From Anaerolineae bacterium (GTDB lineage Bacteria > Chloroflexota > Anaerolineae > Aggregatilineales > Phototrophicaceae): DNA of 64,000 nt. Under the pieces are notes generated by a model, which saw only the letters and a program-made list of their open reading frames with translations, was not told the origin of the DNA and did no database searches. Of the stretch, positions 1-64,000 are shown in pieces; positions within the stretch are counted from its first letter, which is position 1; each line of letters starts with the position of its first letter. The stretch is from positions 124,001-188,000 of the forward strand of contig JALHQT010000009.1 of NCBI GenBank assembly GCA_022841825.1. The letters run 5' to 3'. A program made the translations under genes and the position numbers.

Positions 1-1036
1 CGGCGCAGAGATCGACCTGGACACGGGTGCGCCCTACATCACGACCATCAACACCGCCGCGCTCGCCGAAGGCGCGCATGTGCTGGAAGTGATCGGCGAG
101 AGCACGACGGGCGAGACGGACACGGAGACCATTCCGTTCACCATCCCAGCCGTCATCCCGACGCCGACGCGCGTTCCCGCCAACGTGACGGCACCGCTCA
201 TCACGACCGCGCCGGAGGAGCCGTTCAGCTTCTCGGTCAGCGGTCTGCAACTGAGCGAGGTTGTCACTGTGCCTCAGGTTGACCTGGAGGCAGTGCCCGC
301 CGAAGGCTCAGAAGTCGCCTCTATCACCTTCTCGCTTGATGGCGAACTGCTCGCCGACGACGCGGAAGCGCCTTACACTGCCAGCTTCGAGACGGCAGGG
401 CTGGAACCGGGCGAGCATCTGGTCGAAATCGTCGCCTCCAGCGCGGCAGGCGAGACGGTGGGCGTGGACATCCCGTTCACCATCCCGGCACCGACCGAAG
501 CGGCGACCGTCGTCGCCAACGCGACGACAGATGGGACAGAGGTCGTGGCAACTGCGGACGCCGCCAACGCGACGGCAGATGGGACAGAGGTTGTGGCGAC
601 TGCGGACGCGGCAGCCGCGACGGCGGAAGTCACCGCCGCCGCGACCCCGACCGATACCGCTGCTGTGCCGCTGGCATTCACCCTGACCGGGATCAGCCCG
701 GCGGAGACCGTCCGCGATGCGACGCGCACCGTGACGGCGGAAGCGGGCGAGGGCGTCGAAGCGGCAAGCGTGACCTTCTCGCTGGATGGCGCGGAGATCG
801 GCACGGATGCCGAAGCGCCGTACACGGTCGTGGTCAATACAGGCGCGCTGGCTCCCGGCGAGCACACGCTCTCCGCCGTCATGAGCAGCGCGACGGGTGA
901 GACCGTCGAACAGTCGCTGACGTTCACCACCGCACAGCCGTTGAACGACCTGCTGCTGGTGGCGTCCTGTCTGCTGCTGCTGGGGTTGTTGAGCGGGGCA
1001 TGGTGGGTGATGACCCAGCGCGCGCGACGCCGCTAA
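1..1036 (+). CDS. Ig-like-repeat surface protein with C-terminal membrane anchor (5' end outside window)
   Basis: The reading frame is already open at base 2, so this is the C-terminal part of a longer protein; the ATG at 80 is internal. At least three repeats of about 50-100 residues follow a pattern of a short LDGxxL strand, a (D/E)APY motif, a GLxPGEH motif and an ASSxxGETV motif, ending in PFTIPA or a similar linker, as in bacterial Ig-like domains. A threonine/alanine-rich linker carries a 16-residue tandem duplication (about 517-610). The last 30 residues form one hydrophobic helix followed by RARRR, a positive stop-transfer tail with the C-terminus inside the cell. The protein is probably an exported adhesive or scaffold protein. 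Its upstream domains cannot be seen. A hairpin follows the stop codon. Confidence 0.8.
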   Translation, partial: GAEIDLDTGAPYITTINTAALAEGAHVLEVIGESTTGETDTETIPFTIPAVIPTPTRVPANVTAPLITTAPEEPFSFSVSGLQLSEVVTVPQVDLEAVPAEGSEVASITFSLDGELLADDAEAPYTASFETAGLEPGEHLVEIVASSAAGETVGVDIPFTIPAPTEAATVVANATTDGTEVVATADAANATADGTEVVATADAAAATAEVTAAATPTDTAAVPLAFTLTGISPAETVRDATRTVTAEAGEGVEAASVTFSLDGAEIGTDAEAPYTVVVNTGALAPGEHTLSAVMSSATGETVEQSLTFTTAQPLNDLLLVASCLLLLGLLSGAWWVMTQRARRR

Positions 1037-1041
1037 TCAGT

Positions 1042-1076
1042 TTCGTGCGGCTGCACAAACGCGGCAGCCGCACGAA
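1042..1076 (+). terminator. Hairpin after the Ig-repeat gene
   Basis: A perfect 13-bp stem (1042-1054 with 1064-1076) and a 9-nt loop begin 6 nt after the TAA at 1034-1036. No clear T-tract follows, so this is a terminator-like stem rather than a textbook intrinsic terminator. Confidence 0.5.
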
Positions 1077-1100
1077 CCAGGCTTCTCACATCGTTTCAGC

Positions 1101-1120
1101 GGACAAGGCGTGCCTTGTCC
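1101..1120. repeat. Short palindromic repeat, variant core
   Basis: A 20-bp near-palindrome of the GGACAAGGC/GCCTTGTCC type, related to the GGACGAGGC palindromes elsewhere in the window. It lies between the Ig-repeat gene and the crotonase gene. Confidence 0.5.
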
Positions 1121-1158
1121 GCGCATTCGCACGTTCTTTTAACACCCCAATTTTAATC

Positions 1159-1935
1159 ATGCTCTATGACTCTCCAACTTTGACCTGCACGCTCGACGAG
1201 GCAGGGGTGGCGCTGCTGACCATCCAGCGACCGGAACGCCGCAACGCGCTCGATACGCCGACCATGCACGCCTTCGCCGATGTGGTCGCGCGGCTGGCGC
1301 AGGATGCGCGCGTCCGGGCGCTGGTCGTGACCGGCGCGGGCACGCACGCCTTTTGCAGCGGCGGCGACCTGCGCGACCTCAGCACGCGGCTGACAGCGGA
1401 CGAGGGGGCGGCGATGGTTGCGCTGATGGGCGACACACTCCTGGCGTTAGAGGCGCTGCCCTACCCGGTCATCGCCGCCATCAATGGCTACGCGCTCGGC
1501 GGCGGCAGCGAGCTGGCGCTGGCATGTGACCTACGCGTGATCGACCAGGCGGCGGAACTCGGCTTTGTCCACCTGCGGCGCGGGCTGATCCCCGGCTGGG
1601 GCGGCGGGCAGCGGCTGCTGCGGCATGTCGGCTACAGCAAAGCGCTTGAGCTGTTGATGCGCGCGCAGCCGCTCTATGCCGACGACCTGCGCGCGCTGGG
1701 GCTGGTGAGCGAGGTCGCGCCCCCCGGCGAGGCGCTGCCTCACGCCCTGGCGCTGGCGCACAGCGCCGCCAGGCACGATCCTGCGGCGCTTCGCGCGGCG
1801 AAGGCGCTGCTGCAAGCGGGGTTACGCCAGCCGTATGCCGAGGCGCTGGCGGCGGAGCGCGCGCTGTTCCCGGCGCTGTGGGTGGGCGAGGCACATCTGG
1901 CGGCGACGCGCGCCTTCATCGAAAAAAAGGGGTAG
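1159..1935 (+). CDS. Enoyl-CoA hydratase/isomerase family protein, ethylmalonyl-CoA decarboxylase-like
   Basis: A crotonase-fold protein of 258 residues, a normal length for the family. The ATG at 1159 was chosen because it gives the standard start (MLYDSPTLTC) just before the first strand; the longer upstream frame runs through a repeat. Oxyanion-hole segments are visible at about 64-71 (HAFCSGGDL) and 113-118 (LGGGSE). Glu118 corresponds to the first catalytic Glu of hydratases. The second hydratase Glu is replaced by His138 in the segment GFVHLRRGLIPGWGG. That segment resembles ECHDC1-type ethylmalonyl-CoA decarboxylases from memory, and the C-terminal ERALFPALWVG segment fits the same group. 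A decarboxylating or proofreading role on branched acyl-CoA is therefore plausible, but only the superfamily is firm. Confidence 0.87.
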   Translation: MLYDSPTLTCTLDEAGVALLTIQRPERRNALDTPTMHAFADVVARLAQDARVRALVVTGAGTHAFCSGGDLRDLSTRLTADEGAAMVALMGDTLLALEALPYPVIAAINGYALGGGSELALACDLRVIDQAAELGFVHLRRGLIPGWGGGQRLLRHVGYSKALELLMRAQPLYADDLRALGLVSEVAPPGEALPHALALAHSAARHDPAALRAAKALLQAGLRQPYAEALAAERALFPALWVGEAHLAATRAFIEKKG

Positions 1936-1981
1936 AATCAGATTTTCAGGGCTGCCCCCTGCGACTCCGTTGGGCTGTTGT

Positions 1982-2003
1982 GACGAGACGCGCCTCGTCC
2001 GAG
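1982..2003. repeat. Degenerate palindromic repeat upstream of the Uma2 gene
   Basis: A GACGAG..CGCGCCTCGTC block that appears almost identically at 14184-14205 inside the anti-sigma gene. It lies immediately before the ribosome binding site of the Uma2 gene. Confidence 0.4.
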
Positions 2004-2016
2004 GGAAGAGCGAGCG

Positions 2017-2589
2017 ATGATACCTGCACCCACCCGCGAGAAGATGACTGTCGCCCAGTTCGAGGCATATCTCGCGCTGCCAGAAAACCGCGACCGCCGC
2101 CTGGAGCTGATCGATGGAGAGATTGTCGAGACCATGCCAACACTCATCCATAACCTGATCTCGCGCACGCTGTTCCTCGCTCTCTATCTGTACGTGCAGC
2201 GGTTCAAGCTGGGCGAAGTCATTTATGAGACGAGCTACCGTGCGTCTGAAAGTGATGATCACAACTATCGTGTGCCGGATTTAAGCTATACCTCGCGCGA
2301 GCGCATGACGCCCATCCCGAAGCGTGGTGCCGTCCCACAAATCCCGGACATCTGCATCGAGATTCAGTCGCCGGATGACGACCCCGGCGAAATGCGCACG
2401 AAATCCGCTTATTTTCTAGCGAACGGCGCGCGCGAAGTCTGGCTGGTCTTCACCAAGCGCCCGCGCGTCGAAGTCATGTATCCCGATGGCGACTCGGACT
2501 TCTTCAACACCGACGATGTGCTGACCAGCACCGTGCTGCCCGACTTCCGCATGAATGTCGCGGACATCTTCAATGTCGAAGGACGATGA
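2017..2589 (+). CDS. Uma2 family (DUF820) PD-(D/E)XK nuclease-like protein
   Basis: A protein of 190 residues. Uma2 landmarks are visible: an N-terminal MTVAQFEAYLALPE segment, RLELIDGEIVE (about 29-39), VPDLSYTSRER (about 86-96), PDICIEIQSPDDD (about 111-123) and KSAYFLANGAREVWLV (about 129-144). The family has a PD-(D/E)XK nuclease fold, is greatly expanded in Chloroflexi and cyanobacteria, and has no firmly established cellular role. The acidic positions of the core are present, but the usual ExK position reads EIQ. The ATG at 2017 has a GAGGGAAGAG ribosome site 6 nt upstream. The gene converges on the acyltransferase gene across a shared hairpin. Confidence 0.88.
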   Translation: MIPAPTREKMTVAQFEAYLALPENRDRRLELIDGEIVETMPTLIHNLISRTLFLALYLYVQRFKLGEVIYETSYRASESDDHNYRVPDLSYTSRERMTPIPKRGAVPQIPDICIEIQSPDDDPGEMRTKSAYFLANGAREVWLVFTKRPRVEVMYPDGDSDFFNTDDVLTSTVLPDFRMNVADIFNVEGR

Positions 2590-2606
2590 CCCCTGCTGGC
2601 GTCCTT

Positions 2607-2646
2607 GGCGTCGTGGCGGTTACATTCGCTGAACCGCCACGACGCC
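2607..2646. terminator. Bidirectional hairpin between convergent genes
   Basis: A perfect 15-bp stem (2607-2621 with 2632-2646) and a 10-nt loop lie between the ends of the Uma2 gene (+) and the acyltransferase gene (-). The arms extend imperfectly outward. Position and symmetry fit a terminator serving both strands. Confidence 0.6.
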
Positions 2647-2675
2647 AGGAGCGCCATCCGTAGGCACTCTGAGGT

Positions 2676-3800
2676 TCAAGCTTCCTTCTCGTATTCCACG
2701 CGCGGCACGAAGCGCAGACGCAGTCCGCGCTGATGTGCATCCAGCGCCAGCCCCCGCAGCGCTGCCAGTTCGCCATGAACCGCCTTCGCCTTCGCCTCGC
2801 CCAGCCGGTAATCGAGATAGCCCGCATACTCGCCGCTGAAGGCATGCTGCAATCGATCCGCCGCGATCACGAAATCCGCCGCCGCATGATCCCGTTCATG
2901 TTCCAGCAGCGGGCGCAGCGGCAGCTTGGCATTGTGGTGCAGCGGGCTGACGAGGTTGGGCTTGCTGACGAGTTCGGCAAGCACGGAAAAATCCGTATCA
3001 TCGCCCGCCACTTCACCGTTCGTCGCGAGAACGCGCCCGTGAAAGACCTGCCGGGGCGCGAGGTCATACCGTGCCTGGTCGGCGGGCGGTAGACTCTCGT
3101 AGATGCGCGTCATCAGCGCCATGCTCGCCCGATGCAGCGTCTCACCGCGCGTCTTGCGGTCGGCGACCACGACGGGCGGCAGCGGCTCGCCAAAGTGGAT
3201 GGTGATCTTCGGGCGCTGCAAGCGGACGATCTTGTCCCAGACGCGGTAGGTGCCGCCGAAGCTGATCGGCACAATCGGCACCTGGTGCAGGGAGGAGAGA
3301 TACGCCACGCCTGGCTTGACATCGCTGATCTGCTTCTCCCACGTCCCGCCTTCCGGGAAGAGCGCCAGGTTCAAGCCGCGTTCCAAGGCGCTGCTCATCG
3401 TCTTCAGGCTGTCGCGGTCGAGCGCCGCCCGCTTGATACGCACGATGCCGCCAAGCGCGATCAGCACGTTCGCCGGGAACAGGAGCTTGAAGTCGCCCGG
3501 TCCGACCAGTTCCGTCTCCTCCGGCAGATGCGCGATCAGCAGCATGGCGTCGTAGGTCGAGGCATGATTGGGCGCGAAGATCACCGGATAGTGGCTCGGC
3601 AGGTTTTCCAACCCGGTGATGGTCGTCTGCGTGAGGTACTTTTCGACCCACAGCGCCAGCGGGCGGAAGAAAGCGCGGAAGCGGCGCACACGCGGCGGCA
3701 GCCTGTCATCGGCGGCGAGGCGCGTGCCCTGTGTCTGCTGCTGCCGCAGGGATGCCCAGGTATGACGCAGGCGGTCGATCAGGGTGCGCAGGTTGGGCAT
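2676..3800 (-). CDS. PlsC-type 1-acyl-glycerol-3-phosphate acyltransferase
   Basis: A protein of 374 residues, with the acyltransferase domain in about the first 230. Motif I (HX4D) is in FAPNHASTYDAM, motif III is LFPEGGTWEK, and PIVPISFGG is motif IV. These define the family that esterifies acyl chains to lysophosphatidate or similar acceptors at the membrane. The C-terminal third (about 240-374) is an additional helical, Arg/His-rich segment without a recognised domain; typical PlsC proteins are about 240 residues. The gene starts 6 nt after the WD40 gene ends and is the last member of the kinase-WD40-acyltransferase series, so it is probably cotranscribed. The exact acceptor is not deducible. 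Confidence 0.88.
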   Translation of the reverse strand: MPNLRTLIDRLRHTWASLRQQQTQGTRLAADDRLPPRVRRFRAFFRPLALWVEKYLTQTTITGLENLPSHYPVIFAPNHASTYDAMLLIAHLPEETELVGPGDFKLLFPANVLIALGGIVRIKRAALDRDSLKTMSSALERGLNLALFPEGGTWEKQISDVKPGVAYLSSLHQVPIVPISFGGTYRVWDKIVRLQRPKITIHFGEPLPPVVVADRKTRGETLHRASMALMTRIYESLPPADQARYDLAPRQVFHGRVLATNGEVAGDDTDFSVLAELVSKPNLVSPLHHNAKLPLRPLLEHERDHAAADFVIAADRLQHAFSGEYAGYLDYRLGEAKAKAVHGELAALRGLALDAHQRGLRLRFVPRVEYEKEA

Positions 3801-3806
3801 CGTGAA

Positions 3807-4949
3807 TCACACTCCTGGGATTCCCCACACGTAGACGCTGCCGCGCGCGTCCATGAACAAGAGCAGTCGCCCATCGTCCGTCCAATCCAGGTCAATGATC
3901 TCGCGCGAGGGCACGGGCAGGTCGCCGCGCCCGATGGTCTCGCCCGTCACTTCCGCCAGATTCCACAGCGAGACCGGACGCCCGACCGACGCGGTGATCA
4001 ACATGCGGCTGTCCGGCGAAAAACGGGCGGTGATGTTGTCGCCATCGACGTCCGGGAGCTGCGAGAGCAGCGAATAATCGCTCATCGCCCACACGTACAC
4101 ACCTGCCGCCTGGCTGCCGCCGACCAGATAGCGCCCATCCGGCGAGAAGCGTAGGATGCGCTGTGCCCCGCCCTGAAGCTGGAAGGTCGCCAGGCTGTCC
4201 CCGCTTGCCAGCGACCAGATCCGCACGCCCTGGCTCGTACCCGCCGCGACCCGGTCGCCATCGCTGGAAAAAGCCACCCGGCTGATGTCCCCCTCGCCAG
4301 TGTTCCATTCGGCGAGTTGTGTCCCCGATTCCCACTCCCACACGCGCACAATGCGGTCGAGACTGCCGCTGGCGACGCGCGTGCCGTCCGGCGAGAGCGC
4401 CACGTCGCTGATGCTGCTGCCCTGGGCGGTCAGCGTCGCCAGCGAGACGCGCTCAAACGTATCCCACACCTGGATCGTGCCGTCACCGCCCGCCAGCACC
4501 AGCCGCCCTTCCAACGGATCGAATGTCGCAATGCCGCCGTATGCCGGATGCCCGAGGAAGCTGTTGAGCGGCTCGCCCGTCTGCGCGTCGAGGATCGTGA
4601 CCTCGCCGTTGGGCGCGATGGTATACAGTTCGGTCTTATCGGGCGAGAAGTAGATCTGCGTCGCCTCCCCGCGCCCGGTCGTATACAGAAGCTGACCCGT
4701 CAGCAGGTCATACATGAACAGGCTTGGAAACGTCAGGATCGCCAGCCGTGTGCCGTCCGGCGAGGCGGCGTGGGTCATGACCGTATTCGGCGTTTCCGGC
4801 TGGTCAAGCCGACCGAGCGCCGTCACCTGCGTCACATTGTCGAGCATGATCGGCGCGCCGGAGGGCTGCCAGACAGTCGGCGTGCTGGTCGGCGGCACCG
4901 CGGGGGCGGAGGTGCAGGCGGCGAGGAAGAGGAGAAGCAAGAAAATCAT
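3807..4949 (-). CDS. WD40-repeat lipoprotein
   Basis: A protein of 380 residues. It starts with a short hydrophobic signal and a lipobox, LAAC, putting the lipidated Cys at about residue 12, followed by a Pro/Thr-rich spacer. The rest is a run of about seven WD40-type blades with recurring (F/L)SPDG(T/R) turns and IRVW/VRVWEWE/VYVWAM strand ends, predicting a β-propeller outside the membrane. WD40 propellers are binding platforms and no catalytic residues are expected. The gene lies 6 nt after the stop codon of a membrane Ser/Thr kinase with an extracytoplasmic domain, suggesting that the two work as sensor partners; that partnership is inference. Confidence 0.88.
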   Translation of the reverse strand: MIFLLLLFLAACTSAPAVPPTSTPTVWQPSGAPIMLDNVTQVTALGRLDQPETPNTVMTHAASPDGTRLAILTFPSLFMYDLLTGQLLYTTGRGEATQIYFSPDKTELYTIAPNGEVTILDAQTGEPLNSFLGHPAYGGIATFDPLEGRLVLAGGDGTIQVWDTFERVSLATLTAQGSSISDVALSPDGTRVASGSLDRIVRVWEWESGTQLAEWNTGEGDISRVAFSSDGDRVAAGTSQGVRIWSLASGDSLATFQLQGGAQRILRFSPDGRYLVGGSQAAGVYVWAMSDYSLLSQLPDVDGDNITARFSPDSRMLITASVGRPVSLWNLAEVTGETIGRGDLPVPSREIIDLDWTDDGRLLLFMDARGSVYVWGIPGV

Positions 4950-4955
4950 CGATAC

Positions 4956-6980
4956 TTAATCGTTCTCCACGGCGCGCAGCGTCAGGTTGCCCGCCAGGAT
5001 GCCCGACTCGCGGATCTGCCGCAGCGCACACTCACCCTCGAACAGCTCGACCGTGCCGTTGCCATTCAGGTCAACGCCGTCGATGATGGCGGCGGTGGTC
5101 TCGGTCGAACGCCCGATCTGCGCCTGCACATCCGCCATGTCGCCGGCGGCGAGCAGCTCGCCTTCGAGCGCGATCACCTCGTCCATCCAGCGCCGCACGT
5201 TGAGCACACACACGCGCACATACTCGACCTGTGTCTGCACCAGCGGGTCATCGCCCGCTTCGTCGCTGGCGGTGGTCACCTGCGCATCGATGGCGTCCAG
5301 GAAGAGTGCCAGCCCGATGCCACGTCCGGGGTTTTCGCCGCGTCCGTTGCCATCCAGGTCTTCCTCGGTGCCTTGCAGGATGTTGATGGTGTGTTCGGCA
5401 TGAAGACGCAGCCCACTGATGTTGCTGGCGTTCGAGCCATAGCCCGCGTGCTGGCGGGCGATGGTCGCCTCGCGGATCGCGCCATCTAGCAGCGAGCCGC
5501 CGTTCAAGCCATCCGGCGATTCGAGCAGGATGGCGCGCAGCGCGCTGGTGAGCGCGCTCGGCACGGTCGCAAGATAGACGATCTCGCCTTTCGGCTCCTC
5601 GGCATCTTCTGTTTCGATGGACAGGCTGATCTGGTTGTAAAGCGCGGTCAGCAGCCGCCCTTCTTCGTCGGTGTAGATGAGCGTGCCGCTCCCCTGGACA
5701 TCCACCGTCAGCGTGCCCAGGAGCAGCAGCGAATCGTCGGCAGTATTGACGAGCCAGACGACATAACGGCTGCCCGCAGGCAGCGGCGCGAGATTCGTCG
5801 CCGACAGCGTCAGCGTGTCGCCGAGCGCGTTGACAGTCGAGTAGCGCGCGCTGCCCAGGGTGTTCACGCTCGGCGCTGCGGTGATCGCCAGGGTCGGCGC
5901 AGTTTCGCTGGCGGTCGTGGCGGCAGCCGTGAGGGGCGCGGCGCGCTGTGTCACGGTGATGAACGCCACCAGCGCCAGCGCGAACGCCGCCACCGCCAGC
6001 AGCACCGTCACAAGCGTGGTCTGCCCGCTGCGCTGCTGGACGGGCGGGGGCGCGTAGGTCGTGTTGGCGGTCGGCGGCAGCACCGGCGCGGGCGTGGCAG
6101 CGCTGGTCACTGGCGCTTCTGGCAGGCGCATCGTCCCCGTCGAAGACTGGCTGAGCGCGCTGGTGAAGGCGTTGGCAAACTCGTTCGCCGTCGCGTAGCG
6201 GTCGGCGGGGTCTTTCGCCAGCGCACGCTGCAAGACGACTTCCAGACCTGGCGGCACATCCGCCGCATGAATGCGCAGCAGGGGGGGCGGCTCGGTCAGG
6301 TGCTTGATGAGCACTTGCAGCGGCGTCTCCGCCGAAAACGGCTGGCGTCCTGTCAGCATCTCATAGACGACCACACCCAAGCCGTAGATGTCGCTGCGCC
6401 CATCGATGGTGGCACCATTCGCCTGCTCCGGCGACATGTAGGCGGGTGTGCCGATGACGCCCGTCGTGCTGGTCAGCGCGGGCGAGGTGTTCATCCCGCT
6501 GAGGAGCTTGACGATGCCGAAATCGGCGAGCAGCGCGTGCCCTTCTTTGTCCAGCAGGATGTTGGCGGGCTTGATGTCGCGGTGGATGACGTTCTGGCGG
6601 TGCGCATAATCGAGCGCCGCCGCGATCTCGCGCAGCAGGCGTTCGACCGTCGGGATAGGCAGCGCGCCCTTCAGGATCAGGTCGCTGATGGAACCGCCGG
6701 GGGCATACGCGGTGATCAGATAGAACAGCCCTTGCTCCTGCCCAAAGTCGTAGAGCGGCAGGATGTGTGGGTGCTGAAGGCGGGCGATGGTGCGCGCTTC
6801 CAGCTTAAAGCGCTCGACAAACTCCTGATCCTGCCCCGGCAGTGACGACATCACCTTGACCGCCACAAAGCGATCGATATCTGGCTGATAACCTCTGTAG
6901 ACAGTCGCCATGCCCCCCTGACCCAACAGGTCCTGGATGGTCGTTTTGCCAAGCGTCTGTCCTGTCAGCGATGTCGTCAC
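4956..6980 (-). CDS. Membrane-anchored Ser/Thr protein kinase with RskA-like and Ca-binding-like extracytoplasmic region
   Basis: A protein of 674 residues. The kinase domain covers about 12-270: glycine loop GQGGMA (20-25), VAVKVM with Lys42, HRDIKPAN with Asp135, DFG at 153-155, and GTPAYMSPEQA. A Pro-rich linker leads to one membrane helix at about 330-352. The segment around 375-480 (YVVWLVN..LLLLGTLTVDVQGSGTL) resembles the C-terminal domain of RskA-type anti-sigma factors and the corresponding part of the protein at 13446-14318. The last 190 residues contain two DxDGNG-type loops (EEDLDGNGRG and GVDLNGNGTVEL), which may bind calcium. The start codon is GTG at 6980, preceded by GGTGG. 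The gene heads the operon with the WD40 lipoprotein and the acyltransferase. Its substrates are unknown. Confidence 0.9.
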   Translation of the reverse strand: MTTSLTGQTLGKTTIQDLLGQGGMATVYRGYQPDIDRFVAVKVMSSLPGQDQEFVERFKLEARTIARLQHPHILPLYDFGQEQGLFYLITAYAPGGSISDLILKGALPIPTVERLLREIAAALDYAHRQNVIHRDIKPANILLDKEGHALLADFGIVKLLSGMNTSPALTSTTGVIGTPAYMSPEQANGATIDGRSDIYGLGVVVYEMLTGRQPFSAETPLQVLIKHLTEPPPLLRIHAADVPPGLEVVLQRALAKDPADRYATANEFANAFTSALSQSSTGTMRLPEAPVTSAATPAPVLPPTANTTYAPPPVQQRSGQTTLVTVLLAVAAFALALVAFITVTQRAAPLTAAATTASETAPTLAITAAPSVNTLGSARYSTVNALGDTLTLSATNLAPLPAGSRYVVWLVNTADDSLLLLGTLTVDVQGSGTLIYTDEEGRLLTALYNQISLSIETEDAEEPKGEIVYLATVPSALTSALRAILLESPDGLNGGSLLDGAIREATIARQHAGYGSNASNISGLRLHAEHTINILQGTEEDLDGNGRGENPGRGIGLALFLDAIDAQVTTASDEAGDDPLVQTQVEYVRVCVLNVRRWMDEVIALEGELLAAGDMADVQAQIGRSTETTAAIIDGVDLNGNGTVELFEGECALRQIRESGILAGNLTLRAVEND

Positions 6981-7022
6981 AACTTACCACCTTCTCGTCG
7001 TCAAGCGATAGTCACTTTCAGC

Positions 7023-7046
7023 GGACGAGGCACGCCTCGTCCCTAC
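7023..7046. repeat. GTAGGG-family palindrome, GAGGC core
   Basis: GGACGAGGC-AC-GCCTCGTCCCTAC, with the GTAGGG end on the minus strand. It lies just upstream of the kinase gene start, in the gap between it and rsgA. Confidence 0.8.
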
Positions 7047-7091
7047 GGTCTGTTCGCACTACACACATCCCACCACGCACACATTACAACG

Positions 7092-8045
7092 CTAGTACAT
7101 TGCATCCAACGCCGATTCCAGTTCGTCGCGCAGCGTCAGATAACTCTGATAGCGGCTGTGGCTGATGGTGCCCTTTTCCAGCGCCTTACGAACGGCACAG
7201 CCGGGTTCGTTGCGGTGGGCGCAGTCGGCAAAGCGGCACTGCGGCACCAACGGCGCGATTTCGACAAAGTAGCCGTCGAGTTCTTCCGGTTCGACATCCC
7301 ACACATTCAGCAGGCGAATGCCCGGTGTATCCGCCAGATAACCGCCAAAGCTGAGTTTGACCAGTTCGCTGTCGCGGGTGGTATGTATCCCCTCCTGGCG
7401 CGCCTGGCTGACGCTCTTGACGACTCGCCCCAAGCCTGGGGCAATCGCGTTGAGCAGGCTGGTCTTGCCGACGCCGGACGGACCGGTGAAGACCGAGACA
7501 CGGTCTGTCAGCCGTGTGCGCAGCGTGTCGATGCCTTCGCAGCGCAGCGCGCTGGTGTGGAGCACGGTATAACCCAACTGGGCGTAAAGATCAAAGCGGG
7601 CGATAGTCGGCTGCGCGCCATCGAGATCGACCTTGTTGACGACGATGATCAGGTCTTCGATGCCTGCCTTCTCGCCTGCCACCAAAAAGCGATCCACCAT
7701 ACGCAGGCTGGGGGTCGGCTGTGCTGCCGCGAAGACAAAGACTGCCTGCTGCGCGTTGGCGATGATCACATGCTCGCGTTCGGCTGCACCCGCGCCGCGA
7801 TTGCCCTCGGTGCGTGCCGCCCGCGAAAGAGCGCTCGTGCGCGGGTCAACCGACTCGACCGCACCGCTCGTCTCGTCGATCACCTGAATATGAACCCGGT
7901 CGCCAATCGCAGCGACATCCGACGATTGTGCCTCTTCCAGTAAGCGTCCACGCAGGCGGCACATATAGGTGTGCCCGTCCTCCGCCTCAATCCAGAAAAA
8001 ACCACTCTGCTCCTTGACCACCAGCCCGGCAAGCGCTTGCGCCAA
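7092..8045 (-). CDS. rsgA: Ribosome small-subunit-dependent GTPase A
   Basis: A circularly permuted GTPase that acts in late 30S subunit maturation. After an N-terminal OB-type region, the G motifs occur in permuted order: NKVD (G4), then GPSGVGKTSLLN (G1), then ADTPG (G3). The C-terminal zinc site CRFADCAHRNEPGC is intact. I place the start at the TTG at 8045, because an excellent GAGGGAGG ribosome site (8053-8060) lies 7 nt upstream and the protein then begins at AQALAGLVVKEQSG, giving 317 residues. An in-frame ATG at 8099 would add 18 residues with no such signal. The gene is flanked by the kinase gene downstream and a 280-bp gap upstream. Confidence 0.93.
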   Translation of the reverse strand: MAQALAGLVVKEQSGFFWIEAEDGHTYMCRLRGRLLEEAQSSDVAAIGDRVHIQVIDETSGAVESVDPRTSALSRAARTEGNRGAGAAEREHVIIANAQQAVFVFAAAQPTPSLRMVDRFLVAGEKAGIEDLIIVVNKVDLDGAQPTIARFDLYAQLGYTVLHTSALRCEGIDTLRTRLTDRVSVFTGPSGVGKTSLLNAIAPGLGRVVKSVSQARQEGIHTTRDSELVKLSFGGYLADTPGIRLLNVWDVEPEELDGYFVEIAPLVPQCRFADCAHRNEPGCAVRKALEKGTISHSRYQSYLTLRDELESALDAMY

Positions 8046-8324
8046 TCCATAACCTCCCTCAATCGAACCAGACTCTATTGTACAGAGGTTTACGAACAAC
8101 GTGGGGACAAAATGCGTGAATGTTGTCTTCGGAGGGATTCAGTGGGTGTCCTGCACGCCCCTTCAATGAAGCGACTTGGATGAGGTTTGTCCGAAAATTG
8201 CGAAAAATTCGTAAAAATATCAACTCTGAAGCGAACGATCTCAACTTTTAATTATTTCTTTTCCATTCTGGGTGTAGATTAAGGAAAGTAAAGTCAGCAC
8301 AGCAGCAGTGGAAAGAGCCGGGTG

Positions 8325-9494
<1,170 letters not shown>

Positions 9495-10421
9495 TCAGTC
9501 CTTGCTTTGCGGGTCGAAGGCGTCGCGCAGCCCGTCGCTGATGATAAACAGACAGAGGACTGTGACAAAGATCAATAAGCCTGAGATCGTCGCCATATGC
9601 GGTCCGCGTGAGAAGAACTGCTGCGCATTGCCCAGCATGTTCCCCCAGGTCGGCGTGGGCGGCTGAATGCCGAAGCCGAGGAAACTCAGCGTCGATTCCG
9701 CCAGGATGAGACCGCCAATGCCGGAACCCAGCGAGAGCAGGATCAGCGAGAGTGTGTTGGGCAGGATGTGCACGAACATGATGCGCCACGCCGACGCGCC
9801 CATCGCGCGCGCCGCGATGACGAACTCCTGGTCGCGCAGCGCAATTGTCTGACCACGCAGCAGGCGCGTGCCGCCCGTCCAGCCAAACAGCGCGATCACG
9901 AGCACGAGGTTGACGGGTGAGCGCGTCAGAATTGTACTGAGCAGCAGCAGCGCGTAAATCGACGGGATCGAGTCGAGCGTCGTCACCACCCAGTTGATGA
10001 TGTCGTCGATCCAGCCGCCGAAGTACCCGGCGATCAAACCGGTCGCCACGCCGATCAGCAGCGTGAGCAGCGTGCCGGAGATGCCTATCGCCAGAGAGAT
10101 GCGCCCGCCGTGCAGCAGGCGTGCCGCGTAATCGCGTCCGAGGTCATCCGTGCCCAGCACATGCCCTGGCGAACCGGGGGGCAGCAGGCGCACGCTGGGG
10201 TTGGTCGCTTCCGGGTCGGTCATCAGGATTTCGCGCGTGATCACGTCGGCACCCAAAGCCAGCAGCGTGATGACGAGCAGCACCGCCATCGCCACCAGCG
10301 TCAGATAGTCGCGGCGCAGGCGGCGCAGTGCTTTGGTCGTCAGTGACTGGCTTTTCGCCGCTGGCTCGGCGGTCTTGATCACGCGAAGCAGGGGGGCGGG
10401 GGTGAGTGATTTTTCCGACAT
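9495..10421 (-). CDS. Peptide/nickel-type ABC transporter permease, DppC-like
   Basis: A protein of 308 residues. A cytoplasmic N-terminal stretch is followed by a membrane helix at about 38-60, an extracytoplasmic segment, and the permease core of five further helices. The EAA loop that docks the ATPase is visible as RAMGASAWRIMFVHILPN. Family-5 binding-protein systems import oligopeptides, nickel complexes or sugars; the substrate cannot be assigned. The gene is second in a permease pair 9 nt downstream of the DppB-like gene, and the binding protein lies upstream. No ATPase gene occurs in this cluster, so the ATP-binding subunits must be encoded elsewhere. Confidence 0.92.
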   Translation of the reverse strand: MSEKSLTPAPLLRVIKTAEPAAKSQSLTTKALRRLRRDYLTLVAMAVLLVITLLALGADVITREILMTDPEATNPSVRLLPPGSPGHVLGTDDLGRDYAARLLHGGRISLAIGISGTLLTLLIGVATGLIAGYFGGWIDDIINWVVTTLDSIPSIYALLLLSTILTRSPVNLVLVIALFGWTGGTRLLRGQTIALRDQEFVIAARAMGASAWRIMFVHILPNTLSLILLSLGSGIGGLILAESTLSFLGFGIQPPTPTWGNMLGNAQQFFSRGPHMATISGLLIFVTVLCLFIISDGLRDAFDPQSKD

Positions 10422-10430
10422 GGCAGCCGC

Positions 10431-11504
10431 TCAGTTGAACCGGATACGCGGGTCGATCAGACCGTAGAGAATATCCGACAGCAGGTAGCCGAGGATATTG
10501 GCGATTGCCGCATAGATCGTGAACGCCATCACGACCGGGTAATCGCGCTGACTGAGCGCCGTGAGTGAGGTCAAGCCCAGCCCTGGATAATTGAAGATGC
10601 GCTCGGTGACGACCGCCCCGCCCAGCAGCGCGGTGATGGCGGGTCCCAGCGAGGTCGCTACTGGGATCAGAGCGTTGCGAGCGGCGTGCTTGAACCAGAC
10701 CAGGCGCGACGACAGCCCTTTGGCATTGGCGGTGCGGATATAATCCTGATGGATGATGTCGAGCATCGAGGCGCGCATCAGACGCGAATAGCCCGCGACG
10801 GCACCCACCGACAGCACGATGACGGGCAGCACCATGTAATTCCAACGCTCCCAGATTGGCGGGCAGCTATCGTCGAGCGAGAGGCGGCAGCGGTCGCCAA
10901 TCGGAAACCAGCGAAGCTGTACGGCAAACAGCAGCAGCAGCATGATGGCAAACCAGAAGATCGGCAGCGCGGTCAGCGCGACCGCGAAGACGCGCGTCAC
11001 ATTGTCGAACCAGCGTCCTTTGGTGACCGCCGCCAGGATGCCCGCCGAGATCCCCAGCACCGTGCCCAGGATCAGCGAAGCGAAGCCGAGTTCGAGCGTC
11101 GCCGGGACGCGCTCCCAGAAGATGTCGCTGACCGGACGGTTGCGCGTGAACGACAGCCCAAAATCGCCGCGTATGATGCCGCGACGCTCTCCAGGCTGCT
11201 CATTCTGCCCGTCGCCATCGGCGTCGCACGCCAGCACGACACACTGGTCGGCGAAGCCATCGCCGTCGGTGTCGCGCCGCATCCAGTCATCCCCGGTCAG
11301 CCAGCGCAGATACTGCACATGGAACGGATCGTTGACGCCAAGCTGGATCTCCAGCCGGGCACGTTCCTCGGCGGGGACGCCGGGGCGGAAGACCAACTGC
11401 GCGACCGGGTTGCCCGCTGCCGCCATCAGGACATACGAAAACAGGGTGATGCCAAAAAAGATCGGAATGGATTGAAGCAGGCGACGCAGCACATATTGAA
11501 ACAT
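10431..11504 (-). CDS. Peptide/nickel-type ABC transporter permease, DppB-like, with acidic Ca-binding-like insert
   Basis: A protein of 357 residues starting at MFQYVLRRLLQSIP, the usual DppB opening. The ATG at 11504 has GGAAG upstream; an in-frame start at 11534 would read through a palindromic repeat. Six membrane helices are expected, and the EAA-type loop is RTANAKGLSSRLVWFKHAARN. The first extracytoplasmic loop is unusual: residues about 78-102 contain two consecutive DxDGDG loops, each with a nearby Cys (DTDGDGFADQC and CDADGDGQNE). Such loops resemble EF-hand or thrombospondin type-3 calcium sites and I do not know them in standard DppB proteins. The gene lies between the binding-protein gene and the DppC-like gene. 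Confidence 0.9.
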   Translation of the reverse strand: MFQYVLRRLLQSIPIFFGITLFSYVLMAAAGNPVAQLVFRPGVPAEERARLEIQLGVNDPFHVQYLRWLTGDDWMRRDTDGDGFADQCVVLACDADGDGQNEQPGERRGIIRGDFGLSFTRNRPVSDIFWERVPATLELGFASLILGTVLGISAGILAAVTKGRWFDNVTRVFAVALTALPIFWFAIMLLLLFAVQLRWFPIGDRCRLSLDDSCPPIWERWNYMVLPVIVLSVGAVAGYSRLMRASMLDIIHQDYIRTANAKGLSSRLVWFKHAARNALIPVATSLGPAITALLGGAVVTERIFNYPGLGLTSLTALSQRDYPVVMAFTIYAAIANILGYLLSDILYGLIDPRIRFN

Positions 11505-11522
11505 CGGATTTCTTCCAACAAG

Positions 11523-11550
11523 GTAGGGGCGCAATACATTGCGCCCCTAC
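11523..11550. repeat. GTAGGG-family palindrome, CAATACATTG core
   Basis: A 28-bp near-perfect palindrome with GTAGGGGCG and CGCCCCTAC arms. An identical copy lies at 26601-26628 and a variant at 60861-60886. It sits between the binding-protein gene and the DppB-like gene. Confidence 0.85.
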
Positions 11551-11558
11551 AACTATCA

Positions 11559-13298
11559 CTACGGTCGCAGTGACCAGGCGGGAAGATTCCAGGTCAGGCT
11601 GTTCTCGCGCGGGTCAAAGTTTTCGACCGCGTTCGAGATGATGAACGGGACCACCGAGGTGTTGACCAGGTAGTACGGCACTTCGGCGTTGATGATCTCC
11701 TGCGCCTGGTCATAGAGCGCCTTGCGCTCCGCCTGATCGCAGCCGGGCAGCGTGCGCGCTTCCTGCATCAGCGTTTCGAACTCCGGATTGTAGTACGAGC
11801 CGGTGTTGAAGCCCGCGCCGGGGATGTCCGATTCGCTGCTCAGTTGGTCGTACATGTCCTGCGGCGAGTTGTTGGTGACGCCCCAGAAGACCATCAGCAT
11901 GTCGTAGGTCTGCGCCAGCAGCTTATCGATCATCGACGAGAACTCGATGATGTCGAGCGTGACCTCGAACCCGACGCGGCTGAGTTGATCCTGCATCAGG
12001 ATCGACGAGGAATCGATGGACGGGTTGCCGGTGAAGGTCGTCAGCGCCAGCGTGAGCGTCGTGCCCGCTTCGGCATACAGCGCATCTTCGGTCGCCACGC
12101 GCGGCGTCGCCGGGTCGTTGTCGTCATCCACGAAGCCCGCTTCGTCGAGGAGCTGCGCCGCCAGTTCGGGGTCATAGGCATACGGCGCGATGTCTTCGTT
12201 GTACGCCCACGACTGCGGCAGCATCGGACCGCCGACGGGCAGACCCGTCCCGCTGAATGCGCCCGCGTTCAGCGCGGCATGGTCGATGGAATGCGTGATC
12301 GCCTGGCGGACGCGGACATCGCCCAGGATGGGATGGGGTGCCTGCTCGATACGCTCGCCGTTGTCGTCAAGACCGGGCTGCGGATTGGCGGGGTCGCCCA
12401 TGTTGAAGAGCAGCACTTGCCAGCCGCCGGCGGGTGCCTTGTGGATCTGGAATTCGCCGTTCGCCGCGCGTTCTTCCATCTCTGCCTGGCGGTCTTCCGC
12501 AACCGACGAGATGAGGGTGATGTCGCCTGCCAGGAACTGCTCGATCTCGATCAACTGGTCAGTCACGCTCTTATAGATGAAGCCTTCCGGCACGACATAA
12601 CCCGCTGGCGAATCCGGGTAGGTCTCGCTGGCGATCAGGGTCACCTGTTCGCCGGGGCGGAAGTTGCCGAAGGTGAACGGACCCGCCGTGACCTCGGGAT
12701 TGAGGTTGTTAGCGTTCTCGGTGTTCATGTCGGCAAACGTCGGGTAGATGGTACTGTAATGATGCGCGGGCACCACTGGGATGTTCGACGCGACCGTCAC
12801 CGCCGCGCAGTCCGCCGCCTCGAAGGTGATGACGACCGTCTGCTCATCGGGGATCTCCAGTCCGACGATGGTTGCCAGGAAGGACGCGGTCGGCGTATCG
12901 ACTTCGCCGCTCACGATGGCGTCGTAGGCATACTTGATGTCCGCGCTGGTGATCGGCGTGCCGTCGCTCCATGCCCAGTCATCGCGCAGGGTGATAGTCA
13001 GCACGGTGCCATCGTCGTTGAATTCCCAACCCGTCGCAATTGAACGCAGCGCGCCAGGGGTCTCGACGCCCGTATCTGGGTCAAGACCGATGAAGAGCGG
13101 GAAAAGGCGGGCAACAACATCGGCAGAGGAGCCATCCGCCACCAGAATTGGGTTGGTGGTGGCGATGTCGCCGGCGAAGTTGCCCCAGACAACAGGCAAG
13201 CCTTCGCCGGGACCCAGCGGGTCCTGCGCGGCAGCGGCAGTCACGAAGATCGCCGTCAGCGCAAGGAGGACAAGGAATATTGAGCTGATTCTCTTCAT
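11559..13298 (-). CDS. ABC transporter substrate-binding protein, family 5 (DppA/OppA-like)
   Basis: A protein of 579 residues with a classical signal peptide (MKRISSIFLVLLALTAIF, cleavage near AAAAQ). Family-5 landmarks are present: WEFNDDGTVLTITLRDDWAWSDG near residue 90, DVRVRQAITHSIDHAALN near 330, and YDPELAAQLLDEAGF near 370. It captures the ligand outside the membrane for the adjacent permease pair. The start has no close Shine-Dalgarno: AAGGAGATGAGG lies about 20 nt or more upstream, separated from the ATG by the small hairpin GGCGGT-cat-ACCGCC. The substrate is probably an oligopeptide or similar, unproven. Confidence 0.92.
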   Translation of the reverse strand: MKRISSIFLVLLALTAIFVTAAAAQDPLGPGEGLPVVWGNFAGDIATTNPILVADGSSADVVARLFPLFIGLDPDTGVETPGALRSIATGWEFNDDGTVLTITLRDDWAWSDGTPITSADIKYAYDAIVSGEVDTPTASFLATIVGLEIPDEQTVVITFEAADCAAVTVASNIPVVPAHHYSTIYPTFADMNTENANNLNPEVTAGPFTFGNFRPGEQVTLIASETYPDSPAGYVVPEGFIYKSVTDQLIEIEQFLAGDITLISSVAEDRQAEMEERAANGEFQIHKAPAGGWQVLLFNMGDPANPQPGLDDNGERIEQAPHPILGDVRVRQAITHSIDHAALNAGAFSGTGLPVGGPMLPQSWAYNEDIAPYAYDPELAAQLLDEAGFVDDDNDPATPRVATEDALYAEAGTTLTLALTTFTGNPSIDSSSILMQDQLSRVGFEVTLDIIEFSSMIDKLLAQTYDMLMVFWGVTNNSPQDMYDQLSSESDIPGAGFNTGSYYNPEFETLMQEARTLPGCDQAERKALYDQAQEIINAEVPYYLVNTSVVPFIISNAVENFDPRENSLTWNLPAWSLRP

Positions 13299-13445
13299 CT
13301 GGCTTGGCGGTATGACCGCCTCATCTCCTTATGTCTGGAACACAACAAGAATTGGGGTGTTGGATGCCGTGGCACTGTTCCCGACGCGTACTTTAACGAA
13401 TCTTGATTGAATTGCCACACATGACATAAAAAACTTCACGCAACC

Positions 13446-14318
13446 TTAAATGTTCGCAACCGCGACATTCGGGGTCGTCGGCGTCGTGCTGCCGCCGAGC
13501 GGCTCGATGCTGATGCCGATGTCGCTGTAGGACGCGATTGGCTCCGCCGACTCGAAGACCAGCGTTGCCGCCCCCTGCCCATCAACTGTGAAGACGCCCA
13601 GGCTCGCCGCGACAGTCCCCGCGTCTCGCATCAGCCAGAGCTGGTAGGCACGCCCGCTTTCCAGCGGCGGCATCCCGCTCACGTAGAGCGTGCCAACGCG
13701 CTCATCATCGCTCCAGATGAAGATGCCCTGCATCCCATCGAGCGTGACGGTCGGCGTCAGGTTGCGATGCTGGCTGGTCAGCACCTGCGGCGGCGCGGGC
13801 GTCAGCGTCAGTTGCAGTTGGGCGATCATCTGCTGCTGCCCTAGCAGCGCCTGTTCCGTGCTGGAGCGCACGCGGCTGAGTTCCCACGCCCAATAGGCGT
13901 TCGACAGCCCAAACGCGATCAGCGCCAGCGCCACCAGTGCATACGCTCCCCAGGGGCGCGACGACGATCTTGTAGGGGCGAGGCGTCCCATAGGGAGGCT
14001 TCGCACTGCCTTGCCCGCCGCCCATGCGTCATGGCTATCGTCGTGGGCAATCCGCTTCAGCAGCGCCGACGCGGGCAGCGGCGCGCCTTCCGGTGCAGGC
14101 AGCGTGCCCGGCATCAGCGTCAGCAGCGCGTAGTACTGCGTCAGTGCCTCCGCGCCATCCAGGCAGAGCGGCAAGGCAGCCGTGACGAAGCGCGCCTCGT
14201 CCGAGCTTGCCGCGCCTGCTGCGAAGGCGGGCAGCAGATCCTCCAGCATCCGGCAAAGCCGGTCGCGGTCGATTTCGCCGTGCGGCGTGCGGGGAAACAT
14301 GCTCGCATCCTGGCTCAT
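13446..14318 (-). CDS. Anti-sigma factor with RskA-like C-terminal domain
   Basis: A protein of 290 residues, overlapping the stop codon of the upstream sigma gene (ATGA), so translation is coupled. The N-terminal cytoplasmic region (about 15-60) resembles a sigma-binding anti-sigma domain without a clear zinc motif. One membrane helix (WGAYALVALALIAFGLSNAY) and a coiled segment follow. The extracytoplasmic RskA-like domain (about 190-285) contains YQLWLMRDAGTVAASLGVF and GISIEPLGGSTTPTTPNVA. Anchored anti-sigma factors of this type hold their ECF sigma factor until membrane proteolysis releases it. Residues about 101-115 (GKAVRSLPMGRLAPT) are encoded by a 45-bp repeat element that also occurs in the gene at 40837. 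Confidence 0.88.
   Translation of the reverse strand: MSQDASMFPRTPHGEIDRDRLCRMLEDLLPAFAAGAASSDEARFVTAALPLCLDGAEALTQYYALLTLMPGTLPAPEGAPLPASALLKRIAHDDSHDAWAAGKAVRSLPMGRLAPTRSSSRPWGAYALVALALIAFGLSNAYWAWELSRVRSSTEQALLGQQQMIAQLQLTLTPAPPQVLTSQHRNLTPTVTLDGMQGIFIWSDDERVGTLYVSGMPPLESGRAYQLWLMRDAGTVAASLGVFTVDGQGAATLVFESAEPIASYSDIGISIEPLGGSTTPTTPNVAVANI
13972..14016. repeat. 45-bp palindromic-end element inside the anti-sigma gene
   Basis: Begins GTAGGGGCGAGGCGTCCC and ends GCACTGCCTTGCCC. It matches the reverse complement of 41633-41677 at 41 of 45 positions. Its length is a multiple of three and it leaves the host frame open. Confidence 0.8.
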
Positions 14319-14914
14319 TGGGGTTCATCCGTCTCTTGTCGCGGCAGGGCGGCGATGCGGGCGGGTTCATGGGTCGCGTCGTTCCACAGCGCGCGCAGTT
14401 TCTGCAATCCCAGGCGCAGACGCGATTTCACTGTCCCGTGTGGCACGCCCAGCGCTTCGGCGATCTCGTCGTAGGACATGCCCTTGAAGTACGCCATCAG
14501 GATGACTTTAAGCTGATCTTTGGGCAGGCGACCCATCAGCGTACGCAGCAGATGCGCATGTTCCTGGTCGGCGGGCGCGTAATGCGGCAGCAGGTGGGCG
14601 ACCGCCTCATACGAGATCTGGTCGCGCGGAGCGCGGCGCTGCTCATGGCGCAGGCGGTCGATTGCCATGTTGCGGGCAACACTCGTCAGCCAGTGCGCGA
14701 ACTGCCCCTTGCGATCATCCCAGTGGTGCGGCTGCTTCCAGAGGGCGACGAAGACATCCTGGGTCACCTCCTGCGCCAGCTCACGGCTGCGCAGAATCGC
14801 ATATGCCAGCGCGTAGACTGCGGGGCTGTGGCGGGCGTAGAGCGCTGCCAGTGCGTGCTGTTCGCCGCGTCGGATGCGCTCCAGCAGTTGAGGATCGTCG
14901 AGGTCGTCGTACAT
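14315..14914 (-). CDS. ECF-type RNA polymerase sigma factor (SigK-like)
   Basis: About 199 residues from MYDDLDDPQLLERIRRGEQ. An in-frame ATG at 14950 would add 12 residues; neither start has a strong ribosome site. Region 2 contains VTQDVFVALWK and FAHWLTSVARNMAIDRLR. Region 4 contains LPKDQLKVILMAYFKGMSYDEIAEAL, then GVPHGTVKSRLRLGLQKLR, a helix-turn-helix for the -35 element. Proteins with this pattern pair with RskA-like membrane anti-sigma factors, and the next gene is exactly that, overlapping by 4 nt. The regulated genes are unknown; the divergent carotenoid-oxygenase-like gene is a candidate by position. Confidence 0.9.
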   Translation of the reverse strand: MYDDLDDPQLLERIRRGEQHALAALYARHSPAVYALAYAILRSRELAQEVTQDVFVALWKQPHHWDDRKGQFAHWLTSVARNMAIDRLRHEQRRAPRDQISYEAVAHLLPHYAPADQEHAHLLRTLMGRLPKDQLKVILMAYFKGMSYDEIAEALGVPHGTVKSRLRLGLQKLRALWNDATHEPARIAALPRQETDEPQ

Positions 14915-15088
14915 GCCCGCCAGTTTAACCCGCAACTCACGAAACAGCATCTATCTGAACAACGGGTGAGGGTTTTGACCCGATGAGTGTCCGGGTGGCG
15001 TTCCTTGTCTTGTAGAGCAGAGATGATGAGTCAATACAGCTCGCTTCGTCCCACCTCATCACACGGATTATGCGAAGGACTTATTGAA

Positions 15089-16339
15089 ATGCACTATTCG
15101 CGCACATCAAAGTTAAACCTGGGAACGCAGTCGCTTGCCGTGCAGGGCAGCCTCCCCGCCTGGCTGACGGGCACCGTCTCGCGTGAGATCGCCGAAACGA
15201 CCGCCACGCTGCACACATTCGCGCTGCGCGGTGGGCGCGTGACCTACGCACAGCGCCCCGCTTTTCCTGCGCTGCCGGACTTTTTCGCCGACCCGGCGCG
15301 GGCGCACTTTCGCACGCTGATCAGCCCGTTCGCACACACGCCCGCCGCCCACACCCACAGCGCCCAGGCGCGCGCTGCCGCCGAGCTTCAGGCGTATGCA
15401 GAACAGCCGCTGGCAGTCGAGCTGGATGCTTCCACGCTCGGTCGGCTCGGCGTGCACGCGCCTGCCGCACCCAGACACGCGCCAGGCAGCCTGTACGCAC
15501 AGGCGCGGGTCGCGTCGGGCGATGTCGCCGTCTATCAGGCGCGTGCACGCGGGATCGATACGCTGGGCTGCCTGCCCGCGCCGGCGCTGCCCTATATTCA
15601 CAGCGTATGCAGCACCCGGCGATACCTCGTGCTGACGCTGACGCCGCTGGTCTATGCGGAACGCTCGCGCGACGCCGCGCCGACGCTCTTTGATCACTTC
15701 AGTTGGTCGCCAGAGCTGGGCGCGCAGTTCGTTCTGCTGGAGCGCGCGACGGGCAAGGTTGCCGGGCGCTGGGAGGCGGATGCCTTCTTCACCCTCCATC
15801 ATTTCCACGCCTTCGAGCGCGGCGACGAGGTCTTCGTCGATCTGGTCGCTTACGCCGACGCGCGCATCCTCCAGGGTGGCGGATGCCCACTTCAGCCGGG
15901 AACGCTGCGCCGTTATCGCCTGCTGCCCGGCGCACGGCGCGCGACTTATGAGACACACTCCCCGGTCAGCATCGAACTGCCACGCGCGGCGGCGCGCGGG
16001 GTCGAGGGTGAACAGCGCTGGGTCTACGGCGTCAGCCTGCGCGACCAGCAGCCGGGGCACGCCTACGATCAGCTCGTCAGGATCGACCTCCACAGCGGGC
16101 GTGACCGCATCTGGACGGCGGCGGGCTGTACGCCGGGCGAACCGGTCTTTGTCCGTCGCCCTGGCGCGCGCAGCGACGAGGATGGAGTCGTGCTGTCTGT
16201 CGTGGGAGATGCGGGCAGTCGGGGCGCTTTCCTGATCGTGCTGGACGCGGCAAGCTTCGCGGAGATCGGGCGGGCGGGCATGGCGCAGCGTCTGCCGCCG
16301 CAGCCGGACTATCACACCTCGTACGCGCTGGTGTATTGA
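15089..16339 (+). CDS. Divergent carotenoid cleavage oxygenase family protein
   Basis: A protein of 416 residues, shorter than the usual 450-550. The ATG at 15089 is preceded by GAAGGAC and gives the family opening LAVQGSLPAWLTGTVSRE; earlier Met codons encode no family sequence. Iron-ligand candidates for the seven-bladed propeller are His123 or His130, His171 (LPYIHSVCSTRRYLVLT), His237/238 (FFTLHHFHAFERGDEVFVD) and His409 (PQPDYHTSYALVY). EPVFVRRPGARSDEDGVVLS at about 351-370 is the strongest family segment. Members cleave double bonds of carotenoids, stilbenes or lignin-like compounds. The region around the first His is shortened, so activity is uncertain. The gene is divergent from the ECF sigma gene. 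Confidence 0.75.
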   Translation: MHYSRTSKLNLGTQSLAVQGSLPAWLTGTVSREIAETTATLHTFALRGGRVTYAQRPAFPALPDFFADPARAHFRTLISPFAHTPAAHTHSAQARAAAELQAYAEQPLAVELDASTLGRLGVHAPAAPRHAPGSLYAQARVASGDVAVYQARARGIDTLGCLPAPALPYIHSVCSTRRYLVLTLTPLVYAERSRDAAPTLFDHFSWSPELGAQFVLLERATGKVAGRWEADAFFTLHHFHAFERGDEVFVDLVAYADARILQGGGCPLQPGTLRRYRLLPGARRATYETHSPVSIELPRAAARGVEGEQRWVYGVSLRDQQPGHAYDQLVRIDLHSGRDRIWTAAGCTPGEPVFVRRPGARSDEDGVVLSVVGDAGSRGAFLIVLDAASFAEIGRAGMAQRLPPQPDYHTSYALVY

Positions 16340-16347
16340 AACAACGA

Positions 16348-17340
16348 TTAGGTCAACAGCACGATCTTGCCCATCGCCGCGCGCGCTTCCATCAGGCGAT
16401 GTGCCTGGGCAGCCTGTTCGAGCGGGAGCTGATGGCTGATGTGCGGGCGCAGCTTGCCCTGCGCTATCAGATCGAACACGGACTGGGCGCGCGTCAGCAT
16501 TGTCTCGCGCTCAGCGTTGTAGTGGCTGAGTGCCGCCCACGTCAGTGAGAGGGAGCCGCGCGTCTTTGGCTCGGTCAATCCTGACAGTCGATTGATGTCG
16601 AAGGGTGGAACGCTTCCGCTCGTCTGCCCATAAACGACCAGGTGCCCGCAGCGCCGCAGCACGGCGAGGCTGCCTTCAAACGTCGTGCTGCCGACCGCAT
16701 CATAGACGACATGCACACCTTCATCGTTCGTGAGCGCATTCACCGCAGCCGCGAAGTCCTGCTCGCGATAATTGACGATATGATCCACGCCCATCGCGCG
16801 CGCGAATGTCGCTTTCCCCGCGCTGGACACGGTGCCGATGACGACCGCGCCCGCCAGTTTGGCAAGCTGCGCGATCAGCGCGCCAACGCCGCCTGCCGCC
16901 GCGTGAACCAGCACCGACTGCCCGGGACGCACCCTGAAGACATCCTGCGTCATGCAGTGGGCGGTCATGCCCTGGAGCAGCGTGGCTGCGGCATCCGCAA
17001 AGCTGATGGCGTCGGGAAGCGGGACAAGCTGCTCCTGCGGCACGGCGGTCCATTCGGCGTAATTGCCTCCCATGTAGCCCGCATAGGCGACCCGGTCACC
17101 TGGCTGAACGCTGCGTACGCCCGCGCCGACGCTTTCAACGATACCCGCCGCTTCGATGCCAGGGATGAGCGGAAGCGTCACCGGGTAGTAGCCGCCCTGG
17201 CGATGCTGCACATCGACATAGTTGACGCCGATTGCCTGATTGTGGACGACCACGCCGCCTTCGGCGGGTTGTGGTATCGGCATGTCGACCAGGCGCAGCA
17301 CATCTGCCGCGCCATGCTCGTCAATTCGGATTGCACGCAT
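16348..17340 (-). CDS. NADPH:quinone oxidoreductase-like MDR protein
   Basis: A protein of 330 residues, the normal length for the zinc-free quinone reductase branch of the medium-chain dehydrogenases. The N-terminal GroES-like part has GVNYVDVQHRQGGYY and PLIPGIEAAGIVESVG. The Rossmann nucleotide motif is VLVHAAAGGVGALIAQLAK, followed by the conserved GVDHIVNYREQDFA segment. VYDAVGSTTFEGSLAVLRR and GHLVVYGQTSG complete the pattern. The family transfers electrons from NADPH to quinones or reduces enones. It converges on the carotenoid-oxygenase-like gene with an 8-bp gap. Confidence 0.92.
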   Translation of the reverse strand: MRAIRIDEHGAADVLRLVDMPIPQPAEGGVVVHNQAIGVNYVDVQHRQGGYYPVTLPLIPGIEAAGIVESVGAGVRSVQPGDRVAYAGYMGGNYAEWTAVPQEQLVPLPDAISFADAAATLLQGMTAHCMTQDVFRVRPGQSVLVHAAAGGVGALIAQLAKLAGAVVIGTVSSAGKATFARAMGVDHIVNYREQDFAAAVNALTNDEGVHVVYDAVGSTTFEGSLAVLRRCGHLVVYGQTSGSVPPFDINRLSGLTEPKTRGSLSLTWAALSHYNAERETMLTRAQSVFDLIAQGKLRPHISHQLPLEQAAQAHRLMEARAAMGKIVLLT

Positions 17341-17393
17341 GAATGAAGAGTCTCCCGTTTATCGGACGCGCCCATGCAGTTTAGCAGTGTGGG

Positions 17394-17705
17394 CTATTGC
17401 CACGCCATCGCCAGCAGCAGCCCCGCCAGCGACTTGCCCAGCCCGTCGATGCGCAGCGCCCGCGTCGCGCCGCCATCCAGCGCGCCATGCAGCACGAAGT
17501 TGAGCGCTTCGATGTTGTCCAGCTCATAGCGCACCACTTCGCCGCGCACCATCGAGCCGAAGTACGCCTTGACGCGCTCGGCGGTCAGATGTGCTTTGAG
17601 TTCGGCGTAAGCCTGCGGCGAACGCGCGATGACGCTGATGTTGGCGATGTCGCCTTTATCGCCCGCGCGCCCGTAGGCGAGGTCATACAGCGTTTTGTTC
17701 GTCAT
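17394..17705 (-). CDS. AtuA-like small (ferredoxin-fold) domain protein
   Basis: A protein of 103 residues beginning at MTNKTLYDLAYGRAGDKG. In many organisms this domain is the C-terminal part of AtuA (acyclic terpene utilisation, DUF1446); characteristic segments are GRAGDKGDIANISVIAR, VKAYFGSMVRGEVVRYEL and ALNFVLHGALDGG. The large AtuA domain is a separate gene at 21332-22735, so the protein is split here, with five unrelated genes in between. An in-frame upstream start would extend into the inverted GTGCG repeat and is rejected. The biochemical function of AtuA remains poorly defined, although it is linked to citronellol and geraniol catabolism. Confidence 0.8.
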   Translation of the reverse strand: MTNKTLYDLAYGRAGDKGDIANISVIARSPQAYAELKAHLTAERVKAYFGSMVRGEVVRYELDNIEALNFVLHGALDGGATRALRIDGLGKSLAGLLLAMAWQ

Positions 17706-17728
17706 AAGGCTCACCTTCGTCGTGAACA

Positions 17729-17850
17729 GTGCGGAGTGCGTGGTGCGAAGTGCGAACAAACCGGATCGCCCTTGGAGGAACAAGATGCGCCTCGTGCGTT
17801 GAATGCAGTTCTTTCTTTGCTCTTTCGCACCACGCACCACGCACTTCGCA
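17729..17850. repeat. Inverted repeat of the GTGCG family
   Basis: The left arm at about 17729-17760 consists of repeated GTGCG units and the right arm at about 17815-17850 is roughly its complement. The intervening 50 bp contains a degenerate GCGCCTCGTGCG segment. Related inverted repeats occur at 31496-31569 and 48578-48639. Confidence 0.65.
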
Positions 17851-17862
17851 CCCGTGCATCGA

Positions 17863-19245
17863 TCATTTCGTTTCCAAACTCATTTCTCTCAGCACAGTAT
17901 CCGAAATCGGCGGCAGGGCGTTGATGTAGGTCAGAATCGTGTCGAGCGCAAAGAAGAACCAGATGCCGATCAGGATCAGGTAGAGCAGCTCGATGCCCGC
18001 CAGATTGAGGATGCCCAAGCCGAAAAGCAAGATAGAGAAGGCGGCAAGCGCGGCGATGCCCTGGGACAATCGCTTGAAGGGCAGCCCCAGGATCGGATGC
18101 GGGAACCAGGTGGCAAAGCCCAAGCCTCCGAAGACGAAGATCACGATGGCGATCAGCGCGCCGCCTGTATGCGCGAACACCGTCGTCAGGTCGCGTGTAT
18201 CGAAGCGGACGAAGCCGATGCCGAGCAGCCCGACGATGGCGATGAAATAGAGCGCGCGGATGATGCCGAAGCTGTTCGCCCGCAGCCAGCGATGCAGCCG
18301 CGAGCCGAGTGTGTCGTCCGAGGGCGGCAGGGGGTGATGATTCTCCGCCTGCGCCACGATCAGGCGGATGAAGCCGTTGATGTCGAACCACAGGACGACG
18401 AAGATCAGGAAGACGCTGCCGAAGGTGGCGATGAACAGCCAATCCGCCTGGGGATTGGCACCCGCGCGGCTGACCGCTGCCTGCCACCACTGCTCGTTGT
18501 TTTCGACGCCCGCCAGCGAAAAGCTGCCCCCCAAGCCGATGGTGAAGGTGACGAGCGCCAAGCCGATCAGGTGACGGGGCGTGACGGTCTGCGCCCAGTA
18601 GACCGCCGCGAAGGTCACGACGCCGACGAATAAGCCAGAAAACGCCGATGCGCCCGCGTAAGACGCCGAGAACTGCTTGAACATCACGTCCAGGATCAGC
18701 CAGAGCACTGAGATAGCGACATAGCTGGCGACCAGCGCGGCAAGCGCGATGGCGACACGCCGCAGTTGGTTGCCCAGGCTGTGCGCCTCCGCCTGGTAAT
18801 CATGATACTGCGTGAGCTGCCCTCCGGCATGGTAATGCTCCAGCAGCAGACGGCGGTAGGTGGCGAGGATGGCGATGAAGATCATCAGGCAGGCAATCAG
18901 GCGCGAGGTGGCGGCGATCTGCCCGCTGCTGCCGGACTGGATGATCGCGCCCGCGACTTCAAACAAGCGCCCGAAGGCGAAGCCGATCTCCTCCGGCACC
19001 GATTGCGCGGCGAAGGGACCGATGGCGGGCGTCCATTCCGGGAAGCCGGAATCGGTGAAGAGCGGCACGACTGCCAGCCCGCGATAGAACCAGAGCGCCA
19101 GCAGGATGCCGACCACCAGCGCGCCGACACCCCACAGCGCGGCGGCGCGTAGTTTGCGCAGTTGCAGGTCGCGCTGGTCTTCAAGTCGCGGGTCGGTGCG
19201 TTCCGCCTGCGCGGCGTAAACGATGAGGTGAGGAGGAAGGTTCAT
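17863..19245 (-). CDS. Polytopic membrane protein of unknown function
   Basis: A protein of 460 residues from MNLPPHLIVYAAQ; an ATG 33 nt further upstream is possible. It has about nine or ten hydrophobic helices, for example LWGVGALVVGILLALWFY, LIACLMIFIAILAT, VLWLILDVMF, LIGLALVTFTIGLGG, FLIFVVLWFDIN and IRALYFIAIVGLLGIGFV. Two longer loops carry FPEWTPAIGPFAAQSVPEEIG and a segment around DDTLGSRLHRWLRANS. I do not recognise a family. The start lies close to the convergent GNAT gene's upstream region, and the GTGCG repeat follows the stop. A DUF5671-like scaffold was considered, but I cannot support it. Confidence 0.75.
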   Translation of the reverse strand: MNLPPHLIVYAAQAERTDPRLEDQRDLQLRKLRAAALWGVGALVVGILLALWFYRGLAVVPLFTDSGFPEWTPAIGPFAAQSVPEEIGFAFGRLFEVAGAIIQSGSSGQIAATSRLIACLMIFIAILATYRRLLLEHYHAGGQLTQYHDYQAEAHSLGNQLRRVAIALAALVASYVAISVLWLILDVMFKQFSASYAGASAFSGLFVGVVTFAAVYWAQTVTPRHLIGLALVTFTIGLGGSFSLAGVENNEQWWQAAVSRAGANPQADWLFIATFGSVFLIFVVLWFDINGFIRLIVAQAENHHPLPPSDDTLGSRLHRWLRANSFGIIRALYFIAIVGLLGIGFVRFDTRDLTTVFAHTGGALIAIVIFVFGGLGFATWFPHPILGLPFKRLSQGIAALAAFSILLFGLGILNLAGIELLYLILIGIWFFFALDTILTYINALPPISDTVLREMSLETK

Positions 19246-19337
19246 AAAACAACCAACTTTTTGAAAAGGGTCACACATTCAGTTTATGTCTTTCCAGTCG
19301 GGATTTCTACATGGTTCGGGGTTTAGCCCGCTGCGGA

Positions 19338-19934
19338 TCAAGCCCGTCGGATCATCACGACGGATTCCGCCTGATTGCCAATCGGAAGCTGTGTCGCAGC
19401 CACATAGCCAAATCGCTCATAAAAGGGCACGTTGTCCGCGTTCGCCGTCTCCAGCCAGATGCACTTCGACGATGCGCTGCTGTCCACCCGCTCGTGAATG
19501 CGCATCAGGAGGTCTCGCCCGTAGCCCTTGCCCTGCTGCGATGGCGCAACGGCGATGAACTCCAGCCGGAAGTGCGGTTCTGCGGGATGATGCTGGCTGG
19601 CTCGGCGCACATGACGCAGGGTGCGCCATAGACTTCGCAAGCCGCCCAGTCGTGCGCAGTCCCACAGCCAGCGGACGAGTGTAGCGACACCGAGATTGGC
19701 TCCCGGCAGGGTCAGCACGGCACATGCCACGATCTCACCGCTGACGATCTGGGACATGATCGGCTGCTCGTTCGCGCTGTGCATGCGCAGCATCGCCAGA
19801 AACCAGCCCGTGAGCCGCGACTTGTAACCGCCGTGGCTGGACTGGCATAGGTACGACATGCCCGGATCGTCGGCGAACGACTCCGCAAGCAGTGCCGCCA
19901 GCACGGACAAGGTGGCGTGTTGATCGTCCATCAT
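19338..19934 (-). CDS. GNAT family N-acetyltransferase
   Basis: A protein of 198 residues. The ATGATG start overlaps the stop codon of the upstream membrane-protein gene (ATGA at 19931-19934), which decides the start; the same frame upstream is shadow coding. The acetyl-CoA pyrophosphate loop is VAPSQQGKGYGRDLLMRI (family pattern Q/RxxGxG/A), preceded by the RLEFIAV strand. The C-terminal motif is ETANADNVPFYERFGYV. The substrate is unknown. Together with the membrane protein it forms a two-gene unit that probably answers to the adjacent TetR regulator. Confidence 0.88.
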   Translation of the reverse strand: MMDDQHATLSVLAALLAESFADDPGMSYLCQSSHGGYKSRLTGWFLAMLRMHSANEQPIMSQIVSGEIVACAVLTLPGANLGVATLVRWLWDCARLGGLRSLWRTLRHVRRASQHHPAEPHFRLEFIAVAPSQQGKGYGRDLLMRIHERVDSSASSKCIWLETANADNVPFYERFGYVAATQLPIGNQAESVVMIRRA

Positions 19935-20542
19935 GGCTGCGCCTCCTCCGCCGGGCGGTACGGTTCTTCGCGGAGCAGATGGCTGATCAACAGCTTGACG
20001 TAGTACGTGGGCAGGAACCACTCGAAACCCGTCGGGGCGGGCAGGATATAGAGCGCGATCAGGAAGCCCACGATCAGCAGCAGCGCAGCCAGCGGGCGTT
20101 GCAGATAGAGCGGCGTGAGCAGGATCAGCAGCGACGCGACCACCAGATAGCCGAAGCTGCCGAGCAGGAAGAGCCAGTTGCCCGCGTCGAAGAAGATGAC
20201 AACTAAGGCGGGTTGGAGGATGTGGATCAGGATGAAAACCATATGCTGGCGGAAGCCCTGACCCTCGCGGTGATACCAGCGTTTCGCCGCGCCCGTCGCA
20301 TTGGTGATCGCGCCGCCGACCAGATCCAGCGCCAGCACGCCAGCGATGACCATCTGAACCGCCGACCAGCCCCAATCGTTGATGAGCGCCGCCGCGAGCA
20401 GCCCCGCCGCGATGACGCATGGCGGGATGAGTTGCAGCGCGATCTCCGCGCGCGTCGCGCCCGGTCCGATGAAACGGTCAAATGCGTCCTTCGGGGCAGG
20501 GTATGCCCAGTTCACGAAGACGGTTTGCGGTCTGATGCTCAT
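19931..20542 (-). CDS. Integral membrane protein of unknown function, TetR-linked
   Basis: A protein of 203 residues with about six hydrophobic helices (LQLIPPCVIAAGLLAAAL, MVIAGVLALDLVGGAI, HMVFILIHILQPALVVIFF, GSFGYLVVASLLILLTPLY, LAALLLIVGFLIALYIL). The conserved-looking WYHREGQGFRQHM loop and a C-terminal SHLLREEPYRP segment are cytoplasmic candidates. AAGGATAG precedes the ATG at 20542. A TetR-type operator half-palindrome (20569-20582) lies 27 nt upstream, so this gene and the overlapping GNAT gene are probably repressed by the TetR protein encoded just upstream. No family is recognised. Confidence 0.78.
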   Translation of the reverse strand: MSIRPQTVFVNWAYPAPKDAFDRFIGPGATRAEIALQLIPPCVIAAGLLAAALINDWGWSAVQMVIAGVLALDLVGGAITNATGAAKRWYHREGQGFRQHMVFILIHILQPALVVIFFDAGNWLFLLGSFGYLVVASLLILLTPLYLQRPLAALLLIVGFLIALYILPAPTGFEWFLPTYYVKLLISHLLREEPYRPAEEAQP

Positions 20543-20568
20543 ATGTCTATCCTTTCGCAGAATAATTA

Positions 20569-20582
20569 ACTGACTGGTCGGT
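20569..20582. promoter_or_regulatory. Candidate TetR operator upstream of the membrane protein-GNAT unit
   Basis: ACTGACTGGTCGGT, an imperfect palindrome sharing the ACyGaC..GtCrGT pattern with the better operator at 21213-21234. It lies between the TetR gene and the target unit. Confidence 0.55.
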
Positions 20583-20605
20583 AGATTATCGACGCAAAAA
20601 AAGCG

Positions 20606-21196
20606 CTATGCGCGCAGCCCATCCAGAAGAACCGACACGCTCACGCTCATCACCGGCGCTAACGCCTGCCCCGTGCTGAACGCGATGAGCAGGCTGCCTT
20701 CCACCAGCGCGACATATGCCAGCGCCGCCTCGTGTGAATCGACCGCATTCCGCACTTCGCCGCGCGCCTTGCCCTGCTGGATGATGTCCGCAAATGCCTC
20801 GGTATATTTCGTGAAATAGTCGTCGATGACGGACTGCACGGCGCTCATGCGGGCGGCGCGCGCGCGGATTTCGGCGAGGACAGGCATCAGCACAGTGTTC
20901 CGCTCCAGCAGCTTGACCAACTCGACGCTGTACATTCGCAGTCGCTCCAGGGCGGGTGCATCTGCGGCGACGATCTTTTCAAACTCCGCCTGATCCGCGT
21001 TGAACAGGCGGCGGACAAGCGCGAGGATCAGTGCTTCCTTGCTCTTGAAGTAATGGTAAATGGTCGCCTTGCTGATGCCGCAAACGTCGGCGATCTGCTC
21101 CATACTCGCGCCGTCAATGCCATGCACGCTGAAGATCTGCGCCGCCGCGTCGAGGATTTCTGGGATGCGTTCATGGCTGACATCAGGGCGGGGCAT
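20606..21196 (-). CDS. TetR/AcrR family transcriptional regulator
   Basis: A protein of 196 residues. The N-terminal DNA-binding domain is typical: ILDAAAQIFSVHGIDGASMEQIADVCGISKATIYHYFKSKEAL as a run, with the recognition helix at about 43-53. The C-terminal ligand domain (about 70-196) is hydrophobic and helical, as in the family. The 22-bp palindrome at 21213-21234 lies 17 nt before the start codon and a related half-site lies at 20569-20582. The protein therefore probably represses itself and the downstream membrane protein-GNAT pair until an unknown ligand binds. Confidence 0.92.
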   Translation of the reverse strand: MPRPDVSHERIPEILDAAAQIFSVHGIDGASMEQIADVCGISKATIYHYFKSKEALILALVRRLFNADQAEFEKIVAADAPALERLRMYSVELVKLLERNTVLMPVLAEIRARAARMSAVQSVIDDYFTKYTEAFADIIQQGKARGEVRNAVDSHEAALAYVALVEGSLLIAFSTGQALAPVMSVSVSVLLDGLRA

Positions 21197-21212
21197 GAGT
21201 CACTCAATCTAT

Positions 21213-21234
21213 AATAACTGACCGGACGGTTATT
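21213..21234. promoter_or_regulatory. TetR autoregulatory operator candidate
   Basis: A 22-bp palindrome, AATAAC-TGACCGGACG-GTTATT, symmetric except for two positions per arm. It lies immediately upstream of the TetR gene and its central CCGG pattern is typical of TetR-family sites. Confidence 0.65.
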
Positions 21235-21286
21235 TATAGAATATCAAACAACGATATGGGTTGTCAATAAGGGGGTACTGCCGCGC

Positions 21287-21312
21287 GGGACGACCCATGG
21301 GTCGTCCCCTAC
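21287..21312. repeat. GTAGGG-family palindrome, ACCCATGGGT core
   Basis: GGGACG-ACCCATGGGT-CGTCCCCTAC between the atuA stop codon and the TetR promoter. A similar core lies at 39193-39217. Confidence 0.75.
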
Positions 21313-21331
21313 AACCTCATCACCTATCCCC

Positions 21332-22735
21332 TCATCCCTCGAAATAGGTGATTTCCGTCGTCACCATCTCCCGCGCGACCAGCGTCGGGAACAAGCCGAC
21401 GACCGCGCGCGGTTCGCCGCTGATGCTCGCGCCGCTCACGTTCATCCCAGCGGGTCCGCTCAAGCCGAGCGCCAGCAGGCGGCGCACTGCCGTCTTGAGC
21501 GTCTCCGCCTGCGCGGCGCTGAAGACGAGACGCACGACCACCTCCAGCGGGTCGGGCGGCAGCGGCGCGTCGGCAAACAGGCTGTTGATGCCCAGGTAGT
21601 CGTAATGCACGCGCGTGATCGGCAGACCGTCCCAGCTCGTCGCGATCATCGCTTTGAGCTGCGCGACTTTGTCCCAGGCGCGCGGCGCGCCGAGCGTGAA
21701 GATCAGCTCGCGCTGCCAGCCTTCCAGCCGCGCCAGGTTGAGCTTGAGCATCTCCGGGCGCGGATGCCCGCTTACGCCCGTCACACGCACGCGGTCTGCG
21801 CCGTCGTCTTGCAGCCGCAGCGTGGTGAAGTCGGCGGTCACGTCGGGCGTCAGGTAGCGCGCCGGGTCGTGGATTTCGTAGAGGAGCTGTTCCTTGACCG
21901 TCTCCAGCGTCACCCTGCCGGGCGTGCCGGGCGTTTTGCTGATGACGAACGTCCCGTCGTCTTCCACCACGCCAATCGGGTAGCCCAGCCGCGCCAGATC
22001 GCCCGCGTCGATGCTGTCGAGCAGCGCCAGGCTGTTGCCGCCGACGACCTGCCCGGTGCATTCGAGCAGATGCCCGCAAACGATGCCCGCCGCCAGCCGA
22101 TCCCAATCCTCCCACGCCCAGCCGTAGCGCGCGATCATCGGCGCGAGATACAGGCAGGGGTCGGCGACGCGCCCGGTGATGACGAGGTGCGCGCCCGCCC
22201 GCAGCGCCTCGACAATCGGCGCTGCGCCCAGGTAGGCGTTGGCGGTGACGATGGGAACCTCACCCCCCAACCCCCTCTCCGTTGACGGAGAGGGTGAGAC
22301 AAGCGGCTCGCCTGTTTCGGAATGGCGCAAGCCACTGTAGGGACGAGGCATGCCTCGTCCGCTATCGTCAGAAGTGAACGTGCGAATCAAATCATCCCCC
22401 GTCACGGCGGCGATCTTCAGTCCGTGCAGCCCGCGCTCCTGCGCGATCTTGTGCGCCGCCGCCGCCGCGCCCAGCGGATTCAACCCGCCGCCGTTGGTGA
22501 TCAGCGGAATACCCCGCGCGAAAGCGAGCGGCAGGATCTTGTTGGCGATGAGGGGAATATCGTGGGTGTAGCCGCGCGAGGGGTCTGCGAGGCGGTCTTT
22601 CTGGAGGATGGCGAGCGTCAGTTCGGAAAGCGCCTCGAAGACGACGACATCGACATGCCCGCCCTCGATCATGGGCAGCGCGCGCGTCACGTCGTCGCCG
22701 TAGTAGCCCTGTGCCGAACCGATGCGGAGCGACAT
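21332..22735 (-). CDS. AtuA-like acyl-CoA/terpenoid catabolism protein (DUF1446), large domain
   Basis: A protein of 467 residues. The N-terminal segment LRIGSAQGYYGDDVTRALPMIE and GGLNPLGAAAAAHKIAQERGL match the AtuA/DUF1446 family, as do ANAYLGAAPIVEALRAGAHLVITGRVADPCLYL, read as consecutive motifs, and LLECTGQVVGGN. The C-terminal small domain of complete AtuA is missing and is encoded separately at 17394-17705. Residues about 122-160 (the region between FTSDDS and IVTANAYLG) look like an insertion: the underlying DNA at 22256-22360 consists of two recognisable palindromic repeats translated in frame. A strong hairpin separates the gene from ftsH upstream. Confidence 0.85.
   Translation of the reverse strand: MSLRIGSAQGYYGDDVTRALPMIEGGHVDVVVFEALSELTLAILQKDRLADPSRGYTHDIPLIANKILPLAFARGIPLITNGGGLNPLGAAAAAHKIAQERGLHGLKIAAVTGDDLIRTFTSDDSGRGMPRPYSGLRHSETGEPLVSPSPSTERGLGGEVPIVTANAYLGAAPIVEALRAGAHLVITGRVADPCLYLAPMIARYGWAWEDWDRLAAGIVCGHLLECTGQVVGGNSLALLDSIDAGDLARLGYPIGVVEDDGTFVISKTPGTPGRVTLETVKEQLLYEIHDPARYLTPDVTADFTTLRLQDDGADRVRVTGVSGHPRPEMLKLNLARLEGWQRELIFTLGAPRAWDKVAQLKAMIATSWDGLPITRVHYDYLGINSLFADAPLPPDPLEVVVRLVFSAAQAETLKTAVRRLLALGLSGPAGMNVSGASISGEPRAVVGLFPTLVAREMVTTEITYFEG
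22256..22360. repeat. Two palindromic repeats in frame within atuA
   Basis: The first (22256-22298) has a 10-bp stem CCCTCTCCGT/ACGGAGAGGG with a 2-nt loop and belongs to the CCCCTCTCC family also seen at 30050-30188. The second (22337-22360) is a GTAGGGACGAGGC-type palindrome. Together they account for about 35 residues of the protein. Confidence 0.8.
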
Positions 22736-22767
22736 ACTGGTTTACCGATTGCGATGCTGACGAAGGG

Positions 22768-22802
22768 CAGGGGTGACGCCAAACCTGTTGGCGTCACCCC
22801 TG
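22768..22802 (-). terminator. Terminator-like hairpin after ftsH
   Basis: A perfect 15-bp stem (22768-22782 with 22788-22802) and 5-nt loop, placed 23 nt beyond the ftsH stop codon on the minus strand and before atuA. Confidence 0.65.
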
Positions 22803-22824
22803 CGCATCATAAGCCGGATACCCG

Positions 22825-24747
22825 TTACGCCGGGGTCGGCGCGCTGGGCGCGGTTTGCAGACCGCTCGGCATCTTGCCTTCCATGATCTCCTCGAACATC
22901 TGGCGGTCGAGCGTTTCATGCTCGATCAGAATCGCTGCCAGCGTGTCGAGCTTATCGCGGTTTTCCATCAGCGTGTTCTTGGCGCGGTGGTACGCCGTCT
23001 GAAGGATGCGCCGGACTTCGTTGTCGATCTCCTCCGCCGCCGATTCGCTGTAATCGCGCGCGTCGTACAGCTCGCGTCCGAGGAAGAGCGACCCGCTGCC
23101 GCTGCCATAGGAACGCGGACCGAGTGCCTCGCTCATACCGAAGTTCATCACCATCATGCGCGCGCGCTGGGTCGCCTGCTGCAAATCGTTGCTGGCGCCG
23201 GTCGTGAACTGGTTGAAGATGATCTCTTCCGCCGCACGCCCGCCCATCGTCACGCAGATCATGTCCTCGAACATCTCTTTCGAGACCAGCGTGGTGTCTT
23301 CATCCGGCAGCCCCATCACATAGCCGCCCGCGCGCCCACGCGCCACAATCGTGATCTTGTGGACGGGGTAGGTGTGTTCCAGCACGTAGTGCAGGATGGC
23401 GTGCCCGGCTTCGTGGAAGGCGATCTTGCGCTTCTCTTTATCGGAGATCACGCGCGACTTGCGCTCCGGTCCCATGACCACGCGCTCCATGCTCTCCTGC
23501 ATCTCGCTCATACCGATCGCCTTCTTGTTGCGGCGAGCGGCGAGGATGGCGGCTTCGTTGATCAGGTTTTCCAGGTCAGCGCCGGAGAACCCCGGCGTGA
23601 TTTTGGCAATCGATTCGAGATCGACATCGGCACCCAGCGGCTTGCCCTTGGCGTGGACTTTCAGGATTTCCAGGCGTCCCTTGATGTCCGGGTTATCCAT
23701 CGTCACCTTACGGTCGAAACGACCGGGGCGCATCAACGCCGGATCGAGGATGTCCGGACGGTTGGTCGCCGCCATGACGATGACGTTGGTGCCCGTCTCG
23801 AAGCCATCCATCTCGACCAGGATCTGGTTGAGCGTTTGTTCGCGCTCGTCATGACCGCCGCCCAAGCCTGCGCCGCGATGGCGACCGACGGCGTCGATTT
23901 CGTCCACGAAGACGATGGCAGGCGATTCGGCTTTGGCGCGCTCGAACAGGTCGCGCACGCGGCTCGCGCCGACGCCGACGAACATCTCGACGAATTCCGA
24001 GCCGGAAATGCTGAAGAATGGCACGCCCGCTTCACCCGCGACCGCGCGCGCCATCAGCGTCTTGCCCGTGCCGGGAGGACCGATCATCAGCACGCCCTTG
24101 GGGATGCGTGCGCCCAGGCGGATGAACTTTTCCGGCTCTTTCAGGAATTCGACGACTTCCGCCAGTTCCTGCTTCGCCTCTTCCGCCCCGGCGACATCGT
24201 TAAAGGTCACCTGCGGGCGCTCCATATCGCGCACGACACGGGCGCGACTGCGACCGAAGCTCATCGCCTGATCCTGACCGCTGCGCACGCTGCGCATCAT
24301 GCGCCAGAGCAGCCAGACGATGATCAGCGTCGGCACGACCGCGATCAGGAGCTGGAAGACGAAGTTGCTGGTGTTGTCGCCAGGTGCTTCCTGGAACTCC
24401 ACGCGCGAAAGAGTCTCCTCATCGACGCCAAAAGCGGTCAGCGCCTGGAAGATATTGGTCTCACGTTCCTTATAGTAGAAGACATTCTGTCCGTTCCGCA
24501 GTTCGATGAAAACATCGGTGCCCCCGCGTACCAGGATTTGGGCGACATTGCCCTGACGAATGAATTCAGCGAGCTGGTCGAGCGAAACGCGATTGCCGCG
24601 CTGCGCACTGTTCGGCTGACCGACGATCACGACGAACAGGAGCAGCACAATCACGCCAACGATCAACCAAACACGTTGAGCATTCTTGCCCGCGAAGGGC
24701 GAATTGGGGGTATTGTTATTCTGTTGCTCAGGAGGTTTGGTATTCAC
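22825..24747 (-). CDS. ftsH: ATP-dependent zinc metalloprotease FtsH
   Basis: A membrane AAA+ protease of 640 residues that degrades misassembled membrane proteins and short-lived regulators. Two N-terminal helices (about 26-44 and near 125-140) bracket the periplasmic segment. AAA motifs: Walker A GPPGTGKT, Walker B IVFVDEID, pore [17 protein letters not shown], and the SRH ending [19 protein letters not shown]. The zinc site is HEAGHAIL, with the third ligand Asp in the downstream DLQQATQRA segment. I place the start at the GTG at 24747 ([12 protein letters not shown]), which has GGAG 10 nt upstream; a TTG at 24765 adds six residues. A hairpin follows the gene. Confidence 0.96.
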
Positions 24748-24917
24748 GCGCAGCGTTCTCCACAAATTAGCATTTTGGGATTATACCTCCCAAACATTAG
24801 AAGCGCGCTAACGGTGGAGATGAGATAACTAGAATCGCCTGTTTATCAAAATTGTGAAAAAATTGATTATTCCTTTATGCTTTAAGAAGCTCCATTTTTC
24901 CTCTCGCGAGTCAATGT

Positions 24918-24923
24918 TACAAT
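24918..24923 (+). promoter_or_regulatory. Possible extended -10 element for the FHA gene
   Basis: TG-T-TACAAT lies 26 nt before the start codon of the FHA gene. No clear -35 hexamer is visible, as is usual for extended -10 promoters. Confidence 0.35.
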
Positions 24924-24949
24924 ACTTTTGGAATGGGAGGATAATCCAG

Positions 24950-25504
24950 ATGACCGTTATGCAGCAAGGGCTTCCAAGAGTGAAAGAATGTCCTACCTGT
25001 CACTCCGAGGTCGGTGACAAAGAAGCCATTTGTACAAAATGCGGCACATTGTTGCTAGCAGTCTCCAAGGAAACGCAGTCACTCACTAATACGGATTTCG
25101 AAGAAGGCATCCCGCGTCTGGGCACGTCCTTCTTTGGCGCGCGCAAAAATCTTGTCCTCCAGGTGCGTGAATTCAGCAAGACATTCGTCTTCGATGCCCA
25201 CGACATCCGGGAACTGATCATCGGGCGCTTCGATCCGGATACGGGTGAATCGCCGGACATCGATTTGCAGGAGTGCGATGCCGTCAACAAGGGTGTCTCG
25301 CGCCGTCATGCGTCTCTCATCAAGCACATGAACAAACTTCAGTTGGTCGATAAAGGTAGCCCGAACGGGACGTTCCTCAACGGTCAGCGCCTGATCGCCA
25401 ACCAACCGCGTTACCTGCGCGATGGGGACGAAGTGCGTCTGGGGCATCTGGTGCTGGTCGTGTCGTTTGAAGACCTGGGACCCCTGAACTTCGGCAACAT
25501 TTAA
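24950..25504 (+). CDS. Zinc-ribbon and FHA domain protein
   Basis: A protein of 184 residues. The ATG at 24950 follows a GGGAGG site by 9 nt; earlier in-frame Met codons lack one. A four-cysteine zinc ribbon occupies about 13-31 (CPTCHSEVGDKEAICTKC). The C-terminal FHA domain (about 85-180) has GRFDPD, VSRRHASLIK with the phosphothreonine-binding Ser-Arg-Arg-His, and GSPNGTFLNG. FHA domains bind phosphothreonine peptides, typically products of bacterial Ser/Thr kinases; the kinase at 4956-6980 is a possible upstream partner. The gene is followed within 75 nt by a sigma factor gene in the same direction. Confidence 0.9.
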   Translation: MTVMQQGLPRVKECPTCHSEVGDKEAICTKCGTLLLAVSKETQSLTNTDFEEGIPRLGTSFFGARKNLVLQVREFSKTFVFDAHDIRELIIGRFDPDTGESPDIDLQECDAVNKGVSRRHASLIKHMNKLQLVDKGSPNGTFLNGQRLIANQPRYLRDGDEVRLGHLVLVVSFEDLGPLNFGNI

Positions 25505-25578
25505 CGCCTGCAATCGCCGCGCAATGATGCTACACTCGCGGCTATAGTCTCCCATTGCAGGCGACGGAACGAACCTCC

Positions 25579-26232
25579 ATGTCTGAGCGCACAAACGAAC
25601 AGTGGCTGGAAGCGCTGCGTGCAGCCCCCCACCTCCAAGCGTCCGCCCTCCAGGATCTGCAAGTGCGCTTGCAGCGCGGCATCTTCTACTACCTCAGCCG
25701 CGAACGCAGTGACCTGACCCATGTGTCTCATCACGAACTGACGCAGATGGCGGAGGACATGGCGCAGGACGCGACCCTGCGCGTGCTGCAAAACCTGGAC
25801 ACCTTTCGCGGCGACAGCCAGTTCACCACCTGGGCAACCCGCATCGCCGTGCGCGTGGCGATCAGCGACCTGCGCCGCGCGCGCTACCGCGATTTCAGCC
25901 TCGATGCACTGACGGGTGAAGGCGACCTGCTGCCGCCCAATACCAACCCGCTGATGGGGCATCAGTCGCCCGCCCCGGAACGCTCTGCCGAGCGTGAAGA
26001 AGCACTGCGCAGGATTGACGATGCGCTTTCCGATGGGCTGACGGAACGCCAGCGGCGCGCACTGCTCGCCGTCGTCGTCCAGGAAGTGCCGCTGGAGATC
26101 GTCGCAGAGCAGCTTGGGACCAACCGCAATGCGCTCTACAAGCTGCTGCACGACGCGCGTCGCAAGCTGAAGACGACGCTCGAAGCGCAGGGGCTTTCCC
26201 TCGATTACGTGTTGAAGCTGTTTGAGGAATAA
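25579..26232 (+). CDS. ECF-like RNA polymerase sigma factor
   Basis: A protein of 217 residues from MSERTNEQW; an upstream TTG at 25555 lacks a ribosome site. Region 2 contains MAEDMAQDATLRVLQNLDTF and FTTWATRIAVRVAISDLRR. Region 4 contains LSDGLTERQRRALLAVVVQE, then VPLEIVAEQLGTNRNALYKLLHDARRKL (given here as one helix-turn-helix region), where NRNALYKLLHDAR is the recognition helix. It belongs to the group whose genes are followed by a small zinc anti-sigma factor; the next gene encodes one. The target regulon is unknown. Confidence 0.9.
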   Translation: MSERTNEQWLEALRAAPHLQASALQDLQVRLQRGIFYYLSRERSDLTHVSHHELTQMAEDMAQDATLRVLQNLDTFRGDSQFTTWATRIAVRVAISDLRRARYRDFSLDALTGEGDLLPPNTNPLMGHQSPAPERSAEREEALRRIDDALSDGLTERQRRALLAVVVQEVPLEIVAEQLGTNRNALYKLLHDARRKLKTTLEAQGLSLDYVLKLFEE

Positions 26233-26320
26233 GTGATGAATGTGGCGCTCCCGCATCGCCTTTTTACGTAAGAACCATCGACATCCATGCATCCAAATGA
26301 CATATCGTATTGCAGGATGA

Positions 26321-26587
26321 TTGAACGTGGAAAAAGAGCATATACATAAACTTGTTCAATCGATCTTCGAGGTGCACGACGAAGAAGGCGCGCAGATGGG
26401 CTGCGAGGACTGCGGCTGCCAGTTGGACTACATCGCCGAACTGGTGGCGAGTGGTGCAGACCTGCATACGCTGCTGCCGCATGTCGAGGCGCACCTACGC
26501 TGCTGCAAGGACTGCCGCGAGGAGTTCGAAGCGCTGATCTGCATGATCCGCGCGCAGAACGGCGGCGCGCTGACGAACGCAGGATAA
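26321..26587 (+). CDS. Small zinc-finger anti-sigma-like protein (zf-HC2 type)
   Basis: A protein of 88 residues. The start is ambiguous: TTG at 26321 or GTG at 26327, both served by GCAGGATG; this entry uses the former. A Cys-rich region CEDCGCQ (about 28-34) precedes the zinc anti-sigma motif HVEAHLRCCKDCREEFEAL (His-x3-His-x2-CC-x2-C), which binds a sigma factor and may release it on oxidation. Position directly downstream of the sigma gene supports the pairing. There is no membrane segment, so it is cytoplasmic. The TrxB gene follows 70 nt later, consistent with a thiol-redox theme; this last point is inference. Confidence 0.8.
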   Translation: MNVEKEHIHKLVQSIFEVHDEEGAQMGCEDCGCQLDYIAELVASGADLHTLLPHVEAHLRCCKDCREEFEALICMIRAQNGGALTNAG

Positions 26588-26600
26588 CGCATGGTTGCAT

Positions 26601-26628
26601 GTAGGGGCGCAATACATTGCGCCCCTAC
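26601..26628. repeat. GTAGGG-family palindrome, CAATACATTG core
   Basis: Identical in its 28 bp to 11523-11550. It lies between the anti-sigma gene and trxB, 29 nt before the trxB start codon. Confidence 0.85.
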
Positions 26629-26657
26629 GCATCGCATTTCACGAAAGGGAGAATCGA

Positions 26658-27662
26658 ATGTCCGAAACCATCAAGAAGACGCGCGTGGTCATCATCGGGT
26701 CGGGTCCCGCCGGGCTGACTGCCGCGTTGTACACCGCCCGCGCGCTGTATGACACCGTCGTGATCACAGGGAAGTACCTGGGCGGACAGATCGCCACGAC
26801 CAGCGATGTCGACAACTTCCCCGGCTTCCCCGAAGGCATCCAGGGACCAGAACTGACCGAGCGTATGAAGCAGCAGGCGGAGAAGTTCGGCGCACAGTTC
26901 GTCTTTGACGAGGTCAAAGAGGTCGATTTCGAGCATGGTTCACCCTTCACCGTCCGCACCTATAACGAGACCTATCTCGCGGACAGCGTGGTAGTGACGA
27001 TTGGTGCCAGCCCACGCCATTTGAACATCCCCGGCGAGATCGAATACACGGGCTATGGCGTCTCGTACTGCGCGACCTGCGACGGCTTCTTCTTCCGCAA
27101 CAAGGACATCATCGTGGTCGGCGGCGGCGACTCGGCGCTGCAAGAAGGCATCTTCCTGACCAAGTTCGCCAAAAGCGTGACCATCGTCCATCGCCGCGAC
27201 AGCCTGCGCGCCAGCATCGACCTGCAAAAGAAGGCGTTCGCTAACCCGAAGATCAGTTTCGTCTGGGATACGCTCATCGACGAAATCAAGGGCGAGACCC
27301 TGGAAGGGGGCATACGCCGGACGACGGGCGTCACGCTGCGCAACCTCAAGACCGACGCCGTGCGCGAGCATCCGATTGACGGCGTGTTCGTCTTCATCGG
27401 CTACGACCCGAACAGCCGAATCTTCGGGACACAGCTTGCGACGAATGACGACGGCTACATGCTGGTCGATGATCACATGCGCACGAGCGTGCCGGGAGTT
27501 TACGCAGGCGGCGAAATCCACGATTTCACCTTCCGCCAGGCGATCACGGCTGCCGGGCAGGGCTGCGCGGCGGCGCTTTCCGCCATTCACTACCTGCAAG
27601 CGAACGAAGACAACTTGCAGACGCTCGACCTTCCCGCCGTCGAAGTGGTCGCCGAGGCGTAG
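26658..27662 (+). CDS. trxB: Thioredoxin-disulfide reductase
   Basis: A protein of 334 residues. The ATG at 26658 follows GAAAGGGAG. FAD motif VVIIGSGPAGLTAALYTAR at the N-terminus; redox-active CATC in YCATCDGFFFRN (about 136-147); NADPH motif IIVVGGGDSALQEGIFL; and the C-terminal FAD segment GVYAGGEIHDFTFRQAITAAGQGCAAALSA, read in parts. It passes electrons from NADPH to thioredoxin. A small unknown gene begins 1 nt after its stop codon and is surely cotranscribed. Confidence 0.94.
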   Translation: MSETIKKTRVVIIGSGPAGLTAALYTARALYDTVVITGKYLGGQIATTSDVDNFPGFPEGIQGPELTERMKQQAEKFGAQFVFDEVKEVDFEHGSPFTVRTYNETYLADSVVVTIGASPRHLNIPGEIEYTGYGVSYCATCDGFFFRNKDIIVVGGGDSALQEGIFLTKFAKSVTIVHRRDSLRASIDLQKKAFANPKISFVWDTLIDEIKGETLEGGIRRTTGVTLRNLKTDAVREHPIDGVFVFIGYDPNSRIFGTQLATNDDGYMLVDDHMRTSVPGVYAGGEIHDFTFRQAITAAGQGCAAALSAIHYLQANEDNLQTLDLPAVEVVAEA

Positions 27663-27663
27663 T

Positions 27664-28266
27664 ATGTCTGAACTGAAGCTCGACCTGGAGAGCGACCTGC
27701 GCGAGGCGCATGACATGGTAGAGGGGCTTGCCGATTACCTGCGCGGCAGCGAAGTCTACGGCAGCATCGGCGGTCTGTTCGGCAGCGGCAAGCAGCCCGC
27801 ACTGACGATTGGCGCGCTGCTGCTGCGCCTGCGCCGCCTGAATGCGCTGCGCGACCAGCTCAGCGACGCACAGCAGGCGACTCTGGCAGCGACCGAGACG
27901 CGGCATGACCACCTGCGCAAGGAATGGACGCGCCACTACAGCGCGAAGATCGTGCGCGAGGCGAATTCGCGCCTGGATGCCATGCGCGCATACTTCGAGG
28001 AATGCCGGCAGAATGCGCGCCTTTGCGCCAGCGCCTACCTGCCGGAAGCGATGCGCCGCACCATCGTCCAGGAGATCGCCGCCTTCATGGAGGCGAACGG
28101 GATGCCGAGCCAGGAACTGGCGACAAAAATGCAGGGTGCGGATGGTCATCTGCGCCGCTTCACACAGCCGACGGAATTCATCTGGGCGGCAGAGCTGATG
28201 CCCGTCTATCCGAAGTCCAATTTCTGGTGGTTGTACACGCGCCCGCCTTTCCCGGAAGGGAATTAG
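27664..28266 (+). CDS. Hypothetical protein downstream of trxB
   Basis: A soluble, helix-rich protein of 200 residues with no membrane segment or signal peptide. Charged helices dominate (LRRLNALRDQLSDAQQATLA, EANSRLDAMRAYFEECRQNARL). The C-terminal part has the distinctive FIWAAELMPVYPKSNFWWLY segment with several aromatic residues. The start codon lies 1 nt after the trxB stop codon, so translation is coupled. I do not recognise the family. The context suggests a housekeeping or redox-associated role, but nothing specific can be claimed. Confidence 0.8.
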   Translation: MSELKLDLESDLREAHDMVEGLADYLRGSEVYGSIGGLFGSGKQPALTIGALLLRLRRLNALRDQLSDAQQATLAATETRHDHLRKEWTRHYSAKIVREANSRLDAMRAYFEECRQNARLCASAYLPEAMRRTIVQEIAAFMEANGMPSQELATKMQGADGHLRRFTQPTEFIWAAELMPVYPKSNFWWLYTRPPFPEGN

Positions 28267-28278
28267 GGCACGATTTTC

Positions 28279-28353
28279 GCCGTGAGACGACCATCCACAA
28301 TGGCGTAGAAGATTACGCTCACGGCTCTTAACTTAATATCCGTTTAGGATATT
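28279..28353 (+). ncRNA. Structured RNA-like segment (three-way junction plus hairpin), speculative
   Basis: GCCGTGAG (28279-28286) pairs with CTCACGGC (28318-28325). Inside are two adjacent small hairpins, CCAT-ccaca-ATGG and CGTA-gaagat-TACG. A separate 7-bp hairpin AATATCC-gttta-GGATATT follows at 28335-28353. The segment lies between the trxB unit and the binding-protein gene and could be a 3' end structure or a leader. Confidence 0.3.
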
Positions 28354-28451
28354 CCTCAGACTATTGCGCCCTGGTCAGCACTGTTCATACTATGCGTATT
28401 CTCTCTGCCATCCGGTCAGAGGAGCACGCATCCCTTATCAAGGAGAATTGT

Positions 28452-30026
28452 ATGATTAGGCTACCCGCTCGCGTACTACTTGTTGGTGTCTTGGCGCTGC
28501 TGATCGGACTGATCGCCGCGCCTGCTGTCGCCCAGGATGACACCCTCGTCATCACGACTTTGAGCGACATCAACTCGCTCGACCCCGCCATCGGCTACGA
28601 CACGCTTTCGTGGCCCACCATCGCACTCTTCTATCGCGGGCTTGTCCAGCTCAGCGACCCGGTCACGCCGGAACCTGCGCTTGCCGAGTCGTGGGAGATC
28701 AGCGAAGACGGTCTCGTCTACACCTTCACGCTGCGCGAGGGCATCATGTTCTCCAACGGGCGCGCCATCACCCCGGAAGATGTCAAGTACACCTTCGAGC
28801 GCCTGCACAACCCAGAGACCGCCTCCCCGACCGCCTACATGTTCGGCATGATCGAAGGCGTCGATGCCTATGTCGCGGGCGATGCTGACGAGATCAGCGG
28901 CATCGACATCCTCGACGAGCGCACGGTGCAGTTCACGCTCACGCGCCCCGAATGGACGCTCATGCAGCGCTTCTCCCTCGCCCCCGGCATGATCGTGGCG
29001 CGCGAAGGCGTGGAAGCGGCGGAGAATTTCGGGCGTGAGCCGCTCGGTGCCGGTCCTTATGTGCTGGAGAGCTGGGAATCCGGCGTGCGTATGGTGCTGC
29101 GCGCCAACGAAAACTACTGGAAAGAGGGCTTGCCCGTCACCCCGAACATCCAGATCGACATCGGCGTCGATCCGTCGGTCGGCGTGCTGCGCATCGACAG
29201 CGGCGAAGCCGACCTGATGCTGGATTTCGTCCCCAACAGCGAGTATCCGCGCATCGCCACCGATCCTGTCGCTGCCGAACGCCTGCTAGAAGTCACGGCT
29301 TCGCAAAACGTGCAGTACATCATCCCCAATGTGCGCACCGAGCCGTTCAACGACGTGAACGTGCGCCGCGCGCTGAGCATGGCGATTGACCGCGAAAACC
29401 TCGCCCGCATCTACAACAACCGCGCCGTGCCTGCCAGCGGTCCCGTGTCGCCGAGCATCCCTGGCAACAACGCCGATCTCATGCCGATGACCTACGATCC
29501 GGAAGCGGCGGCAGCGCTGCTGGCGGAAGCGGGTTATGGGGACGGCATCACGACCCAGATCTACGCCACGACCGACCCGACCGATGTCGCCATCATGCAG
29601 GCGGTGGTGCAGGACTGGTCGGCGATTGGCGTCAATGCCGAGCTGATTTCGGTCGAGTTCTCGCAGTGGATCGATCTGGCGGTCAACACGCCGGAAGAGA
29701 TGCCCATGTCGTATATCGGCTGGTTCATGGACTATGCTGACCCCGGCAACGTGATCGAGCCGCTGGTGACCTGCGCGGGCAGCTTCAACCCCGGCGGCTA
29801 CTGCGATGAGTCGCTGGATGAGGAATATCTCGTCACCAAGCTGATCCCGCCTGGCGAAGATCGTTGGGCAGCTTTCGCCGCGCTCGAAGCGCGCATTGCG
29901 GAAGATCTACCGAACATCAACCTGGTGCACGTCATCAGCTACTACTACACCAGCGAGCGTGTCGAGAACATTGGCTTGAACGCGGGCTTCCTGCTCGATC
30001 TGGAGAACGCGAGCGTCGGGGGGTAA
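28452..30026 (+). CDS. ABC transporter substrate-binding protein, family 5, without adjacent permeases
   Basis: A protein of 524 residues. The ATG at 28452 follows AAGGAGAATTGT. Signal peptide MIRLPARVLLVGVLALLIGL, with cleavage near APAVAQ. Family-5 features: SDINSLDPAIGYDTLS, ESWEISEDGLVYTFTLREG, DVKYTFERLHNPETA, and NVRRALSMAIDRENLARIYN. It captures an unknown ligand outside the membrane. Neither permease nor ATPase genes adjoin it, so it may feed the permeases at 9495-11504 or others. A structured RNA-like segment lies about 100 nt upstream. Confidence 0.92.
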   Translation: MIRLPARVLLVGVLALLIGLIAAPAVAQDDTLVITTLSDINSLDPAIGYDTLSWPTIALFYRGLVQLSDPVTPEPALAESWEISEDGLVYTFTLREGIMFSNGRAITPEDVKYTFERLHNPETASPTAYMFGMIEGVDAYVAGDADEISGIDILDERTVQFTLTRPEWTLMQRFSLAPGMIVAREGVEAAENFGREPLGAGPYVLESWESGVRMVLRANENYWKEGLPVTPNIQIDIGVDPSVGVLRIDSGEADLMLDFVPNSEYPRIATDPVAAERLLEVTASQNVQYIIPNVRTEPFNDVNVRRALSMAIDRENLARIYNNRAVPASGPVSPSIPGNNADLMPMTYDPEAAAALLAEAGYGDGITTQIYATTDPTDVAIMQAVVQDWSAIGVNAELISVEFSQWIDLAVNTPEEMPMSYIGWFMDYADPGNVIEPLVTCAGSFNPGGYCDESLDEEYLVTKLIPPGEDRWAAFAALEARIAEDLPNINLVHVISYYYTSERVENIGLNAGFLLDLENASVGG

Positions 30027-30049
30027 ACAATTCGCCCGCAGCTCCAGCT

Positions 30050-30188
30050 TAACCCCTCCCTAAATCCCTCCCCACTCCGCAAGCTGCGTGGAGAGGGACT
30101 TCCAGACGAACAAGGCGCGCCTCGTGCGTACTCTGGCTCCCCTCTCCCAGCGGTACTCCGCGTTCGGGAGAGGGGTGGGGGGTGAGGG
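30050..30188. repeat. CCCCTCTCC-family inverted repeat cluster
   Basis: Contains CCCCTCTCCC (30139-30148) paired with GGGAGAGGGG (30166-30175), an outer CCCTC../GGGTGAGGG pattern, and a second CCACTCC/GGAGAGGG pair around 30070-30098. A degenerate GCGCGCCTCGTGCG segment lies between. It is related to the repeat inside atuA. Confidence 0.7.
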
Positions 30189-30200
30189 CGTTTCCGGATC

Positions 30201-30209
30201 TGCTATAAT
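30201..30209 (+). promoter_or_regulatory. Extended -10 promoter element for the LysM-M23 gene
   Basis: TGCTATAAT, a perfect extended -10 motif, 35 nt before the start codon. No TTGACA-like -35 is seen. Confidence 0.5.
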
Positions 30210-30244
30210 GCCGACCGAATGCTGTTTGTGCTGAGGTCGTTTGC

Positions 30245-31489
30245 ATGTCCGAAGACTTCGATCGCCAGAATACTCACACCGACCATCTGGCGGATACCAA
30301 CCCAATGCCTGCCCTGCGCGAGCTGCCGCTGCCCCTGTGGCGGCGGCTCGTCGGGTTAATCAGCCTGCTGGCGGCGGGGGCGCTCACGGTTGCCAGCGCC
30401 GCCATCCTGATCATGCCCGCGTCCGCCCCGACGCCGGTCCCCGCCAACGCCACGCAGGCTGCCGCGACCGAACCGACCACGCTGCCCGCTACGCCGATCC
30501 CGGTCGAAGTCATGGCGGGCGCAGCGACGGCGGAAATAGTCGCCGCTGCGCCCACGCTGAGTCCGGAGCAGATCGCGGCGCTGCTGGCGCAGCCCGTCAC
30601 CCCGGTGGCGGTCGAAAGCGGCTTCACCTTCATCCGCGATACCTCCGACCCGTTCACGATCATCCCCGACCGCCCGCGCCGTGAGATCACGGAGTATGCC
30701 GTCGTGGCGGGCGATACCATGTTCACGATTGCCGAACGCTTCGGGCTGAAGCCTGAAAGCCTGGCGTGGTCGAACCCGCGCAGCATCATTGGCGGCTTGC
30801 GCCCCGGCATGTCGATCACCATCCCGCCGACGGACGGCGCGGTCGAGCAGATCAGCAATGACCGGACGATTGCCGACCTTGCGGAGGGCTACTCGGTCGA
30901 TCCGCTCGTCATCATCGACTGGGAGAGCAACGGCTTGCAGGGCGCGACGCCCGATACCGTCCTCCTGAGCGGGATGAACATCTTCGTGCCCGGCGGGCAG
31001 GCGGAGCAGATCAACTGGGCACCGCGCGTCGAACGCAGCGGCGGCGATGCCAGCGGGGCGGGCGGCACGATCGCGTTCGAGCTGGGCGACCCTGGCTCGT
31101 GCGGTCCGCAGCCCAACCCCGGCGGCTTCGGCGGTTGGACGCGCCCGTTGAGCGGCTATTCGTTCACGCGCGGTTTCGCAAGCTGGCATCCGGGGGTCGA
31201 TCTGGCAGCACCGGTCGGCACCCCCGTGACGGCGGCGCTGGGCGGCAATGTGATCTTCCGCGGCTGGAACAGTTATGGCTACGGCTATCTGATCGTGCTG
31301 GCACATGGACCGATCACAACCGTCTACGGGCATCTGAGCGAGATTTACGTGAGCTGCGGGCAGTCGGTCGCGCCGGGGACGGTGATCGGCGGTGTCGGCA
31401 GCACGGGTAACTCGTCCGGTCCGCATCTGCACTTCGAGGTGCGCTTCAACGACATCGAGACCGACCCGACGACCATCATGCCATTCTGA
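30245..31489 (+). CDS. LysM domain, M23 family metallopeptidase
   Basis: A protein of 414 residues. A cytoplasmic N-terminus leads to one membrane helix (LVGLISLLAAGALTVASAAI, about 36-58), so it is membrane-anchored and faces outside. A Pro/Thr linker is followed by a LysM module (YAVVAGDTMFTIAERFGLKP, about 154-200) and a second, weaker LysM. The C-terminal M23 domain has SWHPGVDLAAPVGTPV (first His/Asp zinc ligands), GHLSEIYVSCGQSVAPG and GPHLHFEVR (final HxH). All three zinc ligands and the second His are present, so an active peptidoglycan endopeptidase is expected, probably in cell-wall turnover. Confidence 0.93.
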   Translation: MSEDFDRQNTHTDHLADTNPMPALRELPLPLWRRLVGLISLLAAGALTVASAAILIMPASAPTPVPANATQAAATEPTTLPATPIPVEVMAGAATAEIVAAAPTLSPEQIAALLAQPVTPVAVESGFTFIRDTSDPFTIIPDRPRREITEYAVVAGDTMFTIAERFGLKPESLAWSNPRSIIGGLRPGMSITIPPTDGAVEQISNDRTIADLAEGYSVDPLVIIDWESNGLQGATPDTVLLSGMNIFVPGGQAEQINWAPRVERSGGDASGAGGTIAFELGDPGSCGPQPNPGGFGGWTRPLSGYSFTRGFASWHPGVDLAAPVGTPVTAALGGNVIFRGWNSYGYGYLIVLAHGPITTVYGHLSEIYVSCGQSVAPGTVIGGVGSTGNSSGPHLHFEVRFNDIETDPTTIMPF

Positions 31490-31495
31490 CCGCCT

Positions 31496-31569
31496 GTGCG
31501 CGGTGCGTAGTGCGGGGTGCGACCATGCACGCTCGTGTGCTTTCGCACTGCGCACGCCGCACGCCGCAC
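31496..31569. repeat. Inverted repeat of the GTGCG family
   Basis: Left arm 31496-31522 of GTGCG units and right arm 31541-31569 of GCACGCCGCAC units, with an 18-nt spacer. It lies between the M23 and CPBP genes. Confidence 0.65.
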
Positions 31570-31611
31570 TCGCTTAAGCGACTGAATATCTCGACCAGGA
31601 TCGCCACGCCG

Positions 31612-32376
31612 ATGAACACCTTTCTCGCTCGCCTGAACGCGGTCGCCAAGACGCCGCCGCCCTGGAATCTCGTCACCGCGCTGCTGGCGGTTGTCGCCGC
31701 TTTCGTCTTCGTCGTCCTCGGCACGCTGGTCGGTGGGGCGTGGTTCGGCGGTCCCATCGAGGCGCTGCCACCTTTCGCGCAGCTCGTCGGTTGGCTGATT
31801 GCGGCGGTGCTGACGGCGCTGTTCGTGCTGCAAACGCGCCGCGCTGCCCCCGACCGTGATGCCCTGCGCATGACACCCGCCAGCATCCCGATCCCGCTGA
31901 TCCTGTTCGTCGCTTTCGGCGCAGCAATCGCGGTCGATCTGATCGCGGTCATCCTGGCGGGCGGCGTCTTCGCGCCTGCGCCGGAGCTGCTGGCGTTCGC
32001 GCAGGGCAGCGCCGCCGCCGCGCCCGGCTTCCGCGAGTGGGCAGTCGCCGTCGTCCTGATGGTCGCCGCGCAGCCTGTCGCGGACGGCTTGGTCTTTCGC
32101 GGGCTGCTGCTGCCGTCGCTGCGCTCAGCGCTGGGCGGCATCGCGGGCATCCTGGCGCAGGCGGTGATCTACGCGGCATTCCACTATCTGGCGTTCACGC
32201 CCGCCTATGCCCAGGGACAGGGAGTGTCGCTGGTCTATGGCGTGGTCGTGCCGCTGCTGGAGGGCGTGGTGCTGGGGGTCGTGCGCATCCTGGCGGGCAG
32301 CACCACGGCGGCGATATTCGCCCATGCCGCTTTCGGTCTCTTCGCCATCGCCAAGCTGGTGGTGATCATCACCTGA
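31612..32376 (+). CDS. CPBP-family intramembrane protease-like protein with altered first motif
   Basis: A protein of 254 residues with about six to eight membrane helices. The ATG at 31612 removes repeat-derived upstream sequence. Motif 1, which usually reads EExxxR, here is PVADGLVFRGLLLP: both glutamates are replaced (Asp and Gly) while the FRG and following helix are kept. Motif 2 is FHYLAF and motif 3 FAHAAFGLF retains its His. CPBP proteins process prenylated or bacteriocin-type substrates, but loss of the Glu pair suggests reduced or different chemistry. Its last 8 nt overlap the convergent MBL gene. Confidence 0.78.
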   Translation: MNTFLARLNAVAKTPPPWNLVTALLAVVAAFVFVVLGTLVGGAWFGGPIEALPPFAQLVGWLIAAVLTALFVLQTRRAAPDRDALRMTPASIPIPLILFVAFGAAIAVDLIAVILAGGVFAPAPELLAFAQGSAAAAPGFREWAVAVVLMVAAQPVADGLVFRGLLLPSLRSALGGIAGILAQAVIYAAFHYLAFTPAYAQGQGVSLVYGVVVPLLEGVVLGVVRILAGSTTAAIFAHAAFGLFAIAKLVVIIT

Positions 32377-33208
32377 CGATCAATTCTCTGCATCCTGCTT
32401 GCAGCACGCGATAGTTCACGCCTGCCGCGTCCGCCTGGCGCGCGAAATCGCCCACATCCGCCGTGTTGAACGAGAACATATCGTAGTGATGCGGGATGAC
32501 GAGCGGGATGCCTGCGTCACGCGCCAGCGCGACCGCCTCCGCCGCGTCCATGTTGGGTGGCGTGCCCGCGCCGCCTGCCCGCCCGTTGATCGGCAGGAAG
32601 GCGATGTCCGGCTGGAGCGCGCGCAGGCGCTCCGCCAGCCCCGGATAGACGACCGTATCGCCGCTGTGATACAGCCGCACGCCGTCCAGATCGAAGACGA
32701 AGCCGAGGAACGGATAGCCCGACTCTTCCGTGTAGTCGAGATCGGGGTGCGCCGACGGCAGCACATGGACACGGAAGCCTTCGCCGTCCAGCGTCTCGTC
32801 GCCGCGCACCGGGATCAGCCGTTCGCGCGCCAGCCCTAACCCGACGGCATGTTCGACAATCGCGGCGGGCAGCACCAGCCGCGCATCGGGCGAGGCGGCG
32901 AACAGGTCGGGCAGCGTGCCAGGATCGAGATGATCCGAATGTTTGTGACTGGCGAAGACCCAGCGCGCATGGGTAATCTCATGTCCGCGCAGCGGCGCGG
33001 CGGTCATGCGGATATGCGGCTTTGGCGTATCGGCGTACTTCTTGGTTAAGTGTTCGGACAAATAGAGATCAATGTAGAGAAGGGCGGACGCGCTCTTGAT
33101 CGCATAACCGCTCTGCCCCAGCCACCACACAGCGATCTGCCCTGCGGCTGGCTGCGTGCTGGCGATGTCTTGCAGCAGCTCCGCGCCGCTGAGGATGGGT
33201 TCTATCAT
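32369..33208 (-). CDS. MBL-fold metallo-hydrolase (UlaG-like)
   Basis: A protein of 279 residues from MIEPILSGAELL. The metallo-β-lactamase zinc motif is FASHKHSDHLD (HxHxDH), further ligands are in LPSAHPDLDYTE and LYHSGDTVVYPGL, and the terminal His is in IPHHYDMFS. The domain order and LGQSGYAIKSASALLYIDLYLS opening resemble UlaG/L-ascorbate-6-phosphate lactonase-like proteins. Substrate is unknown. It is divergent from the MetE-C-like gene with a 16-bp gap between start codons, so the two promoters must lie within the opposing coding regions. Confidence 0.88.
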   Translation of the reverse strand: MIEPILSGAELLQDIASTQPAAGQIAVWWLGQSGYAIKSASALLYIDLYLSEHLTKKYADTPKPHIRMTAAPLRGHEITHARWVFASHKHSDHLDPGTLPDLFAASPDARLVLPAAIVEHAVGLGLARERLIPVRGDETLDGEGFRVHVLPSAHPDLDYTEESGYPFLGFVFDLDGVRLYHSGDTVVYPGLAERLRALQPDIAFLPINGRAGGAGTPPNMDAAEAVALARDAGIPLVIPHHYDMFSFNTADVGDFARQADAAGVNYRVLQAGCRELIVR

Positions 33209-33224
33209 TTTTGGAGATTCCCTG

Positions 33225-34256
33225 ATGAATAATTCTCTCCCCATTATACCGACGCACGTCATCGGCTCGCACGCCTGGCCCGCCTGGCTCTTCACCGCGC
33301 TCGATGCGATGCATCGCGGCGAATACGGACCCAAGGATTGGCAGGAGACACAGGATGACGCGGTTGACCTGGCGCTGCGCGACCAGGAGGACGCGGGCAT
33401 CGACATCGTCTGCGACGGCGAGATGCGGCGCATCGGCTTCTTCACGGCGGGCTTTTACGACCGCCTGACGGGGCTGCACGAGACGCCACCGCAGCGCAGA
33501 GTCGGCATCCCTGGGCACGACCAGCGCGAAAGCTACGAGGCGGTCGGCGACATCGAAGCGCCCAACGGGCTGGGCTTGGTCGCGGAGTACAACTACGTCA
33601 AGACGCGCACGCAGCGCCCGATCAAGATGCCGATCCCCGGTCCCTACACGCTGGCGGGGCGCATCAAGCCAGGGCGCACCCACAAAGATCGCCTCGACGT
33701 GTCGTATGCGCTGGCGGATATCCTGAATGCCGAGATGAAGGCGCTGGTCGCGGCGGGCGCGGATTTCATTCAGGTTGATGAGCCGTCGGTCGCCGTCCAC
33801 GCCAGCACGCCGGATGCCTTCGTCAAGCTGTTCAATCACACCGTCGCGGGCGTCAACGCCAAGATCGGCGTGCATCTGTGCTTCGGCAATTACGTCGGGC
33901 GCTCGGTGGCGCGGCGGTCATACCGCCCGATCTTCCCGCACGTCCTCGACATGCACGCCAGCCAGTTCGCGCTGGAATTCGCCAACCGCGAGCTGGCGGA
34001 GATCGACCTGTGGCAGCAGTTCCCCAACGACCGCGAGCTGGCAGCCGGGCTGGTCGATGTGAAGAACTACTTCTGCGAGACGGCGGACGATGTCGCCGAG
34101 CGCATCCGTACCGCGCTCAAGTACGTCGCAGCGGACAAGCTGAGTGTGACGCCGGACTGCGGTTTCAGCCAGACGGCGCGCTGGGCGGCGAAGGCAAAGC
34201 TCAAGGCGATGGTCGAAGGCGCGAGGATTGTGAGAAGGGAATTGATGGGGGGGTGA
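33225..34256 (+). CDS. Cobalamin-independent methionine synthase C-terminal domain-like protein
   Basis: A protein of 343 residues, equal to the catalytic C-terminal half of MetE. The ATG at 33225 has GGAG 9 nt upstream. Signature parts are PTHVIGSHAWPAW, DIVCDGEMRRIGFF, IKMPIPGPYTLAG, and FIQVDEPSVAVH. Zinc ligands are expected in VHLCFGNY (His and Cys) and in VTPDCGFSQTARW (Cys). Stand-alone MetE-C homologues transfer methyl groups in methionine synthesis or other thiol methylation; the folate-binding N-terminal half is missing, so the donor may differ. The RAYT gene begins within its stop codon (GTGA). Confidence 0.88.
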   Translation: MNNSLPIIPTHVIGSHAWPAWLFTALDAMHRGEYGPKDWQETQDDAVDLALRDQEDAGIDIVCDGEMRRIGFFTAGFYDRLTGLHETPPQRRVGIPGHDQRESYEAVGDIEAPNGLGLVAEYNYVKTRTQRPIKMPIPGPYTLAGRIKPGRTHKDRLDVSYALADILNAEMKALVAAGADFIQVDEPSVAVHASTPDAFVKLFNHTVAGVNAKIGVHLCFGNYVGRSVARRSYRPIFPHVLDMHASQFALEFANRELAEIDLWQQFPNDRELAAGLVDVKNYFCETADDVAERIRTALKYVAADKLSVTPDCGFSQTARWAAKAKLKAMVEGARIVRRELMGG

Positions 34257-34933
34257 ATGCCCTGCCCCAGCGCATATCGCCACGCCTGCGCGCGTACGAT
34301 TATGCGCAGGCGGGCGCGTATTTCGTCACGATCTGCACCGCCGCGCGCGAAGGGTTCTTCGGCGCGGTGGTCGATGGCGAAATGCGGTTGTCCCCTTTGG
34401 GCGCAATCGCGGATCGGGTGTGGCACGACATCCCGAAACATTTCGCGGATGTCGAATTGGACGCCTTTGTTGTGATGCCGAATCACGTTCACGGCATTGT
34501 GGTGATTCATGATGATGCGGGCGCGTTGGGTGGGGCAACAACGGACGACGCACGCGTCGTCCCTACGGACAACCCCACGCCGTCTGTAGGGACGAGGCGT
34601 GCCTCGTCCGCCGCCGCGAATTCTACGGTTAACGCCTCACCTGGGCGTGCCTCTTCCGATACAACGTCATCGAACAACCCATCCAAACAACGCGCGAAAG
34701 GACCGCCGCCGCGTTCGTTGGGTGCGATCATCGGCGCGTACAAATCGGCGGTGACGCGCGACATCAATGCCCATATGGGATTAACCGCTCCTGTCGTCTG
34801 GCAATCGCGTTATCACGATCACATCATCCGCAACATGCACGATCTGGCGCGCATTCGCGATTATGTCGCGCATAACCCCGCCCGTTGGGAGGCAGACACG
34901 TTCTTCGCGCCGCGACCGCCGGGAAATCCGTGA
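34253..34933 (+). CDS. REP-associated tyrosine transposase (Y1_Tnp, RAYT)
   Basis: A protein of 226 residues. The start is GTG at 34253, overlapping the stop codon of the preceding gene (GTGA); no in-frame ATG serves the conserved N-terminus RLRAYDYAQAGAYFVTICT. The HUH metal motif is MPNHVHGIVVI, the catalytic Tyr is in RIRDYVAHNPARW, and VWQSRYHDHIIRN is a typical RAYT segment. RAYTs cut and move single-stranded palindromic REP DNA. About residues 88-140 are a low-complexity, Ser/Ala/Pro-rich insert between the HUH strand and PRSLGAIIGAYKSAVTRDIN; its DNA holds two complete palindromes of the family seen throughout the window. No flanking insertion-sequence ends were found, consistent with a domesticated, single-copy RAYT. 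Confidence 0.87.
   Translation: MNALPQRISPRLRAYDYAQAGAYFVTICTAAREGFFGAVVDGEMRLSPLGAIADRVWHDIPKHFADVELDAFVVMPNHVHGIVVIHDDAGALGGATTDDARVVPTDNPTPSVGTRRASSAAANSTVNASPGRASSDTTSSNNPSKQRAKGPPPRSLGAIIGAYKSAVTRDINAHMGLTAPVVWQSRYHDHIIRNMHDLARIRDYVAHNPARWEADTFFAPRPPGNP
34543..34609. repeat. Two GTAGGG-family palindromes inside the RAYT gene
   Basis: 34543-34566 (GGACGACGC-AC-GCGTCGTCCCTAC) and 34586-34609 (GTAGGGACGAGGC-GT-GCCTCGTCC) in head-to-head orientation, 19 nt apart. Both are read through in frame. Confidence 0.85.
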
Positions 34934-34952
34934 TTGGGTGTGATGGGCGGCG

Positions 34953-35037
34953 ACGGACGAGGCACGAACAATATCGAACGACGAAAACACAACTGACGAC
35001 GCGCGAATAAAAGACGGGCGAGGCACGCGTCGTCCGC
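34953..35037. repeat. Degenerate palindromes downstream of the RAYT gene
   Basis: A half-copy (GGACGAGGCACG near 34953) and a complete but imperfect copy (GGGCGAGGCACGCGTCGTCC, about 35016-35035). The 264-bp gap up to ftsQ otherwise shows nothing recognisable. Confidence 0.55.
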
Positions 35038-35197
35038 CGCATCGCATCCCAATTATCAACGCCTCACCCAACACACGCCGGATCCGCCGCCGCTCGCTGC
35101 GATACATGATCAATCGCCCTTGTGGGATAATCTGCGATTCGTTATTCGGATTTTGGGTTATCATTAGGCTGATGGGGAATGCACAGGTTGAAGACGG

Positions 35198-36004
35198 ATG
35201 ACCTTACGGACGCGGCAGGACAAACGACCCCTGCGCGGCGGGCTGCTGCGCACGGGCAGCGCGCGGCGCGACGCGGTTGAGCATGGTGTGCGCGAGCGCC
35301 CGCTCTCCGGCGCGGCGCGCCTGGTCAGCGCCGTCATCGTCGTAGGGATGGTGCTGGCGCTGCTGCTGTTCTTCCTGGCAGACCCGTTTTATGTGCGCGG
35401 TGCCCTCGTCAACGGGCAGGAATTCCTGACGCCGTCCGATGTCTACACCATCGCGGGCATCAATGGCTGGCATCTCTTCTGGCTGGATGCGGCAGAAGTC
35501 CGCCAGCGGCTCGTCGAATACCCCACGATTGCCGATGCGACCGTCAACATCGACTGGCCCCCCAACATGGTGCAGATCACCATCGCCGAACGCGAACCGG
35601 CGCTGGTCTGGGATCAGGCGGGGGTGACAGTGTGGATCGACGCCCAGGGGCGCGTGATGCGCCAGAGCGCGGACGTGAGCGGGTTGATCCGCATCGTCGC
35701 CACATCGAGTGACGGCGAACCGCTGACGCCGAACACGCGCCTGCCTGTCGAGGTCGTCAGCGGCGCGCTGCAACTGCGCGATCTCATCCCAACCCTTGAG
35801 AGCCTGCGCTACCACATCGACAAGGGCTTGGGTTACAATGATCCCAGGGGATGGGAAGCCTGGTTTGGCACAGGTGCCAATATGCCGGAAAAGATGTTGA
35901 TCTACAACGCACTGGTGGCAGATGCACAGGCGCGCGGCGTCCTGCCGACCGAGATCAATGTCAGCGACCCGGATGCTCCCTTTGCATGTTGTTGGACTCC
36001 ATAA
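35198..36004 (+). CDS. ftsQ: Cell division protein FtsQ/DivIB
   Basis: A bitopic protein of 268 residues. A basic cytoplasmic N-terminus of about 45 residues is followed by a membrane helix (LVSAVIVVGMVLALLLFFLA) and a POTRA-type domain: FYVRGALVNGQEFLTPSDVYTIAGI, read in parts, with the conserved hydrophobic WHLFWLD and ADATVNIDWPPNMVQITIAEREPALVW region typical of FtsQ. It links early and late divisome proteins at the septum. ftsA follows 10 nt downstream, the usual ftsQ-ftsA order. Confidence 0.88.
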   Translation: MTLRTRQDKRPLRGGLLRTGSARRDAVEHGVRERPLSGAARLVSAVIVVGMVLALLLFFLADPFYVRGALVNGQEFLTPSDVYTIAGINGWHLFWLDAAEVRQRLVEYPTIADATVNIDWPPNMVQITIAEREPALVWDQAGVTVWIDAQGRVMRQSADVSGLIRIVATSSDGEPLTPNTRLPVEVVSGALQLRDLIPTLESLRYHIDKGLGYNDPRGWEAWFGTGANMPEKMLIYNALVADAQARGVLPTEINVSDPDAPFACCWTP

Positions 36005-36014
36005 TTGGGATTTT

Positions 36015-37250
36015 ATGAGCAGCCATCTGGTGGTTGGGATTGATGTAGGGACAACAAAGGTCTGTACGATTGTCGGCGAGGTGCGCGCGGACGATATCTT
36101 CATCGTGGGCGTCGGCATCGAACCCAGCCGCGGCATGAAGAAGGGCATCGTCACCGACATCACCAGCCTGTCCGCCGCGATTGCTGCCTCCGTCCACAAG
36201 GCGGAAAAGACCAGCGGCTTCGACATCAAGCGCGCCTTCATCAGCATCGCGGGCAAGGATGTGGCAGGCTTCACCAGCCGGGGGTCGGTCGGTCTGACGG
36301 GCAATCGCGGCGTGCGCGATGAAGACGTCGAGCGCGCCATCGAAAACGCCCGCACCATCGCCATCCCGCACAATAAAGAAGTCCTGCACGTCATCCCGCG
36401 CGCTTACTCGCTCGATGGGCAGGAGCATGTGCGCAGCCCGATTGGGATGCACGGCTTCCGTCTGGATGTCGAAGTGGCGATCATCACCGCGTCCGCCAGC
36501 AGCATCGCCAACCTCGACCAAACGCTGCGCGCCGCGCTGATCGAACCCGACCGCTACATCCTCAACCCACTCGCCAGCGGCGAAGCGGTGCTAACGCCCG
36601 AAGAGCGCGAGATGGGGGTCGTCATCATCGACATCGGCGGCGGTACGACTGACCTCGCCATCTTCATCGAGGGCAGCGTCTGGCATTCGGCGGTCATCCC
36701 GATTGGCGGCGACCTGATCACCAATGACATGACGCACTGGATGAAAGTCCCGTTCGAGGTCGCCGAAGCGGTCAAACTGCAACACGGGCACGCGCGCGAA
36801 AAAGCCGTCGGTCAGACCGAGAGTTTCATGGTCGAAACCTTCGGCGAAGAGGGCATGGTGCGCTTCCAGCGCAGCGATATTGCGATGGTCATCGAGGCGC
36901 GCGTGACGGAGCTGTTCGAGCGTGTCCAGCGCGAGATCAAAATGAGCGGCTATGACGGGCTGCTGCGCGCGGGCGCGGTCATCACCGGCGGCTGCGCGCA
37001 GCTCCCCGGGATGCGCGAGCTGGCGCAGGACGTGCTGGGGATGCCCGTGCGTCTGGCACGCCCGGAGGCGATGACGGGCATGGCGGACATTCTGCGCAAT
37101 CCCTCCTACAGCACCAGCGTTGGCTTGCTGCGCGTTGGGCTGAACATGGACCCGATGGAAGAGATCGCGGCGAACGGCAATGGCAAGGGGCGCGGTCTGG
37201 GGGGCTGGCTGGGGGGCATCTTCAAGGGGCTGCTGCCGGACGAAGAATAG
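36015..37250 (+). CDS. ftsA: Cell division protein FtsA
   Basis: An actin-like protein of 411 residues that tethers FtsZ to the membrane. Phosphate 1: VVGIDVGTTKVCTIVGEV. The SHS2/1C region follows (GFDIKRAFISIAGKDVAG). Phosphate 2: VIIDIGGGTTDLAIF. Adenosine motif: AVITGGCAQLPGMRELA. The end is a Gly-rich linker and GGWLGGIFKGLLPDEE, a plausible amphipathic membrane-targeting helix. The start ATG at 36015 follows TTGGGATTTT and gives the canonical N-terminus. Unusually, ftsZ is not the next gene; an isoaspartate methyltransferase gene follows. Confidence 0.94.
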   Translation: MSSHLVVGIDVGTTKVCTIVGEVRADDIFIVGVGIEPSRGMKKGIVTDITSLSAAIAASVHKAEKTSGFDIKRAFISIAGKDVAGFTSRGSVGLTGNRGVRDEDVERAIENARTIAIPHNKEVLHVIPRAYSLDGQEHVRSPIGMHGFRLDVEVAIITASASSIANLDQTLRAALIEPDRYILNPLASGEAVLTPEEREMGVVIIDIGGGTTDLAIFIEGSVWHSAVIPIGGDLITNDMTHWMKVPFEVAEAVKLQHGHAREKAVGQTESFMVETFGEEGMVRFQRSDIAMVIEARVTELFERVQREIKMSGYDGLLRAGAVITGGCAQLPGMRELAQDVLGMPVRLARPEAMTGMADILRNPSYSTSVGLLRVGLNMDPMEEIAANGNGKGRGLGGWLGGIFKGLLPDEE

Positions 37251-37371
37251 CACCGCCCTATTCGCAGAGTGTCCGCGTCCTCCACTCCCCACCAATCGCT
37301 GGCTGATACCCCTGCACCAACGCGGGTCATCATCGCGGCGGGCATCCCCCAACGAAGCAGGCATAAGGGCG

Positions 37372-38613
37372 ATGAGAGCATTGCGGCACTGGGTACGCGG
37401 CATTGCCGACGGAGTCAGGAATATGATCGGTCATGACGCGGCAGCGCTGCATCAGCGGCTGGTGGACGAGCTGGTCTCTCGCAAACTGATCCAAACCTCC
37501 GCCATCGAGGCGGCATTTCGCGCCGTGCCGCGCCACCCCTTCCTGCCCGGCGTGGCGCTGGACGCGATCTACAGTGACGAGCCTGTCGTGACCCACTACA
37601 ACAGCGACCGTCAGCCGATCAGCTCGTCGTCGCAGCCTGCCATCATGGCGATCATGCTGGAGATGCTGGCGCTCAAGCCAGGGCAGCGCGTGCTGGAGAT
37701 CGGCGCGGGCACGGGCTACAACGCGGCGCTGATGGCGCAGGTCGTCGGCGCGGCAGGCAGCATCGTCTCCATCGACATTGACGAGGACGTGATCGCGAGC
37801 GCGGAGGATCATCTGCGCGCCGCGGAAATCGCGGGCGTCCGGTTGGTGCTGGGCGATGGCGCGCTGGGCTGCGCGGTGTTCGCCCCCTATGACCGCGTCA
37901 TCCTGACCGTCGGCGCGAACGACATCGCGCTGGCATGGCGCGATCAACTGGTCGAAGGCGGACTGCTGGTGCTTCCGCTTTCGCTGCGGGCGACGCCGCG
38001 CGTCTTCGCCTTTCGCCGCCAGAGCGATACCCTGATGGGCGTCAGCGCCACGATGGGCGGCTTTATGCCGCTGCGCGGGATCGGCGCGCCGCCCGAACAC
38101 AGCAAAGCGCTGCCCAGGGCTGGCGGCACACTCTGGACGGATGGCGCGGTCGCGGTGGATGTCGAAGCCATCGATGCGCTCCTGGGCGGCGCGTATCGTG
38201 ACCTGCCGACCGGGGTGCGGAGCGACGTGTTGGGGACATGGAGCGGTTATGCGCTCTGGCTGGAGCTGACTGCGCCCGAATTCGTTCATGCGCCGTTCCG
38301 TACAGACTACGACGGCAAATCGGTGCTCAAGCAGGCGCTTGGGCTTGCCAGGGATGGGCAGATCGCGCTCATCGTGCCTGCGCGCGAAGGGCAGTCGCTG
38401 ATGGTGCGGCAGTTCGGCGGCGGCGAAGCGCTGGCTCTGCGCCTGATCGAACTGCTGCAAGCGTGGCAGGCGGCAGGAAGCCCAAGGTTTGAAGAGGATG
38501 TCGTCGTGAGCGCTTATCCGCTGGAGATGGCGATCAAGGCAGCGCCTGGTTCGATCCGCATCGTCCGGCAGAACATGCAGTACATCGTGACAATCAAAGA
38601 AAGCTATTTGTGA
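37372..38613 (+). CDS. Protein-L-isoaspartate O-methyltransferase-like protein with C-terminal extension
   Basis: A protein of 413 residues; a later start at 37423 (MIGHDAAAL) is possible. The PCMT-type domain covers about 30-240: FRAVPRHPFLPGVALDAIY, ITSSSQ-like ISSSSQPAIMAIMLEML, the SAM-binding loop VLEIGAGTGYNAALMAQ, acidic SIDIDEDVIASAEDHL, and LGDGALGC. PCMT repairs isoaspartyl residues in aged proteins. The remaining 170 residues are an added domain of unknown function, seen in some actinobacterial and Chloroflexi homologues. Its stop codon overlaps the GTG start of the glycosyltransferase gene. Confidence 0.87.
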   Translation: MRALRHWVRGIADGVRNMIGHDAAALHQRLVDELVSRKLIQTSAIEAAFRAVPRHPFLPGVALDAIYSDEPVVTHYNSDRQPISSSSQPAIMAIMLEMLALKPGQRVLEIGAGTGYNAALMAQVVGAAGSIVSIDIDEDVIASAEDHLRAAEIAGVRLVLGDGALGCAVFAPYDRVILTVGANDIALAWRDQLVEGGLLVLPLSLRATPRVFAFRRQSDTLMGVSATMGGFMPLRGIGAPPEHSKALPRAGGTLWTDGAVAVDVEAIDALLGGAYRDLPTGVRSDVLGTWSGYALWLELTAPEFVHAPFRTDYDGKSVLKQALGLARDGQIALIVPAREGQSLMVRQFGGGEALALRLIELLQAWQAAGSPRFEEDVVVSAYPLEMAIKAAPGSIRIVRQNMQYIVTIKESYL

Positions 38614-39893
38614 AACTGTTCATCGCGGCGGGCATCTTCCATCCCGAAACCGGCGGACCCGCGACCTATCTGCGCGAGGTGCTGCCGCACTTTGTCGGCG
38701 TGGGCTGGGACGTGCGTGTCCTCACCTACGGCACAGGCGCGACCGAGGGGTACGGCTATCCGGTCACGCGCATCCCACGCAAGGCGCTGCCCCTGCGCAC
38801 CCTGGGCTATGCCGCTGCCGCGCGCCCGCTGCTCGATTGGGCGGAGGTCGTCTACATCCATACGCCCGGTCTGCCGCTGTGGGGCAGCCGCCGCGCGCCG
38901 CGCGTGATGAAGATCGTCGGCGATGTCGCGTGGGAGCGCGCCGTGCGCCTGGGGTGGGTCGCGCCGACGCAGGACATCGACGCCTTCCAGACTCAGCGCT
39001 TCGATCATCTCGGCGTTGAATGGGGCAAGGCGAGCCGCGCGCGCGAGGTGGCGGCGGCGGATGCGGTCATCGTGCCGAGCGAGTATCTCAAGCGGATGGT
39101 CGTTGGCTGGGGCGCGCGGGCGGACAAGGTGCGTGTCGTCTACAACGCGCTGCCCGGTCACGATCAGGAGGGTAGGGGCGACATGGCAGGCAGGGGCGAC
39201 CCATGGGTTGCCCCTACGAATTCAAACGATCCTGTAGGGACGGCATTCATGCCGTCCGCCCATGATGACCCCGCGCGGTTGTCCGCCGATGCCGCCACGC
39301 GCGCGTCGTCCGCCGATGATACCCCCGCGCGGCAGGCTGCCCGCGCCGCCCTTGATCTGCCCGCCGACGCCCCGCTTCTCCTGACCGCCGCGCGGCTGAC
39401 GCCCTGGAAGGGTGTGCAGCACCTCATCCCGGCGCTGCGCGCGGTGCCGGACGTGCGCCTGCTGGTCGCGGGGAGCGGCGACATGCTGCCGGAGCTGCGC
39501 GCGCTGGCGGCGGCGCATGAGGTTGCAGAGCGCGTCGATTTCCTGGGCAATGTGCCGCGCGAGCAGATGCCGCTCTATCTGCGCGCCGCCGACTATCTGG
39601 CGCTCTATTCGGGCTACGAGGGCTTATCGCACACGCTGCTGGAAGCGCTGCGCGAGGGCACACCTGTCATCGCCAGCGACAAGGGCGGCAACCCGGAGGT
39701 CGTACAGCACGGCGTCAACGGGCTGCTGGTGCCGTATGTCGATGGCGAGGCACTGCGTGAGGCGCTGCGTACGGCGTTCGCGCCGGGGATGCGCGACACG
39801 CTGGCGGCAAACGCGCAGGTCGGCATGGAACGCTTCTCGTTCGAACATATGCTGCGCGAGACAATGGATGTTCTGGAGAGTGTGCGCCGCTGA
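38610..39893 (+). CDS. Family 4 glycosyltransferase with a repeat-derived insert
   Basis: A protein of 427 residues starting with GTG at 38610 within the previous stop codon (GTGA). GT-B fold: the N-terminal domain has FIAAGIFHPETGGPATYLREVLPHF and the C-terminal domain has LLTAARLTPWKGVQHLIPAL, SGYEGLSHTLLEALREGTPVIASDKGGNPEVV as the EX7E region, and NGLLVPYVDGEAL. It transfers a sugar from a nucleotide donor to an unknown acceptor. Residues about 187-245 (from HDQEGRGDMAG to DDTPARQAA) interrupt the normal inter-domain linker; the DNA is made of palindromic repeats. The HDAC-like gene overlaps the stop codon by 1 nt. Confidence 0.88.
   Translation: MKLFIAAGIFHPETGGPATYLREVLPHFVGVGWDVRVLTYGTGATEGYGYPVTRIPRKALPLRTLGYAAAARPLLDWAEVVYIHTPGLPLWGSRRAPRVMKIVGDVAWERAVRLGWVAPTQDIDAFQTQRFDHLGVEWGKASRAREVAAADAVIVPSEYLKRMVVGWGARADKVRVVYNALPGHDQEGRGDMAGRGDPWVAPTNSNDPVGTAFMPSAHDDPARLSADAATRASSADDTPARQAARAALDLPADAPLLLTAARLTPWKGVQHLIPALRAVPDVRLLVAGSGDMLPELRALAAAHEVAERVDFLGNVPREQMPLYLRAADYLALYSGYEGLSHTLLEALREGTPVIASDKGGNPEVVQHGVNGLLVPYVDGEALREALRTAFAPGMRDTLAANAQVGMERFSFEHMLRETMDVLESVRR
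39193..39257. repeat. Two GTAGGG-family palindromes inside the GT4 gene
   Basis: 39193-39217 has an ACCCATGGGTT core and 39234-39257 has GTAGGGACGGCATTC..GCCGTCC; further partial copies occur up to about 39330. They sit in the linker between the two GT-B domains and are translated. Confidence 0.85.
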
Positions 39894-40786
39894 TGCATGC
39901 CTACTACTCATCACACTTCGTCCCGCAGCTTCCGACCGGGCATCGCTTCCCCGCCCGCAAATACCTGCGCCTGTATGAGCGCGTGCACGCCAGCGGCATC
40001 CTCGCGCCCGGCGACATGCACGACGCCGAGCCGATCCACGAAGCGGATGTGCTGCGCGTCCACGCCGCCGAATACTGGGACAAGATTCGCCTGGGCACGC
40101 TGAGCGAGCGCGAGCAGCGGCGGATCGGCTTCCCCTGGTCGCCGCAGATCGTCGAACGCACGCGCCGGGTGTCCGGCGGCACGCTCGCCGCCTGCCGCGC
40201 GGCGCTGCGCGATGGCGTGGCGGTCAACCTGGCGGGCGGCACACACCACGCGCATCACGACTTTGGCAGCGGCTACTGCATCCTCAACGACAGCGTGATC
40301 GCCGCCCGCGCCTTGCAGGCAGATGGCAGCGTCCGGCGCGTGGTCGTGCTCGACTGCGACGTGCATCAAGGCGACGGCACCGCGCGGCTGGCGGAAGGCG
40401 ACCGCAGCCTGTTCACCTTTTCGATCCATGGCGCGAAGAACTTTCCGTTCCACAAGGCGACCAGCGACATCGACATCGAACTGCCGGACGGCACCGAAGA
40501 CGACACCTATCTGATGATGGTGGAAGAGGGGGTGCGGCGGGTGATTGCGGCGGCGGGCGCGGATCTGGCGATCTACATCGCCGGGGCAGACCCGTATGTC
40601 GGCGATACGCTCGGCAAGATGGCGGTTAGCATGGCGGGGCTGGCGGCGCGCGACCGGCTGGTGCTGGGCTTGTGCAAAGCGGCGGCGCTGCCCGTCGCTG
40701 TGACGATGGGCGGTGGCTATGCGCGCGACGTGGAAGACATCGCGGAGATACATATGGCGACGGTTCGTGCGGCGCGCGAACTGTAA
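39893..40786 (+). CDS. Histone deacetylase/acetoin utilisation family protein
   Basis: A protein of 297 residues, the usual size for bacterial class-II-like deacetylases. Active-site parts: GGTHHAHHDFGSGYCILND (two catalytic His), LDCDVHQGDGTA (zinc Asp and His), AGADPYVGDTLG (third zinc ligand Asp), and MGGGYARD (transition-state Tyr). All expected residues are present, so it is probably an active zinc deacetylase acting on acetylated lysine, polyamine or small molecules. The start overlaps the GT4 stop codon (TGATG), so it belongs to the ftsQA-PCMT-GT4 transcription series. Confidence 0.92.
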   Translation: MHAYYSSHFVPQLPTGHRFPARKYLRLYERVHASGILAPGDMHDAEPIHEADVLRVHAAEYWDKIRLGTLSEREQRRIGFPWSPQIVERTRRVSGGTLAACRAALRDGVAVNLAGGTHHAHHDFGSGYCILNDSVIAARALQADGSVRRVVVLDCDVHQGDGTARLAEGDRSLFTFSIHGAKNFPFHKATSDIDIELPDGTEDDTYLMMVEEGVRRVIAAAGADLAIYIAGADPYVGDTLGKMAVSMAGLAARDRLVLGLCKAAALPVAVTMGGGYARDVEDIAEIHMATVRAAREL

Positions 40787-40836
40787 CCCTGCCACCGTTA
40801 ACGTTCCCCCGCCGACTCCTCACATACGATGAAAAG

Positions 40837-42606
40837 ATGAAGACGCCAACCCACCCCCCGCATATCTCCGCCCGCGAATGGCGGCGCGCCGCCTTGTTCG
40901 CCGCGTTCGTCATCGCGCTCGTCCTGCTGCCGTATGCCCTCGGCTGGGGCGCACAGACGGAGGAGATGCGCTTCAGCGGTGCGCTGATCGCGGCGGATGA
41001 CATTCACTCCTATCTCGGCAAGATGCGCCTGGGCGCGCGCGGCATCTGGGATTTCTATCTCTTCTACACGCCAGAGCCGCACGATGCCGTGCCCGGCGTC
41101 TTCCTGCCCTATCTCGCGGCGGGGCAGCTTGTCGGGCTCTTCTATGACGACGCCGATCCCGCGCTCACGCCTGCGCTGATCATCGCCTACCATGCGATGC
41201 GCGTGCTGTTCACGCTGCTGCTGATCCTCGTGCTCTACCGCATCATCGCCCACTTCCTGCGCAGCCCCAGCCAGCGCATGACCGCGCTCATCCTCAGCAC
41301 GCTCGGCGGCGGGTTTGGCTGGCTGCTGTTGTTCGTGCCCGGCGGCGATGGGTGGCTCGGCAGCCTGCCGCCCGATCTATTCATCCCGGAAGGCTTCGGC
41401 TTTCTCATCCCGCTGGCGCTGCCGCATCTGGCGCTGGCGCGCGCACTGCTGCTGCTGGGCTTTCTCGCGCTTTTCACCGCGATCAACGGCAGCAGCGGCA
41501 GCACGAAATACGCGCTCCTCGCCGCGCTGTGCTGGGCGCTCGTCGGCATCATCGTGCCGTTCTACCTGGCGGTGATCTACTGCCTGCTGGCGGCGTGGGC
41601 AATAGGCTTGATTGTGCGGATGCGGTACGCACGGACGAGGCAGTGCGAAGCCTCCCTGTGGGACGCCTCGTCCCTACAAAGACATCGCGTCGTCCGCCAA
41701 TGGTCTTTGGCGCGCGTTTTTGCTGGTGGCGGTCAATTCGACCCCGTCATCCGGCTCATCGTCTATGGCGGCATCGCTGCGGGGCTGACGCTACCGCTCT
41801 TCGCCTATTACGCGCTGGCATTCGCGGGCAATCCGGCGTTCGCGGCATGGTCGGCGCAAAACCTGCTGCCTGCGCCGCATCCACTGCAATACCTGGTCGC
41901 GTACAGCCTGTTCATCGTCCCTGGCGCATTCGCCGTGCGCTGGGCATGGCGGCGAGGGCGGCAGCGCGGCGCGTACATTCTGCTGATCGCCTGGGCGCTT
42001 GCCGGGCTTGTGCTGGTCTATCTGCCGATCAATGTGCAGCGCCGCATGAGCGAGGCGATCATCGTGCCGCTGGCGATCCTGGCGGCGCACGGGTTGGCGC
42101 TGTTGCTGCGCAGGCACGTCCGGCGGCGGATGCGCCCACCCCTGCGCGCGGCGTTCCTGTTGATCGCCAGTCTGACAAGCGCCACGCTCCTGCTGACGAC
42201 CGTGCTGGGCGCGCGCTCGACCGCGCCGCCGCTCTTCATCCCCGGCGCGCAGATCGCCGCCTTTACCTGGCTGAATGCCAACGCGCCGCCGGACGCGCGC
42301 ATCCTGGCGTCGATGCGGACGGGCAATCTGCTACCCGCCTACACACACCTGCGCCCGTATGTCGGGCACGGTCCGGAGACGCTGGGTGCGCTGGCGAAAG
42401 CAGCGGAGACTGAGCGCTTCTATTCCGACCTGATGCGCGCCGACGAACGCGCCGCGCTGGTTGGGTCAGTCGATATGGGCTACGTCTTCTACGGCGAAAG
42501 CGAGCGCGCCCTGGCACAGAACGCAGACGCCAGCGCGCCCGCCTGGGCGGAGGCGCTGACGCTGGTTTACGACGCGGAAGGCGTCCGCATCTATCGCCTT
42601 CCGTGA
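40837..42606 (+). CDS. Polytopic membrane protein, GT-C glycosyltransferase-like
   Basis: A protein of 589 residues from MKTPTHPPHISAREW. About ten to twelve membrane helices start at WRRAALFAAFVIALVLLPYA. The first extracytoplasmic loop has GALIAADDIHSYLGKMRLGARG, with paired Asp residues (DD) and the EPH segment resembling GT-C enzymes that use polyprenyl-phosphate sugars. The terminal soluble part contains FTWLNANAPPDARILA, found in many large membrane glycosyltransferases. The family is not certain. Residues about 266-282 are encoded by a 45-bp repeat element inserted in a cytoplasmic-side loop. Confidence 0.82.
   Translation: MKTPTHPPHISAREWRRAALFAAFVIALVLLPYALGWGAQTEEMRFSGALIAADDIHSYLGKMRLGARGIWDFYLFYTPEPHDAVPGVFLPYLAAGQLVGLFYDDADPALTPALIIAYHAMRVLFTLLLILVLYRIIAHFLRSPSQRMTALILSTLGGGFGWLLLFVPGGDGWLGSLPPDLFIPEGFGFLIPLALPHLALARALLLLGFLALFTAINGSSGSTKYALLAALCWALVGIIVPFYLAVIYCLLAAWAIGLIVRMRYARTRQCEASLWDASSLQRHRVVRQWSLARVFAGGGQFDPVIRLIVYGGIAAGLTLPLFAYYALAFAGNPAFAAWSAQNLLPAPHPLQYLVAYSLFIVPGAFAVRWAWRRGRQRGAYILLIAWALAGLVLVYLPINVQRRMSEAIIVPLAILAAHGLALLLRRHVRRRMRPPLRAAFLLIASLTSATLLLTTVLGARSTAPPLFIPGAQIAAFTWLNANAPPDARILASMRTGNLLPAYTHLRPYVGHGPETLGALAKAAETERFYSDLMRADERAALVGSVDMGYVFYGESERALAQNADASAPAWAEALTLVYDAEGVRIYRLP
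41633..41677. repeat. 45-bp palindromic-end element inside the membrane-protein gene
   Basis: Same element as 13972-14016, 41 of 45 positions identical. It has the same orientation relative to transcription in both genes, but is translated in a different frame here (TRQCEASLWDASSLQ). Confidence 0.82.
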
Positions 42607-42636
42607 ACTCTCGCCAGCTTAGACGCATGGAGGGGG

Positions 42637-42842
42637 CAATCGCTTCAAAACCACAGCCACGTTTTCGCGTCGCTGGAAGCTCAAAGCTTCCAGCTAGAAC
42701 AGCAGAAAAAACCTCTGGAAGAGGTTGTAAGGCAGGGCAGTACCCTCGAATGACCGGAATTGAGAGCCGCTTCAGCGGCTTTTGGCTGATCTTGTAGCCT
42801 GAAGCTTTGAGCTTCAGGCGCGCAATGGGTTTGAAGCGATTG
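42637..42842. mobile_element. MITE-like nested-hairpin element
   Basis: The 384-bp gap 42607-42990 is largely filled by this element. Its ends form a 13-bp perfect inverted repeat, CAATCGCTTCAAA at 42637-42649 and its complement at 42830-42842. Inside are four hairpins: 42672-42694 (10-bp stem, loop CAA), 42710-42726 (6-bp stem), 42765-42780 (AGCCGC-ttca-GCGGCT followed by TTTT, terminator-like), and 42797-42819 (10-bp stem, loop TTG). The first and last hairpins are near reverse complements of each other. There is no coding sequence. It could be a non-autonomous mobile element or a structured RNA. Confidence 0.6.
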
Positions 42843-42925
42843 TCCTGGCTTGGGGGCGTTTGGCGATCACAGGGGCATCGGTCATCATCCACCTCGCGGC
42901 TTATTCCACACGAGTATAGCACGAG

Positions 42926-42951
42926 GTAGGGGCGGACCCATGTGTCCGCCC
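42926..42951. repeat. GTAGGG-family palindrome, GGACCCATGTGTCC core
   Basis: GTAGGGGC followed by a palindromic core and GCCC. It lies between the nested-hairpin element and the end of asnS. Confidence 0.75.
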
Positions 42952-42990
42952 GCTCTTATGCCCGCCCGACTGCTCTACGACCTCATCTTC

Positions 42991-44331
42991 CTACGGGTAA
43001 TTCCGGCTCAGCATCCGCGCGTAGGGCACGCTCTCGCGCACATGTGGCAAGCCGCACAGCCACGTCACCACGCGCTCCAAGCCCAGCCCGAAGCCGCCAT
43101 GTGGCACGCTGCCATACTTGCGCAGGTCGAGATACCAGGCATACGCCTCGCGCGGGATGCCGATGGTCGAGACGCGCTGCTCGATCAGCGCCGCGTCGTG
43201 GATTCGCTCGCTGCCGCCGCAGATTTCGCCGTAGCCCTCCGGCGCGAGCAGATCGACGCTGCGGCAGACCTCCGGTCGCCCCTCCACCGGCTGCATGTAG
43301 AACGCCTTGACCGCCGTCGGATAGTGATAGACGAAGACCGGGCGGTCGAACGACTCCGCCAATGCCGTCTCGTGCGGCGAACCGAAGTCTTCGCCCCACT
43401 CGATCTTGAGCAGTTCTTTCTGCTCTGGATCGTCGGTCTTCTCGCGCAGCTCGCCCAGGCGCTTGATCGCGTCGTCGTACGAGATGCGCGCGAACGGCGC
43501 TTTGATGTTCTCCACCTTGCTGATGTCGCGCTCGATGATCTCCAGCTCCTGGCGATGCTTATCGAGCAGCCGCTCGACCGCGTAGCTGATCATCCCCTCT
43601 TCGACTTCCATCACGCCTTCCAGCGAGAGGAACGCCGCCTCCGGCTCCAGATGCCAAAACTCCTGCAAATGGCGGCGCGTCTTGCTCTTTTCCGCGCGGA
43701 AGCTGGGCGAAAAGGCATACACTTTGCCGAACGCCATCATGTTCGCCTCGTTGTAGAGCTGCCCGGTCTGCGCGAGGAACGCCGGGTCGCCGTGATAATC
43801 GATCTCGAACAGCGTCGTCGTCTCCTCGCCCGCCGCCGGGGTGATGATCGGCGTATCGACGCGCAGATAGCCGTGATCGTCCAGCCAGTCAGTCAGCGCG
43901 CGGGTGATCGTCGCGCGGATGCGCATGATCGCCCACTGGCGCTGCGAACGCAGCCAGAGATGGCGGTTGTCCATCAGGAATTCGACGCCATGCTCTTTGG
44001 GCGTGATGGGGTAATCGACCGCCATCTGCACGACCTCGACCGTTTGCGCGTCGATTTCATAGCCGACGGGCAGGCTCTTCTTCGCCTTCGGGTTCTCTTT
44101 GACGGTGCCCGTGATGATGAGCGATGATTCCTGCGTCAGCCTGCCCGCCGCCTCGAACTGCGCCGGGTCCATGCCGGGTCCATAGGCGACGCACTGGACG
44201 ATCCCGCTGCCATCGCGCACCTGGATGAATTGCAGCTTGCCCTTGTCGGTGCGGTCGTAGACCCAACCGCGCACCGTCACCACCTCGCCGACATGCGCCG
44301 CGATATCGCGGATTGAAATGGTCGTCGCCAT
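42991..44331 (-). CDS. asnS: Asparaginyl-tRNA synthetase
   Basis: A class II synthetase of 446 residues. The N-terminal OB anticodon-binding domain (about 1-110) has VTVRGWVYDRTDKGKLQFIQVRDGSG. Class II motif 2 is FRAEKSKTRRHLQEFWHLEPE and motif 3 is GGFGLGLERVVTWLCGLPHVRE. The LEPE after motif 2 and the flipping-loop region (EETTTLFEIDYHGDPAFLAQTGQLYNEA) fit AsnRS rather than AspRS. It charges tRNA-Asn directly, so the organism need not rely only on transamidation. It stands alone, flanked by repeats on one side and an MDR gene on the other. Confidence 0.93.
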   Translation of the reverse strand: MATTISIRDIAAHVGEVVTVRGWVYDRTDKGKLQFIQVRDGSGIVQCVAYGPGMDPAQFEAAGRLTQESSLIITGTVKENPKAKKSLPVGYEIDAQTVEVVQMAVDYPITPKEHGVEFLMDNRHLWLRSQRQWAIMRIRATITRALTDWLDDHGYLRVDTPIITPAAGEETTTLFEIDYHGDPAFLAQTGQLYNEANMMAFGKVYAFSPSFRAEKSKTRRHLQEFWHLEPEAAFLSLEGVMEVEEGMISYAVERLLDKHRQELEIIERDISKVENIKAPFARISYDDAIKRLGELREKTDDPEQKELLKIEWGEDFGSPHETALAESFDRPVFVYHYPTAVKAFYMQPVEGRPEVCRSVDLLAPEGYGEICGGSERIHDAALIEQRVSTIGIPREAYAWYLDLRKYGSVPHGGFGLGLERVVTWLCGLPHVRESVPYARMLSRNYP

Positions 44332-44411
44332 GATCTCGTCGTGATCCTTGTGTTATCGAACGATGAAAAGTCCGGCTATTGTAGCGGATGTCGGGAAGCG
44401 GTGCGTCAAGG

Positions 44412-45473
44412 TCAGGGCGTTGTGCCCGACGCTTCTCCCATCTCCAGCACCACTTTGCCGAAGACCTCGCCCGCTTCCATCAGCCGATGCCCCTCCGCAA
44501 TCTGCTCCAGCGGCAGCCGCGCGCCGATCACAGGCTTGAGCGCGCCGCCGAAGACCAGCCGCATCACCCGAACGTAATCCTCGTGCGATCCCATCGTGCT
44601 GCCGATCAGACTGATCTGCTTGCTGAACAGGTAGCGGATGTCCAGCTCCATCTTCGGTCCGCTGGTCGCCCCGACGATCAGGATGCGCCCGCCCTTGCGC
44701 ACGGCACGGATGCTGTCGAAGAGCGTCGCCACGCCGACGTTATCGACCACCACATCGACGCCCTGTTTGTGCGTCAGCGCGTAGACCGCCTTCGACCAGT
44801 TCGGTTCGTCCGCGCGGTTGATCGTCACGTCCGCGCCCAGCGCCGCCGCCTGGGCGCAGCGTTCCGCCGACGAACCGACGACGATCACGCGCGCGCCCGC
44901 CAGCTTGGTAATTTGCAGCGAGGCGGTGTTCACGCCGCCGCCCGCCCCGACGATCAGCACCGTCTCGCCCGCGCGCAAGCCGCCCTTGCGGATCAGCGAC
45001 GCCCACGCCGTCACGTAGACCAGCCCGGCGGCGGCGGCATCGGCGAACGCCAGCGTGTCGGGCATCTTCAGGCAGTTGCGCGCCGGGACGACGACATACT
45101 CCGCGCCGAAGCCCGCATAATGCTCGCCCATGATGCCGACGCCTTCGCCGTACATCACGTCATCACCGCTCAACGACTCCAGGACGGCGGGCGGGATGAT
45201 CGTCGGGTCTACGCAAACGCGGTCGCCGGGGGCGATGCCGTAGACACCCGCGCCGACCGCCTCGACAGCACCCGCGCCATCCGAGGCGGTCACATGCGGC
45301 ATGTGCAAGTTCAGCCCCTTCCACCCTTCGCGCACGAACAGGTCGAGGCGGTTGAGGGCGGCAGCGCCCATCTTCAGGCGCACCTCACCCGCGCCCGGCT
45401 CAGGCACGGGCAGATCGTGGACGATTTGCAGGACTTCGCGCCCACCATGACCATACAAGACTGCTGCTTTCAT
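44412..45473 (-). CDS. Zinc-type alcohol dehydrogenase-like MDR oxidoreductase
   Basis: A protein of 353 residues in the medium-chain dehydrogenase superfamily. The catalytic-zinc cysteine position reads LNRLDLFVREG, so the catalytic zinc is probably absent, but the C-terminal Rossmann domain is intact (VLIVGAGGGVNTASLQITKL, VIVVGSSAERCAQAAALGADVTIN). VDVVVDNVGVATLFDSIRAV and GGRILIVGATSG follow. It probably reduces enones, quinones or carbonyls with NAD(P)H. A 165-bp gap with two palindromes separates it from the sigma factor gene upstream. Confidence 0.9.
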   Translation of the reverse strand: MKAAVLYGHGGREVLQIVHDLPVPEPGAGEVRLKMGAAALNRLDLFVREGWKGLNLHMPHVTASDGAGAVEAVGAGVYGIAPGDRVCVDPTIIPPAVLESLSGDDVMYGEGVGIMGEHYAGFGAEYVVVPARNCLKMPDTLAFADAAAAGLVYVTAWASLIRKGGLRAGETVLIVGAGGGVNTASLQITKLAGARVIVVGSSAERCAQAAALGADVTINRADEPNWSKAVYALTHKQGVDVVVDNVGVATLFDSIRAVRKGGRILIVGATSGPKMELDIRYLFSKQISLIGSTMGSHEDYVRVMRLVFGGALKPVIGARLPLEQIAEGHRLMEAGEVFGKVVLEMGEASGTTP

Positions 45474-45552
45474 GATGCCTCCAGAGTAAAGACATTTTAG
45501 TGATGAAGTATATCGTCGTATTCGTCAAGCCGACGCTCGAAGTAAATCGTAG

Positions 45553-45615
45553 CAGGGACGCCATTTATGGCGTCCCTACAGGATCGTGGGTGTAGGGACG
45601 CCATTCATGGCGTCC
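45553..45615. repeat. Two GTAGGG-family palindromes, GCCATTTATGGC-type cores
   Basis: 45553-45579 and 45592-45615 are in the same orientation, 12 nt apart, with cores GCCATTTATGGC and GCCATTCATGGC between GGGACG and CGTCC(C). They lie in the gap between the ECF42-like sigma gene and the MDR gene. Confidence 0.85.
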
Positions 45616-45638
45616 GTTGAAGCAGTACGAACACTGGC

Positions 45639-46886
45639 TTAGGGTTGTATACGACGCCTCAGGTATGCCTGCTCCGCCGCATTGTCCGTGAAGCGCAGCG
45701 CTGTCTCATAAGCCTGCCTGGCTGCATCTGTTCGACCACAACGTCGCAGCAGATCGGCACGCGCGGCATGATACAGGTAATAACTTTGCAGCTCGGAAAA
45801 CACGGGGTCATCCAGCGCTGTCAAGCCTGCTTCGGGTCCCGCCTGCATCGCCAGCGCCACCGCGCGGTTGAGCGCGACGATAGGTGTGGGGTGTAGGTCG
45901 TAGAGCGCCCCATACAGCACCAGAATTTGCGCCCAGTCGGTGTCTTCCGCCTGCGCTGCCTGCGCGTGGAGCGCGCTGATCGCTGCCTGGATCTGGTAGG
46001 GTCCTCGCCGCTGGAGCGCCAGGGCACGGTCGAGGATGGCGACCCCTTCCGCGATTTCGTCGTGCCGCCAGCGGGCACGCTCCTGTTCCTCCAATGGGAT
46101 GAGGTCGCCCACCGTTCCGAGCCGTGCGTCACGCCGTGCATGATGGAGAAGCATCAACGCCAGCAGCCCCAGCGCCTCGGTGTCTTCCGTCAAGCCGGGG
46201 ACGTCCGTCAGCAGCGCATTCAGCACACGCGCCAACCGGATCGCCTCATCGCATAAGTCATGCCGAATCAGCGCGTCGCCCTCCGACGCAGCATAACCCG
46301 CGTTAAAGATGAGGTACAACACGGTCAGCACTGCATCCAGCCGCGCCGGAATCTCGCTCGATGCCGGGACTTCGTAAGGGATGCCCGCGTCGCGGATTTT
46401 GCGCTTTGCACGCACCAATCGCTGCGCCATCGTCGGTTCGGGGACCAGAAAGGCGCGGGCGATTTCCGGCGTCGTCAGCCCGCCGAGCGTTTGCAGCGTC
46501 AGCCCAACTTGCGCCTCTTGCCCCAGTGCCGGGTGGCAGCAGGTGAAAATGAGCTTGAGGCGTTCGTCGGGGATTTGCAGGTCGCTCGCCCCGTCTTCGT
46601 CATCCGCCAATGCTGCCGACGCTGCCTCGATGGCAGGCAGATTGCGCTCAAGAGCGCCCGCGCTGCGCAGACGGTCAATCACCTTGCGCCGTGCCGTTGT
46701 CATGATCCAGGCTCCGGGGTTGCGCGGAATGCCATCGATCTTCCAGCGTTGCAGCGCGATCACCAGCGCATCCTGAAGCGCATCTTCTGCAAGTTCGACA
46801 TCGCAAAGTGTGGAGAGCAGGACGGCGATAACCTTGCGCGACTCGAGGCGGAACGTTTCGGCGATGACATCGTGCATGGTGTTCAT
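45639..46886 (-). CDS. ECF42-type RNA polymerase sigma factor with TPR-like C-terminal extension
   Basis: A protein of 415 residues, about twice the usual ECF length. The sigma part (about 1-180) has AEDALQDALVIALQRW and NPGAWIMTTARRKVIDRLR (region 2), and LTTPEIARAFLVPEPTMAQRLVRAKRKIR (region 4, read in parts). The extension has ARLDAVLTVLYLIFNAGYAASEG and TPR-like helices with WAQILVLYGALYDLHPTPIVALNRAVALA. This arrangement with a nearby DGPF protein defines the ECF42 group, in which no classical anti-sigma factor is present and the C-terminal domain controls activity. The DGPF gene lies two genes upstream. Confidence 0.92.
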   Translation of the reverse strand: MNTMHDVIAETFRLESRKVIAVLLSTLCDVELAEDALQDALVIALQRWKIDGIPRNPGAWIMTTARRKVIDRLRSAGALERNLPAIEAASAALADDEDGASDLQIPDERLKLIFTCCHPALGQEAQVGLTLQTLGGLTTPEIARAFLVPEPTMAQRLVRAKRKIRDAGIPYEVPASSEIPARLDAVLTVLYLIFNAGYAASEGDALIRHDLCDEAIRLARVLNALLTDVPGLTEDTEALGLLALMLLHHARRDARLGTVGDLIPLEEQERARWRHDEIAEGVAILDRALALQRRGPYQIQAAISALHAQAAQAEDTDWAQILVLYGALYDLHPTPIVALNRAVALAMQAGPEAGLTALDDPVFSELQSYYLYHAARADLLRRCGRTDAARQAYETALRFTDNAAEQAYLRRRIQP

Positions 46887-46967
46887 GCGCTACACCTGTT
46901 GACTCAATGACGAACGGCGGTCATCACAACCGCCTCCTCTGAGTGTATGCAGTTGTCGTTACGGCGT

Positions 46968-47951
46968 CTATTGCATCGGCGGAATCAGCCCGATTTGCGT
47001 GAACAGCGTCAGGTAATCCGCGACATCCCACAATTCGACGATCTTGCCCTCTTCCAGGCGGAAGGTGTCGGCGCTCAGATAGTTGATCGGGTTACCCGTT
47101 GGAGGAATGCCGTAGAGCTGTTCGCCACCCTGATGCGTACCGACGATGGTGTTCAGGACGAACACCAGGTCGCCATCGGCGACGATCAGTTCGGGGGTGC
47201 GCTCGACATCCGGGAATGCCTCGAAGATGACGGGATAGAACTGCTTGAAGCCATCACGACCGGGTGCGACGAACAGACTGTTCCAGACGAAATCTTCGAC
47301 CATCAGTGTATCGACCGCATCCAGGTCTTGCGTATTGACCACATCGTCGAAAAACGCTTCGACCGTCGCAGTGTTGGCTGCCAGTGTTTCGCCGTCGGCA
47401 TCCGTCGGGATCACCTCGCTGATGACGGCGTCCTCGCTGGGGATCAGGCTGCTATCGGCAGGAGTGCCGCCGGGGACGACACCGAGCTGCTGCATGAATG
47501 CCAAGCCATCCAGCACTTCCCAGTGTTCGGCGAGCAAGCCATCTTCCACACGCCAGAAGTTGACGGACGCAGCGGCGACCAGATTCCCACTGGCGGGGAT
47601 GCCCATGAATTCGCCGTCCTGTGTGCCTGTGATGAAGATGCGCGCGGCAACCAGGTCATCCTGTGCGCCGATTTGCAGGACAGAATAGCGGAGGTCGGGG
47701 AAGGCGCTGTGCAGCAGGGTGATTGAGAATTGCAGCGCTTCGATACCGCTGGGGGTGCCCGGCACGTTCTGAATGTATTCGGGCGTCACATAGTCGCTCG
47801 CGGCGGACGCATCGCCCGTATTGAGGACGTTAGCGACGAAATCGAGGACAAGCTCCTTATTGGCGTTCAGAGCATCTTCCTGCGCAAAGGCGGAAGGTGC
47901 GACGGCGATGAGCGATGCGAAGACCAGCACGAACACAATCAAGCGGTTCAT
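46968..47951 (-). CDS. Secreted protein with two SnoaL-like domains
   Basis: A protein of 327 residues with a signal peptide (MNRLIVFVLVFASLIAVAPS, cleavage near AFAQ). Two consecutive SnoaL/NTF2-like ester-cyclase domains are visible: about 30-160 (LVLDFVANVLNTGDASAASDYVTPEYIQN) and about 190-325 (TVEAFFDDVVNTQDLDAVDTLMVEDFVW), each with the AFPD signature (LHSAFPDLRYS, FEAFPDVERT) and an FWRVEDG/FRLEEGKI strand. NTF2-like folds bind small hydrophobic molecules or act as cyclases or isomerases. It lies between the DGPF and sigma genes; such a secreted partner is unusual for ECF42 loci. Function unknown. Confidence 0.86.
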   Translation of the reverse strand: MNRLIVFVLVFASLIAVAPSAFAQEDALNANKELVLDFVANVLNTGDASAASDYVTPEYIQNVPGTPSGIEALQFSITLLHSAFPDLRYSVLQIGAQDDLVAARIFITGTQDGEFMGIPASGNLVAAASVNFWRVEDGLLAEHWEVLDGLAFMQQLGVVPGGTPADSSLIPSEDAVISEVIPTDADGETLAANTATVEAFFDDVVNTQDLDAVDTLMVEDFVWNSLFVAPGRDGFKQFYPVIFEAFPDVERTPELIVADGDLVFVLNTIVGTHQGGEQLYGIPPTGNPINYLSADTFRLEEGKIVELWDVADYLTLFTQIGLIPPMQ

Positions 47952-47997
47952 GAGAATGCCTCTTTCGTAGGTTATAGGGGTATTGGGCTTTGTGGGT

Positions 47998-48025
47998 GAG
48001 GGGACGGCTGTGACGGCGTCCCCTC
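47998..48025. repeat. Palindromic hairpin between the DGPF and SnoaL genes
   Basis: GAGGGGACG (47998-48006) pairs with CGTCCCCTC (48017-48025); the loop is 10 nt. It is related in its arms to the GTAGGG palindromes and could also act as an intercistronic terminator. Confidence 0.5.
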
Positions 48026-48035
48026 ATGATGTGGG

Positions 48036-48389
48036 CTAGGCGGGCAGTTCCATGATGGGACGGACTTCGACCGAACTGTGGCGCGCCGAAGGGATCTTGG
48101 CGGCAAGATCAAGCGCCTCGTTCAGGTCGGCACAATCGATGACATAAATGCCGCCCAGGACTTCCTTCGTCTCGGCGAAGGGACCATCGGTCAGCATAGT
48201 CTTGCCATCGCGCACGCGCACGGTCGTCGCCAGGTTCGCCGGTTGGAGCTGAATTCCGTCACGCAGGACGCCGCGCTGTGCCGCTTCCTGGTTCCACGCC
48301 ATGTAGGCAGCGAATTCCGCGCCTTGCTGCTCCTGGCTCATGCTCATGAAAACGGTCGGGTCGTTGTAGATCAGGATCATGTAGCGCAT
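48036..48389 (-). CDS. YciI/DGPF domain protein linked to ECF42 sigma factor
   Basis: A protein of 117 residues. The family signature LTDGPFAETKEVLGGIYVIDC is clear, here with the DGPF motif at about 68-71, after the RYMILIYNDP opening. These small ferredoxin-like-fold proteins are regularly encoded next to ECF42 sigma factors; their catalytic role is unsettled. AAGGAGACACTGAA precedes the ATG at 48389. It is the first gene of the three-gene series DGPF, SnoaL-like, sigma factor on the minus strand. Confidence 0.92.
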   Translation of the reverse strand: MRYMILIYNDPTVFMSMSQEQQGAEFAAYMAWNQEAAQRGVLRDGIQLQPANLATTVRVRDGKTMLTDGPFAETKEVLGGIYVIDCADLNEALDLAAKIPSARHSSVEVRPIMELPA

Positions 48390-48688
48390 TTCAGTGTCTC
48401 CTTAGATGTACTTGGTTGTTTACATTGTCCAGCGAGTTTGTTTCTCGCTTTCTATACAAACGACGTACGCCAAGACGCCAAATCGACAAGGGAAGACCGA
48501 TTAGATTGTTAAGTCTTGTTTAAGGGTTTTGTTGATGAGCGCAGCTTTCATCGTCGTTACCTCGGTTACGCGTGATTGTGCGTGGTGCGCGGTGCGAACA
48601 AACACACGATCCTGTTTGTTCGCACCACGCACTACGCACGCTTTATCCGTACAATATGATCATTCCGACTGATTCTTCGAGGACGCCC
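48390..48688. other. Divergent intergenic region
   Basis: This region of about 299 bp separates divergent transcription units. It contains AGCGAG-tttgttt-CTCGCT (about 48430-48449), AT-rich DNA around 48495-48530, and a GTGCG-family inverted repeat at 48578-48639. Promoters for both directions must lie here; none is clear enough to place. Confidence 0.4.
48578..48639. repeat. Inverted repeat of the GTGCG family
   Basis: GTGCGTGGTGCGCGGTGCG.. (48578-48605) with TTTGTTCGCACCACGCAC.. (48615-48639) and a loop of about 9 nt. Closest to the 17729-17850 copy. Confidence 0.65.
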
Positions 48689-49843
48689 ATGCGCCGCATC
48701 CTGGTTGTGCTCGCCATCATCGTTCTGCTGTTCGTCACGCCCGCCTTCGCACAGGGCGAACTTGCCTACGGACAGATGATCACGGGGGTCGTGGACGACA
48801 ACGCCTTCCTGGTTCCCTGGACGTTCTTCGCCAGCGCGGGCGACGAAGTCGAGGTCATCATGACCGCGACGGACGGGCTGATGCCGCTGATTGGGCTGCT
48901 GGACCCGGCGGGCGATCTGGTCGCACGCAGCGAAGACGGGCAGCCGGACAGCACCGTCCGCCTCAGCCATACCATCCCGCGTGACGGTACGTTCACCATC
49001 ATTGCCACGCGCGTTGGCAACGACCAGGGCACGAGCGCGGGGGGCTATTCGCTGCTGCTGCGCCTTGCCGCGCGTGACGGGATGCCGCCGGACGCGCGCG
49101 AGGTCAGCTTTCGCTGCGAGCAATCCGAGGCAGTCACCGCGCTCAAGCTCGAGCTTCGCCCGGAACTGGTCACCGAGGGCGTCCCCTACCGCTTCAGCGT
49201 GTACAGCCTGGACGGCTTCCGGGCGCTGGTGCGCTTGCGGGGTACGGAACTCGATTTTAACTTCTGCCGCCGCGGGAACATCGAAACTCCGGGTGACATC
49301 CTCTATCTGCCCGGCGAAGATCCCTTGCTGATCGAGGAGGCGATGCTGGTCGATCAGTTCGACATTACGCTGCGAGACCCGCAGATCAACGGCACGCTGA
49401 CTCTGACGGTCGGCAGCCTGGATGGCGCGCCGGGGCGCTATCTGGTCGTGGTACAGGGGTTGGCTATCGACGCCGCCAACACGAGCGACACGCTGATCGC
49501 CGAGGTCGGCGCGCGAGCTGCAGCAGCGCCCGTCCTGGTTTATGCCGTCGCGGACGACAATCAGAACAGCCGACTCGACCCCTACATCGAACGGAGCGCC
49601 GACTCGGTTGGCTGCGATGATGCCGGGCGGCGCGGCTGCGAGGATGTCCCCTCGTTTGCCGGGTCAGGGCTGCGCATCGTCGATACGCTGACGCTGTTGG
49701 GCGACCGTTTTGACGCGGGAGTGCTGCTGCTGACCGATTCGCGCGACCGTCAGGCGCTGGAGATCAGCAGCTTTTCCGGCAACACGTTCGGACCGTATGC
49801 GCTGTTCGTGCTGGGGGCGCTGCCGCCGCTGGGTGGGGAGTGA
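48689..49843 (+). CDS. Secreted protein with PPC-like domains
   Basis: A protein of 384 residues from MRRILVVLAIIVLLFV; GAGGA lies 6 nt upstream, and in-frame Met codons further up fall in repeat sequence. The signal peptide ends near TPAFAQ. The first ~120 residues resemble a pre-peptidase C-terminal (PPC) β-sandwich: GVVDDNAFLVPWTFFASAGDEVEV, LIGLLDPAGDLVARSEDG, DGTFTIIATRVG, and YSLLLRL. A second similar unit ends with GRYLVVVQGLAI, and DDNQNSRLDPYIERSADSVGCDD may bind calcium. Such proteins are cell-surface or secreted. No catalytic residues are recognised and the role is unknown. Confidence 0.8.
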   Translation: MRRILVVLAIIVLLFVTPAFAQGELAYGQMITGVVDDNAFLVPWTFFASAGDEVEVIMTATDGLMPLIGLLDPAGDLVARSEDGQPDSTVRLSHTIPRDGTFTIIATRVGNDQGTSAGGYSLLLRLAARDGMPPDAREVSFRCEQSEAVTALKLELRPELVTEGVPYRFSVYSLDGFRALVRLRGTELDFNFCRRGNIETPGDILYLPGEDPLLIEEAMLVDQFDITLRDPQINGTLTLTVGSLDGAPGRYLVVVQGLAIDAANTSDTLIAEVGARAAAAPVLVYAVADDNQNSRLDPYIERSADSVGCDDAGRRGCEDVPSFAGSGLRIVDTLTLLGDRFDAGVLLLTDSRDRQALEISSFSGNTFGPYALFVLGALPPLGGE

Positions 49844-49946
49844 CAATCCCCGCTCGCGTCTTGCCGCGTGAGAATGAAGAGGATGTTGGCTGATTGCCCG
49901 CGATGAAGCAAAATCGTTCCTCAATTCATCAGAAAAGGCAACCTTC

Positions 49947-50432
49947 ATGAACCACCAGAACATCCGCAACTGGCAGTACCAGCAGATCGAAAACAACCTC
50001 AAATCCTACGAGGCGCTGCTGACGCTGCTCGATCCCGCCGCATTCACCACCTACCGCGATGGCGGGACCGGCTGGACGGCGCTGGAAATCCTCTGTCATC
50101 TGCGCGATTTTGAAGACGTCTTCATGCAGCGTGCGCGCGTCGCCGTCGAACAGCACGAAGGCGCGCTGCCCTTCCCCAACCCCGACGCGCTGGCGGCGGA
50201 AAACCGCTACATGGAGCAGTCGATTGACGACGTGCTGGCGGAGTGGAAGCGCCGCCGTGCGCTGCTGCTGGAGTACTACCGCGCGCGTGCCGACGAGGAT
50301 TGGGCGCGCGTCGCGATCCACCCGACGCGCGGACCGCTGACGCTGCTGGATCTGCTGTGCATGGCACCGATGCACGACGCACTGCACATGGAGCAGTTGA
50401 CGCGCACCCTGCGCGAGCAGAAGGCGGGCTAG
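49947..50432 (+). CDS. DinB-like (YfiT/DinB-2) metal-binding protein
   Basis: A four-helix protein of 161 residues. The three expected His ligands lie in EILCHLRDFEDVFMQR (about 49-64), and in LLCMAPMHDALHMEQL near the C-terminus (two His). Proteins of this superfamily act as thiol-dependent transferases or hydrolases in stress response, but individual roles differ. TrpGly segment TGWTALEILCHL is typical. The gene lies just upstream of, and convergent with, the CrtI-like gene. The substrate is unknown. Confidence 0.88.
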   Translation: MNHQNIRNWQYQQIENNLKSYEALLTLLDPAAFTTYRDGGTGWTALEILCHLRDFEDVFMQRARVAVEQHEGALPFPNPDALAAENRYMEQSIDDVLAEWKRRRALLLEYYRARADEDWARVAIHPTRGPLTLLDLLCMAPMHDALHMEQLTRTLREQKAG

Positions 50433-50470
50433 GGGTCGCCCCAACCGGCACCGCCTCGTCCGTGCATTTT

Positions 50471-52042
50471 TCAGACGTGTTTGCCCCGCGTGAGATCGTG
50501 CAGCACCACCGCCGCCGCGTTGCGCCCCGCCGCGCCCATGATGCCGCCGCCGGGGTGCGTGCTCGCGCCCGTCAGATACAATCCTTTGACGGGCGCGCGG
50601 TACGTCCCCATCGAGAGCGCAGGGCGCAGCATGAACATCTGATCGACCGACATCTCTAAATGCATGACGTTGCCCTGGAGCAAGCCGAGTTCGCGTTCCA
50701 GATAGAGCGGCGTCTCGTTGAGCTGCCCGATGACGAAGCCCGGCTTCGTCACATTCGGCGCATATTTGCCGAAAGTCGCCAGCATCCGGTCTGCCTCGCG
50801 CTGGGCGATGGCATCCCAGTCTTCGCCGCTTGCCAGTTTGTAGGGGTAATACTGCCCCCAGATGAACAGCACATGCTTGCCTTCCGGCGCGAGCGACGGG
50901 TCGGACGCGCTCCACGTCATGGCGATCAGCGCCGGGTCGCGCGAGATTTCGCCGCGCAGGAAATCGGCGTAGGCGTTGTCGAGGTATTCGAGCGATGGGC
51001 AGACGAACTGCATGGCGACATGCTGGTCGTTCGTCGCCCCGGGCTGCGTCGGCAGCGCGCTGTAATCCGGAAGATCGTTGACGGCGTAGCGCACCATGAT
51101 GCCGAAGCCGTTGCCGATGCGCGCTTTGTCGATCAGGTCGCGCGCTTTGGCGGGCAGCGCGTCGCCCAACATGCGGGCGGTCGTGTGGATGTGCGCGCCG
51201 GAGACGACGACGCGCGCGCTGATGGTCTGCCCATCTTCCGTCTCCGCGCCTATCGCCCGTCCGTTCTCGACCAGGATGCGTTTGACGGGCGTGCTGGTGT
51301 GGATCGTCCCGCCGTGCGCTTCGATCATGCGCGCCAGCGCCTGCGTCAGCATGCCTGACCCGCCGACCGGGCGGCGCATCCCGCTCTCGTGATACATCGG
51401 GTGCCAGAGCGCGAACGGCGCGGACAGCATCTCGGTCGGCGGCGGACCGGACTGCGACGCCATCCAACCGATGATGGCGGGAAGCTGCGGACCGGCGAAG
51501 GTCTGGCGCAGAAGCTGCCCATACGAGCGGATGATGGCGTTGATCTGGTCGGCGCGCTGCGGGTCGATGCCGCCGTTGAAGATCAGGTAGCGCCCCAGGT
51601 TGAGCGGCGTCGGCACATGCAGGAACGTTTCGACCATGCCCTCCGCCATCGGCTTCCAGTCGGCGATGAAGCGTCGGTAGCGCTCGGCGTCTTCGGGGTG
51701 GACGCGGGCGATGCTCTCGCAGGTCTTGTCGAGGTCTTTATAGATCGTGATGTGCGATCCATCCGGGAAGGGCGTGAAGAAGAGCGAATCGAGCTGGATA
51801 TAGTGCAGCCCGTACTTTTCGAGTTCGAGATCGGCGACGATGGGCGTATGGTTGATCAGGATGTGCGCCGAGCCGCCGAGATCGAACTTGAAACCCGGCA
51901 CGATCTCTTCGGTGACGACCGCGCCACCTGCCTTGTGGCGGCGTTCGAGGACGATGACTTTGTAGCCCGCCTGGGCGAGATAGCCCGCGCAAACGAGGGC
52001 GTTGTGCCCGGCACCAATCAGGAGGACATCACAATCCGGCAT
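50471..52042 (-). CDS. Phytoene desaturase-like FAD-dependent oxidoreductase (CrtI family)
   Basis: A protein of 523 residues. The dinucleotide motif is [22 protein letters not shown] followed by [14 protein letters not shown]. It has [34 protein letters not shown] (second motif, NAD(P)/FAD-type), and the C-terminal FAD motif [24 protein letters not shown]. This pattern fits the bacterial CrtI/carotenoid isomerase-like superfamily, which includes enzymes acting on carotenoids and other polyprenoids. No other carotenoid synthesis genes adjoin it; the carotenoid-oxygenase-like gene is 34 kb away. Substrate unassigned. Confidence 0.88.
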
Positions 52043-52105
52043 GGGGAGTCTTTCTGATATGCTAGAATGACCTTAAAGATAGCGCATCAGCGCGAGGTGA
52101 ACACC

Positions 52106-52459
52106 ATGATCCATGCGCCGATTACGGAAGTGATCCCCATCTACAACGACGATGACGGGCGGATGCGTGTCAGCGGCACGCGCGTGCTGCTCGATCTGGT
52201 GGTTCATGCTTTTCATCGAGGTGAAACACCCGAACACATTATGCAGATGTACCCCACGCTCACGCTGGAAAGTGTCTACCTTGCGCTCGGCTACTACCTG
52301 CGACACCGCGACGAAGTGGATTCGTATATCGCGCGTATGGACGAGGAAGGGGAGCGACTGCGTCGTGAATACGAAGCCACGCATCCGCCACACGTTTCGA
52401 AAGCTGAGTTGCAGGCGCGGTTGGAAGCTAAAAGGCTGGCTCAGGCGGATGAGACGTGA
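52106..52459 (+). CDS. DUF433 antitoxin-like protein
   Basis: A protein of 117 residues from MIHAPITEVIPIY; GAGGTGA lies 6 nt upstream. The DUF433 pattern is visible: RMRVSGTRVLLDLVVHAFHRGETPEHIMQMYPTLTLESVYLAL, read in parts, a DNA-binding winged-helix-like core. The C-terminal third is highly charged and probably wraps the partner. Its stop codon overlaps the GTG start of the DUF5615 gene (GTGA). The pair fits a VapB45/VapC45-like toxin-antitoxin module. DUF433 proteins usually repress their own operon. Confidence 0.88.
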   Translation: MIHAPITEVIPIYNDDDGRMRVSGTRVLLDLVVHAFHRGETPEHIMQMYPTLTLESVYLALGYYLRHRDEVDSYIARMDEEGERLRREYEATHPPHVSKAELQARLEAKRLAQADET

Positions 52460-52806
52460 AGTTCCTTGCCGACGAAAACTTCAACAATGACATTCTGCGC
52501 GGCGTTTGGCGTCGTGTGCCCGATGCGCAGATGACACGAGTGCAGGATACCGCGATCGCAGGCGCGCCCGATGATGAAGTGCTGAGGTATGCAGCAGAAC
52601 AAGAATTCTTGGTACTAACGCATGATGTGAATACGATGCGCAACATCTTCTATACACGATTGAATGCTGGACTATCTGTTCCGGGCGTGTTTCTGGTGGT
52701 CGAGCAAAGCCCCATTGCGCCTGTAATTGACTCACTTGAGCTGATCATCCTGGCAAGTGATGAGTCTGACTGGGCAGGCAAGATCGAGTATCTGCCGCTG
52801 AGGTGA
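52456..52806 (+). CDS. DUF5615 PIN-like toxin
   Basis: A protein of 116 residues starting with GTG at 52456 within the antitoxin stop codon. PIN-like acidic residues are present: FLADENFNNDILRG (first Asp/Glu pair), QDTAIAGAPDDEVLRYAAEQ, and LTHDVNTMRNIFYTRL (further Asp). The family is the toxin partner of DUF433 antitoxins and is expected to be a ribonuclease. All likely metal-binding acids remain, so the toxin appears intact. A GC-rich imperfect hairpin lies after the stop codon. Confidence 0.87.
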   Translation: MKFLADENFNNDILRGVWRRVPDAQMTRVQDTAIAGAPDDEVLRYAAEQEFLVLTHDVNTMRNIFYTRLNAGLSVPGVFLVVEQSPIAPVIDSLELIILASDESDWAGKIEYLPLR

Positions 52807-52864
52807 TGACTTTGTCGCTTTCGGGCGGGATGACGCGGAAGCTGTAGGGCAGCCGCATCCCCCC

Positions 52865-53365
52865 CTACACCGCCGTAGCGTATGCCGTACATGCCAGCAC
52901 CACGACCGCCAGCGCGATATTGACCCACATCAGCCCGTCCTCGCGGCGGCGCAGGCGCGCCGTCTCCGCCGCGTCACCCTTGCCGCGCTCGGCGAGCAGG
53001 CTGGCGCGTTCCAGCGCGGGCACGACGCCATATTGCAGCACGAGCGCGAAGACGACCATGCCAATCGTCGCCACATGCTTGAGCAGCATCGCCACGCTCC
53101 ACGGGTTGGTGATCTGCATCAAGCCGTCGTAGTTGGGGTCGCCGGACATCTGGAACATGCCCGTCGCAAACAGGACGACGAGGCAGAGATTGCTGATCGG
53201 CGTGAAGCGCGTCCGCAGGCGGCGCAGCAGGTCGATGCTGCCGTCGCCCAGCGCGCGGCGGGCGGCGGGCACGACCAGCGCCGTAAGGACCATCAAGCCG
53301 CCGATCCAGATGACCGTCGCCAGCAAATGAACGAAGTAGCTAACCGCAAGGAGTGATGGGGACAA
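52865..53365 (-). CDS. CopD/DUF4149-like integral membrane protein
   Basis: A protein of 166 residues with four membrane helices. I place the start at the TTG at 53365, because GGAGG lies 9 nt upstream and the protein then begins SPSLLAVSYFVHLLATVIWI; an ATG in the same frame further up would give a tail without family similarity. The His in YFVHLLATVIWIGGLMVL and in LLKHVATIGMVVFALVL are in positions that could bind haem or copper, as in the CopD-like group. The gene overlaps the end of the glycoside hydrolase gene by 26 nt, so it is translationally coupled. Function uncertain. Confidence 0.78.
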   Translation of the reverse strand: MSPSLLAVSYFVHLLATVIWIGGLMVLTALVVPAARRALGDGSIDLLRRLRTRFTPISNLCLVVLFATGMFQMSGDPNYDGLMQITNPWSVAMLLKHVATIGMVVFALVLQYGVVPALERASLLAERGKGDAAETARLRRREDGLMWVNIALAVVVLACTAYATAV

Positions 53366-54575
53366 GACCGAGCGCCTCCGGATCGTCGCCTGCGCGCGGC
53401 GGCTTGACGCCATCGTCGCAGTATTTTGCCATGTTCGCCAGCGCGATATATGCCGGACGAGTGTAGCCATCCGGCGTGGTGATGGCAAACCACCATTCTT
53501 CATCCTCGCTCGTCCAATCCGGCTTGGCGATGAAGATGGCGGACATCAGCCCGACCCAGGGTCGCCAGTGCCCGGCGGCGTACTCATACGCCTCGACCAT
53601 GTAGCGCGCCTGGTCTTCTTCCGAGACGGCGAACCAACGGTAATCGTCATGCACCTGGTTGGTCGTGTAGCCGACCTCCAGCAGCGCCACCTGCCGCGCG
53701 GCGTCGCCGTTGCGCACCATGATGCGGCGCAGGTCTTCGACGCGGCGGAAGGTGAAGAAGCGCTGGCTGCCGTTTGCCTCCGCCTCGTCCGGCGAGATGT
53801 GCGGCGGCGCATAGCCCGGCGCGTGCATCCCGACGACATCGGCAAACTGCTCGAAGCCCGCGTCATACATCGCTTGCAGATAGATGTCATCGGGGTGTGC
53901 CGTATTGTCGTAGTTGCCGGTCGGCGACAAACCCGCCGAGATGATGATCGCCTGGGGGTCGGCGGCGCGGATCGCCTCGCTGCACGCCGCCAGCAGCCCG
54001 ACATACCCGGCGGCATCCGGCGTGCGATTGCCCCATTCGCGGCTGAGGTTCGGCTCGTTCCACACCTGATAAGCGGCGATCCGTCCGCGATAGCGCTCCG
54101 CCAGTGTGCGGCAGTAAAGGGCGAAATCGGCGACATCGTCGGGCGGCGCATCAACATAATCGACATGCCGCACGCCGCCGACGCTGGGGTGCGCCCACTC
54201 CGGCGCGTCGCTCAGGCGGGCGACGAGGTGCAGCCCGCGCTGTTCGATCATGTCGAGGATGCGGTCGCTCTGCGTGAAGTCGTAGACGCCGCGCGCGGGT
54301 TCGACATCCTCCCAGGCGAAGGTCTGCTTGACGTGCGAGAAGACCATCCGGTAGACCCAATCGAGGTCGCGCCCCGCGAAGCCATGATCCCACCACAGGA
54401 ACGCCTGAATGCCATACGCCAGCGATGGAAACGGCGGGCGGGTGACCATGAAGCCGAGGAGCGGGTCGGTTGTCGAGCGCGGCACGCTGATGAGCAGGGC
54501 GGCGGCGGCGATGAGGACGAGCAGGCGGCGTAAATGCACGGAGTGACCTGTGTGGACGGGCAGAAAGGTCGCCAT
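53340..54575 (-). CDS. Secreted clan-A glycoside hydrolase-like protein
   Basis: A protein of 411 residues from the ATG at 54575, with a signal-anchor (LRRLLVLIAAAALLISVP). The TIM-barrel signatures of clan GH-A are visible: the acid/base Glu in YQVWNEPNLSREWGN and the nucleophile Glu in VALLEVGYTTNQVHD. It resembles families such as GH5 or GH39, but I cannot assign one. The start may be the GTG at 54539, because a perfect TGCTATAAT element overlaps the ATG at 54575 and the GTG gives a tidy signal peptide MHLRRLLVLIAAAALLIS. The target polysaccharide is unknown. Confidence 0.85.
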   Translation of the reverse strand: MATFLPVHTGHSVHLRRLLVLIAAAALLISVPRSTTDPLLGFMVTRPPFPSLAYGIQAFLWWDHGFAGRDLDWVYRMVFSHVKQTFAWEDVEPARGVYDFTQSDRILDMIEQRGLHLVARLSDAPEWAHPSVGGVRHVDYVDAPPDDVADFALYCRTLAERYRGRIAAYQVWNEPNLSREWGNRTPDAAGYVGLLAACSEAIRAADPQAIIISAGLSPTGNYDNTAHPDDIYLQAMYDAGFEQFADVVGMHAPGYAPPHISPDEAEANGSQRFFTFRRVEDLRRIMVRNGDAARQVALLEVGYTTNQVHDDYRWFAVSEEDQARYMVEAYEYAAGHWRPWVGLMSAIFIAKPDWTSEDEEWWFAITTPDGYTRPAYIALANMAKYCDDGVKPPRAGDDPEALGLVPITPCG

Positions 54576-54714
54576 TATAGCAGGTGATGGGTTCAATCAT
54601 GAATTTCGTTAAAACTCTTTGGTCTCAATGAATGCTGACAATTGTTGACGTAGTATAGATTTAATTATGAGAAATCGCTCTTATATAGAGTGAGTATCAA
54701 CACATGGGGGCATT

Positions 54715-55617
54715 ATGAAGAAGTATCTTGCTATAGCAGGCATTGTATTGATGCTTGCTGCGGCTGTCGTGCGCTTCGGCATCGGCGAGAGCATGTTCTC
54801 GCAACGGTTTCCAGATGGCTGGACATGGAACGTCAACTCCATCGGCTTGACCGGCTATCCCGACGAGACGGGGCAGTTTGCGGAGGGCACGACTCTAGCC
54901 GACGATCCGCTCAATATTTCGATTCGCACGGTCACCGCAGAGGCGGATGGAGCGCCTGTCGGACAGGTGAACATCACCGACCACTACGAAACTCGTGATC
55001 CACTCACTAACGCAGTAACGTGGGAGTTCACGTCCACTGCGACCGTCGACGCAGCGACCGGGAGATACCTGGACGGTGAGTTCCAGGGAGACTATTACTT
55101 TCTGCCACAAAACGTCGCCAAAAGCACAACCTACACTGTCACTAACAACACCTATCTCAGCCTACCGATGACGTTTCAGAGGGAGGAAACCATTGCAGGA
55201 ATCAATACCTACTTGTTCGGGCATTATGAGGCAATCGACGATACTCTCGCCAACATGAGTCTTGTCGCGCTTGAGCCTGGGCAGCAGGTCTGGTGTTTTG
55301 ACTTCAGCCTCGAATACTGGGTTGAGCCGAGGACGGGCGAGATCGTCAAGTTCCGCGAATGGTGCGATGGAGATTGGGTGATTGACCCTGCGACGAATGA
55401 GCGCCTCTATGCGGTGTCGCGATGGGGTGCAGAGACCACAGGCGACGATCTGATCATGAGCGCAAGCCGCGTCAGTTCGCAATTGAACACCTACAACTGG
55501 GTGGCAGTCTATCTGCCGCTGCTCCTGCTGGGCGTGGGCAGTTTGATGCTGGGCTTGGCGCTCTATAAGCCTAATCGCACGCAGAGCCGCCAGAGTAGTG
55601 TAAAGGCAACAGCATGA
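54715..55617 (+). CDS. PorA-like DUF3068 membrane protein
   Basis: A protein of 300 residues. One N-terminal helix (MKKYLAIAGIVLMLAAAVV) and one C-terminal helix (WVAVYLPLLLLGVGSLMLGLAL) flank a large outside domain. GDYYFLPQNVAKSTTYTVTNNTYLSLPMTFQ, read in parts, VDAATGRYLDGEF and YWVEPRTGEIVKFREWC resemble the DUF3068/PorA family known from actinobacteria. Two Cys residues (in VWCFDFSLEYW and REWCDGDW) may form a disulfide. The gene overlaps the start codon of the histidine kinase gene (ATGA), suggesting a sensing or signalling association. No function is established for this group outside corynebacteria-like hosts. Confidence 0.72.
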   Translation: MKKYLAIAGIVLMLAAAVVRFGIGESMFSQRFPDGWTWNVNSIGLTGYPDETGQFAEGTTLADDPLNISIRTVTAEADGAPVGQVNITDHYETRDPLTNAVTWEFTSTATVDAATGRYLDGEFQGDYYFLPQNVAKSTTYTVTNNTYLSLPMTFQREETIAGINTYLFGHYEAIDDTLANMSLVALEPGQQVWCFDFSLEYWVEPRTGEIVKFREWCDGDWVIDPATNERLYAVSRWGAETTGDDLIMSASRVSSQLNTYNWVAVYLPLLLLGVGSLMLGLALYKPNRTQSRQSSVKATA

Positions 55618-57128
55618 CCAGATGGCGTAACTCATTTCGCTTCCAACTGCTGGCGGCTATGGGATTACTGGCGCTCATGCTGGTTGCCGCGCTCTTCTTT
55701 GGGTTGCGAGCGGTGAACAGCGCCGCCAATAACCAGGCGATTGTCAATCTGATCGGTCAGCAGCGTACAAACGCGCTCCTCATCGATACAACATTCAGCC
55801 GTCTAGAGCAGCCGCTGAGTGAAACAGAGCGCGCAGGTATCCTGCAATTGATCGAAACTCTGGTTGCCAACTTTGATCAGGGTCAGCAGGCGCTGCGCTT
55901 CGGCGATGCGACATTGGGCGTCGTCGCCATCGAGAATTCCTCAGCGGTTGCCCTGTTTGAAGAGCTGGATGCGCGCTGGATTATGCTGCGGAGTCTGATT
56001 GAAGCGAGTTTGCTGGAGCAAGACGATCCAGCGGCAAGCCCATACGCCGCAATTCACGATCCGGCGTTGACCGTCTATACTTTTGCGGACCGCCTCGCTC
56101 GTGCTATCAGCATCGTGGTGCAGCAGGAGACCAGCCTCACTCAGCAGATTGCGACGACCATCGGTATTCTTTCCGCCTTCTTTGTCGTCGTGGCGTTATT
56201 CATCATCAACAATCTGACACGATCGGTGAGCAGCCTTGCTTCTGCCGCTGACCAGTTGGGTCAGGGAGATCTCACCACACGCGCAGCGGTCGGCAATGTC
56301 GATGAAATCGCGCGTGTCGGTCAAGCCTTTAACGCGATGGCGGAACAGGTCGAACAGCGTCTCATCGAAACGCAGGCTGCCCGCCATCGTGCCGAGCAGT
56401 CGGACAAGGTGAAGTCGTCGTTCCTCGCCAGCATGTCGCACGAACTGCGCACGCCGCTCAACGCCATCATCAACTTCACGCGCTACGTCGCCAAAGGGTC
56501 GCAGGGACCCGTCACCAGCGAGCAGAAAGAGACGCTTGACGAGGTGATTGACAGCGCCAAGCACCTGCTCAACCTCATTAACGACGTGCTCGACATGTCG
56601 AAGATCGAAGCGGGATCGCTCAAGCTATTCCTGGAGCCGTCAGTAGAACTATCGGCGCTTCTGCAAACCGCGCTCTCCAGCGGTCGCGCGTTGGTACAGG
56701 ACAAGGATGTCATCATCGAATCGGACATCTCCGCTGATCTCCCCACCATCAGCGCCGACCGGCAGCGTCTTTTGCAGATTCTGCTCAACATCATGTCCAA
56801 CGCCTGTAAATTCACGCAGCACGGCAGCGTATCGGTGTCTGCACGTCCGCATGGTGATGAGGTGATCTTCTCAATCGCCGATACAGGTCCTGGTATCGCG
56901 CCTGAAGATCAGGAAGCCGTCTTTACGCCCTTTAAGCAGACTGACACAGGGTTGCGACAGGGCGGCGGCACCGGGTTGGGGATGCCGATCACGCAAAGTC
57001 TGGTTCAGGCGCATGGGGGTCGCATCTGGATCGAAAGCACTGTCGGTAAAGGATCTACTTTCTTCGTCGCCATACCGATCAATCGTACCGACGCCCCAGT
57101 ACCCGCGCTCACACTTCAGGAGGCATAA
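55614..57128 (+). CDS. Membrane histidine kinase with HAMP domain
   Basis: A protein of 504 residues. The first helix (FQLLAAMGLLALMLVAALFF) and second (IATTIGILSAFFVVVALFII) enclose an extracytoplasmic sensor of about 150 residues, of the type-IV-pilus-methyl-accepting (PilJ-like) kind, with SAANNQAIVNLIGQQRTNAL. HAMP follows (NNLTRSVSSLASAADQLGQGDL), then the H-box SFLASMSHELRTPLNAIINF, N-box LNIMSNACKFTQHG, DTGPGIAP and GGGTGLGMPI. All kinase motifs are intact. The gene is coupled at both ends, with DUF3068 before it and the first response regulator after it (TAATG). Confidence 0.93.
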   Translation: MTRWRNSFRFQLLAAMGLLALMLVAALFFGLRAVNSAANNQAIVNLIGQQRTNALLIDTTFSRLEQPLSETERAGILQLIETLVANFDQGQQALRFGDATLGVVAIENSSAVALFEELDARWIMLRSLIEASLLEQDDPAASPYAAIHDPALTVYTFADRLARAISIVVQQETSLTQQIATTIGILSAFFVVVALFIINNLTRSVSSLASAADQLGQGDLTTRAAVGNVDEIARVGQAFNAMAEQVEQRLIETQAARHRAEQSDKVKSSFLASMSHELRTPLNAIINFTRYVAKGSQGPVTSEQKETLDEVIDSAKHLLNLINDVLDMSKIEAGSLKLFLEPSVELSALLQTALSSGRALVQDKDVIIESDISADLPTISADRQRLLQILLNIMSNACKFTQHGSVSVSARPHGDEVIFSIADTGPGIAPEDQEAVFTPFKQTDTGLRQGGGTGLGMPITQSLVQAHGGRIWIESTVGKGSTFFVAIPINRTDAPVPALTLQEA

Positions 57129-57538
57129 TGGACGATCAACAACCTGTTATCCTCTATGTAGAGGATGAGCCGCGCAGCCGTAAGGTCATGCGGATGATCA
57201 CGAACGATATGGGGTTGAGCAATGTCACAATCTTCGAAGACAGTCAGGATTTCCAGCAGCGGGTTCACGCGCTGGAACCAAAGCCAGACTTGATCTTCCT
57301 CGACATCCATCTTCAGCCGTATTCGGGATTTGAGATGCTGGCAATGCTGCGCCAGTCAGAGGCATTTTCACAGACGCCGATCATCGCCATGACTGCCAGC
57401 GTGATGAACGAAGAAGTGGAACAGTTACGTACGGCGGGGTTTGATGGCTGCATTGCCAAACCGCTCGACATGGACACATTCCCCAGCACGGTTCACAGCA
57501 TCCTGGGTGGGGAACACGTCTGGCGTATTTTGAGCTAA
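57128..57538 (+). CDS. Single-domain response regulator (first of three)
   Basis: A receiver-only protein of 136 residues. Acidic residues in ILYVEDEPRS, phospho-Asp in LIFLDIHLQPYSG, Thr in IIAMTASV, and Lys in CIAKPLDMD. There is no output domain. The extreme C-terminus is ILGGEHVWRILS; a GExVW tail occurs in all three receivers of this group. The start overlaps the kinase stop codon by 1 nt, so the two are made together. Confidence 0.93.
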   Translation: MDDQQPVILYVEDEPRSRKVMRMITNDMGLSNVTIFEDSQDFQQRVHALEPKPDLIFLDIHLQPYSGFEMLAMLRQSEAFSQTPIIAMTASVMNEEVEQLRTAGFDGCIAKPLDMDTFPSTVHSILGGEHVWRILS

Positions 57539-57555
57539 AGGAGAGCAGATCAATT

Positions 57556-58005
57556 ATGCTGCTACAACACAAACGCATCTTTATCGTCGAGGATGATTTG
57601 CGTAACCGCACGATCTACAACATGATCCTCGACAGTTCTCACGGTGCAGTCCTTGAATTCGACCGCTGGGCGTCCGGCGCGGTGGAGCGTCTTCAGGCAT
57701 TCCAACCCGTCGATCTCATCATCCTCGATCTGATGTTCCTGATGGGGGGCATTAGCGGTTACGACATCTTCAAGCAGATTCGGGCGCGTGAGGAATTCGC
57801 CCAGGTGCCGATCATCGCCATCTCCGCCGCCGAACCCACCCATTCCATCGCGAAGACGAGGGGTCTTGGCTTCAACGGGTATATCGCCAAGCCAGTTGAC
57901 GATGAACTGCTGCCACAGCAAATTCTGACGGTGCTGGCGGGCGAGCAGGTCTGGTACGCAGGCGAACGTTTTCAGGGTATGAGTAGAATGACGACGAAGG
58001 GCTAG
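57556..58005 (+). CDS. Single-domain response regulator (second of three)
   Basis: A receiver-only protein of 149 residues. Acidic residues in IFIVEDDLRNR, phospho-Asp in LIILDLMFLMGG, Ser in IIAISAAEP, and Lys in YIAKPVDDE. The GExVW tail is LAGEQVWYAGE, followed by 15 further residues. It lies 17 nt after the first regulator, with AAAGGAG as the ribosome site. The first two regulators and this one differ enough in sequence to suggest ancient duplication. Confidence 0.92.
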   Translation: MLLQHKRIFIVEDDLRNRTIYNMILDSSHGAVLEFDRWASGAVERLQAFQPVDLIILDLMFLMGGISGYDIFKQIRAREEFAQVPIIAISAAEPTHSIAKTRGLGFNGYIAKPVDDELLPQQILTVLAGEQVWYAGERFQGMSRMTTKG

Positions 58006-58017
58006 AGGAGAAAACTC

Positions 58018-58398
58018 ATGCATGCATTAATCGTGGACGACAACGCCAAAAACGCCCAGGTGCTGAAGATGCTCCTCAGCGATGAAGGCTGGACATACAC
58101 CATCGTGACTCAGGTGGGTCTGCTGGAATCAGTGATGAATGAGATCGGCAGCGTAGACCTCGTGTTCCTTGATCTGGAAATGCCGGGTGCCAACGGCTAT
58201 GAAGTGCTGCGCTGGCTGCGCACGGATGCACGCTTTGCGCATGTCCCGGTGGTCGCCAATACGGTGCATGTCTCGGAGATCAACACCGTGTACGGGCAGG
58301 GCTTCCAGGGTTTCATCGCCAAACCAGTCGATCCGGATCGCTTTCCGAGTCAGCTTGCCCGCATCATGAATGGCGAGCCGGTCTGGGAAGCCACCTGA
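58018..58398 (+). CDS. Single-domain response regulator (third of three)
   Basis: A receiver-only protein of 126 residues. Acidic residues in ALIVDDNAKN, phospho-Asp in LVFLDLEMPGANG, and Lys in FIAKPVDPDR. The switch Thr/Ser position reads PVVANTVHV, with Asn before Thr. The tail is MNGEPVWEAT. The 12-nt gap from the second regulator contains GGAGAAAACTC as ribosome site. Its place directly before the Crp-type gene suggests that the three receivers and the regulator share one transcript. Confidence 0.92.
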   Translation: MHALIVDDNAKNAQVLKMLLSDEGWTYTIVTQVGLLESVMNEIGSVDLVFLDLEMPGANGYEVLRWLRTDARFAHVPVVANTVHVSEINTVYGQGFQGFIAKPVDPDRFPSQLARIMNGEPVWEAT

Positions 58399-58446
58399 TC
58401 CAACACCGTTGCCTGCCAGACGACTCTGGATCACAATCAGCGCAGC

Positions 58447-59151
58447 ATGTGTGCCAATTGCGAGGTCTCTGTCGTCGTGGCAGGTGGATTGGACCTGGAA
58501 CTGTATCTTCAGCGGCTGCCCTATTTCGCAGGCTTGACGTCCGCGCGCCTGACCGAAATCGCGGCGCACGCCGCGCTGCGCAGCGCGACAGCGGGGGAAG
58601 CCCTCTTTTTCGAGGGCGAGCCGTCGGCGGGTCTGTGGATGATCGCACACGGGCGGGTCAAGTTCTTCAAGCTCCGACCCAACGGGCAGGAACACATCCT
58701 GCGCCTGTGTGGAGACGGCGACACCTTCAACGACATCGGCGCCTTTGATGGCGGCGTCAACCCCGCCAATGCCACCGCACTTAGCCCCACCAGTCTGTAC
58801 GTCCTGCCGACCAGCTTCCTGCGCGACCTGATCGCACGCGACGGCACGTTCGCCTTGCGTGTGATCGAGGTGCTCTCCGGGCGGCTGCGCTACTTCACCC
58901 ACCAGATCGAAAACCTCGCCCTCTATCCGGTGCTGATGCGGCTGGCGCGTTTTCTGCTTCAGCAGACGGACAATCCCTCACTGAGCGGGCAGGGCGTCAC
59001 GCGCGCGCTCATTGCCGCCCACCTGGCGACCACGCCGCAGACCATCAGCACCGTGCTGCGCGATCTGGAACTGCTGGGCGCGATCCGTTTCGACCGCCAG
59101 CAGGTGACGATTCTGGACGAAGACATCCTGCGCAGCATCGCCAGCGAGTGA
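58447..59151 (+). CDS. Crp/Fnr family transcriptional regulator
   Basis: A protein of 234 residues. The N-terminal cNMP-binding fold covers about 15-140 (LQRLPYFAGLTSARLTEIAAHA, GEALFFEGEPSAGLWMIAHGRV). The C-terminal helix-turn-helix is HLATTPQTISTVLRDLELLG (about 195-214). The extreme N-terminus is MCANCEV, a CxxC with no further FNR-type Cys pattern except Cys88 or so, so an Fe-S or thiol sensor is possible but unproven; a later start would remove it. The gene lies immediately before the nitrite reductase gene, and a perfect Crp-type box lies between them, so it is the likely activator. Confidence 0.9.
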   Translation: MCANCEVSVVVAGGLDLELYLQRLPYFAGLTSARLTEIAAHAALRSATAGEALFFEGEPSAGLWMIAHGRVKFFKLRPNGQEHILRLCGDGDTFNDIGAFDGGVNPANATALSPTSLYVLPTSFLRDLIARDGTFALRVIEVLSGRLRYFTHQIENLALYPVLMRLARFLLQQTDNPSLSGQGVTRALIAAHLATTPQTISTVLRDLELLGAIRFDRQQVTILDEDILRSIASE

Positions 59152-59168
59152 CACCTGTCATAGCGCGC

Positions 59169-59186
59169 TTGTGATTTGTGTCACAA
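59169..59186. promoter_or_regulatory. Crp/Fnr/Dnr-type binding site upstream of nirK
   Basis: TTGTGA-TTTGTG-TCACAA, two perfect half-sites with a 6-nt spacer, 18 nt beyond the regulator's stop codon and 122 nt before the nirK start codon. The position leaves room for an activated promoter. Confidence 0.75.
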
Positions 59187-59307
59187 GAACTGCCAATAAC
59201 ACCCCCGACTTCATCTGGCTGAAGTTGCCCACCTCCCTAAAGCGATAGTCTGCCCCTTATACGACGTCGAAGCTGTCCGCCCAAAACGGCAATCATAAGG
59301 AGCCATC

Positions 59308-60849
59308 ATGAACGACAAGTCGGTCAATCCGGGGTTGGTGACAGGGGCGCTGCTCGCCTTCCTGCTGCTGATCCTGCTCGTCCTCCCCTTCCGAATCGAA
59401 ATCACCCTCCCCACTGCCGAGGCGCAGGAAACCGCCGCAGCGACGACCGCGCCAGCCGAAGCGCAGCCGGTCGCAGCGCAGACCGAGCCGAAGATCGTCG
59501 AATACACGCTGCGCACCGTTCTGGGGCAGACGCCGCCGATGGCGTTCCAGGGTGTGGGCGGCAGCATTGACGGGGAGATCAACCCAATGCTGGAGGCGAA
59601 TGTCGGCGACACCGTTCGCCTGACGGTCGTCAACGGCGACCCCGTGCTGCATGACCTGACCATCAATGAATTCAACGTCACGACCGGGCAGATGCTCGAA
59701 GACGAGCAGACGATCACGCTCGAATTTCTCGTCACCATGCCGGGCGAATTCGACTACTATTGCAGCGTGCCCGGTCACCGCGAAATCGGCATGTTCGGCA
59801 AGCTGCGCGTCAATGGTGAGGTCGCGGTCGGCGAAAGCGCCGAACTGGCGGACTCGCAGGGGACTGGCGCGATGGATCATGCGATGGTCGCCACGCCGGA
59901 ACCCGCCGCCGTCGATGCCGTCTCGATTGTGCGCAGCCCGGCAGATGTGCCGCCGCCTATCGAAGATCGCGGACCCATCACGCTGCGCGTCGATATGGAC
60001 ACCGTCGAGGTGACGGGAATCCTCGCCGACGGCACGACCTTCGAGTACTTCACCTTCGACGGCAAGGTGCCGGGTCCGATGCTGCGCGTCCGCCAGGGCG
60101 ATACGGTCGAGTTTCACCTGCATAACGACGAAAGCAGCCTGCTGCCGCACTCGATTGACCTGCACAGCGTGACGGGTCCCGGCGGCGGCGCGGTCTACAC
60201 CAGCACGCTGCCCGGCGGCGAGACGCAGTTCACCTTCCAGGCGCTCAACCCCGGTCTGTACGTCTATCACTGCGCGACCGCCAGCATCCCGCATCACATC
60301 AGCTCTGGCATGTACGGTCTGGTACTGGTCGAGCCGCCCGGTGGGCTGCCCCCGGTAGACCGCGAGTACTACGTCATGCAGGGCGACATCTACACCGGCT
60401 TCGAGTTTGGCACAGCCGGTCACCAACCCTTCGACTATGAAGGAATGCGCGACGAAGATGCCGACTATCTGGTCTTCAACGGCGCGGTCGGCGGGCTGAC
60501 AGGCGACAATGCGCTCAAGGCGAATGTGGGCGAGACGGTGCGCATCTACTTCGGCGTCGGCGGACCCAACTACACCTCGTCGTTCCATGTCATCGGCGAA
60601 ATCTTCGACCGTGTCTTCCCTGAAGGCGCGCTGACGAGCGACCCGCTCACCAACGTGCAGACGACCTTCGTGCCGACGGGCGGCTCCACGATTGTCGAAT
60701 TCCAGGTTGATGTGCCGGGCAACTATATCCTGGTCGATCACTCGCTCAGTCGGCTTGAGCGCGGGCTGGCAGGCTTCCTGGTGGTCGAAGGCGAAGCGCA
60801 GCCCGGCATCTTCAGCGGTGAGACGCTGCCGGAAAGTTCGGGACATTAG
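59308..60849 (+). CDS. nirK: Copper-containing nitrite reductase with N-terminal cupredoxin domain
   Basis: A protein of 513 residues. Signal-anchor at about 11-28. A plastocyanin-like domain (about 62-170) keeps its copper ligands His115, Cys152, His157 and Met162 (YYCSVPGHREIGM). The NirK core covers about 215-495: type 1 copper His281, Cys322, His330, Met335; type 2 copper His286, His321, His478; catalytic Asp284 (HSIDLHSVTG) and His427 (TSSFHVIGEIF). The loop HCATASIPHHISSGM is shorter than in class I enzymes and fits class II. The enzyme reduces nitrite to nitric oxide outside the cytoplasm; the added cupredoxin probably serves as built-in electron donor. AAGGAG precedes the ATG. Confidence 0.92.
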   Translation: MNDKSVNPGLVTGALLAFLLLILLVLPFRIEITLPTAEAQETAAATTAPAEAQPVAAQTEPKIVEYTLRTVLGQTPPMAFQGVGGSIDGEINPMLEANVGDTVRLTVVNGDPVLHDLTINEFNVTTGQMLEDEQTITLEFLVTMPGEFDYYCSVPGHREIGMFGKLRVNGEVAVGESAELADSQGTGAMDHAMVATPEPAAVDAVSIVRSPADVPPPIEDRGPITLRVDMDTVEVTGILADGTTFEYFTFDGKVPGPMLRVRQGDTVEFHLHNDESSLLPHSIDLHSVTGPGGGAVYTSTLPGGETQFTFQALNPGLYVYHCATASIPHHISSGMYGLVLVEPPGGLPPVDREYYVMQGDIYTGFEFGTAGHQPFDYEGMRDEDADYLVFNGAVGGLTGDNALKANVGETVRIYFGVGGPNYTSSFHVIGEIFDRVFPEGALTSDPLTNVQTTFVPTGGSTIVEFQVDVPGNYILVDHSLSRLERGLAGFLVVEGEAQPGIFSGETLPESSGH

Positions 60850-60860
60850 AGGACGAAGGG

Positions 60861-60886
60861 AGGGGCGCAGTGCACTGCGCCCCTAC
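60861..60886. repeat. GTAGGG-family palindrome, CAGTGCACTG core
   Basis: AGGGGCGCAGTGCACTGCGCCCCTAC between nirK and the Sco gene. It is a variant of the copies at 11523 and 26601 with a fully symmetric core. Confidence 0.8.
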
Positions 60887-60909
60887 GAATACGAGGTGAG
60901 GTACATATC

Positions 60910-61572
60910 ATGCTATCTCTGGCGCGCTGGAACATCACATCCGGCTTATTGTCTCTGGCGCTGCTGCTTCTGTGCGCCTGTTCGCCCATCACCACCCGCA
61001 TACGCATTGACGAGCCGACGCTGCCTGTCGCCGAACCGACGGCGCTCCCATCGCGCTATATCGGCGATGTTGTCGAGCCGCCAGTTCAGCTCCAGGACTT
61101 CACGCTGCCGAGCAGCAGCGGCGAGGCGATGCGCCTGAGCGACTTGAATGGCAAGTGGCGGGTGATGTTCTTTGGCTATCTGCACTGCCCGGATTTCTGC
61201 CCGCTGACTCTGGTCGAGTATCGGGAAGTCAAGGAACTGCTGGGCGAGGATGCGGCAGAGGTGGACTTCCTGTATGTCAGCGTCGATGGTGTGCGCGACA
61301 CGCCGCAAGCGCTGCATGACTATCTCGACAACTTCGATCCGGCGTTCATCGGCTTTTCTGGCGACGACGAGACGCTGGCGCGCATCCAGCCTGATTACGG
61401 CTTTTACTACAGCCGCCGTCTGGACTCAGGATCGCAGGCGGTGTATACCATCGACCATTCGACACGCTCATACCTGATTGACCCGCAAGGGCGTCTGCGT
61501 GCGACCTTCACCTACGATGTTCGCCCTGAAGCAATCGCCGGGGCGATCCAGTGGTATCTGCAAGCACAATAG
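60910..61572 (+). CDS. Sco/SenC-type copper chaperone lipoprotein
   Basis: A protein of 220 residues. Signal peptide with lipobox LCAC (lipidated Cys24). The thioredoxin-like fold has the copper-binding pair GYLHCPDFCPLTL (Cys93, Cys97) and the distal His in TIDHSTRSYLID. Sco proteins deliver copper to cytochrome oxidase CuA or, as suggested by its position here, may load NirK. The gene lies 60 nt after nirK, with a palindrome between, and is followed after 10 nt by the cupin gene. Confidence 0.92.
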   Translation: MLSLARWNITSGLLSLALLLLCACSPITTRIRIDEPTLPVAEPTALPSRYIGDVVEPPVQLQDFTLPSSSGEAMRLSDLNGKWRVMFFGYLHCPDFCPLTLVEYREVKELLGEDAAEVDFLYVSVDGVRDTPQALHDYLDNFDPAFIGFSGDDETLARIQPDYGFYYSRRLDSGSQAVYTIDHSTRSYLIDPQGRLRATFTYDVRPEAIAGAIQWYLQAQ

Positions 61573-61582
61573 AGGAGTTGTC

Positions 61583-61942
61583 ATGAGTACCCCACCGAAT
61601 TCCGCGCCTTACCTGTTCATCGACGACCTTGAGAAGCTGCTGGGCGCTATGCCGGACGACAGCATCATCAGCCGCACGATCCATAAGGACGAAGGGGCAA
61701 AAGTCGTCCTGTTCGGTTTCGCTGCCGGGCAGTCGCTTTCCGAACATACGGCTGCGCAGGATGCCATCATCCACTTCCTGTCAGGCGAGGCGACCGTCAC
61801 GCTGGGCGACAACCGCTTTGATGCCCACGCGGGTAGCTGGCTGCGGATGCAGGCGCGTCTGCCGCACAGCGTGGTCGCCAAAACGCCCGTCTCGATGCTG
61901 CTCATCCTGCTGCATACACGCGACGACCCTACGGTGGCGTGA
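61583..61942 (+). CDS. Cupin-fold protein
   Basis: A single β-barrel protein of 119 residues. GAGGAG lies before the ATG at 61583. Cupin motif 1 is GQSLSEHTAAQDAIIHFLSGEATV and motif 2 is AGSWLRMQARLPHSV. His in SEHTA and PHSV and a Glu in GEAT are candidate metal ligands. Small cupins of this type are common next to nitrite and nitrate reduction genes, where their role is not defined. It ends the nitrite-reductase series; the following gene is on the opposite strand. Confidence 0.88.
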   Translation: MSTPPNSAPYLFIDDLEKLLGAMPDDSIISRTIHKDEGAKVVLFGFAAGQSLSEHTAAQDAIIHFLSGEATVTLGDNRFDAHAGSWLRMQARLPHSVVAKTPVSMLLILLHTRDDPTVA

Positions 61943-61978
61943 AGACCTCCGTGCGCGTATCGCCGCTGTTCGCGCGCC

Positions 61979-62740
61979 TCACTCGTCACTCGCGTAGACA
62001 AAGCCGCGCCCGCCGAGGTAGATGCCGCCATCCAGATTGATGCAGCGCTGCCCCGCGTAGATCAGCGGCTTGCGAACGTCGTCTGGCGTCCGCCCGATCA
62101 GCTTGTGGATCGGCGTATGCCCGTGCAGCAGGCGGCGCGCGCCGAAGCGCTCCAGAAAGGGGATGGTGCGTTCAGGCTTGACCCAGAAATCCTGATGCTG
62201 GCTGATGCGCCGCGAAAGTTCCGCCATGCCCGCGACATCCTGCTCGTTCACGATGCGCGCGATATTGCGATTGACCTGCTCGATGGTCTTGCCGTAATCG
62301 GCGTAAAAGCTGCTATCGGCGTGGATGACCAGCGTGTCTTCGATCATCAGCATGGCGGGCAGCCGCGCCAGCCATTCGACCTGCGCATCGGGGATGGCAA
62401 GGTCGGCACGGGCACCGCCGATCCATTCCCAGAAGGTCATGTAGGTTTCGCCGTCCCCCGCCCGCACGTCCGGGCAGCGCTTGGCGAGCACCAGCGCGAG
62501 ATCGTGGTTGCCGAGCGTGGCGAGCACGCGCCCGCCCGCCGCCGCCGCCTCTTCCTGCAGGCGCATCACAGTGGCGACTGTGCCGATGCTGTCCGGTCCG
62601 CGATCGACGAAGTCGCCGACGAGCACCAACGTGGCTGCGCCGCCCGCCCATGCCCCTCGCATGTTAATCAAACCAGCCTTATAGAGCAGACTGAGCAGGA
62701 CGTCAGAGTATCCGTGAATATCGCCCACTGCGTAAAACAT
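61979..62740 (-). CDS. Calcineurin-like metallophosphoesterase
   Basis: A protein of 253 residues. The ATG at 62740 was chosen (MFYAVGDIHGYSD); GTG/TTG codons up to 9 nt upstream are possible. Dinuclear metal motifs: VGDIHGY, VGDFVDRGPDS, LGNHDLAL, VIHADSSF and LLHGHTPIH. This is the PPP-like group that includes bis(5'-nucleosyl)-tetraphosphatase ApaH and Ser/Thr phosphatases. It could counter the Ser/Thr kinases in this genome or hydrolyse dinucleotides; the sequence does not decide. It is transcribed after the TIR-domain gene, 29 nt away. Confidence 0.9.
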   Translation of the reverse strand: MFYAVGDIHGYSDVLLSLLYKAGLINMRGAWAGGAATLVLVGDFVDRGPDSIGTVATVMRLQEEAAAAGGRVLATLGNHDLALVLAKRCPDVRAGDGETYMTFWEWIGGARADLAIPDAQVEWLARLPAMLMIEDTLVIHADSSFYADYGKTIEQVNRNIARIVNEQDVAGMAELSRRISQHQDFWVKPERTIPFLERFGARRLLHGHTPIHKLIGRTPDDVRKPLIYAGQRCINLDGGIYLGGRGFVYASDE

Positions 62741-62769
62741 AATCACCAAAACTTCAGGCAGATAATGTG

Positions 62770-64000
62770 TTAATTTCCCGCCACGACCGACCGTTCCAGC
62801 ACCAGGTTGAAGCTGCCCGTCCCGCCCGATGTATCGGTGACTTCCAGCGTGTAATCGCTGTTCGTCACGAGCGGGATGGTGAATTCGCCGACGTTCAACT
62901 GGTCGTTGATCACGCTGCCCTGGGCGTTGCGCACGACGACGTGCATCGCTCCACCCGCGTAAGGTGTGGCGCTGACGCGCAGCGAATTGAAGCGCCCGGA
63001 GCTGAAGCCGAAGTTATAAGGCACGCCCGCCGCCGTAATCGTGACCTGAATGACATCGGTCGCGCTGTCGATGCCTGGTGCGCTCGTCGCCGTCGCGGTT
63101 GGGCTGTCGGTGGCGGTGGCAGTGGCTGCAATCACTGTCGGCGTGGGAGGCACGGTCATGGCGGTGGGCGGGACGGCATTATCCGGCTGAAGATCGACAG
63201 GCTCTGAAGACACCCAACCCGAAGTGCCATTGGGCAGGTCGATCAGGAACCACGTCTCGCCCGTGCCCGTACCAGACGGTGCCTGAGCGATCACCTCATA
63301 AATCTCCCCAGCCAGCACCTGGGCGACCTGATCAAAGTTGGTGCCGGGACCACTGCGGACGCGCGCCGAACTTGAGACGATTCTGATGCTCCCATGCTGC
63401 GGCGCGGGGGTCCCGGCGCTCGCGGTGGCGGTGCCAGCGGCGACCGTCCCGATTGCCTGGTTGGTGGCGACGATGGAGGTCGCCGTCTGAGCAGAGCTGC
63501 TGAGTGCGCTGCCAGGGTTGAGGAAGTTCCCCGCCAGCAGCGCGCCCACGCCGATCACCGCGCCGATGACCAGCAGCCCGACGCAGCCCAGCGTGAGGAA
63601 GCTGCTGCCGCCGCGTTTGGGGCGGGCGACGGGCATAGGCTGTGACGACGACAGCGACGGTGGCGGCGCGGCATAGCCTGCGGGCGCACGCGGCACAGGG
63701 GTCGTGACGGCGTTGGGCGGCGGGCTGAGGAGGATGCCTTTGCGATAGAGTTCGGCGTGAAGCTGGGTCAGCGCGACGTTGTACGGCAGGGTATGAAAGC
63801 TGATGTATTGCAGGCGCCCAAGCTGGTAATGGAGCTGCGCAGGCTGGATCATGACCGGGACGATGACCTTGCCGCGATCCCGATAATGCTGCCATTCGTC
63901 TTCGACATTCTGCGACGCCATCGACGCCGGGCTGATGATGAGGATCATGGCATCGCAGCGATCCAAGCCTTCCTGAATGGCGCTGCTCCACTTCAAGCCA
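62770..64000 (-). CDS. TIR domain protein with transmembrane helix, SH3-like domain and β-sandwich domain (5' end outside window)
   Basis: The frame is open up to the window edge, so the first part of the TIR domain is missing. The visible TIR part has ILIISPASMASQNVEDEWQHY (with the acidic DEW of the catalytic region) and GKVIVPVMIQPAQLHYQLGRLQYISF. A Pro-rich linker and one helix (FLTLGCVGLLVIGAVIGVGALLAG) follow. Outside are a bacterial SH3 domain (SARVRSGPGTNFDQVAQVLAGE to TSGWVSSEPVDL), a Thr/Ala linker and a C-terminal PPC-like β-sandwich with DYTLEVTDTSGGTGSFNLVLE. It may couple an external signal to an NAD-cleaving or scaffold TIR domain; this is inference. Confidence 0.85.
   Translation of the reverse strand, partial: GLKWSSAIQEGLDRCDAMILIISPASMASQNVEDEWQHYRDRGKVIVPVMIQPAQLHYQLGRLQYISFHTLPYNVALTQLHAELYRKGILLSPPPNAVTTPVPRAPAGYAAPPPSLSSSQPMPVARPKRGGSSFLTLGCVGLLVIGAVIGVGALLAGNFLNPGSALSSSAQTATSIVATNQAIGTVAAGTATASAGTPAPQHGSIRIVSSSARVRSGPGTNFDQVAQVLAGEIYEVIAQAPSGTGTGETWFLIDLPNGTSGWVSSEPVDLQPDNAVPPTAMTVPPTPTVIAATATATDSPTATATSAPGIDSATDVIQVTITAAGVPYNFGFSSGRFNSLRVSATPYAGGAMHVVVRNAQGSVINDQLNVGEFTIPLVTNSDYTLEVTDTSGGTGSFNLVLERSVVAGN

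Follow-up and report, generated by a model that had tools for sequence, protein, structure and literature searches.

The element at 42632–42847 of the window, i.e. of the whole stretch of 64,000 nucleotides of Anaerolineae bacterium DNA that we analysed, is very probably an ISAs1-family MITE whose interior is a REP dimer with the layout A-B-B'-A', the REP having been captured once and the whole being copied together thereafter. The arrangement suggests one genomic parasite that travels within another. The initial annotation had proposed a new MITE or a structured RNA. The MITE is supported, because the element is repeated, has inverted ends, shows target duplications at some copies and has its ends in common with intact ISAs1-family elements. 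A structured RNA is not needed, since no Rfam family is found at gathering score, the element reads almost alike on both strands and its hairpins follow the pattern of a DNA REP repeat located beside Y1 genes.

Extent and hairpins of the window copy

The nested-hairpin element, previously placed at 42637–42842 (206 bp), is real but longer than first noted, as the end-to-end alignment of 15 full copies gives 216 bp (42632–42847). Its outer arms do contain the perfect 13-bp inverted repeats that had been reported (CAATCGCTTCAAA at 42637–42649 and TTTGAAGCGATTG at 42830–42842), and these are part of 18-bp arms (42632–42649 and 42830–42847) with 3 mismatches in the window copy. The features are the following:

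42632–42847, no strand assigned: whole element, very probably an ISAs1-type MITE with a REP-dimer interior
42632–42649, plus strand: left terminal inverted repeat of ISAs1 type; subtype consensus CAGGGCAATCGCTTCAAA, here GGGGGCAATCGCTTCAAA, the outer two bases being altered
42672–42694, minus strand: hairpin A, inverted REP, with the tag CTAG in the window copy instead of GTAG
42710–42726, plus strand: inner hairpin B, preceded by an A run; terminator-like on the minus strand, AACCTCTTCCAGAGGTT then TTTTC
42762–42783, plus strand: inner hairpin B', containing AGCCGC-TTCA-GCGGCT-TTT, mirror of B
42794–42819, plus strand: hairpin A', REP, with the GTAG tag and then CCTGAAGCT-TTG-AGCTTCAGG, an exact match
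42830–42847, minus strand: right terminal inverted repeat, TTTGAAGCGATTGTCCTG on the plus strand

The first and last inner hairpins, 42672–42694 (loop CAA) and 42797–42819 (loop TTG), are near reverse complements, and the symmetry holds at two levels, both as initially described. Hairpin A mirrors A' and B mirrors B', so that the element is near-identical to its own reverse complement. Hairpin A' proper corresponds to 42797–42819, its GTAG tag starting at 42794. The AGCCGC-TTCA-GCGGCT unit that had been likened to a terminator is present at 42765–42780, followed by three further T (42781–42783) and not four. It is the inner hairpin B', one of two mirrored inner hairpins, and the terminator scan did not call it on the plus strand; the only call was hairpin B on the minus strand (1 found versus 0.4 ± 0.6 in shuffles). 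The A and T runs beside B and B' make both hairpins somewhat terminator-like, a property that may matter between convergent genes and is probably a by-product. The element sits between convergent ORFs, one ending at 42606 and the other, on the opposite strand, ending at 42991; the latter is presumably that of asparaginyl-tRNA synthetase. Two ORFs cross the element, of 64 aa on the plus strand and 219 aa on the minus strand, and both are presumably chance frames.

Copy number and conserved pairing

The region 42600–42880 folds at −129.9 kcal/mol, compared with −98.5 ± 5.3 kcal/mol for its shuffles (z = −5.98), none of the 200 shuffles being as low. A chance fold was ruled out by these shuffles together with the multiple copies. 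BLAST with the element returned 17 separate places at 72–100% identity in its own genome, G000, where the window is C9:124001–188000; the further matches are weaker ones, either self-complementary or short. A covariance model spans positions 1–216 at all 17 places, with at least 140 bits at 16 of them and 87 bits at the remaining one (L014). In a DNA search of 61 genomes of the taxonomic family, own genome included, partial matches were present in 4 others.

Pairs were counted on the 15 full copies (214–217 bp) aligned end to end; L014 and L016 were left out because their ends are rearranged or decayed. The consensus of the copies starts with CAGGG and ends with CCCTG. Standard pairs fill 94.4% of the 885 pair cells, as compared to 28.8–53.1% when partners are slid and 90.9% in shuffles. 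Changes on both sides of a pair occur in 33 cells versus 15.9 in shuffles, a value reached by 0 of 500. By pair, 10 of 59 carry such a change versus 7.0 (13 of 500 shuffles reach it), and further pair types number 30 versus 26.4 (20 of 500). Two of the pairs changed on both sides among copies belong to hairpin B, and some paired changes fall in the element ends, columns 13/205 being T-A in six copies and A-T in six. Because there are 17 genomic places, full-span model matches and conserved pairing, the element is not the single copy without homologues or conserved pairing that the initial annotation had set against its own proposal. Like an ISAs1-family MITE, it is short (214–217 bp), multicopy (17 places) and holds no transposase gene.

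The outer arms correspond to ISAs1 ends

The ISAs1 transposase family has a match in 24 of 98 genomes of the taxonomic family, own genome included, and is above cut-off in 21. We inspected 17 of the 29 ISAs1 loci returned. In five of these 17, both ends match the better MITE end subtype at 16–17 of 18 positions (17/18 at both ends in L111, L134, L113 and L114, 16/18 in L117). These five loci represent four different elements, L111 and L134 coming from one genome. The remaining 12 reach 11–16 at their best places, several of them with related ends, e.g. TAGGGCAATCGCATAT. Intact ISAs1-family elements of related genomes thus agree with the subtype consensus at 17 of 18 positions at each end, and the two MITE end subtypes, CGCTTCAAA and CGCATCAAA, are both present among intact ISAs1 elements. 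The transposase of L114, from the family-mate genome G005, matches NF033564 with 398 bits for a cut-off of 70, and the seven intact elements measured are 1191–1245 bp long.

No intact ISAs1 transposase gene was found in the own genome, which is 95.67% complete. It contains two ISAs1 transposase fragments, both below cut-off, one of which (C6:228151–228294) ends about 20 bp from a MITE-end match with 2 mismatches.

Target duplications

Exact 9–10 bp target repeats flank six of the seven intact ISAs1 elements tested, L113 being the one without. With one base of slack allowed, repeats of this length, exact as well, flank three of the 15 full MITE copies (L007, TCCCCTCAG; L009, CGGCTCACCC; L013, AAAAGCCAT), as opposed to none of the 210 mismatched flank pairs, and a count of three was not attained in any of 2000 shuffles. 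The search for target-site duplications that had been suggested therefore gave duplications of the length of the ISAs1 family at these three copies and none at the window copy, which is among the 12 of 15 that have no exact repeat. Over the 15 copies, the summed flanking 10-mer matches amount to 59 versus 40 ± 6 (16 of 5000 shuffles reach this value), and a looser flank score with slack gives 82 versus 70.7 ± 4.7 (72 of 5000).

The interior is a REP pair with its own distribution

The interior is a pair of inverted GTAG-tagged hairpins with two mirrored inner hairpins between them, in the layout A-B-B'-A'. Allowing up to 3 mismatches, the 26-base A' unit occurs at 19 places in the own genome versus 0 for a reversed control. 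Seventeen of these are within the MITE copies, and one of the others is situated some 165 bp upstream of a Y1 transposase gene, within a unit of the same layout. The tag and hairpin of A' are exact in 9 of the 17 MITE copies; the tag of hairpin A, i.e. the 5' REP tag, is degenerate. A search with the exact 26-base REP pattern across genome contigs, a set that may leave out the own genome, gave 0 matches.

The MITE covariance model has matches at E 0.01 or better in 27 of the 98 family genomes, own genome included, match counts being lower bounds with at most 24 candidates scored per genome; the weakest, near E 0.01, may be due to chance. One match (L165) resembles coding sequence. At 40 places outside the own genome that were read as short loci, the A-B-B'-A' layout was recognised by eye in most, with other stem sequences. 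Ends were checked at 57 distinct places outside the own genome. At 54 of them no ISAs1-type end rises above background (at most 13/18, with a score of 14 at one of 57 shuffled places); L155, L158 and L161 are the exceptions. Of the 57 places, 27 have a perfect hairpin with a GTAG tag, 13 of them on both strands, versus 0 of 57 shuffled places. The GTAG tag next to a short palindrome, typical of GTAG REP dimers, is therefore found here as well. The inner hairpins are a separate repeat with a distribution of its own, a point that the initial annotation had missed.

Link to Y1 transposase genes

The relation to Y1 genes was examined at 28 Y1 loci, of which 5 belong to the own genome and 23 to nine relatives. 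The model has a match at E 0.01 or better in eleven of the 28, and in 10 of the 28, from 6 of the 10 genomes, a match is no more than 150 bp from the Y1 domain, L291 and L300 having one on either side of it. In L088, the strong match corresponds to a MITE copy more than 1 kb away, and the unit nearest the Y1 gene reaches only E 0.011. Among the 29 ISAs1 loci, the four-hairpin model has no match at E 0.1; as the nine relatives were picked for holding model matches and the ISAs1 control was not matched by genome, this contrast between Y1 and ISAs1 loci is indicative. The unit thus occurs near Y1 (HUH) transposase genes, as GTAG REP dimers do.

Among the Y1 proteins of the own genome, four short ones, including that of an interrupted gene, all score above the IS200/IS605 cut-off of 55 bits. 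Against NF047646, the family of REP-associated transposases with a cut-off of 80 bits, three score 22.4–40.2 bits and the fourth, that of the interrupted gene, gives no match, so that none enters the family of RAYT or REPtron transposases; we therefore refer to them as Y1 or IS200-type proteins. At L090 (G000:C9:107998–108243, minus strand), a Y1 gene with an interrupted reading frame stands directly behind an A-B-B'-A' unit. At L087 (G000:C5:163101–163445, minus strand), a Y1 gene has similar four-hairpin units on both sides as judged by eye, one of which the model calls at E 0.1 or better; the locus resembles a REPtron. At L091 (G000:C2:344211–344540), in contrast to the short Y1 genes, the Y1 domain match lies in a frame of 1259 codons, and 8 of the 23 Y1 matches in relatives are in frames longer than 600 codons.

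Origin of the element

The REP unit, of the kind adjoining IS200/IS605-type Y1 genes and possibly a product of their activity, would have entered an ISAs1-derived cassette of terminal repeats once. An ISAs1 transposase acting in trans would then have mobilised this cassette in its entirety, with cuts at the CAGGG...CCCTG ends and duplications of 9–10 bp left behind, and the cassette would have spread to about 17 copies before the transposase decayed in the own genome. A single capture is inferred because the junctions between ends and core, as well as the orientation, are common to the 15 full copies. Several observations speak against the ISAs1 MITE. Exact target repeats are missing at 12 of 15 copies, and at the left end of the window copy the outer two bases have been lost. 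The own genome yielded no intact ISAs1 transposase, the MITE copies have a degenerate 5' REP tag, and the Y1 proteins are under the NCBIfam cut-off for REP-associated transposases.

The whole 216-bp unit could instead be a REP/Y1 product, its arms being part of a "TIRtron"-like palindrome mobilised by Y1 without any ISAs1. The accessible text of PMC3733652 describes Y1 genes that have long TIRs instead of REPs on their flanks, and the core unit does adjoin Y1 genes. However, intact ISAs1 elements agree with the arms at both of their ends, 54 of the 57 such units elsewhere lack these arms, and the arms are also found with other interiors. The exact 9–10 bp duplications are as in ISAs1 elements, and Y1 transposases are not, to our knowledge, expected to make target duplications; this origin is improbable. 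Less probable still is a structured RNA or a regulatory intergenic element, such as a two-way terminator serving convergent genes, retained because of its RNA fold. The strong fold, the pairs changed on both sides, the one terminator-like hairpin on the minus strand (1 versus 0.4 ± 0.6) and the convergent flanking ORFs would agree with it. Against this, the Rfam search of the window gave 0 matches at gathering score, the best match below threshold having 18 bits; the element is nearly symmetrical, and 7 of its own copies also match the model in the reverse orientation. Moreover, the copies are dispersed, some with target duplications, and the paired changes at the ends agree with subtypes of the ends also present in intact ISAs1 elements. 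The sub-threshold Rfam matches (sX6, asX4, RsmY and sR30) were taken as chance. Least probable of all, REP units would have hit the ISAs1 MITE family many times independently, with palindromes as preferred target. REP dimers within palindromes are indeed described in the part of PMC3733652 available to us (GTAG-15 in Anabaena variabilis, CGTC-1 in H. neapolitanus), but the 15 full copies are alike in their junctions and in the orientation of core to arms.

Relation to described elements

The element resembles ISAs1-family insertion sequences and their non-autonomous derivatives (type I MITEs) in its CAGGG-type ends (16–17/18) and in target duplications of 9–10 bp, and differs from them in that it has no transposase and that its interior is an unrelated REP dimer. 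In the accessible sections of PMC3733652, GTAG repeats are reported for Chloroflexi, tail-tail dimers with structured spacers are described, and Y1 genes are flanked by REPs or TIRs. With the GTAG-tagged REP dimers and BIMEs presented there, our interior has in common the GTAG-tagged palindrome, the inverted pair with tags inside (tail-tail) and the structured spacer, whereas the two fixed inner hairpins, the ISAs1 ends that enclose it in the own genome and the degenerate 5' tag set it apart. As in the group 3 REPtrons, represented by REPSm of Stenotrophomonas maltophilia (PMC8266576, seen in part), GTAG directly precedes a perfect short palindrome with a 3-nt loop and a Y1 gene adjoins such units. 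REPs of this group have a perfect 8-bp stem and 3-nt loop after GTAG, according to the same partial text, and A' is similar; the Y1 proteins here, in contrast, score as IS200/IS605, under the REP-associated NCBIfam cut-off. The nearest precedent in print, from the accessible text of PMC3733652, consists of the GTAG-15 dimers and the CGTC-1 dimers lying within longer palindromes, which likewise place a REP dimer in a dispersed palindromic host; that host is tied there to no transposon family, and here to ISAs1. A MITE tied to IS1182 is reported in the available part of PMC11578231. While REP dimers inside palindromes are thus already in print, we found no ISAs1 MITE with REPs inside it reported in the open PMC literature searched, including the accessible parts of PMC11578231, PMC3542288 and PMC9208149.

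Same ends with other interiors and spread of REP dimers

In the own genome, the same ends without the REP core are present at L064 (146 bp), L065 (268 bp, with an exact 10-bp target repeat) and L066 (195 bp), and at L067 one end only is recognised. Among these end-bearing places (L064–L067), none was an empty MITE with the same arms. The interior of L065 (G000:C2:48898–49165) and L066 (G000:C3:351503–351697) is a different long palindrome, of the CCCCTCCC...GGGAGGGG type. L158 (G088:C35:8266–8457) and L161 (G089:C16:2522–2764), from another genus, had been considered as further composites and turned out, on reading, to be ISAs1-type MITEs with other interiors; both have perfect 18-bp ends on the two sides, L161 carries an exact 10-bp target repeat, and the interior of L158 is a GTAGGGGCG palindrome.

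The usual view is that REP repeats need their own Y1 transposase to spread. We tentatively propose that REP dimers can also spread by hitchhiking inside an ISAs1-derived MITE, and that the ISAs1 MITEs of these bacteria repeatedly take up palindromic intergenic repeats. The latter is suggested by the interiors of L065, L066 and L158, all palindromic when read by eye. If this proposal is right, lodged REP dimers are copied by a DDE transposase of another superfamily, and the repeated uptake would account for the nesting of REP dimers within palindromes, so far reported without explanation. An amplification of about 17-fold for a REP dimer enclosed by the ends of another transposon family would represent a second spreading route, in which case REP counts per genome need not reflect Y1 activity. 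The element also serves as a worked example in which the host MITE is told apart from its cargo repeat.

At L155/L078 (G051:C6:171353–171531), in another genus, a left end matching at 17/18 is followed by a REP-like core and the right end is unrecognisable; this locus is possibly a decayed composite.
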